This document shows positions 1-45,878 of a stretch of DNA of 45,878 nucleotides, in pieces. The stretch is taken from positions 1 to 45,878 of the forward strand of contig CACXCN010000032.1 of assembly GCA_902766095.1 (NCBI GenBank). The letters are read 5' to 3'. Each line of letters starts with the position of its first letter. Positions within the stretch are counted from its first letter, which is position 1. The stretch is from an uncultured Selenomonas sp. GTDB lineage: Bacteria; Bacillota; Negativicutes; Selenomonadales; Selenomonadaceae. Position numbers and translations under genes: made by a program. The notes beneath the pieces were generated by a model that was not told where the DNA came from, did not search any database, and worked only from the letters and a program-made list of their open reading frames with translations.

Positions 1-131
1 CGCTTGAACGAAAGTACTTTCCGCGGGATTGCTTGATAGGGAAAAATTTGATTTCTTAACGCCAAAGCACGACGCTCCATTCCGGAATCATGCCTGCCGC
101 TGCTTTATGCACTGACGGGTATTTCGTCACA
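1..131. repeat. MITE-like element, left half cut by window edge
   Basis: This stretch matches, in inverted orientation, the left half of the complete element at 24577-24842. Over the core 25-95 I count 66 identical positions of 71 against the reverse complement of 24610-24680. Its right end TTTCGTCACA (122-131) corresponds to the 10-bp terminal inverted repeat of the complete copy (TGTAACGAAA/TTTCGTTACA) with one change. The rest of the element lies outside the window. No transposase reading frame is present, so it is best read as a non-autonomous miniature element. It is not part of the promoter of the next gene, which starts about 170 bp further on; 132-301 holds nothing I can name. Confidence 0.75.
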
Positions 132-301
132 GCACCTTTTTGCCCCCTGCCACTTGTTCAATATAAAGTATTTTTTGCCAGGCAGTGCACTATAAAACAC
201 ATAAAAATGCCTGTGCCAGCCGCTTCGGCTACCGTAAACCAGGCGTCAATGCTAGGTTTTCGCCTTCTAGAACAAAAGTTTACAACTTTACAAAAAAATG
301 C

Positions 302-330
302 TTGACTATGCGTCTTCCGTGTGATATATT
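302..330 (+). promoter_or_regulatory. Sigma-70 promoter of the aminotransferase gene
   Basis: TTGACT (302-307) and TATATT (325-330) are separated by exactly 17 bp, each one mismatch from consensus. Transcription would start near 337 and give a leader of about 140 nt ahead of the ATG at 480. Confidence 0.75.
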
Positions 331-366
331 GTACATAGCTCAAGAGCAATAATACCGATGACAAAG

Positions 367-418
367 GCGTCAGTGGAACATCGAAGTGGATTTTGATGTT
401 TCGCTGGCGCTTTTTATT
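367..418 (+). terminator. Terminator-like hairpin in the aminotransferase leader (possible attenuator)
   Basis: A 16-bp stem (367-382 with 395-410, three G:U pairs) encloses a 12-nt loop and is followed directly by TTTTTATT. It lies between the promoter at 302-330 and the start codon at 480. It has the form of an intrinsic terminator inside the 5' leader, which points to control by attenuation. No known riboswitch core or tRNA-binding element is visible to me. Confidence 0.6.
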
Positions 419-479
419 CATCAAATTTCCTTCATTATTTCACTGAAGAACCAACGATTTTGATGAGGAGGAACACACC

Positions 480-1697
480 ATGAAACTCAAGGACACTGGA
501 CTCACCGCTGCTGACATCAAAGCAAAAGTCAAGAAGTATATGATCGAGACCTATGAGCGTTTCGATTTCGTAGCCGAAACGGCTAAAGACCAGTACATGT
601 ACGATGAGAAGGGCACCCCGTACCTCGACTTCTACGCTGGCATCGCTGTCAACAGCGCCGGCAACTGCAACGAGAAAGTCGTCGCCGCTGTCCAGGATCA
701 GTGTGCTGACATCATGCAGACGTTCAACTACCCGTACACGATTCCTCAGGCTCTGCTCGCCGAGAAGATCTGCACGACCATCGGCATGGACAAGATATTC
801 TTCCAGAGCACTGGTACCGAGGCCAACGAGGCCATGATCAAGATGGCTCGTAAATACGGCATCGAGCATTTCGGCCCGAACAGATACCACATCGTCACTG
901 CAAAGAACGGCTTCCACGGCCGCACGTTCGGCGCTATGTCCGCTACGGGCCAGCCGGGCAATGCCTGCCAGGTCGGCTTCGGTCCTATGACCTACGGCTT
1001 CTCCTATGCCCCTTACAATGATCTCGAGGCTTTCAAGGATGCCTGCAACGAGAACACCATCGCCATCATGATCGAGCCGGTACAGGGCGAGGGCGGTGTC
1101 CATCCGGCCACTCAGGAATTCATGACCGGCCTCCGGAAGTTCTGCGATGAGAACGATATGCTGCTCCTGATCGATGAGGTCCAGACCGGCTGGTGCCGCA
1201 CGGGCAAGGTCATGAGCTACATGAACTACGGCATCAAGCCGGATATCGTCTCGATGGCCAAGGCTCTCGGCGGCGGCATGCCGATCGGCGCGATCTGCGC
1301 CCGCGAGGAAGTCGCGAAAGCCTTCACGATGGGCTCCCACGGCACGACGTTCGGCGGCCATCCGGTCTCCTGCGCTGCGGCTCTCGCCGAGGTCAACGAG
1401 CTGCTCGACCGCGATCTGGCCGGCAATGCAGCCAAGGTCGGCGAATACCTCAAGAAGAAGCTCGCTGAGCTCCCGCACGTCAAAGAAGTCCGCGGCCAGG
1501 GCCTGCTCGTCGGCTGCGAGTTCGATGATACGATTTCCAGTGTCGATGTGAAACATGGCTGCTTCGACCGCAAGCTCCTCATCACGGCCATCGGCAAGCA
1601 CATCATCCGCCTCATACCGCCGCTCATCATCACCGAGGCGGACTGCGACAAGGCTGTAGCCATCATCAAGGATACCGTAGAAAGCCTCAGCAAGTAA
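480..1697 (+). CDS. Class III PLP-dependent aminotransferase (ornithine/GABA-type)
   Basis: 405-residue cytoplasmic aminotransferase of the fold-type I, class III group (ArgD, ornithine and 4-aminobutyrate aminotransferases). Visible signatures are STGTEAN (110-116), which contacts the PLP phosphate, EPVQGEGG (199-206), IDEVQTG (231-237) with Asp232 for the PLP ring nitrogen, the Schiff-base lysine in KALGGGMP (Lys261), and HGTTFGG (287-293). The length is normal. The ATG at 480 has a strong GAGGAGG site just upstream (about 464-470). It is monocistronic, with its own promoter and leader hairpin upstream and a strong terminator at 1774-1811. The substrate cannot be set from sequence. No arginine-biosynthesis genes are nearby, whereas an APC permease and an iron alcohol dehydrogenase follow, so a catabolic role (for example omega-amino acid to semialdehyde to hydroxy acid) is a reasonable inference. 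Confidence 0.9.
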   Translation: MKLKDTGLTAADIKAKVKKYMIETYERFDFVAETAKDQYMYDEKGTPYLDFYAGIAVNSAGNCNEKVVAAVQDQCADIMQTFNYPYTIPQALLAEKICTTIGMDKIFFQSTGTEANEAMIKMARKYGIEHFGPNRYHIVTAKNGFHGRTFGAMSATGQPGNACQVGFGPMTYGFSYAPYNDLEAFKDACNENTIAIMIEPVQGEGGVHPATQEFMTGLRKFCDENDMLLLIDEVQTGWCRTGKVMSYMNYGIKPDIVSMAKALGGGMPIGAICAREEVAKAFTMGSHGTTFGGHPVSCAAALAEVNELLDRDLAGNAAKVGEYLKKKLAELPHVKEVRGQGLLVGCEFDDTISSVDVKHGCFDRKLLITAIGKHIIRLIPPLIITEADCDKAVAIIKDTVESLSK

Positions 1698-1773
1698 TCC
1701 CTTGTTGCTTGACTGCTGGTCCTATCAATCACTCCTTGCAATCACATAAGACTGTAAATCAGCAATGAAGCTG

Positions 1774-1811
1774 TTGCGGAAGCATCGTCAGGTGCTTCCG
1801 CAATGGCTTTT
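1774..1811 (+). terminator. Intrinsic terminator after the aminotransferase
   Basis: A perfect 11-bp stem (1774-1784 with 1793-1803), an 8-nt loop, then TGGC and a T run. It separates the aminotransferase from the kinase-like gene. Confidence 0.88.
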
Positions 1812-1852
1812 TTTATCCTCTGGTATACAGAATACACCAGCCGGAAAGAGAG

Positions 1853-2632
1853 ATGAACATCATGGAACCCGAAAAAAAGAAAGTAATCATAACCGTGGGC
1901 TGTGAATACGGTTGCGGCGGTCCCGCACTGGCACAAAAAATCGCCGATGACTTCGGCATCCCCTGCTACGACCGCAGCCTCATAGATGACATAATCGAAG
2001 AAGCTGGTTTCTCGAAAGACTTGCTCGATAAAGCCGAAAAAGCGAAAGAGATCCGCGGCCGCGATCCTGACGTCAACCCCGTAAAGCTCGGCGCCATCAA
2101 ATACCACAATCTGACGGACCGCGTCGTCTTCCTGCAGCGCGAGACGGTAAAGCGCCTCGCGGCCCGCGGCTCGTGCGTATTCGTCGGACGCTGCGCCGAC
2201 CATATCCTGCGCCATCGCGAGAACTGCCTGAACGTATTCATATACGCCCCCAGTGATGTCCGACTCGAGAATGTGATGACGGAGCATAAGCTCAGCAAGA
2301 ACGACGCCAAGCTCCTCATAAAGAAAAGCGATGAGGACCTGCACGCCCGCTACAAGCAGGTCACTGGCACCTATCGCGGCGACCGCCACAACCGCCATCT
2401 GCTCATCGATTCGTCCATGTTCGGCGTCGAGCGGACGGCCGAAATCATAGAGGCCATCGCCAAGGAAAAGTTCGGCATCACCGGTGCCGCCGACATCGCT
2501 AAGACGACGGCCCCCAAGGCCGATACTCCGGACTCGCAGGCACCGTCCGCCACCGCTGCAGATGATGCAGCTGCTGCCACCACGGATCCTATCACGAAAC
2601 CACCGGTTCTCTCTATTGATATGGGAGCGTGA
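1853..2632 (+). CDS. Cytidylate kinase-like family protein
   Basis: 259-residue cytoplasmic protein of the cytidylate-kinase-like P-loop family (PF13189 type). The N-terminus (residues 9-35) reads as a beta strand followed by a glycine-rich loop, GCEYGCGGP, in place of the usual Walker A, then YDRSLID; FVGRCADHIL (about 103-112) and a lid-like basic segment follow. Such proteins are common in Firmicutes as stand-alone genes; whether they phosphorylate CMP is not established. The last 45 or so residues are a low-complexity Ala/Thr/Pro/Asp tail. Start choice is open: ATG 1853 or ATG 1862 (GAGAG about 9 nt upstream). The stretch ATGAACATCATGGAAC here recurs with one change at the start of the next gene (2629-2644). 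It is 5 nt upstream of the permease, so the two are probably co-transcribed. Confidence 0.8.
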   Translation: MNIMEPEKKKVIITVGCEYGCGGPALAQKIADDFGIPCYDRSLIDDIIEEAGFSKDLLDKAEKAKEIRGRDPDVNPVKLGAIKYHNLTDRVVFLQRETVKRLAARGSCVFVGRCADHILRHRENCLNVFIYAPSDVRLENVMTEHKLSKNDAKLLIKKSDEDLHARYKQVTGTYRGDRHNRHLLIDSSMFGVERTAEIIEAIAKEKFGITGAADIAKTTAPKADTPDSQAPSATAADDAAAATTDPITKPPVLSIDMGA

Positions 2633-2637
2633 ACATC

Positions 2638-4176
2638 ATGGAACAGAAATCATCGAACTTCGAACGTGTGCTCGGTGCCTGGGATATCCTGGTCATCGCC
2701 TTTGGCGCGATGATCGGCTGGGGCTGGGTCGTCTCTACCGGTACGTGGATCGAGCAGGGCGGCGTCCTCGGCGCGGCACTGGGCTTCGTCATCGGCGGCA
2801 TCATGATATTCTTCATCGGCCTCACCTATGCCGAGCTCACGAGCGCGATGCCGCAATGCGGCGGCGAGCATGTATTCAGCCATCGTGCCATGGGACCGAT
2901 CGGCTCGTTCATCTGCACCTGGGCCATCGTGCTCGGCTATGCCGGCGTCGTCTGCTTCGAGGCCTGCGCCCTGCCGACGATCATCGCCTACATCTTCCCT
3001 GACTTCCTGCAGGGCTACCTCTACAATGTAGCCGGATTCTCCATCTATGCCTCCTGGCTCGCGGTAGCCATCATCATGAGCATCCTCATGACCTACGTCA
3101 ATATCCGCGGCGTCAAGGCTGCAGCCAAGCTGCAGACATTGCTGACGGCCATCATCGGCGCCGCTGGTGTCCTGCTCATCGTCGTCTCCGCCATCAATGG
3201 CGATACGTCCACTCTCGCGCCGCAGGCTTTCGTCGGTGACGACACCTCTGCGACCGTCAAGGCCGTCCTCTCCGTCGCCGTCATGACGCCGTTCTACTTC
3301 ATCGGCTTCGATGTCATCCCGCAGGCCGCGGAGGAGATCAATGTCCCGCTCAAGCGCATCGGCAAGATCCTCATTCTCTCTGTCATCTGTGCGGTGCTGT
3401 TCTACGCGCTTGTAATCATCGCCGTCGGACTAGTATTATCAAATTCGGAGATTATCGCGGCCGAGGGCGGCAATGGACTCGTCTCGGCTGATGCCATGGC
3501 CAAGGCCCTCAACTCCGCCGTCATGACGAAAGTCATCATCGTCGGCGGCATGTGCGGCATCATAACGAGCTGGAACTCGTTCCTCATGGGCGGCAGCCGC
3601 GCCCTGTACTCCATGGCTGAATCGTACATGGTTCCCCGCTTCTTCGCGAAGCTTCATCCGAAATACAAGACGCCGGTCAACGCGCTCTATCTCATCGGTG
3701 CACTCTCGATCATCGCCCCGTTCGCCGGCCGCAAGATGCTCGTCTGGGTCTGCGATGCCGGCAACTTCGGCTGCGTGCTGGCCTACCTCATGGTCGCGGT
3801 GTCCTTCATCATCCTGCGCAAGAAAGAGCCTGACATGCCGCGTCCGTTCAAGGTCAGCAATTACAAGCTTGTCGGCGGCATCGCCGTCATCATGTCGGCC
3901 TTCATGCTCGCGCTCTATATCATCCCGGGCTCGGGCTCGACGCTGGCCTGGCAGGAATGGGCCATGGCCGGCGGCTGGGCCGTACTCGGCGTCATATTCG
4001 GCGTCGCCTGCAAGCGCAAGTACAAGGAGCGCTTCGGCCTGCTCGTCGACATCATTTCCGACGAGGACGCCGTGGCCCTGCAGTCTACCGACGAAGAAAT
4101 CTCTGTGGCGCTTGACCGTGCCATCGACAATGCAATTGACAAGATACTGGTTGAGCGCCAGCTCACGACTGCCTAA
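2638..4176 (+). CDS. APC-superfamily amino acid permease
   Basis: 512-residue inner-membrane protein with about 12 hydrophobic segments in the amino acid/polyamine/organocation pattern. The first segment carries the glycine-rich IGWGWVVSTGTW unwound-helix region that binds the amino group and carboxylate of substrates in this superfamily. After the last membrane segment is a hydrophilic C-terminal tail of about 50 residues ending in an acidic, likely helical stretch. ATG 2638 is chosen over GTG 2629 because GGGAG (2623-2627) lies 10 nt before the ATG, whereas the GTG would sit against it. It is 5 nt after the kinase-like gene and 39 nt before the alcohol dehydrogenase, with no terminator between. 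The substrate is unknown; the aminotransferase upstream makes an amino acid or GABA-like compound plausible. Confidence 0.88.
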   Translation: MEQKSSNFERVLGAWDILVIAFGAMIGWGWVVSTGTWIEQGGVLGAALGFVIGGIMIFFIGLTYAELTSAMPQCGGEHVFSHRAMGPIGSFICTWAIVLGYAGVVCFEACALPTIIAYIFPDFLQGYLYNVAGFSIYASWLAVAIIMSILMTYVNIRGVKAAAKLQTLLTAIIGAAGVLLIVVSAINGDTSTLAPQAFVGDDTSATVKAVLSVAVMTPFYFIGFDVIPQAAEEINVPLKRIGKILILSVICAVLFYALVIIAVGLVLSNSEIIAAEGGNGLVSADAMAKALNSAVMTKVIIVGGMCGIITSWNSFLMGGSRALYSMAESYMVPRFFAKLHPKYKTPVNALYLIGALSIIAPFAGRKMLVWVCDAGNFGCVLAYLMVAVSFIILRKKEPDMPRPFKVSNYKLVGGIAVIMSAFMLALYIIPGSGSTLAWQEWAMAGGWAVLGVIFGVACKRKYKERFGLLVDIISDEDAVALQSTDEEISVALDRAIDNAIDKILVERQLTTA

Positions 4177-4215
4177 GCAGTATTCCTCATCTCTCCAGCA
4201 GAAAGGATCGATATC

Positions 4216-5361
4216 ATGAATGAATTCAGTTTTTCCATCCCGCAGGATATCCTGGTCGGCCGCGGCACGGCTGAGAAGCTCGGCGATGCTGCCAAGAAAC
4301 TCGGCGGCACACATGCCTTCATCATTTCCGGGCCGCACCTCACCAAGATGGGCCATGTGAAGCATTGCGCTGACCTGCTGGCCGCCAAGGGTATCCCGTC
4401 GGACGCCTTCAGCGAGACGGAGGGCAATCCCTCCGTCGAAACCGTCGACAAGGCAGCCAAAGCCTTCAAAGAGAGCGGGGCTGACTTCATCGTGGCTTTC
4501 GGCGGTGGCTCGCCGATGGACGTGGCCAAGGCCGTAGCCGTCGTCGCGAAATACGGCAGCAATGTCACGGACTACGAGGGGGCTGACAAAGTCCCCGGCG
4601 ACATCATCCCGCTCATCGCCATCCCGACGACGGCCGGCACGGGCTCCGAGGTAACGGCATTCTCCGTCATCACGGATCATGCGCGCAACTACAAGCTGAC
4701 CGTGTTCAGCTACAAGCTCATTCCGAAATACGCCATCCTCGATCCGGACTTCCTGACGACTGCTCCGGCCAGCGTCGCAGCAGCCTGCGGCATTGATGCC
4801 ATGGTCCATGCCATCGAGTCCTACATCTCGCGCGCCGCATCGCCTTTCTCGGACGCTATGGCCGAGAAAGCGCTCGAGCTCATCGGCGCCAATATCCGCC
4901 GCTACGTCGCCAACCGCGCCGATGTCGAGGCCGCTCAGGCCATGCTGACGGGCTCGCTGTTCGCCGGTATCGCGTTCTCCTGGGCCCGCCTCGGCGACGT
5001 CCATGCCATGAGCCATCCGGTCAGCGCCTATTTCAATGTACCGCACGGCGTCGCCAATGCCATACTGCTGCCGACGATCATGGACTTCAACGCGCTGGCT
5101 GACAACGGCAAATACCGGAAGATCTACGACTACATAGCGCTCACCAAATCCACCGCTGACTTCGAGCCGCTCGACCTCGTCTCGACGCTGCGCGAGCTGA
5201 ACGCCAGCTTCGGCATCCCGGCCTGCCTCGGCGACGCCGGCGTGACCTCTGACAAGTTCGATGCCATGGCCGACGATGCCATGAAGAGCGGCAACATCGC
5301 TGTCAACCCGCGCGCCACGAAGAAGAGCGATGTCCTCGCTCTCTATGCCAAGGCGCTCTGA
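4216..5361 (+). CDS. Iron-containing alcohol dehydrogenase
   Basis: 381-residue group III (Fe-dependent) NAD(P)-linked dehydrogenase. The dinucleotide site is GGGSPMD (96-102), the family signature TTAGTGSE is at 138-145, and the metal ligands are recognisable as Asp194 and His198 (GIDAMVHAIESY), a His in HAMSHP (263-268) and His277 (PHG). The length is standard. AGAAAGG precedes the ATG by about 10 nt. It is the last gene of the kinase-permease-dehydrogenase unit and ends at the bidirectional terminator at 5437-5485. Relatives reduce 4-carbon semialdehydes, lactaldehyde, butanal or similar. With the neighbouring aminotransferase and permease it could reduce the semialdehyde formed by transamination (as in 4-hydroxybutyrate dehydrogenase), but this is an inference from context. 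Confidence 0.9.
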   Translation: MNEFSFSIPQDILVGRGTAEKLGDAAKKLGGTHAFIISGPHLTKMGHVKHCADLLAAKGIPSDAFSETEGNPSVETVDKAAKAFKESGADFIVAFGGGSPMDVAKAVAVVAKYGSNVTDYEGADKVPGDIIPLIAIPTTAGTGSEVTAFSVITDHARNYKLTVFSYKLIPKYAILDPDFLTTAPASVAAACGIDAMVHAIESYISRAASPFSDAMAEKALELIGANIRRYVANRADVEAAQAMLTGSLFAGIAFSWARLGDVHAMSHPVSAYFNVPHGVANAILLPTIMDFNALADNGKYRKIYDYIALTKSTADFEPLDLVSTLRELNASFGIPACLGDAGVTSDKFDAMADDAMKSGNIAVNPRATKKSDVLALYAKAL

Positions 5362-5436
5362 CCCAAAGGTTTTAAGCAGTTCACAGTCCTGAACCAGCTG
5401 TGACTGCCTGTATAAACACATATCTATCCTATGAAA

Positions 5437-5485
5437 AAGCTGCCGTGCAGCAGGACGCCATTCCTGCTGCACGGCAGCTTGCTTT
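5437..5485. terminator. Bidirectional terminator between convergent genes
   Basis: A perfect 19-bp stem (5437-5455 with 5462-5480) with a 6-nt loop. A T run follows on the minus strand (A5 at 5434-5438) and a T-rich tail on the plus strand. It serves the dehydrogenase unit from the left and the M23 peptidase gene from the right. Confidence 0.88.
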
Positions 5486-5510
5486 ATTCACCACTATAGA
5501 GGTTCCGCAC

Positions 5511-6497
5511 TCAGTGCAGATAATTGATCGGATTGACTGCCTGACCGTTCACGCGCACCTCATAGTGCACATGCGGACCGGTCGAGAAGCCCGTGCTGCC
5601 CATATAGGCGATAATCTGGCCGCGGCGCACATACTGCCCCGGCGTCACGACGACACGCGATGCATGACCGTAGCGCGTCATGATGCCATTGCCGTGGTCG
5701 ATATCGACCATGTTGCCATAGCCGCCCGAGTTCCACCCCGCCACCGTGACCGTACCATTCGCCGTAGCCACGATCGGTGTGCCCATATCGTTCGCGATAT
5801 CCATGCCGGGATGGAAATCAGACCCGCCCCAGCGCAGACCGAACGGCGACGTCACCGTACCGCTGGCCGGCCATATGGACGGCATCGTGCTGCCAGCCAT
5901 GCTCGTGCCGAACGGCGTCGGCAGGCCGGCATTGGCCTGCTCCTGCTGCTCCTGTATCTGCTGGCGCAGGTCATCGAGCGAGGCCCGACGCTGGGCCAGC
6001 TGCTTCTCGACGCTGTCGAGCGCCGCCGTCACGCCATCCACATCCGGATTCACATAGCTCGGGTAGGGGCCGCCCTGACCGTCATGCTCTCCATCCGAAC
6101 TGCCATTGCTGCCATCGCCGGCATCGCCATTTCCGTCACCCGAGGCCGGCTGCGCGCCCGTCAGCTGCCTCAGTTCCGTCTCGACCTGGCTCAGCTCATC
6201 AATCTGAGCCTGCAGGGCTGACGCCTTCTTCGACAGCTGCAGCAGCTGTTCCTGCTGGATATTGTTCACCTGGCGCAGCTGGCCCATCTCCTCGGCACCA
6301 CTATGGGCAGCCAGCGTCGAATACACCGCGTAGCTGGCCGCACCGACGAACAGCATCGCTCCCACAGCCAGCGAGGCTGCACCGTATTTCAGCACGCGGG
6401 CTGACAGGTGTATGCTCTTGACCGTTCCATCCCCATCCGGTATGAACTTGATCGTATACTTGCGACTCTCGGACTGTTTTTTTTCTTCCGTAGCCAA
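5511..6497 (-). CDS. Membrane-anchored M23 (LytM-type) peptidoglycan metallopeptidase
   Basis: 328 residues from a TTG start at 6497, chosen because GGAGGG (6504-6509) lies 6 nt upstream; the longer frame to 6575 lacks such a site. Layout: short basic cytoplasmic head, one membrane segment (about 37-60), a coiled coil rich in Gln/Leu (about 72-110), a Gly/Asp/Ser linker, a second coiled coil (about 155-185), then a C-terminal M23 domain. The zinc site is intact: His229 and Asp233 in HPGMD, and His309/His311 in HVHYE. The domain would face the periplasm and cut peptide cross-links. The coiled coils resemble those of EnvC/NlpD-like activators, but here the catalytic residues are present, so an active hydrolase is likely. 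An extended -10 (TGCTATAAT, 6605-6613) is the probable promoter. Confidence 0.88.
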   Translation of the reverse strand: MATEEKKQSESRKYTIKFIPDGDGTVKSIHLSARVLKYGAASLAVGAMLFVGAASYAVYSTLAAHSGAEEMGQLRQVNNIQQEQLLQLSKKASALQAQIDELSQVETELRQLTGAQPASGDGNGDAGDGSNGSSDGEHDGQGGPYPSYVNPDVDGVTAALDSVEKQLAQRRASLDDLRQQIQEQQEQANAGLPTPFGTSMAGSTMPSIWPASGTVTSPFGLRWGGSDFHPGMDIANDMGTPIVATANGTVTVAGWNSGGYGNMVDIDHGNGIMTRYGHASRVVVTPGQYVRRGQIIAYMGSTGFSTGPHVHYEVRVNGQAVNPINYLH

Positions 6498-6604
6498 AAA
6501 ATACCCTCCAAACACGAAAAACATGGCCCGTCCTGGCACTACATGCCTCCAGCAGCCATTACCCTCAACTAGCATTGAAGCAATACAGCTTTTTACAAAA
6601 GAAA

Positions 6605-6613
6605 ATTATAGCA
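6605..6613 (-). promoter_or_regulatory. Extended -10 promoter of the M23 peptidase gene
   Basis: On the minus strand the sequence reads TGCTATAAT, a perfect extended -10. No good -35 is seen. It lies about 108 nt upstream of the TTG start at 6497 and just past the terminator of the upstream export gene. Confidence 0.5.
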
Positions 6614-6644
6614 CATATTTCTGAATGTTGACAGGAATATCTAT

Positions 6645-6679
6645 TAAAAAAACAGGGAACGACGGACTGTCATTCCCTG
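6645..6679 (-). terminator. Intrinsic terminator of the polysaccharide export gene
   Basis: On the minus strand, CAGGGAA/TTCCCTG (6653-6659 with 6673-6679), extended inward by GAC/GTC, is followed by seven T. It sits 28 nt after the stop codon at 6707. Confidence 0.8.
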
Positions 6680-6706
6680 CTTTCGTCAAACCTCTGGAAA
6701 ACGAAG

Positions 6707-7537
6707 TTAATCTGTCATTGCTTTATACATAGCCCAGGCATTGAAGTACGGCAGGATATCCTTGTCGATGAGGATACCGTTGGAGCGTGGCACATAGATG
6801 ATGTCGCCGTCCTGCACCTGTACATTCTGCGTCAGATCATGTTTCTTGGCATAGGCCTTCATATTGAGCTGGCGGTAGTACATCGTATCTCCGATGACGC
6901 GGATGATCTGGATGCGCGTGCTACGGGCCCGTCTCGTCCAGCCGCCAGCAGATGACAACGCAGCAAAGGCGTTCTGATTGTCGATGCTGACCTCATGCAC
7001 GCCAGGGCTATTGACCTCGCCCATGACATAGATGCGGCGCGGACCATAGCCGCTGATCATGACCGACATATCCGGTATCTTGATATAGCGGCCGAGCGAA
7101 TCCATCAGGATTTCCTTCGTCTCATCGAGCGTCTTGCCCTCGAGCTTCACGGAGCCCACATAGGGGAGCTGCACATAGCCATCGACGCCCACCGTGATCG
7201 AGTTCACACCGATACCATTCGGGAAACCTATGACGAGCAGACTCAGTTTATCGTACTTCGCCAAGCGATATTTCGCCATATCGGTCACGTGGCGCAGACT
7301 GGCCGTCTCGAACACGCTGTCCGACTGGATATAGGCCCCAGCCGGTGCTTCGCCACTCTTGACTTCTTCCTTTGTCGCTTTGCGCGGCGTCAGATCTACT
7401 GATTTCGGCTGATAGTACACGACTTTCTGTCCCTCTGTCGCCTGTACCTCAGTCTTAGCTGCAGCCGCCTGTACCGGAGACACCGCCAGCAGCATCGTCC
7501 CCAGCAGCGCTGCTCCATAGGCAAATATTTTTTTCAT
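6707..7537 (-). CDS. Polysaccharide export protein with SLBB domain (Wza-like)
   Basis: 276-residue secreted protein. The start is ATG 7537, with GGGGAG a few nt upstream; longer frames lack support. A signal peptide (about residues 1-24, hydrophobic core then PVQAAAA) has no lipobox cysteine, so unlike Wza it is probably not a lipoprotein. A poly_export domain follows (about 85-165: YRLAKYDKLSL, then GYVQLPYVGSVKLEGKT), then an SLBB domain (about 170-250: GPRRIYVMGEVNSPGVHEV to VQDGDIIYVPR). Family members form the periplasmic/outer-membrane conduit for capsule or exopolysaccharide. No polymerase, flippase or tyrosine kinase gene is adjacent, so it would serve a locus elsewhere. It is monocistronic, with a consensus promoter at 7644-7672 and a terminator at 6645-6679. 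Confidence 0.85.
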   Translation of the reverse strand: MKKIFAYGAALLGTMLLAVSPVQAAAAKTEVQATEGQKVVYYQPKSVDLTPRKATKEEVKSGEAPAGAYIQSDSVFETASLRHVTDMAKYRLAKYDKLSLLVIGFPNGIGVNSITVGVDGYVQLPYVGSVKLEGKTLDETKEILMDSLGRYIKIPDMSVMISGYGPRRIYVMGEVNSPGVHEVSIDNQNAFAALSSAGGWTRRARSTRIQIIRVIGDTMYYRQLNMKAYAKKHDLTQNVQVQDGDIIYVPRSNGILIDKDILPYFNAWAMYKAMTD

Positions 7538-7643
7538 TCTTACTCCCCTCATCCTCACACCTGACAAGCATGACGTTCATCATCCACTCGTCCGGCATGA
7601 TGCGTCACCCACACCGCAGATTCTTCTTCAGCTTTACCCATTA

Positions 7644-7672
7644 ATTATAATGTAACGGTCCGGTTCCGTCAA
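7644..7672 (-). promoter_or_regulatory. Consensus sigma-70 promoter of the export gene
   Basis: On the minus strand, TTGACG (7667-7672), a 17-bp spacer and a perfect TATAAT (7644-7649). It gives a leader of about 100 nt to the ATG at 7537. Confidence 0.85.
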
Positions 7673-7730
7673 CCATTTCACCGGCCTCATGCACGTATAA
7701 AACCGCTCCGATACCGTCCCTCGAACCGCC

Positions 7731-8675
7731 TCAGAACAGCCCCAGCATCTTCTCCACGAATATCCAGCCGAATATCGTAAAGCCTGAAAAAGCGCTGGAG
7801 TACACGACGCAGTTGCCCGCGAGATCGGCATCGCTGCCCATCTGTTGCGCCATGGCGAATCCCGCGACTGCACAGGGCGTAGAGAATACCGCGGTCAGCG
7901 TCACGAGCTCGATGCCACGGAAGCCCAGTGCGATTGCCACCGGTATGATGATGCCCGGCATGATGATGAGTCGTCCGGTCACGCAGCCGATGAGCTGGCG
8001 CAGATGCTGATGATACGATCCGCCCTTGATCGAGGCTCCGAGTATGATGAGTGCTACCGGCGTAGTCGCAGCTGCTACCTGGCCAATCGGCTTCAGTATG
8101 GCCTGCGGCAGATGCTCGATGCCGATGACGCGCAGGATGACCGCCAGTATGGCGCCCATGATCATCGGATTCTTCAGCACGTTCAGCAGGATATGCCCGA
8201 GATTGAACTTCCCGCCGCGGAACGTCTCCAGATCGAACACGGCCAGCACGTTATAAAGTGGTACCGTGACCGCTATGATCATCGACGGGATGGCCAGCTG
8301 ATCATCGCCGAATATATTGCCTACGAGCGGTATGCCCATGAGCACGACATTGCTGCGGAACAGTGCCTGTATCATGGCTCCGCGCCGCCGGTTATCCTTT
8401 TCGACTCCGCAGACCACGACGACGGCCAGCACGAACTCCACGAGCACCGTCACGCCGGCGAACAGGAGCATATAGGGACGGAACGACGTCTCGAGATTCG
8501 TCGTGTAGATGTTGTAGAACATCATGCAGAAAAAGAAAATCTTGAACACCATGCGGTTCACGTGCTCGGTCTCGAGCTCGGTCAGCAGGTGCATGCGCTT
8601 CACTATGACGCCCACACCGATGAGCACGAACAAAGGCACGACCGCCCCGATAGCGACTAAGAAATTATCAAGCAT
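7731..8675 (-). CDS. AEC (auxin efflux carrier) family transporter
   Basis: 314-residue inner-membrane protein. The start is ATG 8675, because AAGGAG lies 7 nt upstream; the 13 extra codons of the longer frame lack a site. About ten hydrophobic segments fall in two halves of five, typical of the AEC/BASS fold, with the family feature of Asn/Gly-Pro helix breaks (LKNPMIMGAIL around 145-155; GFRGIELVTL and TPCAVAGFAMAQQMG near 255-285). Bacterial members carry malate, malonate or other organic anions; the substrate here cannot be told. It is the last gene of the trkA-trkH-trkH run, 22 nt after the second trkH stop, so it is likely co-transcribed. No clear hairpin follows the stop. Confidence 0.85.
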   Translation of the reverse strand: MLDNFLVAIGAVVPLFVLIGVGVIVKRMHLLTELETEHVNRMVFKIFFFCMMFYNIYTTNLETSFRPYMLLFAGVTVLVEFVLAVVVVCGVEKDNRRRGAMIQALFRSNVVLMGIPLVGNIFGDDQLAIPSMIIAVTVPLYNVLAVFDLETFRGGKFNLGHILLNVLKNPMIMGAILAVILRVIGIEHLPQAILKPIGQVAAATTPVALIILGASIKGGSYHQHLRQLIGCVTGRLIIMPGIIIPVAIALGFRGIELVTLTAVFSTPCAVAGFAMAQQMGSDADLAGNCVVYSSAFSGFTIFGWIFVEKMLGLF

Positions 8676-8697
8676 AACCTTTCTCCTTTGCCGACTC

Positions 8698-10164
8698 TCA
8701 CCAGCGATGACCAAGCTTCCAGAACTCCGGCGTCAGCATGACGAGTAGCGTGAACAGTTCCAGCCTGCCCAGCAGCATAGAGATGCACAGCATCCCCTTG
8801 GCGAAAGCTGACAGGCCGGCATATGTACATGTTGCTCCAGCGATGCCGAAGGCCGGCCCGACGCAGCCGAATGATGATATGCTGATGGATATCGCATCGA
8901 ACGTACTGATGCCATCGAAGGTCAGCAGCAGCGACCACAGCGCGATGCCGAACATGTACACGAAAAAGAACTGCCCGACGCGCCACAATGTGGCCTGGTC
9001 GACTTTGCGTCCGTTCAAGCGCACCTCGACGACGCGGCGCGGACGTATCTTCTGATGTACGACCGCCCAGGCATTCTTGGCCAACAGCATGGCGCGCGAG
9101 ACCTTGATCCCGGCAGCCGTCGAGCCGGCGCAGCCGCCGATGATCATCAACAACAGCAATATCCCCTTGGCCATGCCCGGCCACTGATCGAAGTCCGCCG
9201 AAACGAATCCCGTCGTCGCGAGCGAACCGACCTGGAAGCTCGCATAGCGGAACGCCTGCCCGGGGGGAAGCCCCAGCCTCTGCATCAGGATCAGCGTGAT
9301 AAGGCACATGGCTACGGACAGTATGCCCAGATAGACGCGGAACTCCGCATCGCGCCACAGCACGCGCGCCCCTTTGTGCAGTGCGCGATAGTACAGGGCG
9401 AAATTGCCGCCCGCAACGATCATGAAGAATGTCATCCAGCCCTCGATGAGCGGACTGTCGAAATGCATGGCGCTATCATCATAGATGGAGAAACCGCCCG
9501 CGCCGATCGTCGACATGGCATGAGTGACCGCGGCAAAGGTCCCCATGCCGCAAGCCATGTACACGAGTGCTGCCACCAAGGTAAATCCGGCATACAGGCG
9601 CAGCAGCGCGATCGTCATATCCCGCAGGTGCGGCAGCACGCGCTCCCGGGTCGGCCCCGACATCTCGGCATCATACATGTGCATCGTACTCGCGCCACTC
9701 GGCGGCAGTATGGCTATGAATATGACGATGATGCCGAGACCACCGAACCAGTGTGTCATCATGCGCCAGAACAGCAGGCTCGGCGGCAGGGACTCGATCG
9801 ACTCCAGCACCGTGGCCCCCGTGCCCGTGAACCCCGATATGCTCTCGAATATCCCGTCCAGCAGCCCCAGACTGCCGCTCAGCACATAGGGCAGCATGCC
9901 CAGCCCTGTCACCATCAGCCAGCCCAGCCCTGTGATCGCGATCCCCTCGCGCTGGGTCAGATTCTCCTGCCGCCCGATTGCCGGCTGGCCGAACCGCCGC
10001 AACTCCAGGCCGACGAGCAGCGCCAGTCCCAGCGTCAGCAGCAGCGATATGGCGCTATGTCCCGATTCGCCGCCGAACACCGCCATAGCCAGCGGCAGCA
10101 GCAATACGAGGCTCTCGACCAGTGCCAGACGCGACAGCACGAATGCCACCATCCTGATATCCAC
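8698..10164 (-). CDS. trkH: TrkH-type potassium channel subunit (copy 1)
   Basis: 488-residue membrane subunit of a Trk/Ktr potassium uptake system. The four selectivity-filter loops are all recognisable: TGTGAT (near 93-98), STIGAGGFS, ATTGFVSADF and SSFGCVGPAF, each with the glycine that lines the pore. The GTG start at 10164 is fixed by GGAGGT (10171-10176) 6 nt upstream. It is third in a compact run, trkA (11705-13054), trkH copy 2 (10210-11694), this gene, then the AEC transporter, with gaps of 10, 45 and 22 nt. The TrkA regulatory ring encoded first would gate it through NAD(H)/ATP binding. Of the two copies, this one has the more canonical filter loops. Confidence 0.93.
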   Translation of the reverse strand: MDIRMVAFVLSRLALVESLVLLLPLAMAVFGGESGHSAISLLLTLGLALLVGLELRRFGQPAIGRQENLTQREGIAITGLGWLMVTGLGMLPYVLSGSLGLLDGIFESISGFTGTGATVLESIESLPPSLLFWRMMTHWFGGLGIIVIFIAILPPSGASTMHMYDAEMSGPTRERVLPHLRDMTIALLRLYAGFTLVAALVYMACGMGTFAAVTHAMSTIGAGGFSIYDDSAMHFDSPLIEGWMTFFMIVAGGNFALYYRALHKGARVLWRDAEFRVYLGILSVAMCLITLILMQRLGLPPGQAFRYASFQVGSLATTGFVSADFDQWPGMAKGILLLLMIIGGCAGSTAAGIKVSRAMLLAKNAWAVVHQKIRPRRVVEVRLNGRKVDQATLWRVGQFFFVYMFGIALWSLLLTFDGISTFDAISISISSFGCVGPAFGIAGATCTYAGLSAFAKGMLCISMLLGRLELFTLLVMLTPEFWKLGHRW

Positions 10165-10209
10165 GCTGTCACCTCCTCACGCCATCCGCTACCTGTCAGT
10201 ATACACCTG

Positions 10210-11694
10210 TTACCACTTGCGGGCCAGACTGTGCAGGCCCAAATCCACGAGAACGAGGAAAGAAAATATCTCGACGCGCCCGATGACCATCAAGAGACAG
10301 CATACCAGCTGCCCCCAGGCTGGCAGCGCCCCCACGCCACCGAGCCCGATCCCATAGAGCGTAGCGACGCTGCCAGTGCTCGTCATGCAGCCCACCGCCA
10401 GCGCCAGCGAGCTCATGAGTGTCAGCCCGGTGGCCGACAACAGGATGGAAAACAATATCAGCACGACCACATAGAGGAAGAAGAACGCCAGTATGCGGCC
10501 GACGATTTTCACCGGCACCGGCAGTCCATCGATGCGCACGGACACGACCATCCGCGGGTGCAGGGTATGGCGCAGCTCGGCTTTCGTCAGCTTCAGCAGC
10601 ACCTTCAGCCGCACGATGTGCAGGCCGCCGGCGGCCGAGCCCATACAGCCGCCGATGACCGCCAGCAGCATGAGCAGCAGACGGTCTCCATCGGGCCATA
10701 CCCAGGCCGGAGCCGAGAAAAAACCGTTGCCAGATGCAAATGATACGGCCTGGAAAAGGCCATAGCGCAGCCCCTCGATCAAGTCCAGCCCCTGCTCCCG
10801 CATCAAGCGCACGGCCAGCAGCAGCCCCGCGCCGCCCACGACCGCCAGATACGTCCGCAGCTCATCATCCTGCCAGAGCAGCCGCAGACTGCGCCGCGCG
10901 AATGCCTGCCAGCAGAGCAGCATACTCGTCCCCGACAGCAGCATTGTGACGCCAGCCGCCAGCTCCAGCGCCGCATCATGCGGTATCATGAAGGCGTATA
11001 TGGAGCTGTCGCCCCCCGATGAAATGGCCGTCAGCGCCCCGAGCAGGGCATGCAGCGGATCGAGCCCGGCCATATAGAACAAGATGAAAGCGAACAGTGA
11101 GAACGCCATATACACGGCCACGCCCTGTCTTGCCGAGACGCGCAGCCTTTTCCATACGGGGCTGAAATGCATCGTCTGCCGGGCTGTCAGCGTGATGCCG
11201 AAACAACCGCTGACCTGCGGCAGGACCGTCACCATGATGATGACGAAATTCATGGCACCGAGCCAGCTCATGAGGCTGTGCCATAGCGCCAGGGAAAACG
11301 GCACCCCCGCGTTCTCGCGGGCGAAATCGAGACAGGACAGGCCCGTCGTCGTCAGTGCCGACATGCTCTCGAAAAAGGCAGCCACCGGAGCCAGAATGCC
11401 CGCCAGTATATAGGGCAGCATGCTGATGAGGGCGGCGATCGGCCACACCGCCACGATATACCAGGCCCCCTCGCGCACGGTCAGCGTCCGCAGCCGCGAA
11501 TTTTCCTCGCCATGCCCCTGCATGAGCGCCAGCACGCCACTCCCCGCTGCCAGCAGCAACGGCAGTAGGAAAGCGGTGGTCAGATGCTCCCCACGCCAGA
11601 GCGACAACCCCAGCGGCAATGCCAAAGCGGCTGCCAGGGCCAGCAACGAGCGCCCAAGCAGCCACCAAAACAAATTCATACCTTTTGCCTGCAT
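10210..11694 (-). CDS. trkH: TrkH-type cation channel subunit (copy 2, divergent)
   Basis: 494-residue TrkH-family membrane protein with the usual four membrane-pore-membrane repeats. The filter loops differ from copy 1: LTTTGLSC, SSGGDSSIY, ASGNGFFSA and TSTGSVATL. The key glycines remain but flanking residues are changed (for example Asp after Gly-Gly in loop 2 and Asn before Gly in loop 3). The first segments are very hydrophobic and Leu/Ala-rich. The start at 11694 lies 10 nt after the trkA stop; ATG 11679 is an alternative. The two copies are only moderately alike, so this is an old paralogue pair rather than a fresh duplication. It may form a separate channel, or one with altered ion preference (K versus Na), under the shared TrkA. 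Confidence 0.88.
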   Translation of the reverse strand: MQAKGMNLFWWLLGRSLLALAAALALPLGLSLWRGEHLTTAFLLPLLLAAGSGVLALMQGHGEENSRLRTLTVREGAWYIVAVWPIAALISMLPYILAGILAPVAAFFESMSALTTTGLSCLDFARENAGVPFSLALWHSLMSWLGAMNFVIIMVTVLPQVSGCFGITLTARQTMHFSPVWKRLRVSARQGVAVYMAFSLFAFILFYMAGLDPLHALLGALTAISSGGDSSIYAFMIPHDAALELAAGVTMLLSGTSMLLCWQAFARRSLRLLWQDDELRTYLAVVGGAGLLLAVRLMREQGLDLIEGLRYGLFQAVSFASGNGFFSAPAWVWPDGDRLLLMLLAVIGGCMGSAAGGLHIVRLKVLLKLTKAELRHTLHPRMVVSVRIDGLPVPVKIVGRILAFFFLYVVVLILFSILLSATGLTLMSSLALAVGCMTSTGSVATLYGIGLGGVGALPAWGQLVCCLLMVIGRVEIFSFLVLVDLGLHSLARKW

Positions 11695-11704
11695 AAGTAT
11701 AAGC

Positions 11705-13054
11705 CTACTTCTTTCCGAAGTACTTCATGACTTCCTGCGCAAACTTCGTCTTTATGAACAATATCGCGCTGTCTCCCGGCCGAAGAACCGTATTGCCGTT
11801 CGGGATGCGGGCCTCGGTATCACGCACATAGGCGCAGACGAGACATTCGCGCGGCAGCTTCACATCCATGAGCCGCTTGCCGGCGACCGGTGCCCCCGGC
11901 TGCACGATGACCTCGACGGCCTCGGCACGCGCACCTTCGAGCAGCGACACCGACACGACGCCGCCGCGGCGGGCGAAAGCCAGCACCTCGCTCGCAGACA
12001 GCAGGCGTGCCGACAGAACGACATCGACACCGACCTTCTCCATGAGTTCCACATATTCATTGCGGGCCACGCGCACGACCGTCTTCGTGTGGTTGTTCGA
12101 GAGGTGACGGGCAATCAGAGCGATCATCAGATTCAGCTTGTCATCCTCGGTCAGGCAGACAACGACATCGGCATCGGCCACCTCCTCGTCGCGCAGCAGG
12201 TCGAGGTCCGTACCGTCGCCCTCGAGCACGACGCCTCGCGTGAGCTTTTCAGCCATGAGCCGGCAGCGCTCCGGATTCTTGTCTATGACCTTCACATTGA
12301 CGCCCTGACGCTCGAGCATCGGCGCCAGCGCCCGTCCCGCGCGCCCGGCGCCGATGATGATGACGCGGTGCAGCTTGTGCGCATCGCGCTGGACGAAGTT
12401 CTGACTGAATTTCTCTATCTCCTCCGGCAGGCCGATGAAGTACGCATTGTCATGCGGCTGGAAGCAATCATCGCCGTGCGGGATGATCATGCGATGATCG
12501 CGGAATATCATGCCGGCCAGCACGCCGCGCGGCATATCGATATCCTTCAGGGGCTTGCCCACGAACGGCGAGCGCTTGTGTACCTTCGTCTCGAACAGGC
12601 GGATCTTGCCATGGGCGAAGTCCTCGACATCGAGCGCCGCCGGTGTCATGAGGATGCGGTTGATCTCGTGCGCCGTTATGAGCTCGGGGTTCAGCATGAG
12701 GTCGATATCGAAGTTCTTCTTCAGATAATCCTTGGCCTCGCTCATGAACTGCATATCGCGGATGCGCGCTACCGTGTGCTGGATGCCGTGCTTCTTCGCC
12801 AGGATGCAGGCAACCATATTCACCTCGTCACTGGCCGTCACGGCGATCAGGATATCGGCCCCGCGGACATCGGGATCGTTCATCGTTATCGGACTCGCGC
12901 CATTCGCTGCGATCGTCAGCACATCCAGCGTGCTGCGCACGGCAGCCAGCTGGCTCTCGTCATGATCGATGACCACGACATCGAAATTCTCCTGTGACAG
13001 CAGCTCGGCAATACTATAGCCGAGCTTGCCTGCCCCGACAACGATGATACGCAT
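11705..13054 (-). CDS. trkA: Trk system potassium uptake regulator TrkA
   Basis: 449-residue cytoplasmic gating-ring protein with the full double RCK arrangement. The first Rossmann domain begins at residue 1 (VVGAGKLGYS, 5-14) with the acidic VIDHDE that ends strand 2; a first TrkA_C domain is near 140-220; a second Rossmann domain (IIGAGRAGRA, about 231-240, then VIDKNP) is followed by a second TrkA_C domain to the end (LRPGDSAILF). The length is standard for a tandem TrkA. It is the first gene of the transporter operon, 10 nt before trkH copy 2. The 110 nt upstream contain no convincing promoter, so transcription may also come from the helicase/coiled-coil unit ahead. Confidence 0.94.
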   Translation of the reverse strand: MRIIVVGAGKLGYSIAELLSQENFDVVVIDHDESQLAAVRSTLDVLTIAANGASPITMNDPDVRGADILIAVTASDEVNMVACILAKKHGIQHTVARIRDMQFMSEAKDYLKKNFDIDLMLNPELITAHEINRILMTPAALDVEDFAHGKIRLFETKVHKRSPFVGKPLKDIDMPRGVLAGMIFRDHRMIIPHGDDCFQPHDNAYFIGLPEEIEKFSQNFVQRDAHKLHRVIIIGAGRAGRALAPMLERQGVNVKVIDKNPERCRLMAEKLTRGVVLEGDGTDLDLLRDEEVADADVVVCLTEDDKLNLMIALIARHLSNNHTKTVVRVARNEYVELMEKVGVDVVLSARLLSASEVLAFARRGGVVSVSLLEGARAEAVEVIVQPGAPVAGKRLMDVKLPRECLVCAYVRDTEARIPNGNTVLRPGDSAILFIKTKFAQEVMKYFGKK

Positions 13055-13164
13055 ATAGATCCCCCTCGACAGCTACGGCGCTGTGGCTCCCCGGGGGACG
13101 TTCTGCCTGCCCCGGCGGCCGTGATGCTTTATACATTCTATCACATCGCCCGTTTTTTAGCCAC

Positions 13165-13743
13165 TCAGTCCCGGGGCCCGTCATCCAGCTGATCCTGCCC
13201 TGACTTCTTATCCGCCTTCTTATCGTCCTTATCCGACGCCGCCTGCTCGTGGGAGGCCGCCTCCGTCTCGTCATAGCAGCCGCGGTGTCCGTCGACGATG
13301 CGCGCGATTTTCGCCAGCACCTCATCCATCGAGCGACGACGCGCCTCCATATCCTCGGTCTTCGTATCCTCCTGCTGCAGCTCTTTGCGGATCTGGTTCA
13401 GCTTTCGCTCGGCCCGCAGCTCGCGCAACGCCTTATCGTCGGCTGCTTTCGCCTGCTGCTGCCAGCGCTGGATAGCGGCCAGCTGGGCCAGTATTTTCTG
13501 CTCGTGCTCAGCCGCCTCTTTCGTCTGGTCGAAATTGGCCAGAGCCAGCAGCAGCCCCGAGTTCTTCAGGTTCGTATTCAGCCCGGCCACATACTTGTCC
13601 ACACGGGCCAGATAGTCGCTGAGCCGGTTCAGGCCACTCTGATAATCCTGCAGACCAGCTACGATGCGGTTGATATCGCCGGCCGCATCAGCGGTCATAT
13701 CGGCAGCTGCGGACTCTGTCTGCTTTTCCTCATCCTTATTCAT
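13165..13743 (-). CDS. Coiled-coil protein coupled to the RelE-helicase gene (unknown function)
   Basis: 192-residue hydrophilic protein of no family I recognise. The start is ATG 13743: AAGGAG overlaps the helicase stop (TGA 13748-13750) and lies 7 nt upstream, so translation is coupled. Residues 1-25 are acidic/Ala-rich, 25-75 look helical (NRIVAGLQDYQSGLNRLSDY and onward), and 75-140 form a Gln/Glu/Lys/Arg-rich coiled coil. The tail (about 155-192) is a Lys/Asp-rich disordered segment. There is no signal peptide or membrane segment. The tight coupling suggests it works with the helicase, perhaps as an accessory subunit. Composition bias could hide homology. Confidence 0.65.
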   Translation of the reverse strand: MNKDEEKQTESAAADMTADAAGDINRIVAGLQDYQSGLNRLSDYLARVDKYVAGLNTNLKNSGLLLALANFDQTKEAAEHEQKILAQLAAIQRWQQQAKAADDKALRELRAERKLNQIRKELQQEDTKTEDMEARRRSMDEVLAKIARIVDGHRGCYDETEAASHEQAASDKDDKKADKKSGQDQLDDGPRD

Positions 13744-13747
13744 CCTG

Positions 13748-16315
13748 TCACTCCTTCTCTCCGGCCAAAGCCTCATCCACATGCTGCACCGCCAGATCGA
13801 GCTGATGCTGCAGGCGCTGCTGCTGACGCCCCAGCGAGTGCATCATCAGGCGCTGCCATTCGGCAAAGCCCTGCCGTACGATATCATCACCCTGCCAGGC
13901 GCGTCCCCAGGCCGCATAGAAATCATCCGTCCCGAAATACGTCCGGTAGCGTCGCTCGAGCACCTGCGGCATGTCCGTGCCGATCGGCAGCAACGAGCTG
14001 ACGCTGATGAACTCTTCCGGCGACAAGTCCGGCGATTTCAACAGGCCCTCGACCGCCGTGCGCCGTGACAGCCCCTGCCACTTCCAGCGGGACGGCAGCT
14101 CCGCATAGCAGGCAGCCGCCTGTCCGAACTCCCTGGCATCAGCTGCCGCATGACCGCGGCAGTATGTGAGCAGTTGCGTCAGCTCGGCAGCGTGCTGCCG
14201 CAGCTGGTCCTCGGCCTCAGCACGATGCGCGGACGTCCGTCGCGGGCCATCGCCATAGGCCCCGACCATATCGGTCAGGAGCTCGGCCGCCTCGGCATAC
14301 TGCCCGCTCTCCAGCAGACTCTGCACGAGCTCGTCGAGATCGACCTCGGCCGTCTCCTCGCTCAGGCAGTTCATGATATACTCGGCCCACGGCTCGCTCT
14401 GTCCATAGGGCGCGGGAGCCCCGAGATCGCGACAGCAGTCGATGAGGCGTACCTCGGCCGCACGCTCGAGCACCTCGCGTACCTCCGGCACGCTGTCATC
14501 CGACTCGTATATGAGCAGCAGCCGCTCCGCCCGCGTAGCACCGACATAGAAATATTTGGCAGCCAGCGCGGCATCCTGCCGCATGTCCGTCAGCACGTCC
14601 AGCAGCAGCACGGCCGGATACTCGATACCCTTCGAGCGCAGCACATCGGACTGCATGACCACATGCTCCGGCAAGACAGCCGACGTCCCGACTGCGCTCA
14701 AGGCCCAGAACCGGCCTTTTTCCTGCTGGCCGCAGCGTCGGCACAAAGCTCTGAGCCGGCCCTGCTGATCTGGTCCTGCCTTTATCCAGATGGGACGCAC
14801 CCCCGCCTCACGCCACGGATCGGTATGGATCGGCACGAGTTCCTCCTGACGCAGCGATATCAGATGACGCCGCGCGAACTCCTGCACGAGGAAATTCTGG
14901 AAATCGACGATACGGCGGCTGGAACGGTGATTCCCAGCCAGATAAAAAGGACGCCGCCGCAAAGTCGCCAGCGTCCCTGAGAGCGCGTTGGCCATGGTGC
15001 GCAGCCGCTCCTCCTGGAAATACGTCGGCTGGACCATCTGGCAGCGGTCCGAAGCCATATAGCGGTGCGGCACATAGCGCAGTAGCGACAACAGCGCCGC
15101 CAGCTCGATCTGCGTCAAATCCTGGCACTCGTCGAGGAATACCGACTCATAGCCCTCGGGGACACCGTCACCCGCGGCCAGCACGAGCCGGGCCGTCGCA
15201 TTGTCATCATAGAGGCCCCAGTCCTGCAGGTAGCGCTCGAAGCCGTCCGCCACCTCATACAGCGCCTCGAGCCATGTCCCGGCAGCCTTGCGGGCCAACG
15301 GCTTGCCCGCGGCCTCGAGCAGACGCAGGTACTCCTCCGGCTCCACGCGCGGCGGCAGAGCAGCCAGAGCCTCATAGTCCAGAGAGACGATATCCGTCCC
15401 CGGCAGAGCCCCGCGCACGATGCCATGCAGGTCGCGCCAGACTGCCAGCCGCGTCGAATCCTCATCCTGGTTCTCCGCGCCGACCGGGCGCCCCATCTCC
15501 CATTTCCAGAAGCTGCGCCAGTCCACATGATGCGACCGCCAGAACCGTGCAAAGGCACGATAGCTGTCAGCCGCATTCAAGAACGAGCGCAGCGGAATGT
15601 CTGGTCTGGCACGGTGAGCAGCCGCCAGCAGGAAATCCCATGTAGCCAAGGCCGTTGTCCGCAGCTCGCGGCTTTCGGCCGCCGCACCGGCGGCGAATTC
15701 CTGCTCGAGACGGTGAACGAGGTCTGCCGACATCGTCAGATACAGCGCCTGGCCATCCGTCAGACGGCTGCTGAGCAGATAGCCCACGAGCGACTTGCCC
15801 GAGCCGGCATTGCCGACGATGGACAGATTCTTCGTCTCCCGATGATGCTCCATGACCGCCTGCTGGTCACGGTCGAGCATATAGTACTCCGGCTGGCTGA
15901 TATAGACGGCGAAGCTCAGCGAATGGCCCTGCTGCCGGCGCCATTCCGGCCAGTCGGCCAGCTTCAGCAGGAATATCTCGATATCGTAGTACACGAGGCC
16001 GGGGGCCAGCGACTGCCAGCGCCGCATCTCGCGGCTCTGGGCATCATGATTGGCCAGCTCCAGCAGTGTCAGGGTATGCGACCCCTCCGGCAGCAGCATG
16101 AGCAGCCGCTCATCGCCCTGCCGCCATTTGCACAGCGTACGCCCCTCCGTGCGCACGAGCTTCAGATCATTGCCGGCCGCCTGACGCTCCCCCGCGAGAT
16201 AGCGCTCCAGACGCTCCAGCTTGGCCGGAAAAGTAGTACAGAACCTCTCCTGCTCCTCGACGGACATGCGCTGAAAGAAATGCTTATCAAACTGCACCCC
16301 GGCTATAAAAGCCAA
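13748..16315 (-). CDS. SF1 (UvrD/Rep-like) helicase with RelE-like N-terminal domain
   Basis: 855 residues from a TTG start at 16315, fixed by GGAGGG (16323-16328) 7 nt upstream. The helicase motifs are complete: Walker A GNAGSGKS (168-175), DECQD motif II (395-399), motif IV-like GNHRSSRR (about 461-468), motif V region SDVLRSKGIEYPAVLL (near 556-571) and motif VI VGATRA (591-596). The first 100 residues look like a RelE/ParE-type fold: an FDKHFF start, a basic helix, LKLVRTEG, then GDERLLML and an LLELANHD strand, the pattern seen where RelE-like domains are fused to SF1 helicases. Beyond 600 there is a mostly helical region of about 250 residues, perhaps TPR-like. It heads a two-gene unit with the coiled-coil protein. 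Nucleic-acid stress response or defence is plausible but unproven. Confidence 0.82.
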   Translation of the reverse strand: MAFIAGVQFDKHFFQRMSVEEQERFCTTFPAKLERLERYLAGERQAAGNDLKLVRTEGRTLCKWRQGDERLLMLLPEGSHTLTLLELANHDAQSREMRRWQSLAPGLVYYDIEIFLLKLADWPEWRRQQGHSLSFAVYISQPEYYMLDRDQQAVMEHHRETKNLSIVGNAGSGKSLVGYLLSSRLTDGQALYLTMSADLVHRLEQEFAAGAAAESRELRTTALATWDFLLAAAHRARPDIPLRSFLNAADSYRAFARFWRSHHVDWRSFWKWEMGRPVGAENQDEDSTRLAVWRDLHGIVRGALPGTDIVSLDYEALAALPPRVEPEEYLRLLEAAGKPLARKAAGTWLEALYEVADGFERYLQDWGLYDDNATARLVLAAGDGVPEGYESVFLDECQDLTQIELAALLSLLRYVPHRYMASDRCQMVQPTYFQEERLRTMANALSGTLATLRRRPFYLAGNHRSSRRIVDFQNFLVQEFARRHLISLRQEELVPIHTDPWREAGVRPIWIKAGPDQQGRLRALCRRCGQQEKGRFWALSAVGTSAVLPEHVVMQSDVLRSKGIEYPAVLLLDVLTDMRQDAALAAKYFYVGATRAERLLLIYESDDSVPEVREVLERAAEVRLIDCCRDLGAPAPYGQSEPWAEYIMNCLSEETAEVDLDELVQSLLESGQYAEAAELLTDMVGAYGDGPRRTSAHRAEAEDQLRQHAAELTQLLTYCRGHAAADAREFGQAAACYAELPSRWKWQGLSRRTAVEGLLKSPDLSPEEFISVSSLLPIGTDMPQVLERRYRTYFGTDDFYAAWGRAWQGDDIVRQGFAEWQRLMMHSLGRQQQRLQHQLDLAVQHVDEALAGEKE

Positions 16316-16358
16316 CGGCTCTCCCTCCTTTCCTGTATTACTGTGAACACTGTCTCTA

Positions 16359-16388
16359 ATTATACCGCCATTGTTCAAAGTTTGTCGA
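16359..16388 (-). promoter_or_regulatory. Promoter of the RelE-helicase unit, with block shared by the R-M promoter
   Basis: On the minus strand, TCGACA (16383-16388), 18 bp, then a perfect TATAAT (16359-16364). The 12 bp next to the -10 (16365-16376) read GAACAATGGCGG. The same block, with one change, abuts the -10 of the methylase operon at 37154-37171. Confidence 0.7.
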
Positions 16389-16437
16389 TATCTATGAAAT
16401 ACCTACCAACGCCTGAGATGCAATAGCTGCTATGATA

Positions 16438-16491
16438 AAGTAAGACTAAATTCAGAGGGAGTTTTTACTCCCTCTGAATTTAGTCTTACTT
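16438..16491. repeat. Perfect 25-bp inverted repeat hairpin
   Basis: Bases 16438-16462 and 16467-16491 are perfectly complementary around a TTTT loop. It lies between the SGNH hydrolase stop (16540) and the helicase promoter. It may terminate the hydrolase transcript (49 nt after the stop, followed by TTTATC on the minus strand), but the stem is far longer and more A/T-rich than the other terminators here. Confidence 0.85.
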
Positions 16492-16539
16492 ACCCATGGT
16501 TTTAGGGGGGGCTTCTCCTCTCGCCATCCCTGGCGTGCT

Positions 16540-17928
16540 TCACGCTCCGCGACGGAACGCGCTTTCCGGCAGGCGCTTGATCTGCGGCCATGCCTGATTG
16601 ATGGCCTTGGCGATCATGAATTTTCCTGCAGGGTCGAGATGCAGGCCGTCTACTGCCAGCTCCGGACGCAGGTCGCCGTACGAATCCTCCATGCCCGGCG
16701 TCACATCGATATGGACATGCGAGCGGATATAGGCATTGATGCGCTTGCGGTTCGCCTGCCAGTCCGGATCGGTCGCATCATCGAAAGCTGACCGTATCTG
16801 CACCGGGTTCAGCGGTGGCAGCGTCAGAAACACCGGCCGGATGCCATTGGCCAAACATTTCCGGCGCACGGCCTCCATATCCTGAATGATGTCATCCGTA
16901 TCCATGCCGTTGCGCAGGTTGTTCGACCCCATCATGATGAGGAGATAGCGTGGATGGAACGGCAGCACATCGCGATCGAAGCGCGCTAAGCTCATCTGGC
17001 TCGTATCGCCGCTCTCCGCGAGATTCACACTCGGGAAACTCAGGTAGCTCTGATAGCTGAACGCCCAGTCCGTCGGCGAGTACGATATACTGCCGCCGCC
17101 ATGGCTGATGCTGTCGCCGAACGTGGCCACCTCATAGTTCGCCTGCGGGTTGGTCAGAAACGATTTCGCCTCGGACCATACGCCGATGGCACTGCCGTCG
17201 GCCGCGAGCGCCCGCACGCGCCAGTAGAACGGCTTGCTGCCATAGCGCGGCTGCCGGTCATAGATCTGCCCGCTCTCGGAATATAGCACATCGATCCTGT
17301 GCTCCGAGGCCGTCGTGCCATTCGGATTCTCCGGTGCCGCGTCCAGGATCTCCACCTCGTAGCTGGCAGCTCCCGGCACTGGCAGCCAGTCATATACCGG
17401 ATAGAGCAGCACCGTGCCATTGCCATCATTATAGGTCGAGGATATGGAGGGCCGCTCGACGAAAGGCTGATTCCGCCGGTAGGCGACGCGCCCGAGCTCC
17501 GAGGGCTCGCCGACGATATGCCCCTTTACATCGAGGCCGCGCACACGATAGCAGAACTCCGCCCCCTCGAAATCGTCCGGCATCGCCAGCTCGATGCCGT
17601 TCGTATAGGCGCGCTGCGGCTCCATCAGCGGGATATAGCTCTCTCCCTGGCGGCGCAGGACCTCCACATCATACATGACCGCCCCGTCGACCCGCTCCCA
17701 GCGCAGCACCGGATGACATGGTGCCGGATCGGTATCCGTGTACTCGAGCGTCAGGACCGGCTGCGTATGCGGTGCCGCAGCCTGAGCAGCAACTGACAGG
17801 CCCTGCGCCTGGGCTGAGGACACGGCCTCATCCTCTCCTTTATCGTTATCAGCAGCCAGATACCATATACCGCAGCCGACAATCACGCACATCAGTATAC
17901 GAACCGCTTTCCTGCAGCTTTTCGTCAT
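16540..17928 (-). CDS. Secreted SGNH/GDSL hydrolase with two FN3-like domains
   Basis: 462 residues from ATG 17928, preceded by GGAAGGGG (about 10 nt). An N-terminal signal anchor (about residues 8-25) is followed by an Ala/Gln-rich linker, then two fibronectin-III-like repeats (about 55-140 and 170-255: VLRWERVDGAVMYDVEV and YDWLPVPGAASYEVEI). The SGNH esterase domain starts near 265. All blocks are present: GDS with nucleophile Ser274, Gly in ESGDTS, Asn in MGSNN (about 331-335), and DGLHLD (427-432) with the catalytic Asp/His. It probably acts in the periplasm or at the surface, deacylating polysaccharide or another envelope ester. It is monocistronic, with a promoter at 18009-18037. Confidence 0.86.
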   Translation of the reverse strand: MTKSCRKAVRILMCVIVGCGIWYLAADNDKGEDEAVSSAQAQGLSVAAQAAAPHTQPVLTLEYTDTDPAPCHPVLRWERVDGAVMYDVEVLRRQGESYIPLMEPQRAYTNGIELAMPDDFEGAEFCYRVRGLDVKGHIVGEPSELGRVAYRRNQPFVERPSISSTYNDGNGTVLLYPVYDWLPVPGAASYEVEILDAAPENPNGTTASEHRIDVLYSESGQIYDRQPRYGSKPFYWRVRALAADGSAIGVWSEAKSFLTNPQANYEVATFGDSISHGGGSISYSPTDWAFSYQSYLSFPSVNLAESGDTSQMSLARFDRDVLPFHPRYLLIMMGSNNLRNGMDTDDIIQDMEAVRRKCLANGIRPVFLTLPPLNPVQIRSAFDDATDPDWQANRKRINAYIRSHVHIDVTPGMEDSYGDLRPELAVDGLHLDPAGKFMIAKAINQAWPQIKRLPESAFRRGA

Positions 17929-18008
17929 CGAGCTCACGCCCCTTCCTGTGGCACCAGTACCATACGGTCCCGGTCTCATTCTGCCCTGCCGGGCTTTTTC
18001 ATGTCATT

Positions 18009-18037
18009 ATCATAGCAGATAACGTCTGGTATGTAAA
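18009..18037 (-). promoter_or_regulatory. Sigma-70 promoter of the SGNH hydrolase gene
   Basis: On the minus strand, TTTACA (18032-18037), a 17-bp spacer and TATGAT (18009-18014), each one mismatch from consensus. The start codon is about 75 nt downstream. Confidence 0.72.
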
Positions 18038-18221
18038 ATGCTTTGTTTATCTCATTTGATATACAGAATACGAATATCTCATTCCGCACTTCGCTCTCTA
18101 CATATTTTAAGTTATATTTATGTACTTGCCGTTACCATTGTGCTATCATAGAAAAGAATTTTAGCTAAGGCCACATGAAGCCCCATAGCCAGCCTTTTTA
18201 TGTTAAGGAGCGATATTCATC

Positions 18222-20171
18222 ATGCGTTTACGCTATCTCGCAGTCGTCTGGGCCGTATACGTCGTCACTCAGAGCCTGCTGCGCCTCATCTTGACAGGTA
18301 CGAGTCTGAGCCTGCTGTCGGCCGCACCTGCAGATATCCTGCGGGCACTGGCACTAGGTCTTGTTTATGATGCCGGCACCGGTATGGCCTTCGTGACCCC
18401 GCTGGCCCTGTTCTTCCTGCTGCCGGGGCGCTGGCTGCGCTCACGGGTCGGCCGCTGGCTGCGCCGGGCGGTCCTGTTCGTCCTCGAGCTGTTCACCGCA
18501 TTCACGACGACATCCTTGTTCCTCTACTGGCAGGAGTTCCACACGAATTTCAACTTCATCGCCGTCGACTATCTGATCTACACGACCGAGATGCTGAAGA
18601 ATATCTGGGAGTCGTACCCCATGGGTCTGATCCTGCCGGGACTGGCCATCGCGGCTGCCGCCCTGACCTGGCTCGTCGAGCGCCTGACCGCCTGGCTGGG
18701 TGAGTGGCGTCTTACTCCGATAGAGACCGATTTCTGTGGCTGGACCCCCGCGGCTTTCGGCCGCTGGCTGCTACTCTGCCTGCTGCTCCCCGCCCTCTCG
18801 CTGCTGCCGCAGGACAGCTGGCGGGCTCACGTTGCAGCGGATCCGGTCAATGCCGAACTCGCCGGCAATGGTCCCGCCTGCTTCGTGCATGCGTTCTTTG
18901 CCAACGAGCTCGACTACAATACCTTTTATGCGACCCGCGACGATGCCACGGTGCGCAGCCATCTGCGCGAGGAGCTCAGCGAGCGCGATGCCCTGCCCGA
19001 CAGTACGGATCCGGCCTCCCGCCAGATCGAGCCTGTAGCGGATGACCGTCAGGGCATACCGCGCTACACCGGTGGTCCGACGCCGAACGTCGTCCTCATC
19101 ACGGTCGAAAGCCTGTCCTCGGATTTTTCCCGGGCCTTCGGCGGTGCTGACGATTTCACGCCGCATATGGACGGACTGACCCAGGATGCTTTCTGCTTCC
19201 AGCGCATGTATGCTACCGGGACACGTACCGTGCGCGGCCTCGAGGCCATCTCGCTCTCTGTACCGCCCACGCCGGGGCAGTCCATCCTGCGCCGCGCTGA
19301 CAACGACCACATGCAGACGCTCGGCTCCATCCTGTCCGCCCATGGCTATGCCTGCGACTTCATATACGGCGGCGACGGCTTCTTCGACAATATGAATGAT
19401 TTCTTCAGCCGCAACGGTTACACAATCAAAGACCGCTCCAGCATCCCCTCCGACGAGCGTCACAGCGCCCCGGAGACCGTATGGGGCGTGGCTGACGAAG
19501 TCCTCTACACGCAGGTCCTGCACTCGCTCGACGAACATGCCAAAGCCGGTGAGCCGGCTTTCGAGATGATCATGACGACCTCGAACCATCGTCCCTACAC
19601 ATTCCCGCAGGGGCGCGACGCGGCCGCCGATGAAAAATACGGCACGCGCGAAGGCGCCTGCCGCTACTCGGACTGGGCCATCCGCGACTTCATCGACCGC
19701 GCGCGTCAGCATGACTGGTTCGATAATACAGTATTCGTCATCATCGCCGACCATCAGGCCAGTGCTGCCGGCCGCACGGTCCTGCCGGTGAACCGCTACC
19801 ACATCCCTGCCCTCGTCTATGCGCCGGGGCGCATCGCTGATGGTAGCACGAACCGCCTCACGAGCCAGATTGACCTGGCACCGACGCTGCTCGGCATGCT
19901 GGGAATCTCCTACGACTCCCAGCTCATGGGTCACGACATCGCCCAGACGCCGCCCGACCTCGACCGCGCCTTCATCAGCACCTACCAGCTGCTAGGCTAC
20001 ATCCGCATGGACAAACTGACCGTACTGACCCCGGACCGCAAGGTCCAGAGCTATCATATCGATGACTGGAATACCAGCACCTACACCCCGCTGCCGGTCG
20101 ACGACGCAGCCGCCACCGATGCCATCAGCTGGTACCAGGGTGCCTCGATGCTCTACCACCGCCAGCTATGA
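18222..20171 (+). CDS. LtaS/OpgB-type sulfatase-fold phosphoglycerol transferase family protein
   Basis: 649-residue membrane protein. About five membrane segments fall in the first 220 residues, followed by an extracytoplasmic alkaline-phosphatase/sulfatase domain (about 285-600). Key residues are visible: Glu near 294 in VLITVESLSS (metal), the catalytic Thr near 336 in GTRTVRG, and Asp510-His511 in IIADHQAS. These match lipoteichoic-acid synthases and the E. coli OpgB/MdoB group, which transfer or hydrolyse phosphoglycerol head groups of phosphatidylglycerol. In a diderm the product may be a decorated periplasmic glucan or a surface polymer. The ATG has AAGGAG about 9 nt upstream. It is monocistronic and followed by the structured terminator at 20212-20303. 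Confidence 0.87.
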   Translation: MRLRYLAVVWAVYVVTQSLLRLILTGTSLSLLSAAPADILRALALGLVYDAGTGMAFVTPLALFFLLPGRWLRSRVGRWLRRAVLFVLELFTAFTTTSLFLYWQEFHTNFNFIAVDYLIYTTEMLKNIWESYPMGLILPGLAIAAAALTWLVERLTAWLGEWRLTPIETDFCGWTPAAFGRWLLLCLLLPALSLLPQDSWRAHVAADPVNAELAGNGPACFVHAFFANELDYNTFYATRDDATVRSHLREELSERDALPDSTDPASRQIEPVADDRQGIPRYTGGPTPNVVLITVESLSSDFSRAFGGADDFTPHMDGLTQDAFCFQRMYATGTRTVRGLEAISLSVPPTPGQSILRRADNDHMQTLGSILSAHGYACDFIYGGDGFFDNMNDFFSRNGYTIKDRSSIPSDERHSAPETVWGVADEVLYTQVLHSLDEHAKAGEPAFEMIMTTSNHRPYTFPQGRDAAADEKYGTREGACRYSDWAIRDFIDRARQHDWFDNTVFVIIADHQASAAGRTVLPVNRYHIPALVYAPGRIADGSTNRLTSQIDLAPTLLGMLGISYDSQLMGHDIAQTPPDLDRAFISTYQLLGYIRMDKLTVLTPDRKVQSYHIDDWNTSTYTPLPVDDAAATDAISWYQGASMLYHRQL

Positions 20172-20211
20172 GCACCTGCTTGACTGCTTACTGAACAGAA
20201 TATCCGCTGAG

Positions 20212-20303
20212 CGGGCTGTAACTAAATAGCTGTAGACACCTAAGAGAATAAAGCAGCGGCAGGCTTAGGCTTATATGCTATTTATTACAGCCCGCTTTTT
20301 CTC
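20212..20303 (+). terminator. Composite terminator-like stem with structured loop
   Basis: GCGGGCTGTAA-N-TAAATAGC (20212-20231) pairs with 20278-20296 (two mismatches) and is followed by five T. The 46-nt loop holds a second small stem, CCTAAG/CTTAGG (20240-20245 with 20265-20270). It acts as the terminator of the upstream gene. The size and inner stem are unusual and could hide a small RNA. Confidence 0.65.
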
Positions 20304-20406
20304 GATAAGGCGGACCTGACTGCGAAAACCGGAGACTGCATATATACTTCTTGACTTCCTACCATTTCATGATAAGCTAAACTCATATTGGATGGGGGAT
20401 GAGTGT

Positions 20407-23340
20407 ATGGATGCAGATCAGATAAATATATTCAACTGGCTCACGGAGCGACGCCAGCATATCGCCGACATATTGGAGGATCCCTCGGTCAGCGGTTTCC
20501 GCAACAGCGCGATCGAGAAGTACTCCGATCAGGCTCATTTCGTCTCGGAGCTGCTGCAGAACGCTGACGATGCGGGAGCCACTGAGGCCAGGTTCGAACT
20601 GCGGGCGAACGAACTCATATTCGCCCATAACGGCACGCGACGTTTCTCTCTGTCCGATCCCGACCACGAAGCCGAAAGCCGTCAGGCCGGACAGCTCGGC
20701 GATATAAACGCCATCACCTCCATGGGCAGCTCGAACAAGAACCCCAAAGACACGATCGGCCGCTTCGGCATCGGCTTCAAATCGGTGTTCAAATATACGA
20801 ATACCCCTTATATATATGATGACACTCTGGCCTTCCGCATCGAGCGCCTCGTCGTCCCCGTACTCCTGCACGGGGATTATCCGGGCCGTCGCCCGGGCGA
20901 GACGCTTTTCCTGCTGCCCTTCAACCGGCCGCAGATGCCGGCCAGCACGGCAGTGAGCGACATCGCCGCCCGGTTGCGCTCGCTCGTCTATCCCACCCTG
21001 TTCCTGCGCCATCTGCGCCGCATCGAGTACACGTATGGAGCGCAGCAGGGCTTCTACCGGTCAGATATAAAGGCTTCTCGCGATCTGGGCACGCTGACGT
21101 TTGCCGAGATAAGCTATAGCGCCGAACCGCAGGTACAGCACAGCGACCTGCTGTTCTTCGAACGGCAGACCAATGACGGCCACCGACTGGCCGTCGCCTG
21201 TGTTACCGATGGCGAGGGGCATCTGGTACCGACCGATCTGCCAGCCTTTTCCTATTTTCCGACGAAGGAAAAGACCGGCCTGCATTTCCTGATTCATGCC
21301 CCATTCCTACTGAACGACAGCCGCGAAGGCATACTCGCCGGCGAACCGCACAACCGCCAGATGATCGACGGACTCGCTGCGCTGGCCGCAGATTCACTCG
21401 CCGCACTCGTGCAATCAGATACCGGTCATACCTATATCGACGATGGCATATTCGCTATCATCCCTTATGACCCCGCGACCTTCACGCCGCCCGAGCATCT
21501 CCATGAGTCCGCCCGGATCTCCTTCCTGCCCTTCTACCAGGCCATCCATGACAAATTCCTGACTGCGCCGATCATCCCCACCCGCACGCCGGGGGAATAT
21601 GTGACCACCAGACAGGCCTTCTGGGCTACCGACCGCATGCTGCCGCTGCTGTTCAGCGATGAACAGCTCGCCCTGCTCACCGGCGTAGCGGATGCCCACT
21701 GGGTATTCACGCGCACCGGCTTCATCAGTCAGGGCAGCAGTCTGGCCATCGTGCGCTTCATCGTGACCATCGTGGCGAAAAACTACTCCGACACAGCCCT
21801 GCTGCAGCTCCTGACACCTGCCTTCATCGCGCAGCAGTCACTGAAATGGCTCCACCGGCTCTATGCCTTCATCCGCCAGTCTGCCAGCCGTATGAAGCTG
21901 GCCCGCAGTCTGCCGATCCTGCTCGGCCTGGACAAAAAGCCTGTCGTCCCCTTTGATGCGGCAGGCGAGCCGCAGATATTCCTGCCGACCTCGGACCTGG
22001 CCTCCGGCTATCCCACCGTATATCCCGGCCTCTGGCGCGAGCCGGATACCCGCCAGTTCCTGAAGCAGTTGGGACTACGCCAGCCTTCGCTGGCCGACGA
22101 GATTTTCCAGCGCATCCTGCCCCGCTGTGCCGGAGATGGCCAGCTGGACACGCGCCTCTACATCCGCAAGTTTGTACGGTATTTCCGTGAAGTCGGCCTG
22201 CCGCAGCGCCGCAAGCTCATCAATGCTCTGGCCAAAGTCCGCTGGCTCTACTATCCAGCCCGCGATGACGCTGGCAAATCTGTCCCGGGACGGGCTGCCA
22301 GCCGCGATGCCTATATGGCCACGCCCGAGCTCGTGGAATATTTTGCCGGCGATGACGAAGCCATCCTCATCCAGCCTGATGAATACGCCGAGCTGGCCGG
22401 AGCCGACGGCCGGGGCGGCGCCCTCGACGGATTCCTGGCCGCCGTCGCCATCGAGGACCAGCATCCCCGACTGCAGCAGCATGTGCTCTCGCCGGACGAG
22501 CTGGACGCGCGCGGCCTGAGCATCCCGCCGCACTGGCAGCAGACCAGACGACCGGGTGACACCATATATGGCGTGGAAATCGAGCTCGACGGCTATCGAA
22601 ATCTCCTGCGGCGTCTGGAAAAAGCCCGCAACCCGCTGCCGCTGTCTCAGCTGCTCTGGTGCCTGCTGGGACGGGCCATCGCCGCTCACCGGTTCCACGA
22701 TACGCCGGGGCGCATATTCCACGCGGCCCTGATCTACCGCCGCGAGGCAGCTGGTACGCGACCTCTCTCCCAGCCCTTCCCTGATGCCTGCCTGACGGCC
22801 CTGCGCGAGACGCCCTGGCTCGTCAATCGCACCGGCAGCCTGGTCGCTCCCAGCCAGACCAGCATCGAAATGCTGGCCGACGGCTACGACGCAGCGGAGC
22901 CGGCCCATACCGCCCTGCTGGAACTGCTGGGACTCGGTCATGCCACGCCCGAACAGCTGTGCGACCAGCTCATCCGCCGCTACGAGCAGCAGCAGGCCGA
23001 CGGCTGGGACAGCTGGGAAATCATCCTGCTGCTGCACATGATGCACGAGCAACGCGAATACGACGGCACGCAATGGGATCTGCAGGCCCGGCTGCTCGCC
23101 CAGCGCCTGGCGGGCTATCACCGCCGCACCTATGCCGGCTCCGACAGCCCGTTGCTGCAGGACCCGGTCGCCGCGCTGACCGAAGCCATATTCTCCCTGC
23201 ACCTGCTGGCGAGGGGCGAGTCCCCCGCTGCTGCCGGCGTCTCCCCGCTGGCCCAGGAACTCTACGAGCTCAGCCAGAGCGATCCCGACATGTTCGCCCG
23301 CCTGACCCGCGCCGCCGCCCACCGCATCGCAGCAGATTAA
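20407..23340 (+). CDS. Sacsin/Hsp90-like (GHKL) ATPase protein
   Basis: 977-residue protein. The start is ATG 20407 (GGGGGA about 8 nt upstream), not the ATG at 20392. The first 170 residues form a sacsin-type GHKL ATP-binding domain: ELLQNADDAGA (48-58) with the Mg-binding Asn52, IFAHNG (71-76) in the position of the usual D-x-G box, SMGSSNK (105-111) and IGRFGIGFKSVF (117-128). The remaining 800 residues have no motif I can name. They are soluble and mostly helical with many Arg and Leu, and have no signal peptide or membrane segment. It stands alone: a terminator lies before it and a convergent small gene after it. Sacsin-like ATPases in bacteria are often found among defence genes, but their function is largely unknown. 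Confidence 0.78.
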   Translation: MDADQINIFNWLTERRQHIADILEDPSVSGFRNSAIEKYSDQAHFVSELLQNADDAGATEARFELRANELIFAHNGTRRFSLSDPDHEAESRQAGQLGDINAITSMGSSNKNPKDTIGRFGIGFKSVFKYTNTPYIYDDTLAFRIERLVVPVLLHGDYPGRRPGETLFLLPFNRPQMPASTAVSDIAARLRSLVYPTLFLRHLRRIEYTYGAQQGFYRSDIKASRDLGTLTFAEISYSAEPQVQHSDLLFFERQTNDGHRLAVACVTDGEGHLVPTDLPAFSYFPTKEKTGLHFLIHAPFLLNDSREGILAGEPHNRQMIDGLAALAADSLAALVQSDTGHTYIDDGIFAIIPYDPATFTPPEHLHESARISFLPFYQAIHDKFLTAPIIPTRTPGEYVTTRQAFWATDRMLPLLFSDEQLALLTGVADAHWVFTRTGFISQGSSLAIVRFIVTIVAKNYSDTALLQLLTPAFIAQQSLKWLHRLYAFIRQSASRMKLARSLPILLGLDKKPVVPFDAAGEPQIFLPTSDLASGYPTVYPGLWREPDTRQFLKQLGLRQPSLADEIFQRILPRCAGDGQLDTRLYIRKFVRYFREVGLPQRRKLINALAKVRWLYYPARDDAGKSVPGRAASRDAYMATPELVEYFAGDDEAILIQPDEYAELAGADGRGGALDGFLAAVAIEDQHPRLQQHVLSPDELDARGLSIPPHWQQTRRPGDTIYGVEIELDGYRNLLRRLEKARNPLPLSQLLWCLLGRAIAAHRFHDTPGRIFHAALIYRREAAGTRPLSQPFPDACLTALRETPWLVNRTGSLVAPSQTSIEMLADGYDAAEPAHTALLELLGLGHATPEQLCDQLIRRYEQQQADGWDSWEIILLLHMMHEQREYDGTQWDLQARLLAQRLAGYHRRTYAGSDSPLLQDPVAALTEAIFSLHLLARGESPAAAGVSPLAQELYELSQSDPDMFARLTRAAAHRIAAD

Positions 23341-23345
23341 TAAAC

Positions 23346-23558
23346 TCAGCTCTTCGCGGCCTGGCGCATATTGTATATCAGGAAATCCAGGCAATCGAGC
23401 TTGGCCGTCTCCTCATGCACCCGGGCCAGCAAATCTTTGCGATAGCGTCCCAGCAGGCAAAGCCGTTCTTCTGGCTTCTGCAGGCTTACGACCTGCTCGA
23501 TCAACTGTTCCGGGCATCCTGCATCGTGCAGATTACGGCGTATATCATCCTGCACCAT
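23346..23558 (-). CDS. Small conserved protein with DAGC and DCLDFLIY motifs
   Basis: 70-residue soluble, helical protein. GAGGAGGG lies a few nt before the ATG, so it is clearly translated. The pattern NLHDAGCPEQLIE (about 9-21), a central LLGRYRKDLL and LDCLDFLIYNM (about 54-64) resembles a small uncharacterised family I associate with Firmicutes, often near a transcription regulator. Two cysteines (positions 15 and 56) are in the conserved parts. It is transcribed divergently from the LysR gene, with overlapping promoters, and converges on the sacsin-like gene, whose stop is 5 nt from its own. Confidence 0.75.
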   Translation of the reverse strand: MVQDDIRRNLHDAGCPEQLIEQVVSLQKPEERLCLLGRYRKDLLARVHEETAKLDCLDFLIYNMRQAAKS

Positions 23559-23588
23559 GACTCCCTCCTCTGCTGTTTTCTCGGCTAA

Positions 23589-23617
23589 ATAATAGCAAAG
23601 CCCCTCTATTATGTAAA
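23589..23617 (-). promoter_or_regulatory. Promoter of the small conserved gene
   Basis: On the minus strand, TTTACA (23612-23617), a 17-bp spacer and TATTAT (23589-23594), each one mismatch from consensus. Its -35 lies 10 bp from the LysR gene's -10, so the two divergent promoters overlap. Confidence 0.65.
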
Positions 23618-23626
23618 ATACTTATA

Positions 23627-23635
23627 TGATATAAT
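23627..23635 (+). promoter_or_regulatory. Extended -10 promoter of the LysR gene
   Basis: TGATATAAT is a perfect extended -10 about 45 nt upstream of the ATG at 23677. No consensus -35 is seen, as is common for extended -10 promoters and for autoregulated LysR genes. Confidence 0.6.
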
Positions 23636-23676
23636 GAGCTATACGAAAAATTCATTGCTGATGAAAGGGGAACCTC

Positions 23677-24561
23677 ATGGAACTACGAGCCCTGCATTAT
23701 TTCCTGGCCATCGCCCGTGAAGAGAATATGACGGAGGCCGCCAACGTCCTTCATGTCACCCAGCCCACACTCTCGCGTCAGATGGCTGACCTCGAGGACG
23801 AGCTCGGCACAAAGCTGTTCGTGCGCACGAACCGCAAGACCATGCTGACCGAGGACGGCATCCACATGCGCATGCGCGCCGAGGAAATACTCTCCCTCGT
23901 CGAACAGACCGAGTCCGAGATCCGCGACAATAGCAGCGAGCTCACTGGCTGCCTGCACATCGGGGCCGCCGAGACGGATGCCATCAGCTATATCACCGGC
24001 ACATTCGTCCAGTTGCAGAAACTGCATCCGCAACTGACGTTCGAACTGTTCAGCGGCAACATCGATTCCGTCGAGGACCGCCTTTCCCATGGCCTGCTGG
24101 ACTTCGCACTCATCATGGGCCCCAGGCATCTGGACAGCTACGACTACATCCGCCTGCCACACAAGATCATCATGGGGCTCATGGTGAACCGCGACCACCC
24201 GCTCGCCCGCAAAGGCAGCATTACCCCCGATGACCTGCGCGACCTGCCACTGCTCATACCGTCACGCTCCGACAAAAACGGATATGATTTCCGCAGCTGG
24301 TCCGGCGGCACCCTGCTGCGCGAGCAGCTGCACATAGTCGGGAAATTCGACCTCATCAACAACGTCACGGGCCTGATACGCGCCGGCCACGCCTGCGCCC
24401 TGACCATCAACGGCCTCGTACCGCTCGAGCTCCCGGATCTGGTATTCATCCCCCTCGAGCCCGCCTATGAGATAACCTCCTATATCATATGGAAAAAATA
24501 CCGGCTGCAGTCCAAAGCCGCCGATTATTTCATCAGGGAACTGCGAAAATCGATATCATGA
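23677..24561 (+). CDS. LysR-family transcriptional regulator
   Basis: 294-residue regulator of standard length. The winged helix-turn-helix occupies residues 1-60 (ELRALHYFLAIAREENMTEA, then VTQPTLSRQMADLEDELG), with a linker helix to about 88 and a periplasmic-binding-protein-like effector domain (92-294). AAAGGGG lies about 8 nt before the ATG. Divergence from the 70-residue gene, with interlocked promoters, makes that gene the obvious target candidate. The effector cannot be guessed. The gene ends 15 bp from the MITE-like element. Confidence 0.92.
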   Translation: MELRALHYFLAIAREENMTEAANVLHVTQPTLSRQMADLEDELGTKLFVRTNRKTMLTEDGIHMRMRAEEILSLVEQTESEIRDNSSELTGCLHIGAAETDAISYITGTFVQLQKLHPQLTFELFSGNIDSVEDRLSHGLLDFALIMGPRHLDSYDYIRLPHKIIMGLMVNRDHPLARKGSITPDDLRDLPLLIPSRSDKNGYDFRSWSGGTLLREQLHIVGKFDLINNVTGLIRAGHACALTINGLVPLELPDLVFIPLEPAYEITSYIIWKKYRLQSKAADYFIRELRKSIS

Positions 24562-24576
24562 CGCAAAAGCATGGGA

Positions 24577-24842
24577 TGTAACGAAAACCTGACATGATAA
24601 GGCAGCGACAGGCATGGTTCCGGAATGGAGCGTCGTGGTTTAGCGTCAAGAAATCAAATTTTTCCCTATCAAACAATCCCTTGAAAGTACTTTCGTCCAA
24701 GCGCAGCGCGTTTAAGTACTTTCAAGGGATCTATTTATTGGGAAAAATTTTATTTTAGCCAAACCACAATAGCGGAATGGAGGAACCATGCCTGCCGCGG
24801 TTCCACGTGCTTAGGCATGAGACAACACCTTATTTCGTTACA
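24577..24842. mobile_element. Complete MITE-like element, 266 bp
   Basis: The ends are a perfect 10-bp inverted repeat (TGTAACGAAA 24577-24586, TTTCGTTACA 24833-24842). The two arms are imperfect inverted copies of one another around a centre near 24700 (GAAAGTACTTTC and its partner at about 24685-24730), so the whole element could fold into a long hairpin. The left arm is the relative of the partial copy at 1-131 (66 of 71 core positions). There is no coding capacity. A target duplication was not evident. It fills the 307-bp gap between the LysR and ABC genes. Confidence 0.78.
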
Positions 24843-24868
24843 GCCCTGCTTCACGTTTTATCACACGC

Positions 24869-26605
24869 TCAGACAGCCTGTATCGGCCGCAGCTGCCAAT
24901 CGCCGTCCTCGATATGCAGCTCCGTATCATGCTGGGCGAAAAGCGTACTGCGATGACCGACGCTCACGATGCTGAGCGCCGGCAGCTCATGGCGCAGCAG
25001 CTCATACATCGCCTGCTCCCTCGGCTCATCGAGTGCCGAAGTTGCCTCATCGAGGAACACCCAGTCTGGCTGCACCAGCAACACCCGCGCAAAAGCCAGA
25101 CGCTGCTGCTCGCCCAGAGACAGGATGCGGCTCCAATCATCAACATCATCAAGCCGGTCCATGAGCGGGGCGAGGTCCACACGCTCCAGTATCTGCCGCA
25201 GCCGCTCGTCCTCGGCCGGTGTCCCAGCCGGTACCTCGAGCGGATAGTAGATCGCTCCGCGCAACGTGCCGAGCGGCAGGTACGGACGCTGCGGCAGGAA
25301 CAATACGCGGCTCCCGGCCGTCAGCTGGATGCGTCCCTTGCCATAGGGCCATATGCCGGCCAGTGTCCGCAGCAGAGTACTCTTGCCGCACCCCGAAGCC
25401 CCGGTCACGAGCACGCGGCTCCCCTGCGGCAGCTCCATATTGCAGTCGCGCAGCAGCACACGGCCATCCGGCAGCGACACCTCGAGATCATCGAGCTCGA
25501 GGATACTGCCCACACCTCCGGCAGCGGTACGCTCCTCACGGACGCCATTCTCTATACCGCTGACCTCATCCATATGGTGCGTGAACGTCGACAGACGTCG
25601 TATGACTGCCGCCAGCTGGGCGATGGTCGAGTAGGAATCGACGAAGTACGACAGCGCATCCTGCACGCGCCCGAACGCCGACACCGTCTGCATGAGGCCG
25701 CCGAGCGCCATCGTCCCCGCGAAATACTGCGGCGCCGCCAGCACCAGCGGCACGATGATGGCCAGCTGGCCATAGCCATTGACGTAGAAATTCAGCAATT
25801 TCGTGCGCTTCATGAGCTGCCAGTAGTTCCCGACCACGCGGCCGAAACGCTCCCGGAAGCCCTCGCCCTCCGGCACCTCGCCATGATAGAAAGCGATGCT
25901 CTCGCTGTTCTCGCGCATGCGCATCATGCTGAAACGGAAATCAGCCTCGTAACGCTGCTGATCGAAATTCAGCCCGATGAGCTTGCGGCCCACGAGATGA
26001 GCCCCGCCTGTACCGACGATGGAATAGATGAGCGAGAACCAGAACATATAGCCATATATGACGAACTCATGGCTGCCGACCGGCACCGTGAACGCCCCCG
26101 ACAGATTCCAGAGCACGACGCCGAACGCACCGAGACTCGTCAGCTGCTTTACGAACCCCACGAGGAGCTCCAGCGACAGCTGCACGAACTGATTGATATC
26201 CTCCGAGATACGCTGATCCGGGTTATCCGTGTCACTGCGCAGCACCTGCAGCCGGTAATACGTCTCACGATCGAGCCAGCTGCCTATATACTTGTCCGTC
26301 ATCCAGGTACGCCACTTGATCTGCAGCATCTGCCGCAGGTATATCGCGTAGACGGCGATGAATATATAGAGGAAAGCCAGTCCCGTGAACTTGCCCACGA
26401 GCGGCCAGAACTGATCCATCTGATACTGCTGCAACGCATTGTAGAAATCGTTATACCAGCTGTTGATAAGCACCAGCAGATAGACCGACGCCAGCGTCAG
26501 GGCGATGACGATGCCCAGCAGGCCCCAGGCCCGCCATTTCTGCTCGCTCACCCAATAGCCGCGGAACATCTGCCAAAAGCCATGCAAAAGTTGCTTCTTA
26601 CTCAA
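24869..26605 (-). CDS. SbmA/YddA-type ABC transporter (permease-ATPase fusion)
   Basis: 578-residue half transporter with the membrane domain first (about 1-340, six membrane segments, the ABC_membrane_2/SbmA-BacA type with INSWYNDFYNALQQ near 47-60 and KWRTWMTDKYIGSWLDR near 97-113), then an ATPase domain. The ATPase shows Walker A GASGCGKST (about 397-405), signature LSLGEQQR (near 490) and Walker B FLDEATSALD (near 518). Length and order match E. coli YddA. The TTG start at 26605 is preceded by TGAGG. A likely promoter lies at 26663-26691. Relatives move peptides or long-chain acyl compounds across the inner membrane. It is divergent from the small membrane protein at 26806. Confidence 0.88.
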   Translation of the reverse strand: MSKKQLLHGFWQMFRGYWVSEQKWRAWGLLGIVIALTLASVYLLVLINSWYNDFYNALQQYQMDQFWPLVGKFTGLAFLYIFIAVYAIYLRQMLQIKWRTWMTDKYIGSWLDRETYYRLQVLRSDTDNPDQRISEDINQFVQLSLELLVGFVKQLTSLGAFGVVLWNLSGAFTVPVGSHEFVIYGYMFWFSLIYSIVGTGGAHLVGRKLIGLNFDQQRYEADFRFSMMRMRENSESIAFYHGEVPEGEGFRERFGRVVGNYWQLMKRTKLLNFYVNGYGQLAIIVPLVLAAPQYFAGTMALGGLMQTVSAFGRVQDALSYFVDSYSTIAQLAAVIRRLSTFTHHMDEVSGIENGVREERTAAGGVGSILELDDLEVSLPDGRVLLRDCNMELPQGSRVLVTGASGCGKSTLLRTLAGIWPYGKGRIQLTAGSRVLFLPQRPYLPLGTLRGAIYYPLEVPAGTPAEDERLRQILERVDLAPLMDRLDDVDDWSRILSLGEQQRLAFARVLLVQPDWVFLDEATSALDEPREQAMYELLRHELPALSIVSVGHRSTLFAQHDTELHIEDGDWQLRPIQAV

Positions 26606-26662
26606 TATGCCTCACGCCTCTTTCTGATCTGCCGTGGCCGGCCGCCACGGTCGGATACCATC

Positions 26663-26691
26663 AGTATAGCTTTTTACCACCCCGACTGCAA
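26663..26691 (-). promoter_or_regulatory. Probable promoter of the ABC transporter gene
   Basis: On the minus strand, TTGCAG (26686-26691), a 17-bp spacer and TATACT (26663-26668). The -10 is good and the -35 weak. Confidence 0.45.
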
Positions 26692-26805
26692 GTCATATCC
26701 GCCCTCGGCCACAAATATCCTGCGGCTTTCCCGCCAGATGTGGTAGAATATAGGATGGTGGCTGGTTGCCGCCCATCAATAGAGAATACATAAAAGGAGA
26801 TCTAC

Positions 26806-27459
26806 ATGGTCATATTCATTCTCAGCCTGATTGCGGCGGTGCTGCTCTGGCTGCTCTATCGCTACATACCGAGCCGCAAGGTATTCGCGGCCTTCTGCAC
26901 CGTGCTCATCGTGGCCGCCGGCATCGTCTATTTCGCCTGGCCCCGTCAGGCCCCGGCCGAGCCGGCCCTATCCGCAGCTGACCGCCAGTCACTCCTCGAG
27001 CAGCAGGAACTTTTCGCCAGCTGGTACAAAGGCTATCAAAAAGACCTGACCGACCTCGACCGACAGTGGCAATGGTATCACCAGATACTCGAAGCCTTCA
27101 AGGAAGACAGCATATCCATAGAAGTAACCTATGTCCGCCTGCAACAGCTCGAGAAAGACAGCCTCGCCCTCGAAGAGCGCATCGCCGGCAACGCCCCACC
27201 GCTCGAACTCGACAGCGCCTGCTATGACCAGCTGGCCTCCCTGCTGGCCAAGACCCGCACCTATGCCGCGACCCAGCATCGCACCATAGCCCTGACCCGG
27301 GCCGCGGCCGACCCGCAGCACCAGTTTACTCAGGATCAGGCCATCCAGAGCCACGAGCTCGAGGAGGTCATGCTGCGCGAGTCGCCAACAAAGCTCTTCA
27401 TCGCCGACGAGATCATGGCCGTGCGCGACTACCTGACCATCCCGCGCGACTCCCAGTGA
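26806..27459 (+). CDS. Small membrane protein with coiled-coil tail (unknown)
   Basis: 217 residues, no family recognised. Two membrane segments (about 1-18 and 25-44), separated by a short basic loop (YRYIPSRK), are followed by a Pro/Ala linker and a hydrophilic helical domain of about 165 residues rich in Gln, Leu and Asp (QQELFASWYKGYQKDLTDL near 64-82). The first hydrophobic stretch could be a signal peptide, but lacks a clear cleavage site. AAAAGGAG lies about 7 nt before the ATG. It is monocistronic, with a terminator at 27473-27508, and divergent from the ABC gene. Confidence 0.72.
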   Translation: MVIFILSLIAAVLLWLLYRYIPSRKVFAAFCTVLIVAAGIVYFAWPRQAPAEPALSAADRQSLLEQQELFASWYKGYQKDLTDLDRQWQWYHQILEAFKEDSISIEVTYVRLQQLEKDSLALEERIAGNAPPLELDSACYDQLASLLAKTRTYAATQHRTIALTRAAADPQHQFTQDQAIQSHELEEVMLRESPTKLFIADEIMAVRDYLTIPRDSQ

Positions 27460-27472
27460 ACGCCCCATCACC

Positions 27473-27508
27473 AGCCCCGATACTCCTCAGGATCATCGGG
27501 GCTTTTTC
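27473..27508 (+). terminator. Intrinsic terminator
   Basis: A perfect 9-bp stem AGCCCCGAT/ATCGGGGCT (27473-27481 with 27495-27503), a 13-nt loop and a T5 tail, 14 nt after the stop at 27459. Confidence 0.85.
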
Positions 27509-27683
27509 TATCGCTAACTTGAAACTTTTTTCTCAATTTGCACCAGTTCAAGACAGGAAAAGATAAAAAAATAACGAAAACTATTCTGTAAGGAGATTTA
27601 CTACACGGCCATGGACCGCTACGATGCCCATAGTCCAAGGATATCTATTGCAAGCAAAGGATTTTCAGGGGGAGCGTGTTGCA

Positions 27684-28616
27684 ATGAAAACGGTAAGATT
27701 CATAGTAGCTTTACTGCTGACAGGCCTGATGGCCTTCACGCTAGCCGGCTGTGGCAGTTCGGGCAGCAATTCCAAAGAGGTGTATTTCGTATCGCATGAT
27801 AATCTGACTGGCTATCCCGGCATGCTGTACGATGCCCTGAATGCGGAAGCCCAGAGCAGCGGCTACACATTGGAATCGACGAATGCCGAAATGGATGCGA
27901 ACAAGCAGATCGACCAGATGAACGAGATCATCGCCAAGAAGCCTGCTGCCATCGTACTGCTGCCAGTCGAGGCCCAGGCTCTGAAACCGGCCGTCGAAAA
28001 AGCGAATGAGGCCGGCATCCCGGTCGTCGTCACGAACCGCGATATCGCCGGCGGCAAAGTAGCTACCGTCTACTCCGACGAGGAGCAGTCCGGACGCCTG
28101 CAGGGCGAATACATGGCCCAGCATCTGAAGCAGGGCGCCAAGATCGTCTATTTCATGGGCGACAGCTCGCTGACATCCGCCCATCAGCGCTGGGAAAACT
28201 TCAAGTCCAACTGCCTCGACAAACGTCCGGATATCGAGCTGCTCGCCTCCACCGATGCTGACTGGAGCAAGAGCGAGGCTGTGAAATACATGTCGATGTG
28301 GCTGAAGATATTCCCGCAGATCGATGCTGTCGTCGCCGGCAACGATGAGATGGCCCTCGGCGCCATCGAGGCCATGAAAGCCGCCGGCCGCCTCAACAGC
28401 GACGTCCTCGTAACCGGCATCGATGCTGAGGATACAGCCCTCCAGAAAATAGCCGCCGGCGAGATGAGCCAAACGGTAAAACAGGATGCTGGCGCCTCCG
28501 CCAAGAGCATTTGGGAACTCGTAGAGAAGATGGTAAAGAGCGGCCAGACGACGGACAACGTGAAGGTCCCGTTCATCAACATCACCCGCGATAACATCTC
28601 ACAATTCCTGAATTGA
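27684..28616 (+). CDS. Periplasmic sugar-binding lipoprotein (Peripl_BP_4 type)
   Basis: 310 residues from ATG 27684, with GGGGGAG about 9 nt upstream. A lipoprotein signal (basic head, hydrophobic core, lipobox LAGC with Cys23) leads into a two-lobe binding domain of the RbsB/xylose/galactose-binding group ([11 protein letters not shown] near 32-42, [23 protein letters not shown] split at the hinge, VVVTNRD near 115, [19 protein letters not shown] near 213-231, VTGIDA near 243). It is followed 16 nt later by a chemoreceptor gene and no ABC permease or ATPase. That suggests it senses a sugar for chemotaxis rather than feeding a local transporter. The ligand is unknown. Confidence 0.87.
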
Positions 28617-28632
28617 GCTGGAGGTGACCATT

Positions 28633-30339
28633 TTGAAAAACTTAAGCGTACAGACAAAGATACTAGTCCTGGCGGCTATTATGATGGTGATAACCTGCAT
28701 AATCGCAGCCGTAGGCATATACTCGAACTCCCAGTCCAAACAGGCTACGAACGACATGTACAACTACAACCTCATGACGACGCAGTACCTGGCTGACGCG
28801 ACCGTGCAGATGCATGGCATCAACAGCGACATGGACTACCTGCTGCTGGAGGATTTCGCTCCGTCGAACCGCCAGATCATCCTCGACGACCTGACCGGCA
28901 AGGCCAAGGACATCAAGAACGATATCGACAAGGTAAAAGCCAGCGATCGCAGTGACCGCGCGCAGGAAACCATCACGAAGATCGAGCAGGACCTGGATAA
29001 ATTCATCAGCGAGATCGGGGCTGCCAAGAACCTCACCAACTCTCCTGAGGATAAAGCGAAATTCCTCCAGACGCTCGAAAGCGCCAAAGCGGTCAACTCC
29101 AGCCTGTCCATACTGACGCCGGACAACGTCCAGCAGGGCAAGCTGCTCTATGAGCACAGCTCGGCTGTATATGACCGCACGATAAAGATATTCATTGCCA
29201 TCATCATCGTCGGCCTCATCATCGGTGCCATCGCCGTCCACATCATCGCCAAGAACATATCCAGCCCGCTCAATGAAGGCATCAGCCTGCTCAACGAAGT
29301 AGCCTCCGGCGACCTCACCCAGGAACTGCCCGAGGACCTCAAGGATCGTCAGGACGAAATCGGGACGCTGATCGCCGCCCTGGACACCATGCAGCGTTCG
29401 CTCCGCAGTGTGCTGCATGACGTCAGCACCGAGGCCGAGAACAGCGCCGCCATCGTCCAGGAGGTCGAGGGCCTCGTAAACGAGCTCACCGAGGCTGCCC
29501 AGGATATGTCGGCCACGACCGAAGAGATGGCTGCCGGCATGGAGGAGACTGCTGCCTCCACGACGAACCTTGAGCACCTGTCCGACACCATCAGCGAAAG
29601 CATCGATACCTCGGCCGCCGAAGCCAGGAAGAGCGAAGCCTACACGAACGAAGTATCGGCCCGCGCGACCGAGCTGAAAACGAAGATGAACGAGGCCCAG
29701 AGCAGCGCCACGGCGGTATACGGCAATACGAAGCCGGCCGTAGAGCAGGCGATCGAGGCCGTCAAAGTCGTCGACAACATCACGTCGCTGACTCAGGAAA
29801 TCACCAGCATCGCCGAGCAGACGAACCTGCTGGCCCTGAACGCGGCCATAGAGGCCGCCCGCGCGGGCGAGCATGGCCGCGGATTTGCCGTCGTCGCCGA
29901 CGAGGTTGCGAAGCTGGCCGACCAGAGCCATCAGACCGCCCAAAAGATCCAGGAGCTCACTGGCAACGTCACGAGCGCCGTTCAGGATCTCTCCAGCAGT
30001 GCTTTCGACCTGCTGAAGTTCATGGACGAAAACGTGAACCAGGACTACGAGCTCATCAACAAGACGGCCGAGCAGTACTATCAGGATGCCACCTACCTGC
30101 ATGACTTCTCCACGAAGACGAGCAGCTCCTCGCAGGACATCGCCCAGAACGTAGCGACCATGAACCAGGCCGTCAGCGAGATCGCCAAGGCCACCCAGGA
30201 AGGCGCTACCGGCAACACCACGGTCGCCGAAAAAGTGACCCAGGTCGCAGAAAAAGCCAACACCATCCTCGAAAAGATACGGCTCACAGAAGAAGATACA
30301 CGCAAGCTCAAAGAACAGGTCGCTCACTTCAAAGTCTGA
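28633..30339 (+). CDS. Methyl-accepting chemotaxis protein
   Basis: 568 residues from a TTG start at 28633, fixed by GGAGGTGA 7 nt upstream (the GTG at 28624 lies inside that site). Membrane segment 1 is at about 8-28, a periplasmic four-helix-bundle-like sensor at 29-183, membrane segment 2 at about 184-206, HAMP at 207-260, and a cytoplasmic signalling hairpin to the end. The hallmark tip is present around 395-425 ([18 protein letters not shown], then [15 protein letters not shown]) for CheA/CheW binding, with Glu/Gln-rich methylation helices on both sides. The sensor is of the size that docks periplasmic binding proteins, and the sugar-binding lipoprotein gene is directly upstream. A terminator lies at 30355-30391. 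Confidence 0.93.
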
Positions 30340-30354
30340 GCCTCCCTGCAACAA

Positions 30355-30391
30355 CAAAAAATCGGTTGCCTTTCCGGCAGCCGATTTTTTT
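30355..30391. terminator. Bidirectional terminator between MCP gene and rfbD
   Basis: An 11-bp stem (30360-30370 with 30376-30386, one G:U pair) is flanked by A6 on the left and T7 on the right, so it works for both convergent genes. Confidence 0.9.
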
Positions 30392-30416
30392 ATGTTCACC
30401 ATTCAGAAATCCATCA

Positions 30417-31286
30417 TCACCGCATGCAGCTGTCGGCCATACTGACCCCGAGCTCTGTCAGATAGCGCCCCACAGCATCCTGCCACCGCGGCAGACGCTG
30501 GAAGCCGGCTTGATCGAGACAAGCCTTGCTCATACGGGAATTATGCGGACGTCGGGCCTTTGTCGGATAGGCACTGCTCGGGACCGGCGTCACATGCGTC
30601 GCGCGTCCGGCCTGACGGAATATCTCCGCCGCGAACTCCGCCCACGAGCAGAAGCCCTCGTTCGTCGCCTGATAGACGCCATAGCTATCGCTCTCCGCCA
30701 TATCGCCGAGCAACCGTGCCAGATCATACGTATACGTCGGACTGCCGACCTGGTCATCAACCACGGTCAGCTCGTCGTGCGTCTCGCTGAGGCGCAGCAT
30801 CGTGCGGATAAAGTTGTTCCCGTTGCGGCCGAACACCCACGAAATGCGCACGATGAAATAATGATCGAGCGCCCGCTGCACCGCAAGCTCACCATCGAGC
30901 TTCGTCTGGCCGTAGACATTGAGCGGCCCCTTCGGTGCATCCGGCTCATAGGCCGTATCGCCATCACCGGGGAATACATAATCCGTGCTGATATAGATCA
31001 TTTTCGCCCCGACAGCCGCACACGCCTCAGCCACAGCCTGCGTCCCCGCCGCATTAACCGCCCGCGCCAGCTCAGGCTCGTCCTCAGCCTTGTCGACGGC
31101 CGTATAGGCAGCACAGTGGACGACCGCCTGCGGATGATAGGCTTCTATGTATTCACGGACCTTGTCCGGCTCGGTCAGCGGCAGCTCGCGGCTGGACACG
31201 CCGCGCACCTGATGCCCGCGCCGCGTCAGATCCCGCACGCAATCATACCCCAGCTGCCCCGAAGCCCCTGTAACTAATATCTTCAT
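30417..31286 (-). CDS. rfbD: dTDP-4-dehydrorhamnose reductase
   Basis: 289-residue extended-SDR enzyme that reduces dTDP-4-keto-L-rhamnose to dTDP-L-rhamnose, the last step of the activated rhamnose pathway. The start is ATG 31286 (AGAGG about 11 nt upstream); the 13 extra codons of the longer frame are unlikely. The nucleotide site is VTGASGQLG (5-13), the catalytic Tyr-Lys is in VYGQTKLDGE (near 127-136), and STDYVFPGDG (near 102-111) and WVFGRNGNNF (near 149-158) are typical RmlD blocks. The rmlA, rmlB and rmlC genes are not beside it. The product would feed surface polysaccharide. Confidence 0.92.
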   Translation of the reverse strand: MKILVTGASGQLGYDCVRDLTRRGHQVRGVSSRELPLTEPDKVREYIEAYHPQAVVHCAAYTAVDKAEDEPELARAVNAAGTQAVAEACAAVGAKMIYISTDYVFPGDGDTAYEPDAPKGPLNVYGQTKLDGELAVQRALDHYFIVRISWVFGRNGNNFIRTMLRLSETHDELTVVDDQVGSPTYTYDLARLLGDMAESDSYGVYQATNEGFCSWAEFAAEIFRQAGRATHVTPVPSSAYPTKARRPHNSRMSKACLDQAGFQRLPRWQDAVGRYLTELGVSMADSCMR

Positions 31287-31426
31287 CGAACTCAGTACCT
31301 CTCTTGTATCGCTGTGCTCTCGCATGCAAAACCTTTATCATTATTAAGTTCGCCAAAAAGAATCCATCTCCTGCCATCAAAATCATAACTGTGCACCTAT
31401 CGATACGAAGCCGTCCTAACATACGG

Positions 31427-31620
31427 AGCCTTCCCCTCAGTGGGCGCGAAGCGCGGATTGCCGGTGGCACCCCCGGACAGGTGGCTCGCGCTTGCGCGAG
31501 ACGAAAAAGGTGTAGCTCGAGAAAATCGCTACATAGAGTATGCGCTCTAAATATAGAATCAAATCCCAGCTACACCTCATCCACCGCTGACGCGGTCCCC
31601 CTTCTCCTGAGGAGAAGGCT
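31427..31620. repeat. Dispersed intergenic repeat, copy A
   Basis: The ends are inverted copies AGCCTTCCCCTCAG (31427-31440) and CTGAGGAGAAGGCT (31607-31620), 13 of 14 complementary. Inside is a second inverted pair, AGGTGTAGCT (31508-31517) and AGCTACACCT (31568-31577). The part 31505-31586 is homologous, in opposite orientation, to 44179-44262: CGGTGGATGAGGTGTAGC is identical over 18 bp, as is the CTCTATGTAGCGA segment. No coding capacity is seen. It lies 19 bp beyond the stop of the helicase gene, at one edge of the restriction-modification island. Confidence 0.75.
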
Positions 31621-31638
31621 TAGAAAGAGAGGCGGCAC

Positions 31639-34600
31639 TCACTTGGCGAGTGCGTCGCCAAATAACTTTTTCAATCCCGCTTCCATCGTCCCATTCTTTG
31701 CAAATTGCAGCGTATCACAGAGCTTTATGTTGTTTTTCTCGATGTGGATATCATCGCTAAATCCCAGAATGTAACGCAGACAAATCCGATAGATGATTTC
31801 TGTCGGTGCGCAGCCATACACCTGCTTGGCGAATATGTGATTCAGCCTCTCAGCATCATCCGGGAAAAGTTCCTTTATATGGTCGCTCTGGAAAAGCCTT
31901 TTCACGATCTCCGTGATGTACATGCCGGATTTCATGTAGAGGTCGGCAAACGTAGCCTCCGGATTATCGAAACAGCCCGGATTCTCTTCTTCCAGCTGGT
32001 CGACCATATCCTTTACGACGCGCTTGGGCGTGAAAATCTGATTCGTCTTCTGCGGCGGGATGTAAGTAAATATATCCTCGTCATGCTGGCCGCTGAAGTA
32101 GTCCGCCAGTTCTTTCCTCTTCTTTACGAACTCCTGTACCGCATCATCAAATACGACTTCATCGAACAGATGACCATCAAAATGCTTCGTCACTGTTTGG
32201 CCATCTTCATCCGTCACTGTGTAGTCGCCGCCGTCGCGCAGCATCCGGAACTGGTCGAGCGTCACACCGGCACCACTCTGCGGATTCACTGTGACCTCCC
32301 AGAACACATCTGCTGGGACGAGCGTATCAAAATTCGCCAGAGTCGTATTCTCATCGCCATAAGCCATAAGGAATGCCGGTATCGTGCGTGAAAAGCCGCG
32401 CAGATGGTCGCGGACACTGCCTTCGATAGAATTCTTCTCGGCATTCAGCTTCTCTGTCTCGACAGTATCGACGATGGCTGCCGTCGCTGCCTGGACGGTT
32501 TCCTGGTTGCTGAGCTTCTGCTGTATATTTTTGACCATCTGTTGATAGTTCTCTTCTCTGCGCTTCTCATATTCCTCATCCAGTCTGCTGATTTCCGTCA
32601 TCGAGGCGCCCCGCTGCTGGGCATCGGCAATCTTATCCTCCCGTTCCTTTTCGAGCTGGTTATCCTGGATGGTATAGGTACCATATTCACCATTAACGAT
32701 TTGATCCGCATCTTCTTTTATTTTGCGTTCCAGCTTCTTCTGGGTGGATTTTTTGAGATCTCGACCATACTTCTCCTTGGCGGTTCCTATGAGCGTGGTA
32801 GCCAGCGTCCCCGAGAATCTCTCCCGAAGATTATCGAGTTCATTCTTCTTGCCATCCGGATTTTTCCGGAATTCTCCCTTGATATCATTCACGGTTTCTT
32901 CCAGCTGGCTATCGACCTCGCCGAATACTTTTTCCCCGAACAAATCCCGTGCCAGCCCGATCGTCTGCTCCGACAGAATATCGACCTCGCCATTTTCATT
33001 CAGATGCAGATCATCAGCCGTATCCTCATCGATATCGACATCGTCGAGTTTGGACGGCTGCTCGATCGCCTGCATACCATTGATCAAATCGATGATTTCC
33101 TTCGGCGCACCGAATATTCCCGAAATATTGGCAAACAGGAAATTCGACATGAAGCCACGCTCCACGACTTCCTTTGCGTGGATATGCCGCGGAATGGTCA
33201 ATACGGACTCAGCGTCCAGCTCGACCATCGCGCCACCATCATCCTCACCGTAGACCGGGAAGAAATTCAGCAGTTCCCGGACATGCTGCTTGCGCTGATC
33301 GAATTCCCCCTTGTCACCGGACGTCTCCGGTATCAGGTCATTGGCGAACTGTTCGAAAATCGTCAGTGTCCTGGCTGGATCGAAGTCAAACACATAGGCG
33401 TTCTTCTTGCGATAGGAATTTCCCTTCGCATCATGGAAAAGGCACGGGTTCTGCGCGCGGAAAGCTGCCTGCATGTAGAGGGCCGGGCTGGCCATATTCG
33501 AGAGCATCAGCACAGCCGTCCACTCGGGGATTGTCACGCCTGTAGTCAGTTGCCCGACCGACAGCGTGATAGTCTTATCGTATGTCTTTATAGCTTGCGT
33601 GACCCGGCCGAAAGCTTTCTCATTCTCGTTCTCGTCATCATCATCCAGCTTGCCATCGCCGGCTGCTAAGATGATTTCATAGTCCTTGAATACCGGATGA
33701 AGCTCCAGCTTCTTGGCTAGAGCCTTGGCGCTGGCCACACGATTCAGCAGCCAGAATGTATGCTTGAGCTCGTCGCGCAGCTCGGGGGTAGAAAAAGGGA
33801 ATTTCTCCTGCGAAGTCAAGGCATCGAGGAACTTATCCACCTCGGCGTCATGGATGAACTTGCCGGATTCATTCGTCTGGAAGAACTCGTTCAAGTCGAA
33901 CGCGTATTCCTCAACATCATTATCGGCAAGCTCTATCCCCTGCCGCAACTTGTCCTGGACAATAGACGACATCTGGTAGGTGAACAGCGACAGGCGGGGC
34001 AGGTTCTCATACGGGTTTTCGATCTCGCTGGCAGCATCCCAATCGCGTTTTTTCTGCTGCTCGTCAGCATAGGTCCAGTTATAAATCGCGTTCTCCGGGA
34101 ACTTATCATTGGCAAGCGCCTTGAACGGCGTACCGGAAAGGTGCAACGTATATTTGCGGTCAATCTGACTGAAAGCTGTGTCGGTCTTATAGGTGTCCAC
34201 ACCTTCATGTGCTTCATCGATGATGAGGATGTCCCATTTCAGGCCGTGCTTGGCACTGACTTCCTTCAGCTTGTCATAGCTCCCGCCGAAATACAGAGAG
34301 CCCTTCAAATCCTGCAGGCTGACGAACTCGATACAGCCCTTGATGTCATCATCCTCTGATTCCGTTACTTTGTCGTTATATTCCTGCCGGCTCAGGACGT
34401 ATTTCCGGTCCTTGATGCCATCGACGTTGCTGACGAAAAGGTAGCCCGACTGCGGGCCGAAGAACGTCTCATAGTCCTGATACCACGAGTTCGCTATCGC
34501 CGGACGGTTCGTGACAATCAGCACATTCGTCGCGTCGAGTCGCCGACACAGATCATACGCCGACAGCGTCTTGCCGAAACGCGGCTTACAGTTCCAGAGG

Positions 34601-35058
34601 AACTCGCCTCGCTCATGCGACTGGAAATAGTCATAGGCACTCTGCACCGCCTGACCCTGTTCCTCGCGGAGCTTGTAGGGGATGACCGCATCTGCGTCTT
34701 CATCCGCAACGATGCCATGATTCTGAGTGAACTCTACGAAATCCCCACGAGCAGCATTCGGATCAATCTGGAACCACTCCGTTCCCGCCTCGCGGGAGAT
34801 GCCGAGCTTTTTCAGATAGGCATGGAAATCTTTATCCGTGAATGTCCCGAAAGGCTCTGTCATATAGGCCGCCCGCAGATGCCACCAAGTCTTATGGTCG
34901 ACGCCGACAGTGTGTGTCTGCTCCCGGATGCGGGTCTCGACATCCCTCTCGGTAAAGCCGATCTTCGTCCAGCCATCATGTTTCGGTACGCCTGGGGTCG
35001 TATAGGCATAGCACTGCGGAGTGACTTTCGTGGTGGTATTTATCCTGATGCCAGCCAT
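31639..35058 (-). CDS. Restriction helicase with T5orf172 (GIY-YIG-like) N-terminus and methylase-like C-terminus
   Basis: 1139 residues. Order of parts: a T5orf172/GIY-YIG-like nuclease domain (about 15-100: YAYTTPG, then WTKIGFTERDVETRIREQ); an SF2 DEAD/DEAH motor with KPRFGKT (158-164), DEAH (281-284), LSGTPFKAL (near 307) and QAAFRAQNP as motif VI (near 530); a charged helical middle (about 690-860); and a C-terminal piece resembling the start of an N6-adenine methylase (FTP 1009-1011, FADLYMKSG in place of motif I at about 1038-1046) but ending before any NPPY. The ATG at 35058 overlaps the methylase stop by one base (TGATG), with GGAG 8 nt upstream; GTG 35061 is the alternative. Together with the methylase it probably cuts foreign unmodified DNA. 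Confidence 0.83.
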   Translation of the reverse strand: MAGIRINTTTKVTPQCYAYTTPGVPKHDGWTKIGFTERDVETRIREQTHTVGVDHKTWWHLRAAYMTEPFGTFTDKDFHAYLKKLGISREAGTEWFQIDPNAARGDFVEFTQNHGIVADEDADAVIPYKLREEQGQAVQSAYDYFQSHERGEFLWNCKPRFGKTLSAYDLCRRLDATNVLIVTNRPAIANSWYQDYETFFGPQSGYLFVSNVDGIKDRKYVLSRQEYNDKVTESEDDDIKGCIEFVSLQDLKGSLYFGGSYDKLKEVSAKHGLKWDILIIDEAHEGVDTYKTDTAFSQIDRKYTLHLSGTPFKALANDKFPENAIYNWTYADEQQKKRDWDAASEIENPYENLPRLSLFTYQMSSIVQDKLRQGIELADNDVEEYAFDLNEFFQTNESGKFIHDAEVDKFLDALTSQEKFPFSTPELRDELKHTFWLLNRVASAKALAKKLELHPVFKDYEIILAAGDGKLDDDDENENEKAFGRVTQAIKTYDKTITLSVGQLTTGVTIPEWTAVLMLSNMASPALYMQAAFRAQNPCLFHDAKGNSYRKKNAYVFDFDPARTLTIFEQFANDLIPETSGDKGEFDQRKQHVRELLNFFPVYGEDDGGAMVELDAESVLTIPRHIHAKEVVERGFMSNFLFANISGIFGAPKEIIDLINGMQAIEQPSKLDDVDIDEDTADDLHLNENGEVDILSEQTIGLARDLFGEKVFGEVDSQLEETVNDIKGEFRKNPDGKKNELDNLRERFSGTLATTLIGTAKEKYGRDLKKSTQKKLERKIKEDADQIVNGEYGTYTIQDNQLEKEREDKIADAQQRGASMTEISRLDEEYEKRREENYQQMVKNIQQKLSNQETVQAATAAIVDTVETEKLNAEKNSIEGSVRDHLRGFSRTIPAFLMAYGDENTTLANFDTLVPADVFWEVTVNPQSGAGVTLDQFRMLRDGGDYTVTDEDGQTVTKHFDGHLFDEVVFDDAVQEFVKKRKELADYFSGQHDEDIFTYIPPQKTNQIFTPKRVVKDMVDQLEEENPGCFDNPEATFADLYMKSGMYITEIVKRLFQSDHIKELFPDDAERLNHIFAKQVYGCAPTEIIYRICLRYILGFSDDIHIEKNNIKLCDTLQFAKNGTMEAGLKKLFGDALAK

Positions 35059-37055
35059 CACGCCATCTCCTTTACATGCGTTTCGATAAAGTCGATCTCT
35101 TTCTTATCTAAACCGTATTTCTGATACAGCTGGAGGTCAATTTCATGAATCGATTTCGACCAATTGATATCGGATGAAGAGGTAAAATCTTGAAGAGGAA
35201 CATATTTAAACTTATCACCAGTAATATCTTGTGTCGTTTTCAATACATCCAACATGGCTCTAAATATTTTGGTCTTTATATATTTAACTAGCTTTTCTGA
35301 CTCCTCCATCGTATTCAATTTGCCTATTGACAAGAATGATTGTGTATGACCTTCGTATGGACCTGCAATAAACGGTTCAGCTAAAATTTCTCCAAAATGT
35401 CCCGAACCGTTTGCCTTCGATATTAGCACTTTATAAAAGCGATAATTATTTGCCGTAGTAGTGACATACTTGCTAGATATCCAGAGCCCAGTTCTTTTCC
35501 TATTCAGTAAGCCATAAATTTTTATATAGTCTTTTGAGCCTTTATTATTGAAGAATATCTTATTATTCAATTTCTCAAAAACATTTGTTCTTAAGTCAAA
35601 TGACTCTGGAATTAATTCAGCTAATTCCGGATGTTCTATCCTCAATTTGTCAGCAAATTGATATGGCACTGCGCCAACTACTTCTGGTGATAGAAATCTT
35701 TTTGTTTTATTTATGACTTTATTGAATATGGGTTTCATTTCTTGAGGATTTATAAATATTTTTATGGGTGCGAATTCTTTTTTTGAATCAAATAAAGATA
35801 CTGCTATACCACCTTTTATTTCAGTATTAGGAAATACATTACTAGCATTGCTAGAATACTTGAGCACTTTGAAATGAGTGTCATTTAGCTTTTTATTATT
35901 CCATGCCTTCGGTGTCTGGCCTGCATTAAAAAGGAATCTAGCAGGTGTAATAAGTTCGACAACCTTTGCAACTTTCTCTGCTTCATCCATAAAAATATGA
36001 TAAACTGGTGGCTGTCTTCCATTGGTAGCACTTTGTTCCTGGTACGGCGGATTCCCTATTGCATAATCGAAAAGCTTTTTCCCACTCATAACCATATCTC
36101 CTTCAAGATAGTTTTTCAGCGTCTTGAACCGGCGCGAACTATCCCTTCGCCAGTCATATATTTTGCACTGTATTGCCGCCGGTGCTGGTCCCTGATCAAA
36201 CATCCCTGGAATCATAGCAAACAATGACAGCTGCTGGTATTCCTCGTATGGTTTCCCAAAAGGAACGGTGTCCTTCATCCCATCCATCTGCCAGATATTC
36301 CAGGCTATTTTATTCGCTACCTGATGCAGTATTTTCCCCTCGGGCTCTCTCTCCCAGCGCTCCGTATAGTAGTCGACGAATGTCAGTAACAGATTGATCC
36401 TAGCCAGCAGGAGATTGTCCCCCTGATACTCATATCCATAGGTGGCTTCGAACGCTCGGATCGTCCATTTGAGCCACTCCTCATAGTCGGATGTGTTCTC
36501 ATTCACGATACGGAGCTTCCGATCCAGCTGCCCTATGCGATGCTTCGGCGGGACGATCAGTTCGCCGGTAGATACATCATATCGCGACACGAGATACGGC
36601 GCTTCGCCACAGGTGATTTCGAGGCGGCGGGAGTCCACATAGTGCTGCCACAGGGGGATTTTTCGTCTCTTCTGTGCCGGGAATTCGATATTTTCCTCGA
36701 CGACCGTCCAGGTATGATCAGCTTTTTCCGCATTGAACACGTCCCGGCGACCAAACCATTCCTCATCACAGACGTTGTTCATCCTGTTGCAGAGCCAAGC
36801 GGGAGTGAATACCTCCGCCTTTTTCCGCGTTCTGGCGACCTGTGTCTCCTCCGATTTCTGAATGCGTGGCTTGATGATGTCCGCATGCTGCAAAAGCAAC
36901 CCCTTGTTGATCTGTTCCCGATCCGTAAATCCGTGCCCGAACCCTGCATAGGTATCTGTTGCCCAGATGATATTCTTTTTGGTAGACTTATCCTGCAAAA
37001 GTACATCGAGCAATGGCTCGACCAGCGTGCTACCAATATCTATCAGTTTTCCCAT
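35058..37055 (-). CDS. Eco57I-type adenine-specific DNA methylase
   Basis: 665 residues. N6-adenine methylase motifs: FTP motif X (83-85), EITCGEAPYL as the SAM-binding motif I (146-155) and NPPY catalytic motif IV (335-338). The part after about 360 is the probable target-recognition region. Its DNA (roughly 35150-36000) is much more A/T-rich than the surroundings: I count 12 G+C of 60 in 35701-35760. No Shine-Dalgarno precedes the ATG at 37055. Instead it overlaps the stop of a 24-codon ORF by one base (TGATG), so translation probably depends on re-initiation. It is followed by, and overlaps, the T5orf172-helicase gene. It would protect host DNA and may set the sequence specificity. Confidence 0.87.
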   Translation of the reverse strand: MGKLIDIGSTLVEPLLDVLLQDKSTKKNIIWATDTYAGFGHGFTDREQINKGLLLQHADIIKPRIQKSEETQVARTRKKAEVFTPAWLCNRMNNVCDEEWFGRRDVFNAEKADHTWTVVEENIEFPAQKRRKIPLWQHYVDSRRLEITCGEAPYLVSRYDVSTGELIVPPKHRIGQLDRKLRIVNENTSDYEEWLKWTIRAFEATYGYEYQGDNLLLARINLLLTFVDYYTERWEREPEGKILHQVANKIAWNIWQMDGMKDTVPFGKPYEEYQQLSLFAMIPGMFDQGPAPAAIQCKIYDWRRDSSRRFKTLKNYLEGDMVMSGKKLFDYAIGNPPYQEQSATNGRQPPVYHIFMDEAEKVAKVVELITPARFLFNAGQTPKAWNNKKLNDTHFKVLKYSSNASNVFPNTEIKGGIAVSLFDSKKEFAPIKIFINPQEMKPIFNKVINKTKRFLSPEVVGAVPYQFADKLRIEHPELAELIPESFDLRTNVFEKLNNKIFFNNKGSKDYIKIYGLLNRKRTGLWISSKYVTTTANNYRFYKVLISKANGSGHFGEILAEPFIAGPYEGHTQSFLSIGKLNTMEESEKLVKYIKTKIFRAMLDVLKTTQDITGDKFKYVPLQDFTSSSDINWSKSIHEIDLQLYQKYGLDKKEIDFIETHVKEMA

Positions 37056-37129
37056 CAGGAGGTGTACCCTTTCTTCACATTTTCCTTGTCATTCATAGGC
37101 GATATCTTTCTCGCATTCAGCGCCTTCAT
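37055..37129 (-). CDS. Short coupled upstream ORF (24 codons) before the methylase
   Basis: ATG 37129 to TGA at 37055-37057, peptide beginning MKALNARKISP. It lies just after the predicted transcript start (-10 at 37154-37159), and its TGA overlaps the methylase ATG (TGATG). The methylase has no ribosome-binding site of its own; the bases just upstream read CACCTCCT, the anti-Shine-Dalgarno sequence itself. The short ORF has only a weak AAGAAG site. Its likely role is regulatory or purely translational coupling. A later in-frame ATG (37096) could be the true start. Confidence 0.45.
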   Translation of the reverse strand: MKALNARKISPMNDKENVKKGYTS

Positions 37130-37153
37130 ACATAATATCTTCTTAACAATTAT

Positions 37154-37171
37154 ATTATAACGCCATTGTTC
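37154..37171 (-). promoter_or_regulatory. Promoter block of the R-M operon, shared with the RelE-helicase promoter
   Basis: On the minus strand the block reads GAACAATGGCGT followed by TATAAT (37154-37159). It matches the block at 16359-16376 at 17 of 18 positions. There is no good -35, which suggests an activator or repressor site in its place. Confidence 0.65.
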
Positions 37172-37207
37172 GTATCTGGCTACAGACAAAATACGAACAA
37201 TGGCGTT
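37159..37207. repeat. Perfect 17-bp inverted repeat upstream of the R-M operon
   Basis: AACGCCATTGTTCGTAT (37159-37175) and ATACGAACAATGGCGTT (37191-37207) are perfect inverted copies around 15 bp. The left arm contains the shared promoter block next to the -10. This is the form of an operator for a dimeric or paired regulator. Confidence 0.85.
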
Positions 37208-37420
37208 GTTTGAGATATGCTCCGAATTGCGTGACGGTGAAATCAATCTCGCCACGCGACAGTGCGCGAGCGGTCGATGCCGATGTTCACTGCGGTTGCC
37301 GGTCAGGCGACAAATCCGCACTTACATATGCGTGCCGAGTAATTTCTGGTCAAAGGCAAACAGCGCCTCGTTGATATCGTAGATACCTGCCGCGGTGCTG
37401 CCCACTCGGCAGCGAAACGA
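37208..37420 (-). other. Intergenic stretch with possible gene remnants
   Basis: No intact gene. On the minus strand, directly after and in frame with the DUF362 stop codon, 33 codons run to a TAA at about 37325 and read like a protein C-terminus (GIYDINEALFAFDQKLLG). About 40 nt later a second protein-like stretch (NIGIDRSRTVA) breaks, and continues in another frame as GEIDFTVTQFGAYLKQ. This may be a decayed gene replaced when the restriction-modification island came in. The evidence is composition and look only. Confidence 0.3.
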
Positions 37421-38545
37421 TTACTTCAGCGTTACGAGCTCATACTCGCGCGTGCCCATGCCAATTTTCTCGGCGTGCTCCAGGGTTTCTTTCCAGTGTA
37501 CGTTCGGATTCGAGTCGAGGAACACATCGTGATGATGGTGCCAGTCCGGCTGAGCCAGATGATCGGAGAGCTGGCTGTTCGCGAGCGGGGTGGCTTTCTG
37601 GCAGGCATCGACGCAGGCCTGGTCGAGGGCCACGGGGTCGAAGGAAGCGAACATGCCGATGTTCGGCAGGATAGCGGCGTCGTTCTCGCCATGGCAGTCG
37701 CAGTTCGGCGAGATGTCCATGGCCAGGTTGATATGGAAACAGGGACGGTCCTGCACGACAGCCTGTGCGTACTCGGCCATCTTCTTGTCCAGCTGGTCAC
37801 CGGCATCCCACTGCTCATTGGCAATGGCGTCGAACGAGCAGGCACCGATGCAGCGGCCGCAGCCCTTGCATATCTCCGGATCGATGTAGGCCTTGCCATC
37901 CGGATAGCTGATGGCATCCGAGCCGCACTCACGCGAGCAGCGCCGGCAGCCACGGCAGAGCGACTGATCGACTTTGCATTTGCCCGATGAGTGCTGCTCC
38001 ATCTTGCCGGCCCGGCTGCCGCAGCCCATGCCGATGTTCTTGATGGCGCCGCCGAAGCCGGTCATCTCATGACCTTTGAAATGCGCCAGGCTGATGAACA
38101 CATCGGCGTCCATGATAGCCCGGCCGATTTTCGCCTCTTTGACGTACTCGCCGTTCTTCACCGGCACCGCGACCTCATCCGTGCCGCGCAGACCGTCGCC
38201 AATGATGATCTGGCAGCCCGTCGTCGTCGGATTGAAGCCATTCAGATTTGCGCAGTCCATGTGCTCGAGGGCATGCTTGCGGCTGCCCGGATAGAGCGTG
38301 TTGCAGTCTGTCAGGAAAGGACGTCCGCCTTGCTCCTTTACGAGGTCTGCCACGACCTTGGCGTACTGCGGGCGCAGGAAAGCCATGTTGCCGAGTTCGC
38401 CGAAATGCATCTTGATGGCTACGAATTTGCCTTCCATGTTGATTTTCTTGATACCGGCTGCCAGGCAGAGATTTCTGAGTTTCTGCAGCGTGCTCGTGCC
38501 AACCTGTACCCGGAAATCAGTGAAATAGACTTTGGATTTTTCCAT
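37421..38545 (-). CDS. DUF362-family protein with two [4Fe-4S] ferredoxin motifs
   Basis: 374-residue cytoplasmic iron-sulfur protein. The DUF362 region covers about 1-190 and 270-370 (KMHFGELGNMAFLRP near 45-59, HFKGHEMTGFGGAIKN near 155-170). Inserted between is a bacterial-ferredoxin pair: CRGCRRCSREC and CKGCGRCIGAC, each CxxCxxCxxxC plus a following Ala/Ile-rich strand, enough for two [4Fe-4S] clusters. Such proteins are widespread in anaerobes; their reaction is unknown, though they are often assumed to move electrons. AGGAGGAG lies about 6 nt before the ATG. The large noncoding RNA ends about 125 nt upstream on the same strand. No partner redox gene is adjacent. Confidence 0.88.
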   Translation of the reverse strand: MEKSKVYFTDFRVQVGTSTLQKLRNLCLAAGIKKINMEGKFVAIKMHFGELGNMAFLRPQYAKVVADLVKEQGGRPFLTDCNTLYPGSRKHALEHMDCANLNGFNPTTTGCQIIIGDGLRGTDEVAVPVKNGEYVKEAKIGRAIMDADVFISLAHFKGHEMTGFGGAIKNIGMGCGSRAGKMEQHSSGKCKVDQSLCRGCRRCSRECGSDAISYPDGKAYIDPEICKGCGRCIGACSFDAIANEQWDAGDQLDKKMAEYAQAVVQDRPCFHINLAMDISPNCDCHGENDAAILPNIGMFASFDPVALDQACVDACQKATPLANSQLSDHLAQPDWHHHHDVFLDSNPNVHWKETLEHAEKIGMGTREYELVTLK

Positions 38546-38671
38546 TATTGCTCCTCCTAAATCCAGCTCGAAGAAAGCTGTTTCTCTACACCGTTCATAT
38601 TGTAGATTTCCATGCGGAATCCGAGTTTTCCTGCCCGCAAAGCCATACTTTCTGCGCAGTGTCCGTCATAC

Positions 38672-38746
38672 AAAAAAAGCATAATAAATGACCGCCAGCG
38701 GCTTTCTCGTCACCATCTGGCGGTCCTACGGATGAATCGTTATGCT
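38672..38746 (-). terminator. Composite terminator of the large RNA
   Basis: An inner 9-bp stem GACCGCCAG/CTGGCGGTC (38690-38698 with 38717-38725) is enclosed by AGCATAA/TTATGCT (38678-38684 with 38740-38746), and U7 follows on the minus strand (38672-38678). Confidence 0.82.
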
Positions 38747-39130
38747 ATTTTCCATACCATGCTTTCCATGGCCCTTACCGGCCCATCGGATTCTCCTCCC
38801 TTCTGCTCTGTAGAGATTCCATGTCGGCCGTCGGAGACGCTGAACTTATCTCCAACTCGTACTAGTGAAACACTCCTGACACTCCGATTGTCACTCTCCG
38901 CATGCCAGCGAGCCACAACCAGTTCCCGGTTTACCAGCCGCTGCGTCTTCTCCTGCGCCTTACGCGACTGCCCGAGCCTGTATACCGTGTGTCACGGTAA
39001 CTCCCATCTGCAATTGCTACGGTACCTTCGATGGGAAGCGGCTTTGATCCCCAGCCCCGTCGGACTGCTTATCGCCGCTCAGATAAGTCGCCATCGCTGC
39101 TCCACTCAGCTTTCCTGGTTCCTTATCTTT
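38672..39130 (-). ncRNA. Large structured noncoding RNA (about 460 nt), unidentified
   Basis: It is bounded on the minus strand by a perfect consensus promoter (39137-39165) and a composite terminator (38672-38746), with no plausible protein between. Several hairpins are readable in the transcript: CUUAUC/GAUAAG early on, a CUUCCCAUC/GAUGGGAG arm, UACCGU/ACGGUA with a 5-nt loop, UGACA/UGUCA, GGAGA/UCUCC, and CCAUG/CAUGG with a GAAAG loop. I looked for hallmark strings of RNase P RNA (GAGGAAAGUCC), tmRNA, SRP RNA, cobalamin riboswitch and T-box and found none. It could be a stable trans-acting RNA or a very long leader of the DUF362 gene, though the strong terminator favours the first. Confidence 0.72.
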
Positions 39131-39136
39131 GTCTAT

Positions 39137-39165
39137 ATTATAGCGTGCCGGCCGATGATTGTCAA
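39137..39165 (-). promoter_or_regulatory. Perfect consensus sigma-70 promoter of the large RNA
   Basis: On the minus strand, TTGACA (39160-39165), exactly 17 bp, TATAAT (39137-39142). This is the only full 12-of-12 match I found in the window, and the sort of promoter expected for an abundant stable RNA. Confidence 0.9.
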
Positions 39166-39278
39166 TAAATTTTCTGAAGTTTACATGTATTCAAAATACA
39201 GTGTCCCCTCTGCGGCCAAAACCTGTTTTCCCTGCCCTCGGCAAAGAGTCCCGGGATGCCTTTTTCACCTTGCTTTCA

Positions 39279-39306
39279 TTGACATTTATCCGCAGTGTGT
39301 TAAACT
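39279..39306 (+). promoter_or_regulatory. Promoter of the marR-RND operon
   Basis: TTGACA (39279-39284), a 16-bp spacer and TAAACT (39301-39306). It lies about 100 nt upstream of the marR ATG. TTGA/TCAA-rich sequence at 39310-39345 overlaps the start region and could be the MarR operator. Confidence 0.55.
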
Positions 39307-39409
39307 TTATTTGACAACATCAATCGTTCAAAAAATGGTTGAGATTCTGCGGGCGGAGCGGTGAAGAGAGAACACTGCTACAGCCTGATGATAATGGGGG
39401 ATTTGGATT

Positions 39410-39949
39410 ATGGATGATCAGTTCGTAGCTGATAACTATGTAAATGTAGGACGCTGGTTCACGCTGCTGCACAGGCGTTCCCAGCAGTTCGTCAATGAGG
39501 CCTGCGCCCAACTGGAGCTGACCTTTTCGGAATATATCATGCTGATCCGTATATTCGATCATGAGGGTGCCAAACAGGATGAGCTGGCTACATTGCTCTG
39601 CCTGGACAAGGCCGTGGTGACGCGTACGATCAATTCGCTGCAGAAGAAGGGGCTCATCTACCGCGAGCAGGACAGTTCCGACCGGCGGGTGCGCCATATC
39701 TATCTGACGGACTACGGCAAGCGCCAGCACATCTATCTGCGCAATATCATACAGAAATGGGTCGACTATCTCGTCGAAGATATGTCCCCGGATCAGATCA
39801 ACTTCATGATCAAGGGGTTCGACCAGCTCGTGACCAAGGCCATCGCCTGCGATATAACGAAGCTGGCCCAGAATATCCCCATGGATAAACCGCTGCCACT
39901 GTCCAACCACAAGGTGCAAAAAGGAGATATCAACTATGCGCAGGAATAA
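39410..39949 (+). CDS. MarR-family transcriptional regulator
   Basis: 179-residue winged helix-turn-helix regulator. The core is at about 30-110: LTFSEYIMLIRIFDHEG, KQDELATLLCLDKAVVTRTINSL as recognition helix region (near 58-80), and the wing with the family motif DRRVRHIYLT (near 90-99). It is somewhat longer than usual at the C-terminus, with a helical tail. GGGGG lies about 10 nt before the ATG. The reading frame overlaps the adaptor gene by 14 nt, so the two are translationally coupled and the regulator probably controls its own operon, as for many MarR-linked pumps. Confidence 0.92.
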   Translation: MDDQFVADNYVNVGRWFTLLHRRSQQFVNEACAQLELTFSEYIMLIRIFDHEGAKQDELATLLCLDKAVVTRTINSLQKKGLIYREQDSSDRRVRHIYLTDYGKRQHIYLRNIIQKWVDYLVEDMSPDQINFMIKGFDQLVTKAIACDITKLAQNIPMDKPLPLSNHKVQKGDINYAQE

Positions 39950-41042
39950 AGCTGTACTCGGCGCGCTGGCCGGCCTGCTGAGCCTGAACCTCCTGCTGAG
40001 CGGCTGCGGTAAAGAGGCCACGAGTCCCAGGCCGCCCCTGGTAAAGACCCAGGAAGCCGGCTCGGCATCCGCTCAGATGGATAATGTCTACTCCGGCACG
40101 GTGCGCGGCCGCTATGAGACGAATATGGCCTTCCAGGTCGGCGGTCAGATCATCGCCCGCAATGTCCAGGTCGGCTCCCGGGTCAGTGCCGGGGACACGC
40201 TGATGGTGCTCGATCCGCGCGATGTCCAGCAGCAGGCCAACAGCGGTGACGCTGCGGTGGCCTCGGCCCGCGCCCAGCTGAGTCTCGCGCAAGCCAACCT
40301 GGCCCGCTACTCGGAGCTCTACCGCGAGGAAGCTGTATCTGCCTCGGTGCTCGACCAGTATCAGACGAACTACGATGCCGCTTTTGCGGCCTATCAGTCG
40401 GCGCTGGCCCAGTCAGCCGAGGGACACAACGCCCTCGGCTACTCGAATCTGACGGCAGGAGCCAATGGCGTCATCACGAACATAACCGCTGAAGAAGGAC
40501 AGGTCGTGGCCGCCGGTCAGACCGTGCTAACGCTCGTGCAGACCGACGAGCTCGAGATCGAGATCAATATCCCTGAGAATCACATCAATGAGGTGACCGT
40601 AGACCAGCCCGTCGAGGTCACCTTCTGGGCTCTGCCGGGTACATATTCCGGTCAGGTGCGCGAGATCGCCCCGATGGCGGATTCGGCCTCGCGTACCTAT
40701 CGCGTGCGCATCTCCCTGCCCCAGCCGCCCGAGGGGATGCAGCTCGGCATGACTGCCAGCGTGACGCTCAGCGAGACGCCGAACGCCCTGTCCGACACCA
40801 CCGCTGAGGCGGATAATGCGGCGACCGGCTGCATCCTGCCGCTCGCCGCGATCTACCAGACGGGCGATGCCCCGCAGGTCTGGGTAGTCACGGACGACTC
40901 TACGGTGCAGCTGAAATCCGTCGAGGTCGAAGATTTCGGCGACGACAAAGTACTGGTCCATGGCCTGGCGCCTACGGATCTCGTAGTCATCGCTGGCGTT
41001 CATCGTCTGCGCGAGGGCGAGACCGTGCGGACACAGGAGTGA
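39936..41042 (+). CDS. RND efflux periplasmic adaptor lipoprotein
   Basis: 368-residue membrane-fusion protein. A lipoprotein signal with lipobox LSGC (Cys24) leads to a lipoyl half-motif (about 60-90: FQVGGQIIARNVQVGSRVSAGD), a helical hairpin (about 100-150: AVASARAQLSLAQANLARYSELY), a second lipoyl half (about 175-205: TAGANGVITNITAEEGQVV), a beta-barrel domain and a membrane-proximal domain. AAGGAG lies 9 nt before the ATG inside the marR gene. It links the inner-membrane pump (7 nt downstream) to an outer-membrane channel, which is not encoded in this window. Confidence 0.92.
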   Translation: MRRNKAVLGALAGLLSLNLLLSGCGKEATSPRPPLVKTQEAGSASAQMDNVYSGTVRGRYETNMAFQVGGQIIARNVQVGSRVSAGDTLMVLDPRDVQQQANSGDAAVASARAQLSLAQANLARYSELYREEAVSASVLDQYQTNYDAAFAAYQSALAQSAEGHNALGYSNLTAGANGVITNITAEEGQVVAAGQTVLTLVQTDELEIEINIPENHINEVTVDQPVEVTFWALPGTYSGQVREIAPMADSASRTYRVRISLPQPPEGMQLGMTASVTLSETPNALSDTTAEADNAATGCILPLAAIYQTGDAPQVWVVTDDSTVQLKSVEVEDFGDDKVLVHGLAPTDLVVIAGVHRLREGETVRTQE

Positions 41043-41049
41043 GGTGCCT

Positions 41050-44000
41050 ATGCGAAATCTCACTGAAATAGCTCTGAAAAACCGGATCCTCGTCTGGTAC
41101 TTCATCATCATGACAGCCATCGGCGGCATATTCGCCTACAACAAGCTCGGCCGCATGGAGGACCCGCAGTTCACCATCCGCGAGATGGTCATCCAGGCCA
41201 ACTGGCCGGGCGCTACGGCCCGCGAGATGCAGGACCAGGTAACGGACAAACTCGAGAAGAAGATACAGGATATCCCGGGGCTCGACAAACTCGAAAGCGA
41301 GACCCGCGAGGGCCAGACCGTCATCTATGTCACGCTGAAGGATGAAGTCCCGAAAAGCTCGATCCGCGATACTTGGCGCGATGTGCGCAATTTCTGCGAG
41401 GAGCTCAAGAACGAGGGCGGTCTGCCGGACGGCGTCTATGGACCGTTCTACAATGACCGTTTCGACGACGTCTACGGCTCCATATACGCAGTGACCGGCG
41501 ACGGCTACAACTATGAGGAAATGCGGCGCTACGCCGAAAATACCCGTCGCATGATCCTGCAGCTGGACAGCGTGCAGAAAGTCGAACTCATCGGCGAGCA
41601 GCCCGAGCATGTATATGTCGAGCTCTCGCGAGCCAAGATATCTGAGCTCGGCATCAGCCCGCAGGTCATTTCCCAGGCCCTGTCTGGCCAAAACAATATG
41701 ACGGCCTCCGGCATGCTCGAAACCGACAGCAACAACGTCTATCTGCGCGTCAGCGGCGAGTACAAGGACCTCGACGATATCCGCAACACCCCGATCAATG
41801 CCAACGGCCGCGTCCTGCGCCTCGGCGACATCGCAAAGGTCGAGCGGAAATTCGTCGATCCGCCGGAGCCCAAGATGTATTTCAACGGTGAACCGGCCAT
41901 CGGCATCGCCGTCTCCATGGAGGATGGCGGCAATATCCTGAAGCTCGGTGAAAACCTGAAGAAGACGATTGCCCGCATCAGCGATGACCTGCCGGTCGGC
42001 CTCGAGATTCATCAGGTATCGAACCAGCCGGCTGTCGTCCAGAATTCCATCCATGACTTCGTCAAGACGTTGTTCGAAGCGATCGTCATCGTGCTGGCCG
42101 TCAGCTTCCTGTCGCTCGGCATGCGCACCGGCCTCGTCGTCGCCTGCTGCATACCGCTCGTGCTCTGCGGCACGTTCGTCGCCATGTACCTGTTCGGCAT
42201 CGACCTGCACAAAGTCTCGCTGGGCTCGCTCATCATAGCGCTCGGCCTGCTCGTCGATGATGCCATCATCGCGGTCGAGATGATGAGCGTCCAGCTCGAG
42301 CGCGGCCATGACCGCTTCACGGCCGCCTGCTACGCGTTCAATGCGACCGCGAAACCGATGCTGACTGGTACGCTCATCACCTGCTGCGGCTTCATCCCCG
42401 TAGCTTTCTCCATCGGTATGGCGGCCGAGTTCTGTCAGGCTCTGTTCCCGGTCATCAGCATCGCCCTGCTGCTGTCCTGGATTGTCTCGGTCATGGTGGC
42501 CCCGCTGTTCGGCTACCACCTGATAAAAGTCGAGGTTAAGAAGGATGCCGAGGGACATATCGACCCGTATCAGAGCAAATTCTACACCTACTTCCGTCAG
42601 CTGCTGCACTTCTTCCTGAGTCACCGGAAGCCCGTACTCATCGGCACGCTGCTGCTGTTCCTGGTATCGTGCTTCACGATGACGAAAATCAAGCAGGAAT
42701 TCTTCCCGCCGTCGCTGCGACCGGAAATCCTGGTGCAGATGAAGCTGCCAGAGGGCTCGTCCATGGCAGCTACTCAGGAAGCCTGCAACCGCATGTCAGA
42801 CTGGCTGTCTGAGCGTCAGGACATGCTCGACAACTATTCCTACTACGTCGGGCAGTACGCACCGCGCTTCGTGCTGACGGTCGATCCGAAAGCGAATACC
42901 GACAGCGCCGGTGAATTCGTCATCGTGGCCAAAGATACCGAATCGCGCACAAAACTGGCCAATGAGCTGGAGGAAGCCTTCACGGATGAATTCAGCGACA
43001 TCGAGTCGAATATCCAGTTCATCCAGACCGGCCCGCCGGCCGATTATCCAGTCATGCTGCGCGTGACCGGCCGTACGGTGGATGAGGCGAAAGACCTCGC
43101 CGCCCAGGTCGCAGACATCGTAGCTGACGACCCGAACAACTACAACATCACGACCGACTGGGGACCGAAGAGCAAGGTCATGCACCTCGAGCTCGACCAG
43201 AACAAGCTGCGCTCGCTAGGGCTTTCCTCGCAGGTCGTCACCCAGATGATATACACGGAGCTCACCGGAGCACAGGCCGCCCAGTTCTACAGCGGCGACC
43301 GCACCATAGATATCGACCTGCGGCTTGCCGATACGGACCGCCACAGCCTCGCCGATATGAAGTCCCTGCCGATATACCTCGGCAGCGCCGGCTATGTACC
43401 ACTCGATCAGATTGCCAAAATCTCCTATGACGCCGAAGAAGGGCTCATAAAGCGCCATAACCTCCTGCCGACCGTCACCGTCCGCGCCGCTATCCACAGC
43501 GGTACCGCGAATGATGCGACACAGAAAGCCTATGACGCGACGCAGCAGCTGCGCGCCAACCTGCCGCTCGGCTGCTCCATCGAACCCACCGGCTCGCTCG
43601 AGGACAGTGACGATGCATCGAAATATCTCGTGACGCCGATACCGGCCATGATATTCATCATCATGACGCTGCTCATGCTGCAGCTGCGCAGTGCCAAGCT
43701 CATGCTGCTGACCATATTGACGGCGCCACTCGGCATCATCGGGGTGGCCTGGGGCATGCTCCTGTTCAACAGCGCGCTTGGCTTCGTCTCCGAGCTGGGC
43801 ATACTGGCCCTCTCTGGCATGATCATCCGCAATTCGGTCATACTGATCGACCAGATACAGAAACATCTGGCCGCCGGCGAGGATCCCTATGATGCGATCA
43901 TCGATTCGGCCGTTCTGCGCTTCCGGCCGATCATGCTGACCGCTGCAGCAGCCATATTGGGCATGGTCCCGCTCATGGCCAGCACATTCTGGGGCCCGAT

Positions 44001-44103
44001 GGCCGTAGCCATCGCGAGCGGCCTGTTCGTCGCCACGGTGCTGACGCTGCTGGTCCTGCCGACCATGTACGCCGTCGCCTACCATGTAGAAAATAAGGGC
44101 TAA
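41050..44103 (+). CDS. RND-family efflux permease (AcrB-like)
   Basis: 1017-residue inner-membrane proton-driven pump of full length: one N-terminal membrane helix, a large periplasmic loop, membrane helices 2-6, a second periplasmic loop and helices 8-12. The proton relay acidic pair is present in GLLVDDAII (Asp403-Asp404, membrane helix 4). The closest style is the single-adaptor drug/cation exporters whose first residues read NLTEIALKNR. ATG 41050 is preferred to GTG 41044 because GAGG precedes it by 5 nt. It is the last gene of the operon and ends at the terminator at 44127-44173. Substrates cannot be told from sequence. Confidence 0.94.
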   Translation: MRNLTEIALKNRILVWYFIIMTAIGGIFAYNKLGRMEDPQFTIREMVIQANWPGATAREMQDQVTDKLEKKIQDIPGLDKLESETREGQTVIYVTLKDEVPKSSIRDTWRDVRNFCEELKNEGGLPDGVYGPFYNDRFDDVYGSIYAVTGDGYNYEEMRRYAENTRRMILQLDSVQKVELIGEQPEHVYVELSRAKISELGISPQVISQALSGQNNMTASGMLETDSNNVYLRVSGEYKDLDDIRNTPINANGRVLRLGDIAKVERKFVDPPEPKMYFNGEPAIGIAVSMEDGGNILKLGENLKKTIARISDDLPVGLEIHQVSNQPAVVQNSIHDFVKTLFEAIVIVLAVSFLSLGMRTGLVVACCIPLVLCGTFVAMYLFGIDLHKVSLGSLIIALGLLVDDAIIAVEMMSVQLERGHDRFTAACYAFNATAKPMLTGTLITCCGFIPVAFSIGMAAEFCQALFPVISIALLLSWIVSVMVAPLFGYHLIKVEVKKDAEGHIDPYQSKFYTYFRQLLHFFLSHRKPVLIGTLLLFLVSCFTMTKIKQEFFPPSLRPEILVQMKLPEGSSMAATQEACNRMSDWLSERQDMLDNYSYYVGQYAPRFVLTVDPKANTDSAGEFVIVAKDTESRTKLANELEEAFTDEFSDIESNIQFIQTGPPADYPVMLRVTGRTVDEAKDLAAQVADIVADDPNNYNITTDWGPKSKVMHLELDQNKLRSLGLSSQVVTQMIYTELTGAQAAQFYSGDRTIDIDLRLADTDRHSLADMKSLPIYLGSAGYVPLDQIAKISYDAEEGLIKRHNLLPTVTVRAAIHSGTANDATQKAYDATQQLRANLPLGCSIEPTGSLEDSDDASKYLVTPIPAMIFIIMTLLMLQLRSAKLMLLTILTAPLGIIGVAWGMLLFNSALGFVSELGILALSGMIIRNSVILIDQIQKHLAAGEDPYDAIIDSAVLRFRPIMLTAAAAILGMVPLMASTFWGPMAVAIASGLFVATVLTLLVLPTMYAVAYHVENKG

Positions 44104-44126
44104 GGACGACTATCTATCAGCTGAAG

Positions 44127-44173
44127 AAAAAATACGGAGTGAACTCGGAATATGAGCTCACTCCGTATTTTTA
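44127..44173 (+). terminator. Terminator of the RND operon
   Basis: A 16-bp stem with one mismatch (44131-44146 with 44154-44169), a 7-nt loop and flanking A and T runs, 27 nt after the stop. The flanking A run may also let it act on the minus strand. Confidence 0.88.
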
Positions 44174-44178
44174 TGCCG

Positions 44179-44287
44179 CGGTGGATGAGGTGTAGCCTCG
44201 ACACGTCTCTATACTTCGAGTTAAATCCTCTATGTAGCGAGTTCCTCTAGCTACACCTCTTTCGTCTCGTGACTACGTCACGAGACG
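44179..44287. repeat. Dispersed intergenic repeat, copy B
   Basis: Homologous in inverse orientation to 31505-31586. Shared parts are CGGTGGATGAGGTGTAGC (44179-44196, 18 of 18), the CTCTATGTAGCGA block, AGCTACACCT and TTTCGTCTCG. The outer ends seen in copy A (AGCCTTCYCCTCAG) are missing here, and a palindromic TCTCGTGACTACGTCACGAGA follows. It fills most of the gap between the RND operon and the lipase gene. Confidence 0.72.
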
Positions 44288-44341
44288 GATGAAGTGGCGA
44301 GCTGCTGAGTTGCGGTACTCCCCTATTGATAACTCGGCTGA

Positions 44342-45721
44342 CTAGGCTTTTTGATGCTGGCGGAGGTCGGCAATGCGCTGGGCTCCGGCGGTGACATTCA
44401 GATAGCCGGCCGCCTCGAGAGGCGTCAGCTCGCGGGCTGTGGTACTGCGCAACTGCAGCGACACTACCTGCCCCCGGTCGTCGTATACCGCTTCCTCCAG
44501 CGTCAGGCGATAGTTGTCCGCCTCATTCTTCATCCGCTTGCCGGTAAAGTGCTGCATCAGCACATAATGACAGCCCTGCTGGCGAGCCGCTGAGAGCAGC
44601 TGCGGCAGATTGTCCGTCGGTACTGCAGCTACTTTCTGCTCCTGCTGCCACTCTGGCGCCCAGCTGACATTGTCATAGGCTGAGGCAAGGGTATCGTGCA
44701 GGAGTCGCTTCATATACGGTGCGTCAGCAGCCATCGCATCATCCAGCTCTAGCACCGGCGAAGCCACGTAAAGGCCGCCGCTGACGTTTTCCGCCTGCTT
44801 GGCACTCAGCAAGCTGCTGGTACGCGTCGAATCATCCATGTAGTGCCGCAGCGTCTGATCGAGGTACACGGAGAGCGAATGCGGGAATCGGGCTGTCGAG
44901 CGCGCCTGCTGCCATTCCACCCTCTGGCCGAATTGCACAAAGCCGCCAGAAAGTGACTGCAGTACCGCCTTTACCGGGTCCCCCGCGATCGTCACGCGCC
45001 GCAGGTGAAATTTCGACTCATACGCACGGGCGAATGTCTCATTCCCTACGGCCGGCGCTCCGAAGGTAATGACCTCAAGCTGATCGGCAGCCACGCCCAT
45101 ATCGGCCAGACGTGCGGCCGTCAGCGTAGCTGCAGCCCCGCCGAGACTATGACCTGTGATATAGATCCGGGCTCCGGGGTGTTTCTTGAGCTCGCTCGCC
45201 ATTACCTCGCCCGGCGTCGGCTCCATACTGCCGTCGGAACTGCTGAACAGCGCTGCCCGGGTGAATTCATCAAATCCCCTATGGACCAGCGCATCACTGC
45301 CCGAACCGTTCTCCCGCGCGGTCGCGGCGAACTCTGCAGGCGTATGTCCGCCGAATTTCACGCGGCGTACGCGCAGATCGATCTGGGCATCATGCAGCGT
45401 CTCCGTCCCGGGGAAAGCCAGCATGTAAATCTCGCTGCCATCCGGCAGCAAGCGGTGGGCCAGATGAAAACGTCCCTCGGCCACGCCCACTTTGTTAAAG
45501 CGTGAGTCGATCGTCCAGCCCGTCCGCTGCAACCAGTCCCTCGTCAGTACATTCAGCTCGTCCTGATAGGAGGCCATGCATAGCAGTGACGCTCCGAAAT
45601 CGAGCTCGGCCTCGGACAGAGCCGCCTCGACACGCGTAATCGTTCCAGCAGTCAGCAGGACTGCCAGCAGCATCGCTCCTGTCACCTGCCGTACCACATT
45701 TCGGAACCTCGAAATCCACAT
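44342..45721 (-). CDS. Secreted class 3 lipase-like alpha/beta hydrolase
   Basis: 459 residues from ATG 45721 (a GTG 12 nt earlier is the alternative). The N-terminal signal peptide ends near VEAALS (about residue 36). The lipase_3 core spans about 75-290: FPGTE (near 107) for the oxyanion hole, GHSLGG with nucleophile Ser192, Asp in AGDPVK (near 243) and a His in FPHSL (near 280). The C-terminal 170 residues have no motif I recognise. The substrate could be a phospholipid or other acyl ester in the periplasm or outside. It starts just beyond the tRNA terminator with no clear promoter of its own, so read-through from the tRNA transcript is possible. Confidence 0.85.
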   Translation of the reverse strand: MWISRFRNVVRQVTGAMLLAVLLTAGTITRVEAALSEAELDFGASLLCMASYQDELNVLTRDWLQRTGWTIDSRFNKVGVAEGRFHLAHRLLPDGSEIYMLAFPGTETLHDAQIDLRVRRVKFGGHTPAEFAATARENGSGSDALVHRGFDEFTRAALFSSSDGSMEPTPGEVMASELKKHPGARIYITGHSLGGAAATLTAARLADMGVAADQLEVITFGAPAVGNETFARAYESKFHLRRVTIAGDPVKAVLQSLSGGFVQFGQRVEWQQARSTARFPHSLSVYLDQTLRHYMDDSTRTSSLLSAKQAENVSGGLYVASPVLELDDAMAADAPYMKRLLHDTLASAYDNVSWAPEWQQEQKVAAVPTDNLPQLLSAARQQGCHYVLMQHFTGKRMKNEADNYRLTLEEAVYDDRGQVVSLQLRSTTARELTPLEAAGYLNVTAGAQRIADLRQHQKA

Positions 45722-45752
45722 AAAGCCCGCCACCCTTCTGAATATGAAATAG

Positions 45753-45780
45753 CAAAAACGGACAGGAAAAATTCCTGTCC
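45753..45780 (-). terminator. Terminator of the tRNA-Leu transcript
   Basis: On the minus strand, a 9-bp perfect stem GGACAGGAA/TTCCTGTCC (45760-45768 with 45772-45780) followed by GTTTTTG, 15 nt after the CCA end of the tRNA. Confidence 0.82.
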
Positions 45781-45794
45781 GCTATATTCACAAA

Positions 45795-45878
45795 TGGTGC
45801 GGTAGAGAGGACTTGAACCTCCACGATGTCACCACCACTAGTACCTGAAACTAGCGCGTCTGCCAATTCCGCCACTAC
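45795..45878 (-). tRNA. tRNA-Leu(CAG), 5' end cut by window edge
   Basis: On the minus strand, the D-arm GTGGCGGAATTGGCAGACGC, the anticodon stem CTAGT/ACTAG with loop TTCAGGT (anticodon CAG), a long class II variable arm, the T-arm with GGTTCAAGT, the acceptor strand CTACCGC, discriminator A and encoded CCA (45795-45797). The acceptor 5' strand should be GCGGTAG; only its last four bases fall within the window, so three are missing. Confidence 0.95.

Follow-up and report, generated by a model that had tools for sequence, protein, structure and literature searches.

What is encoded between a divergent pair of genes in an uncultured Selenomonas sp., where a promoter that could hardly be better is followed by hairpins instead of a recognisable gene? 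The locus lies on the minus strand of a 45,878-nt stretch of DNA (contig CACXCN010000032.1 of GenBank assembly GCA_902766095.1), which was analysed whole and is called the window here. The original prediction, made by reading the letters, was of a structured RNA of ~460 nt, possibly of a lineage-specific class.

Promoter, terminator and search for known classes

The features of the locus are collected in Table 1. The perfect consensus promoter of the original prediction was found as described and, judged by its sequence, should be strong and of the housekeeping type. Relatives have an equivalent promoter at the matching position, directly 5' of a shorter RNA, and promoter-like sites precede nearly all units of the family (a unit being a Shine-Dalgarno (SD) sequence, an AUG and an ultrashort open reading frame (ORF)). 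In type-1 copies (see below; L017, L019-L021), an A/T-rich box, GAATACAT...CTGAAAA, is conserved directly upstream of the -35 element (window 39160-39194, minus strand); it may be an UP element or bind a regulator.

Table 1. Features of the RNA locus, in window coordinates
Feature	Position	Strand	Basis or remark
Promoter TTGACA-17-TATAAT	39165-39137	minus	12/12 consensus matches
Whole inferred RNA, ~459 nt	38672..39130	minus	5' end inferred from -10 box
5' extension, ~265 nt between promoter and core	38866..39130	minus	z -2.7
P1 hairpin GUUGGAGA-UAAGUUCAGC-GUCUCCGAC	38830..38856	minus	Alignment; loop AAGUUCAG common to relatives
Conserved type-1 linker GCCGACAUG	38820..38828	minus	Alignments
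Shine-Dalgarno AAGGGAGG	38795..38802	minus	8 nt before AUG; near-invariant in 35-sequence alignment A1
Start-codon hairpin UCC.AUGG...CCAU.GGA, stop codon in loop	38765..38790	minus	Individual folds
Ultrashort ORF AUG-GGC-CGG-UAA (fMet-Gly-Arg-stop)	38786-38775	minus	Stop conserved across 71-73 units
Inner terminator hairpin	38725-38690	minus	Loop holds 13-mer GUGACGAGAAAGC at 38713-38701
Outer terminator helix GCAUAA/UUAUGC		minus	Encloses inner hairpin
U7 tract of terminator	38678-38672	minus	Sequence
Downstream neighbour, DUF362 / 4Fe-4S protein	37421..38545	minus	Pfam

That the RNA is structured was upheld by folding. Minus-strand 39130-38672 gave -168.6 kcal/mol, against -145.0 +/- 5.7 kcal/mol in dinucleotide shuffles (z -4.1), and 0 of 100 shuffles were as low; folded separately, the 3' core had a z of -3.9 and the 5' extension a z of -2.7. 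The predicted two-layer terminator with its U7 is likewise present, as an inner hairpin, an outer helix and a T7 tract. It escaped a simple terminator scan, whose limit on loop length the inner hairpin probably exceeds. The 13-mer in this loop, GUGACGAGAAAGC, occurs once in the genome of the window (G000) and, in most genomes carrying it, at this RNA only. Matches in g12, in G050 and an extra one in G123 were rejected as members; they have no unit motif nearby and resemble coding sequence. From these features we infer that the window RNA is transcribed as a stand-alone, structured molecule, stable and probably highly expressed. A 250-aa ORF on the plus strand (38612-39364) was rejected, as it has no Pfam match and the indels among relatives fit an RNA and not a coding sequence.

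To place the RNA among known classes, we searched the 4227 covariance models of Rfam 15, with membership defined as a score at or above the gathering threshold. In the whole window, nothing reached threshold except a tRNA at the edge; the RNA region, searched at E<=10, gave nothing but two chance-level matches; and seven relatives, at E<=0.1, gave tRNAs only, plus a sub-threshold YrlA overlap in a tRNA array. The scan, proposed as a check at the outset, thus found no match for the RNA at the locus, in the window or in relatives. RNase P RNA, tmRNA, SRP RNA, the cobalamin riboswitch and T-box, whose hallmarks were said to be absent by eye, are indeed not matched at the locus, and neither are other riboswitches or the large ornate classes (OLE, ROOL or raiA-type) that the eye alone could not exclude. 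RNase P RNA and 6S RNA were rejected on the further ground that the genome has its own copies elsewhere (G000:C43, 289 bits, and G000:C70, 58 bits, respectively).

Distribution and architecture of the conserved core

When the window RNA was compared by BLAST with 100 related genomes, the 3' part alone matched, in other genera of Selenomonadaceae. The relatives' transcripts align with window 38866-38672 and define a shared 3' core of ~190 nt. Because the relatives' promoter directly precedes this ~190-nt transcript, the 5' ~265 nt of the window RNA is an extension between promoter and core. The predicted length of ~460 nt therefore holds for the lineage of the window and fails as the length of the class. 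BLAST against the 100 related genomes and all fetched loci found no convincing relative of the extension. A mobile or phage origin was considered and rejected: the extension had no plasmid match, the whole window RNA no phage match and the core motif no match in viral contigs. The longest versions, of ~600 nt, are those of genus g8 (L104-L117), in which the minigene is placed about halfway along and is separated by 310-355 nt from the conserved terminator loop downstream of it.

An RNA gene with the ~190-nt core is present in about 60 Selenomonadaceae genomes of 11 genera, at varied loci, so that the conservation in related species on which the original prediction depended was found. The best-conserved stretch is GGAGGNGANUCCRAUGGG. 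As a DNA pattern, this 18-nt motif occurs in 57 of the 189 family genomes, mostly in 1-2 copies each and with degenerate units possibly under-sampled, since the first search pattern contained ATGGG; the reversed control pattern gave about four matches. A form of the motif with a variable gap added genus g25. The covariance model R1 recovered the same genera as the pattern, plus five second copies in genus g3. Half-decayed copies were not seen at the DUF362 locus. Outside Selenomonadaceae, searches at class and phylum level returned background only, and the matches inspected were ordinary gene starts, for example that of an rpsB-like gene (L252/L253) and that of a ferredoxin-type protein (L172/L173). 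Over this range the family was found only in Selenomonas-type Selenomonadaceae; the suggestion of a lineage-specific class was correct, in that the RNA was found in Selenomonadaceae only and has no Rfam entry.

Many genomes carry two paralogous RNAs, which we call type 1 and type 2. Type-1 RNAs, that of the window included, consist of P1, the GCCGACAUG linker, a minigene hairpin (UCC.AUGGG...stop...CCCAU.GGA) and the terminator. Type-2 RNAs have the same minigene module and a P1 capped by GGUAAURGCUAGCC; they lie near an IMP dehydrogenase-like gene in Selenomonas, and are also found in g3.

The covariation among relatives that was to be looked for is present. Two-sided compensatory changes, our criterion for a structured RNA, are found in the terminator helix (95% paired; 45 two-sided cells versus 9.7 in shuffles) and in the type-2 P1 (changes in 7 of 8 pairs; 25 such cells versus 8.5 in shuffles). 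In individual folds of type-1 P1, the arms differ between genomes yet stay complementary. The start-codon hairpin has 79% of its cells paired and zero two-sided changes, its 5' arm being invariant across the alignment.

The ultrashort open reading frame

On one point the original prediction was wrong: it saw no credible ORF on the minus strand, where the core holds a 3-codon ORF with a strong SD that is conserved family-wide (Table 1). The motif consists of the SD, AUG, GGN and then a stop. By minigene we mean an SD and an AUG that are followed, no more than a few codons on, by a stop in frame, with this arrangement itself conserved; the RNA family has such a minigene.

We determined the position of the stop in 71 distinct units from 11 genera, a set that includes the g3 copies and in which the sequences are related, so that the counts are not independent events. 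Codon 2 is never a stop. Codon 3 is one in 12 units, in none of which codon 4 is a stop as well; codon 3 is a sense codon in the other 59, and in 56 of these codon 4 is UAA, UGA or UAG. Collapsed to distinct codon sets per genus, the codon-4 stop is present in 22/25 sets with a sense codon 3 versus 0/8 with a stop codon 3. Within each of the genera g25, g3 and g10, some units stop at codon 3 and others at codon 4. Among the 73 units of a second set, which differs slightly from the first, the encoded peptides were MGP (18), MGH (14), MGR (12), MG (11), MGQ (5), MGY (4), MGW (4) and MGF (2), the remaining types being MGT, MGQGE and MGLDNR, and the stops were UAA (42), UGA (17) and UAG (14). The other two frames of these 73 units are open for varied lengths, with no comparable limit.

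Since each of UAA, UGA and UAG serves as the stop and codon 3 is variable (Pro, His, Arg, Gln, Tyr, Trp, Phe or Thr), what is kept is the stop, and not the sequence or the peptide. The simplest reading is that there is selection for an early stop, independent of the peptide and of the local sequence. A dual-function small RNA with a conserved functional peptide was rejected because the third residue is any of these eight or absent. The five second-copy RNAs of genus g3 have an altered SD-AUG spacing and still encode MGP-stop. The exceptions to the codon-4 stop are L011, which stops at codon 6, L164, which stops at codon 7, and L246, which reads through owing to an 8-nt duplication by which a second AUG-GGC-AGG-UAA arises just downstream.

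Some single RNAs hold 2 or 3 units (L122, L009, L162, L163), and three g14 genomes have two units in one RNA. The RNA of G021 (L122:1513-1800) has three minigene units in series, encoding MGR, MGT and MGR.

Predicted accessibility of the SD showed no clear enrichment (mean unpaired 0.44 versus 0.41 for the whole RNA), and the predicted openness of the AUG was slightly below the RNA average. Because a ribosome-binding site and a 2-3 codon ORF are the most conserved part, ribosome binding, and not the making of a protein, is suggested to be the job of this RNA.

Candidate functions and genomic setting

Our preferred reading is that these RNAs form a new family whose minigene engages ribosomes as they initiate, with ribosome engagement itself as the function (as a decoy, a sensor or an occupancy-stabilised regulator); our judgement of it is evenly balanced. 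The RNA would be made from its strong housekeeping-type promoter and end at its own terminator, and its ribosome-binding module would comprise the strong SD, the AUG inside a small hairpin and the stop after 2-3 codons. A 30S subunit would initiate at the minigene AUG, and the ribosome would make formyl-Met-Gly(-X) and terminate without leaving its initial footprint. In this way, the RNA would hold or cycle a ribosome rather than encode a protein. Most likely, occupancy would be its business: the RNA would act in trans as a decoy for ribosomes or initiation, or else would be switched and stabilised according to its occupancy. The family, promoter, helices, terminator loop, ORF conservation and independence from neighbours were computed; transcription, actual initiation and a biological outcome are what the model would add to them. 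P1, the GCUAGC loop and the terminator loop count against it, as they are not explained by ribosome binding alone.

In the lambda bar minigene, the AUG behind a strong SD is followed by a stop one or a few codons on, and it is the act of initiation that matters. The same arrangement is found in the EHEC LEE1 leader minigene and in axe-txe mg2, where initiation matters and the peptide does not (PMC8708949). Published minigenes with a strong SD serve as elements of leaders and can shield the transcript, and toxicity is greatest in very short ones (PMC8708949); it is for this reason that we favour ribosome engagement. Known minigenes are, however, artificial or part of an mRNA leader, whereas the RNAs of this family stand alone, are structured and have the minigene as their invariant core, some of them with two or three copies of it.

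Other known RNAs share only part of this arrangement. The dual-function small RNAs RNAIII/hld, SgrS/SgrT and SR1 are structured RNAs that also hold an ORF with an SD, but theirs encode functional peptides of tens of residues, in contrast to the 2-3 residues, the third variable, found here. OLE, GOLLD, ROOL, HEARO and raiA are large structured bacterial RNAs of limited phylogenetic spread; unlike them, this RNA matches none of the Rfam models. We found no report of this RNA family in the literature searched, although a large screen may list it as an unnamed motif, and we are not aware of another RNA family that stands alone and has an invariant ORF of 2-3 codons. By its conservation, the window RNA is a member of a previously uncatalogued structured RNA family of Selenomonas and close relatives. 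What is best conserved in it is an ORF of so few codons that it could not encode anything, and that RNA annotators would normally discard; a cut-off on ORF length can conceal selected translation in RNAs taken to be 'noncoding'. Should ribosomes indeed start at this ORF, the RNA would be a natural one that functions by initiating and terminating translation as such, and it would offer a model, open to testing, of ribosome titration, initiation sensing or minigene biology. The hosts are bacteria of the rumen, gut and mouth, whose RNAs have received little study.

The multiple units and the paralogues tilt us slightly towards a role in trans. We put forward only tentatively the more specific version, in which a natural, abundant trans-acting decoy loads ribosomes on 2-3 codon minigenes to hold or meter initiation capacity. 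The logic would be comparable to that of hibernation factors and 6S RNA, but the decoy would act on translation initiation via an SD and a start codon.

The chief alternative is that the RNA is a sponge for protein and imitates the start region of an mRNA, the SD-AUG hairpin being the site for a putative RNA-binding translational regulator. We consider this doubtful, and equally so its corollary that the early stop merely keeps ribosomes from running through the RNA, as losing the AUG would stop read-through more simply than keeping a stop. Several units per RNA and two paralogues per genome do look sponge-like, and the conserved P1 and terminator loop leave room for protein binding. A sponge would also fit a Megasphaera-like genome in which an ordinary secreted-protein gene begins with a similar hairpin and AGGAGGAGATTCCAATGGGC leader, followed by a full ORF (L171:1400-1530). 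The many GGA motifs prompted a comparison with the CsrB/CsrC/RsmZ sponges, which are also stand-alone RNAs with a strong promoter and repeated GGA-containing, SD-like motifs. CsrA, the best-known such regulator, has no match in four RNA-bearing genomes (G009, G038 and G056, of the Mitsuokella type (g10), and G021), so a CsrA sponge of the CsrB/RsmZ type is not a general explanation and was rejected. The present family differs from these sponges in having no Rfam match, in being kept without CsrA and in having an AUG and a conserved stop.

Ribosome engagement could also be a means and not the end. In a base-pairing small RNA, the minigene ribosome on its strong SD would shield the RNA from nucleases while other loops pair with mRNAs. 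The loop sequences GUGACGAGAAAGC and GGUAAUAGCUAGCC are conserved, and the strong SDs of minigenes have been reported to protect transcripts from RNase E (PMC8708949). We nonetheless think this unlikely: a search of both strands of G000 with GUGACGAGAAAGC returned the RNA itself and nothing else, which leaves no perfect 13-nt target, and stabilisation would not require 2-3 units per RNA.

A cis-acting leader (attenuator or riboswitch), in which minigene occupancy controls terminator read-through into the downstream gene, would agree with minigenes being known leader elements (PMC8708949) and with the position of DUF362, which starts 144-271 nt downstream of the RNA start codon in many Selenomonas and Mitsuokella genomes. 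This synteny does not make DUF362 a fixed partner: many DUF362 genes of related genera have no such RNA. Depending on the genus, the gene downstream is DUF362, IMP dehydrogenase-like, an MFS-type transporter, an ABC ATPase, chemoreceptor-like or oligopeptide-transporter-like (names other than DUF362 being assigned by eye), and at L132 and L154 it is convergent. This variety and the two convergent cases indicate a stand-alone gene, not simply a leader, and make the cis-acting model quite improbable. A leader or riboswitch for DUF362 in particular was rejected, as there is no constant co-directional downstream gene or pathway.

Lastly, the locus might hold no functional RNA, its promoter, hairpins and terminator having arisen by chance between genes; this would suit a 5' extension without relatives but is scarcely credible beside the motif counts and their reversed control, the covarying helices and the conserved stop codons.

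Divergent from the RNA in the window are a MarR regulator gene and efflux genes of the HlyD and AcrB types (39410-44103, plus strand); none of these was seen beside the RNA in the relatives examined. DUF362 is followed closely by a restriction-modification locus (ResIII-type helicase and Eco57I-type methylase; 31639-37055, minus strand). Elsewhere, tRNA genes adjoin some copies of the RNA (L012, at a tRNA array, and L126). In Succiniclasticum-type genomes (L030, L037), a different conserved leader with a strong promoter takes the same position, within ~200 nt before DUF362, and may be another uncatalogued RNA.
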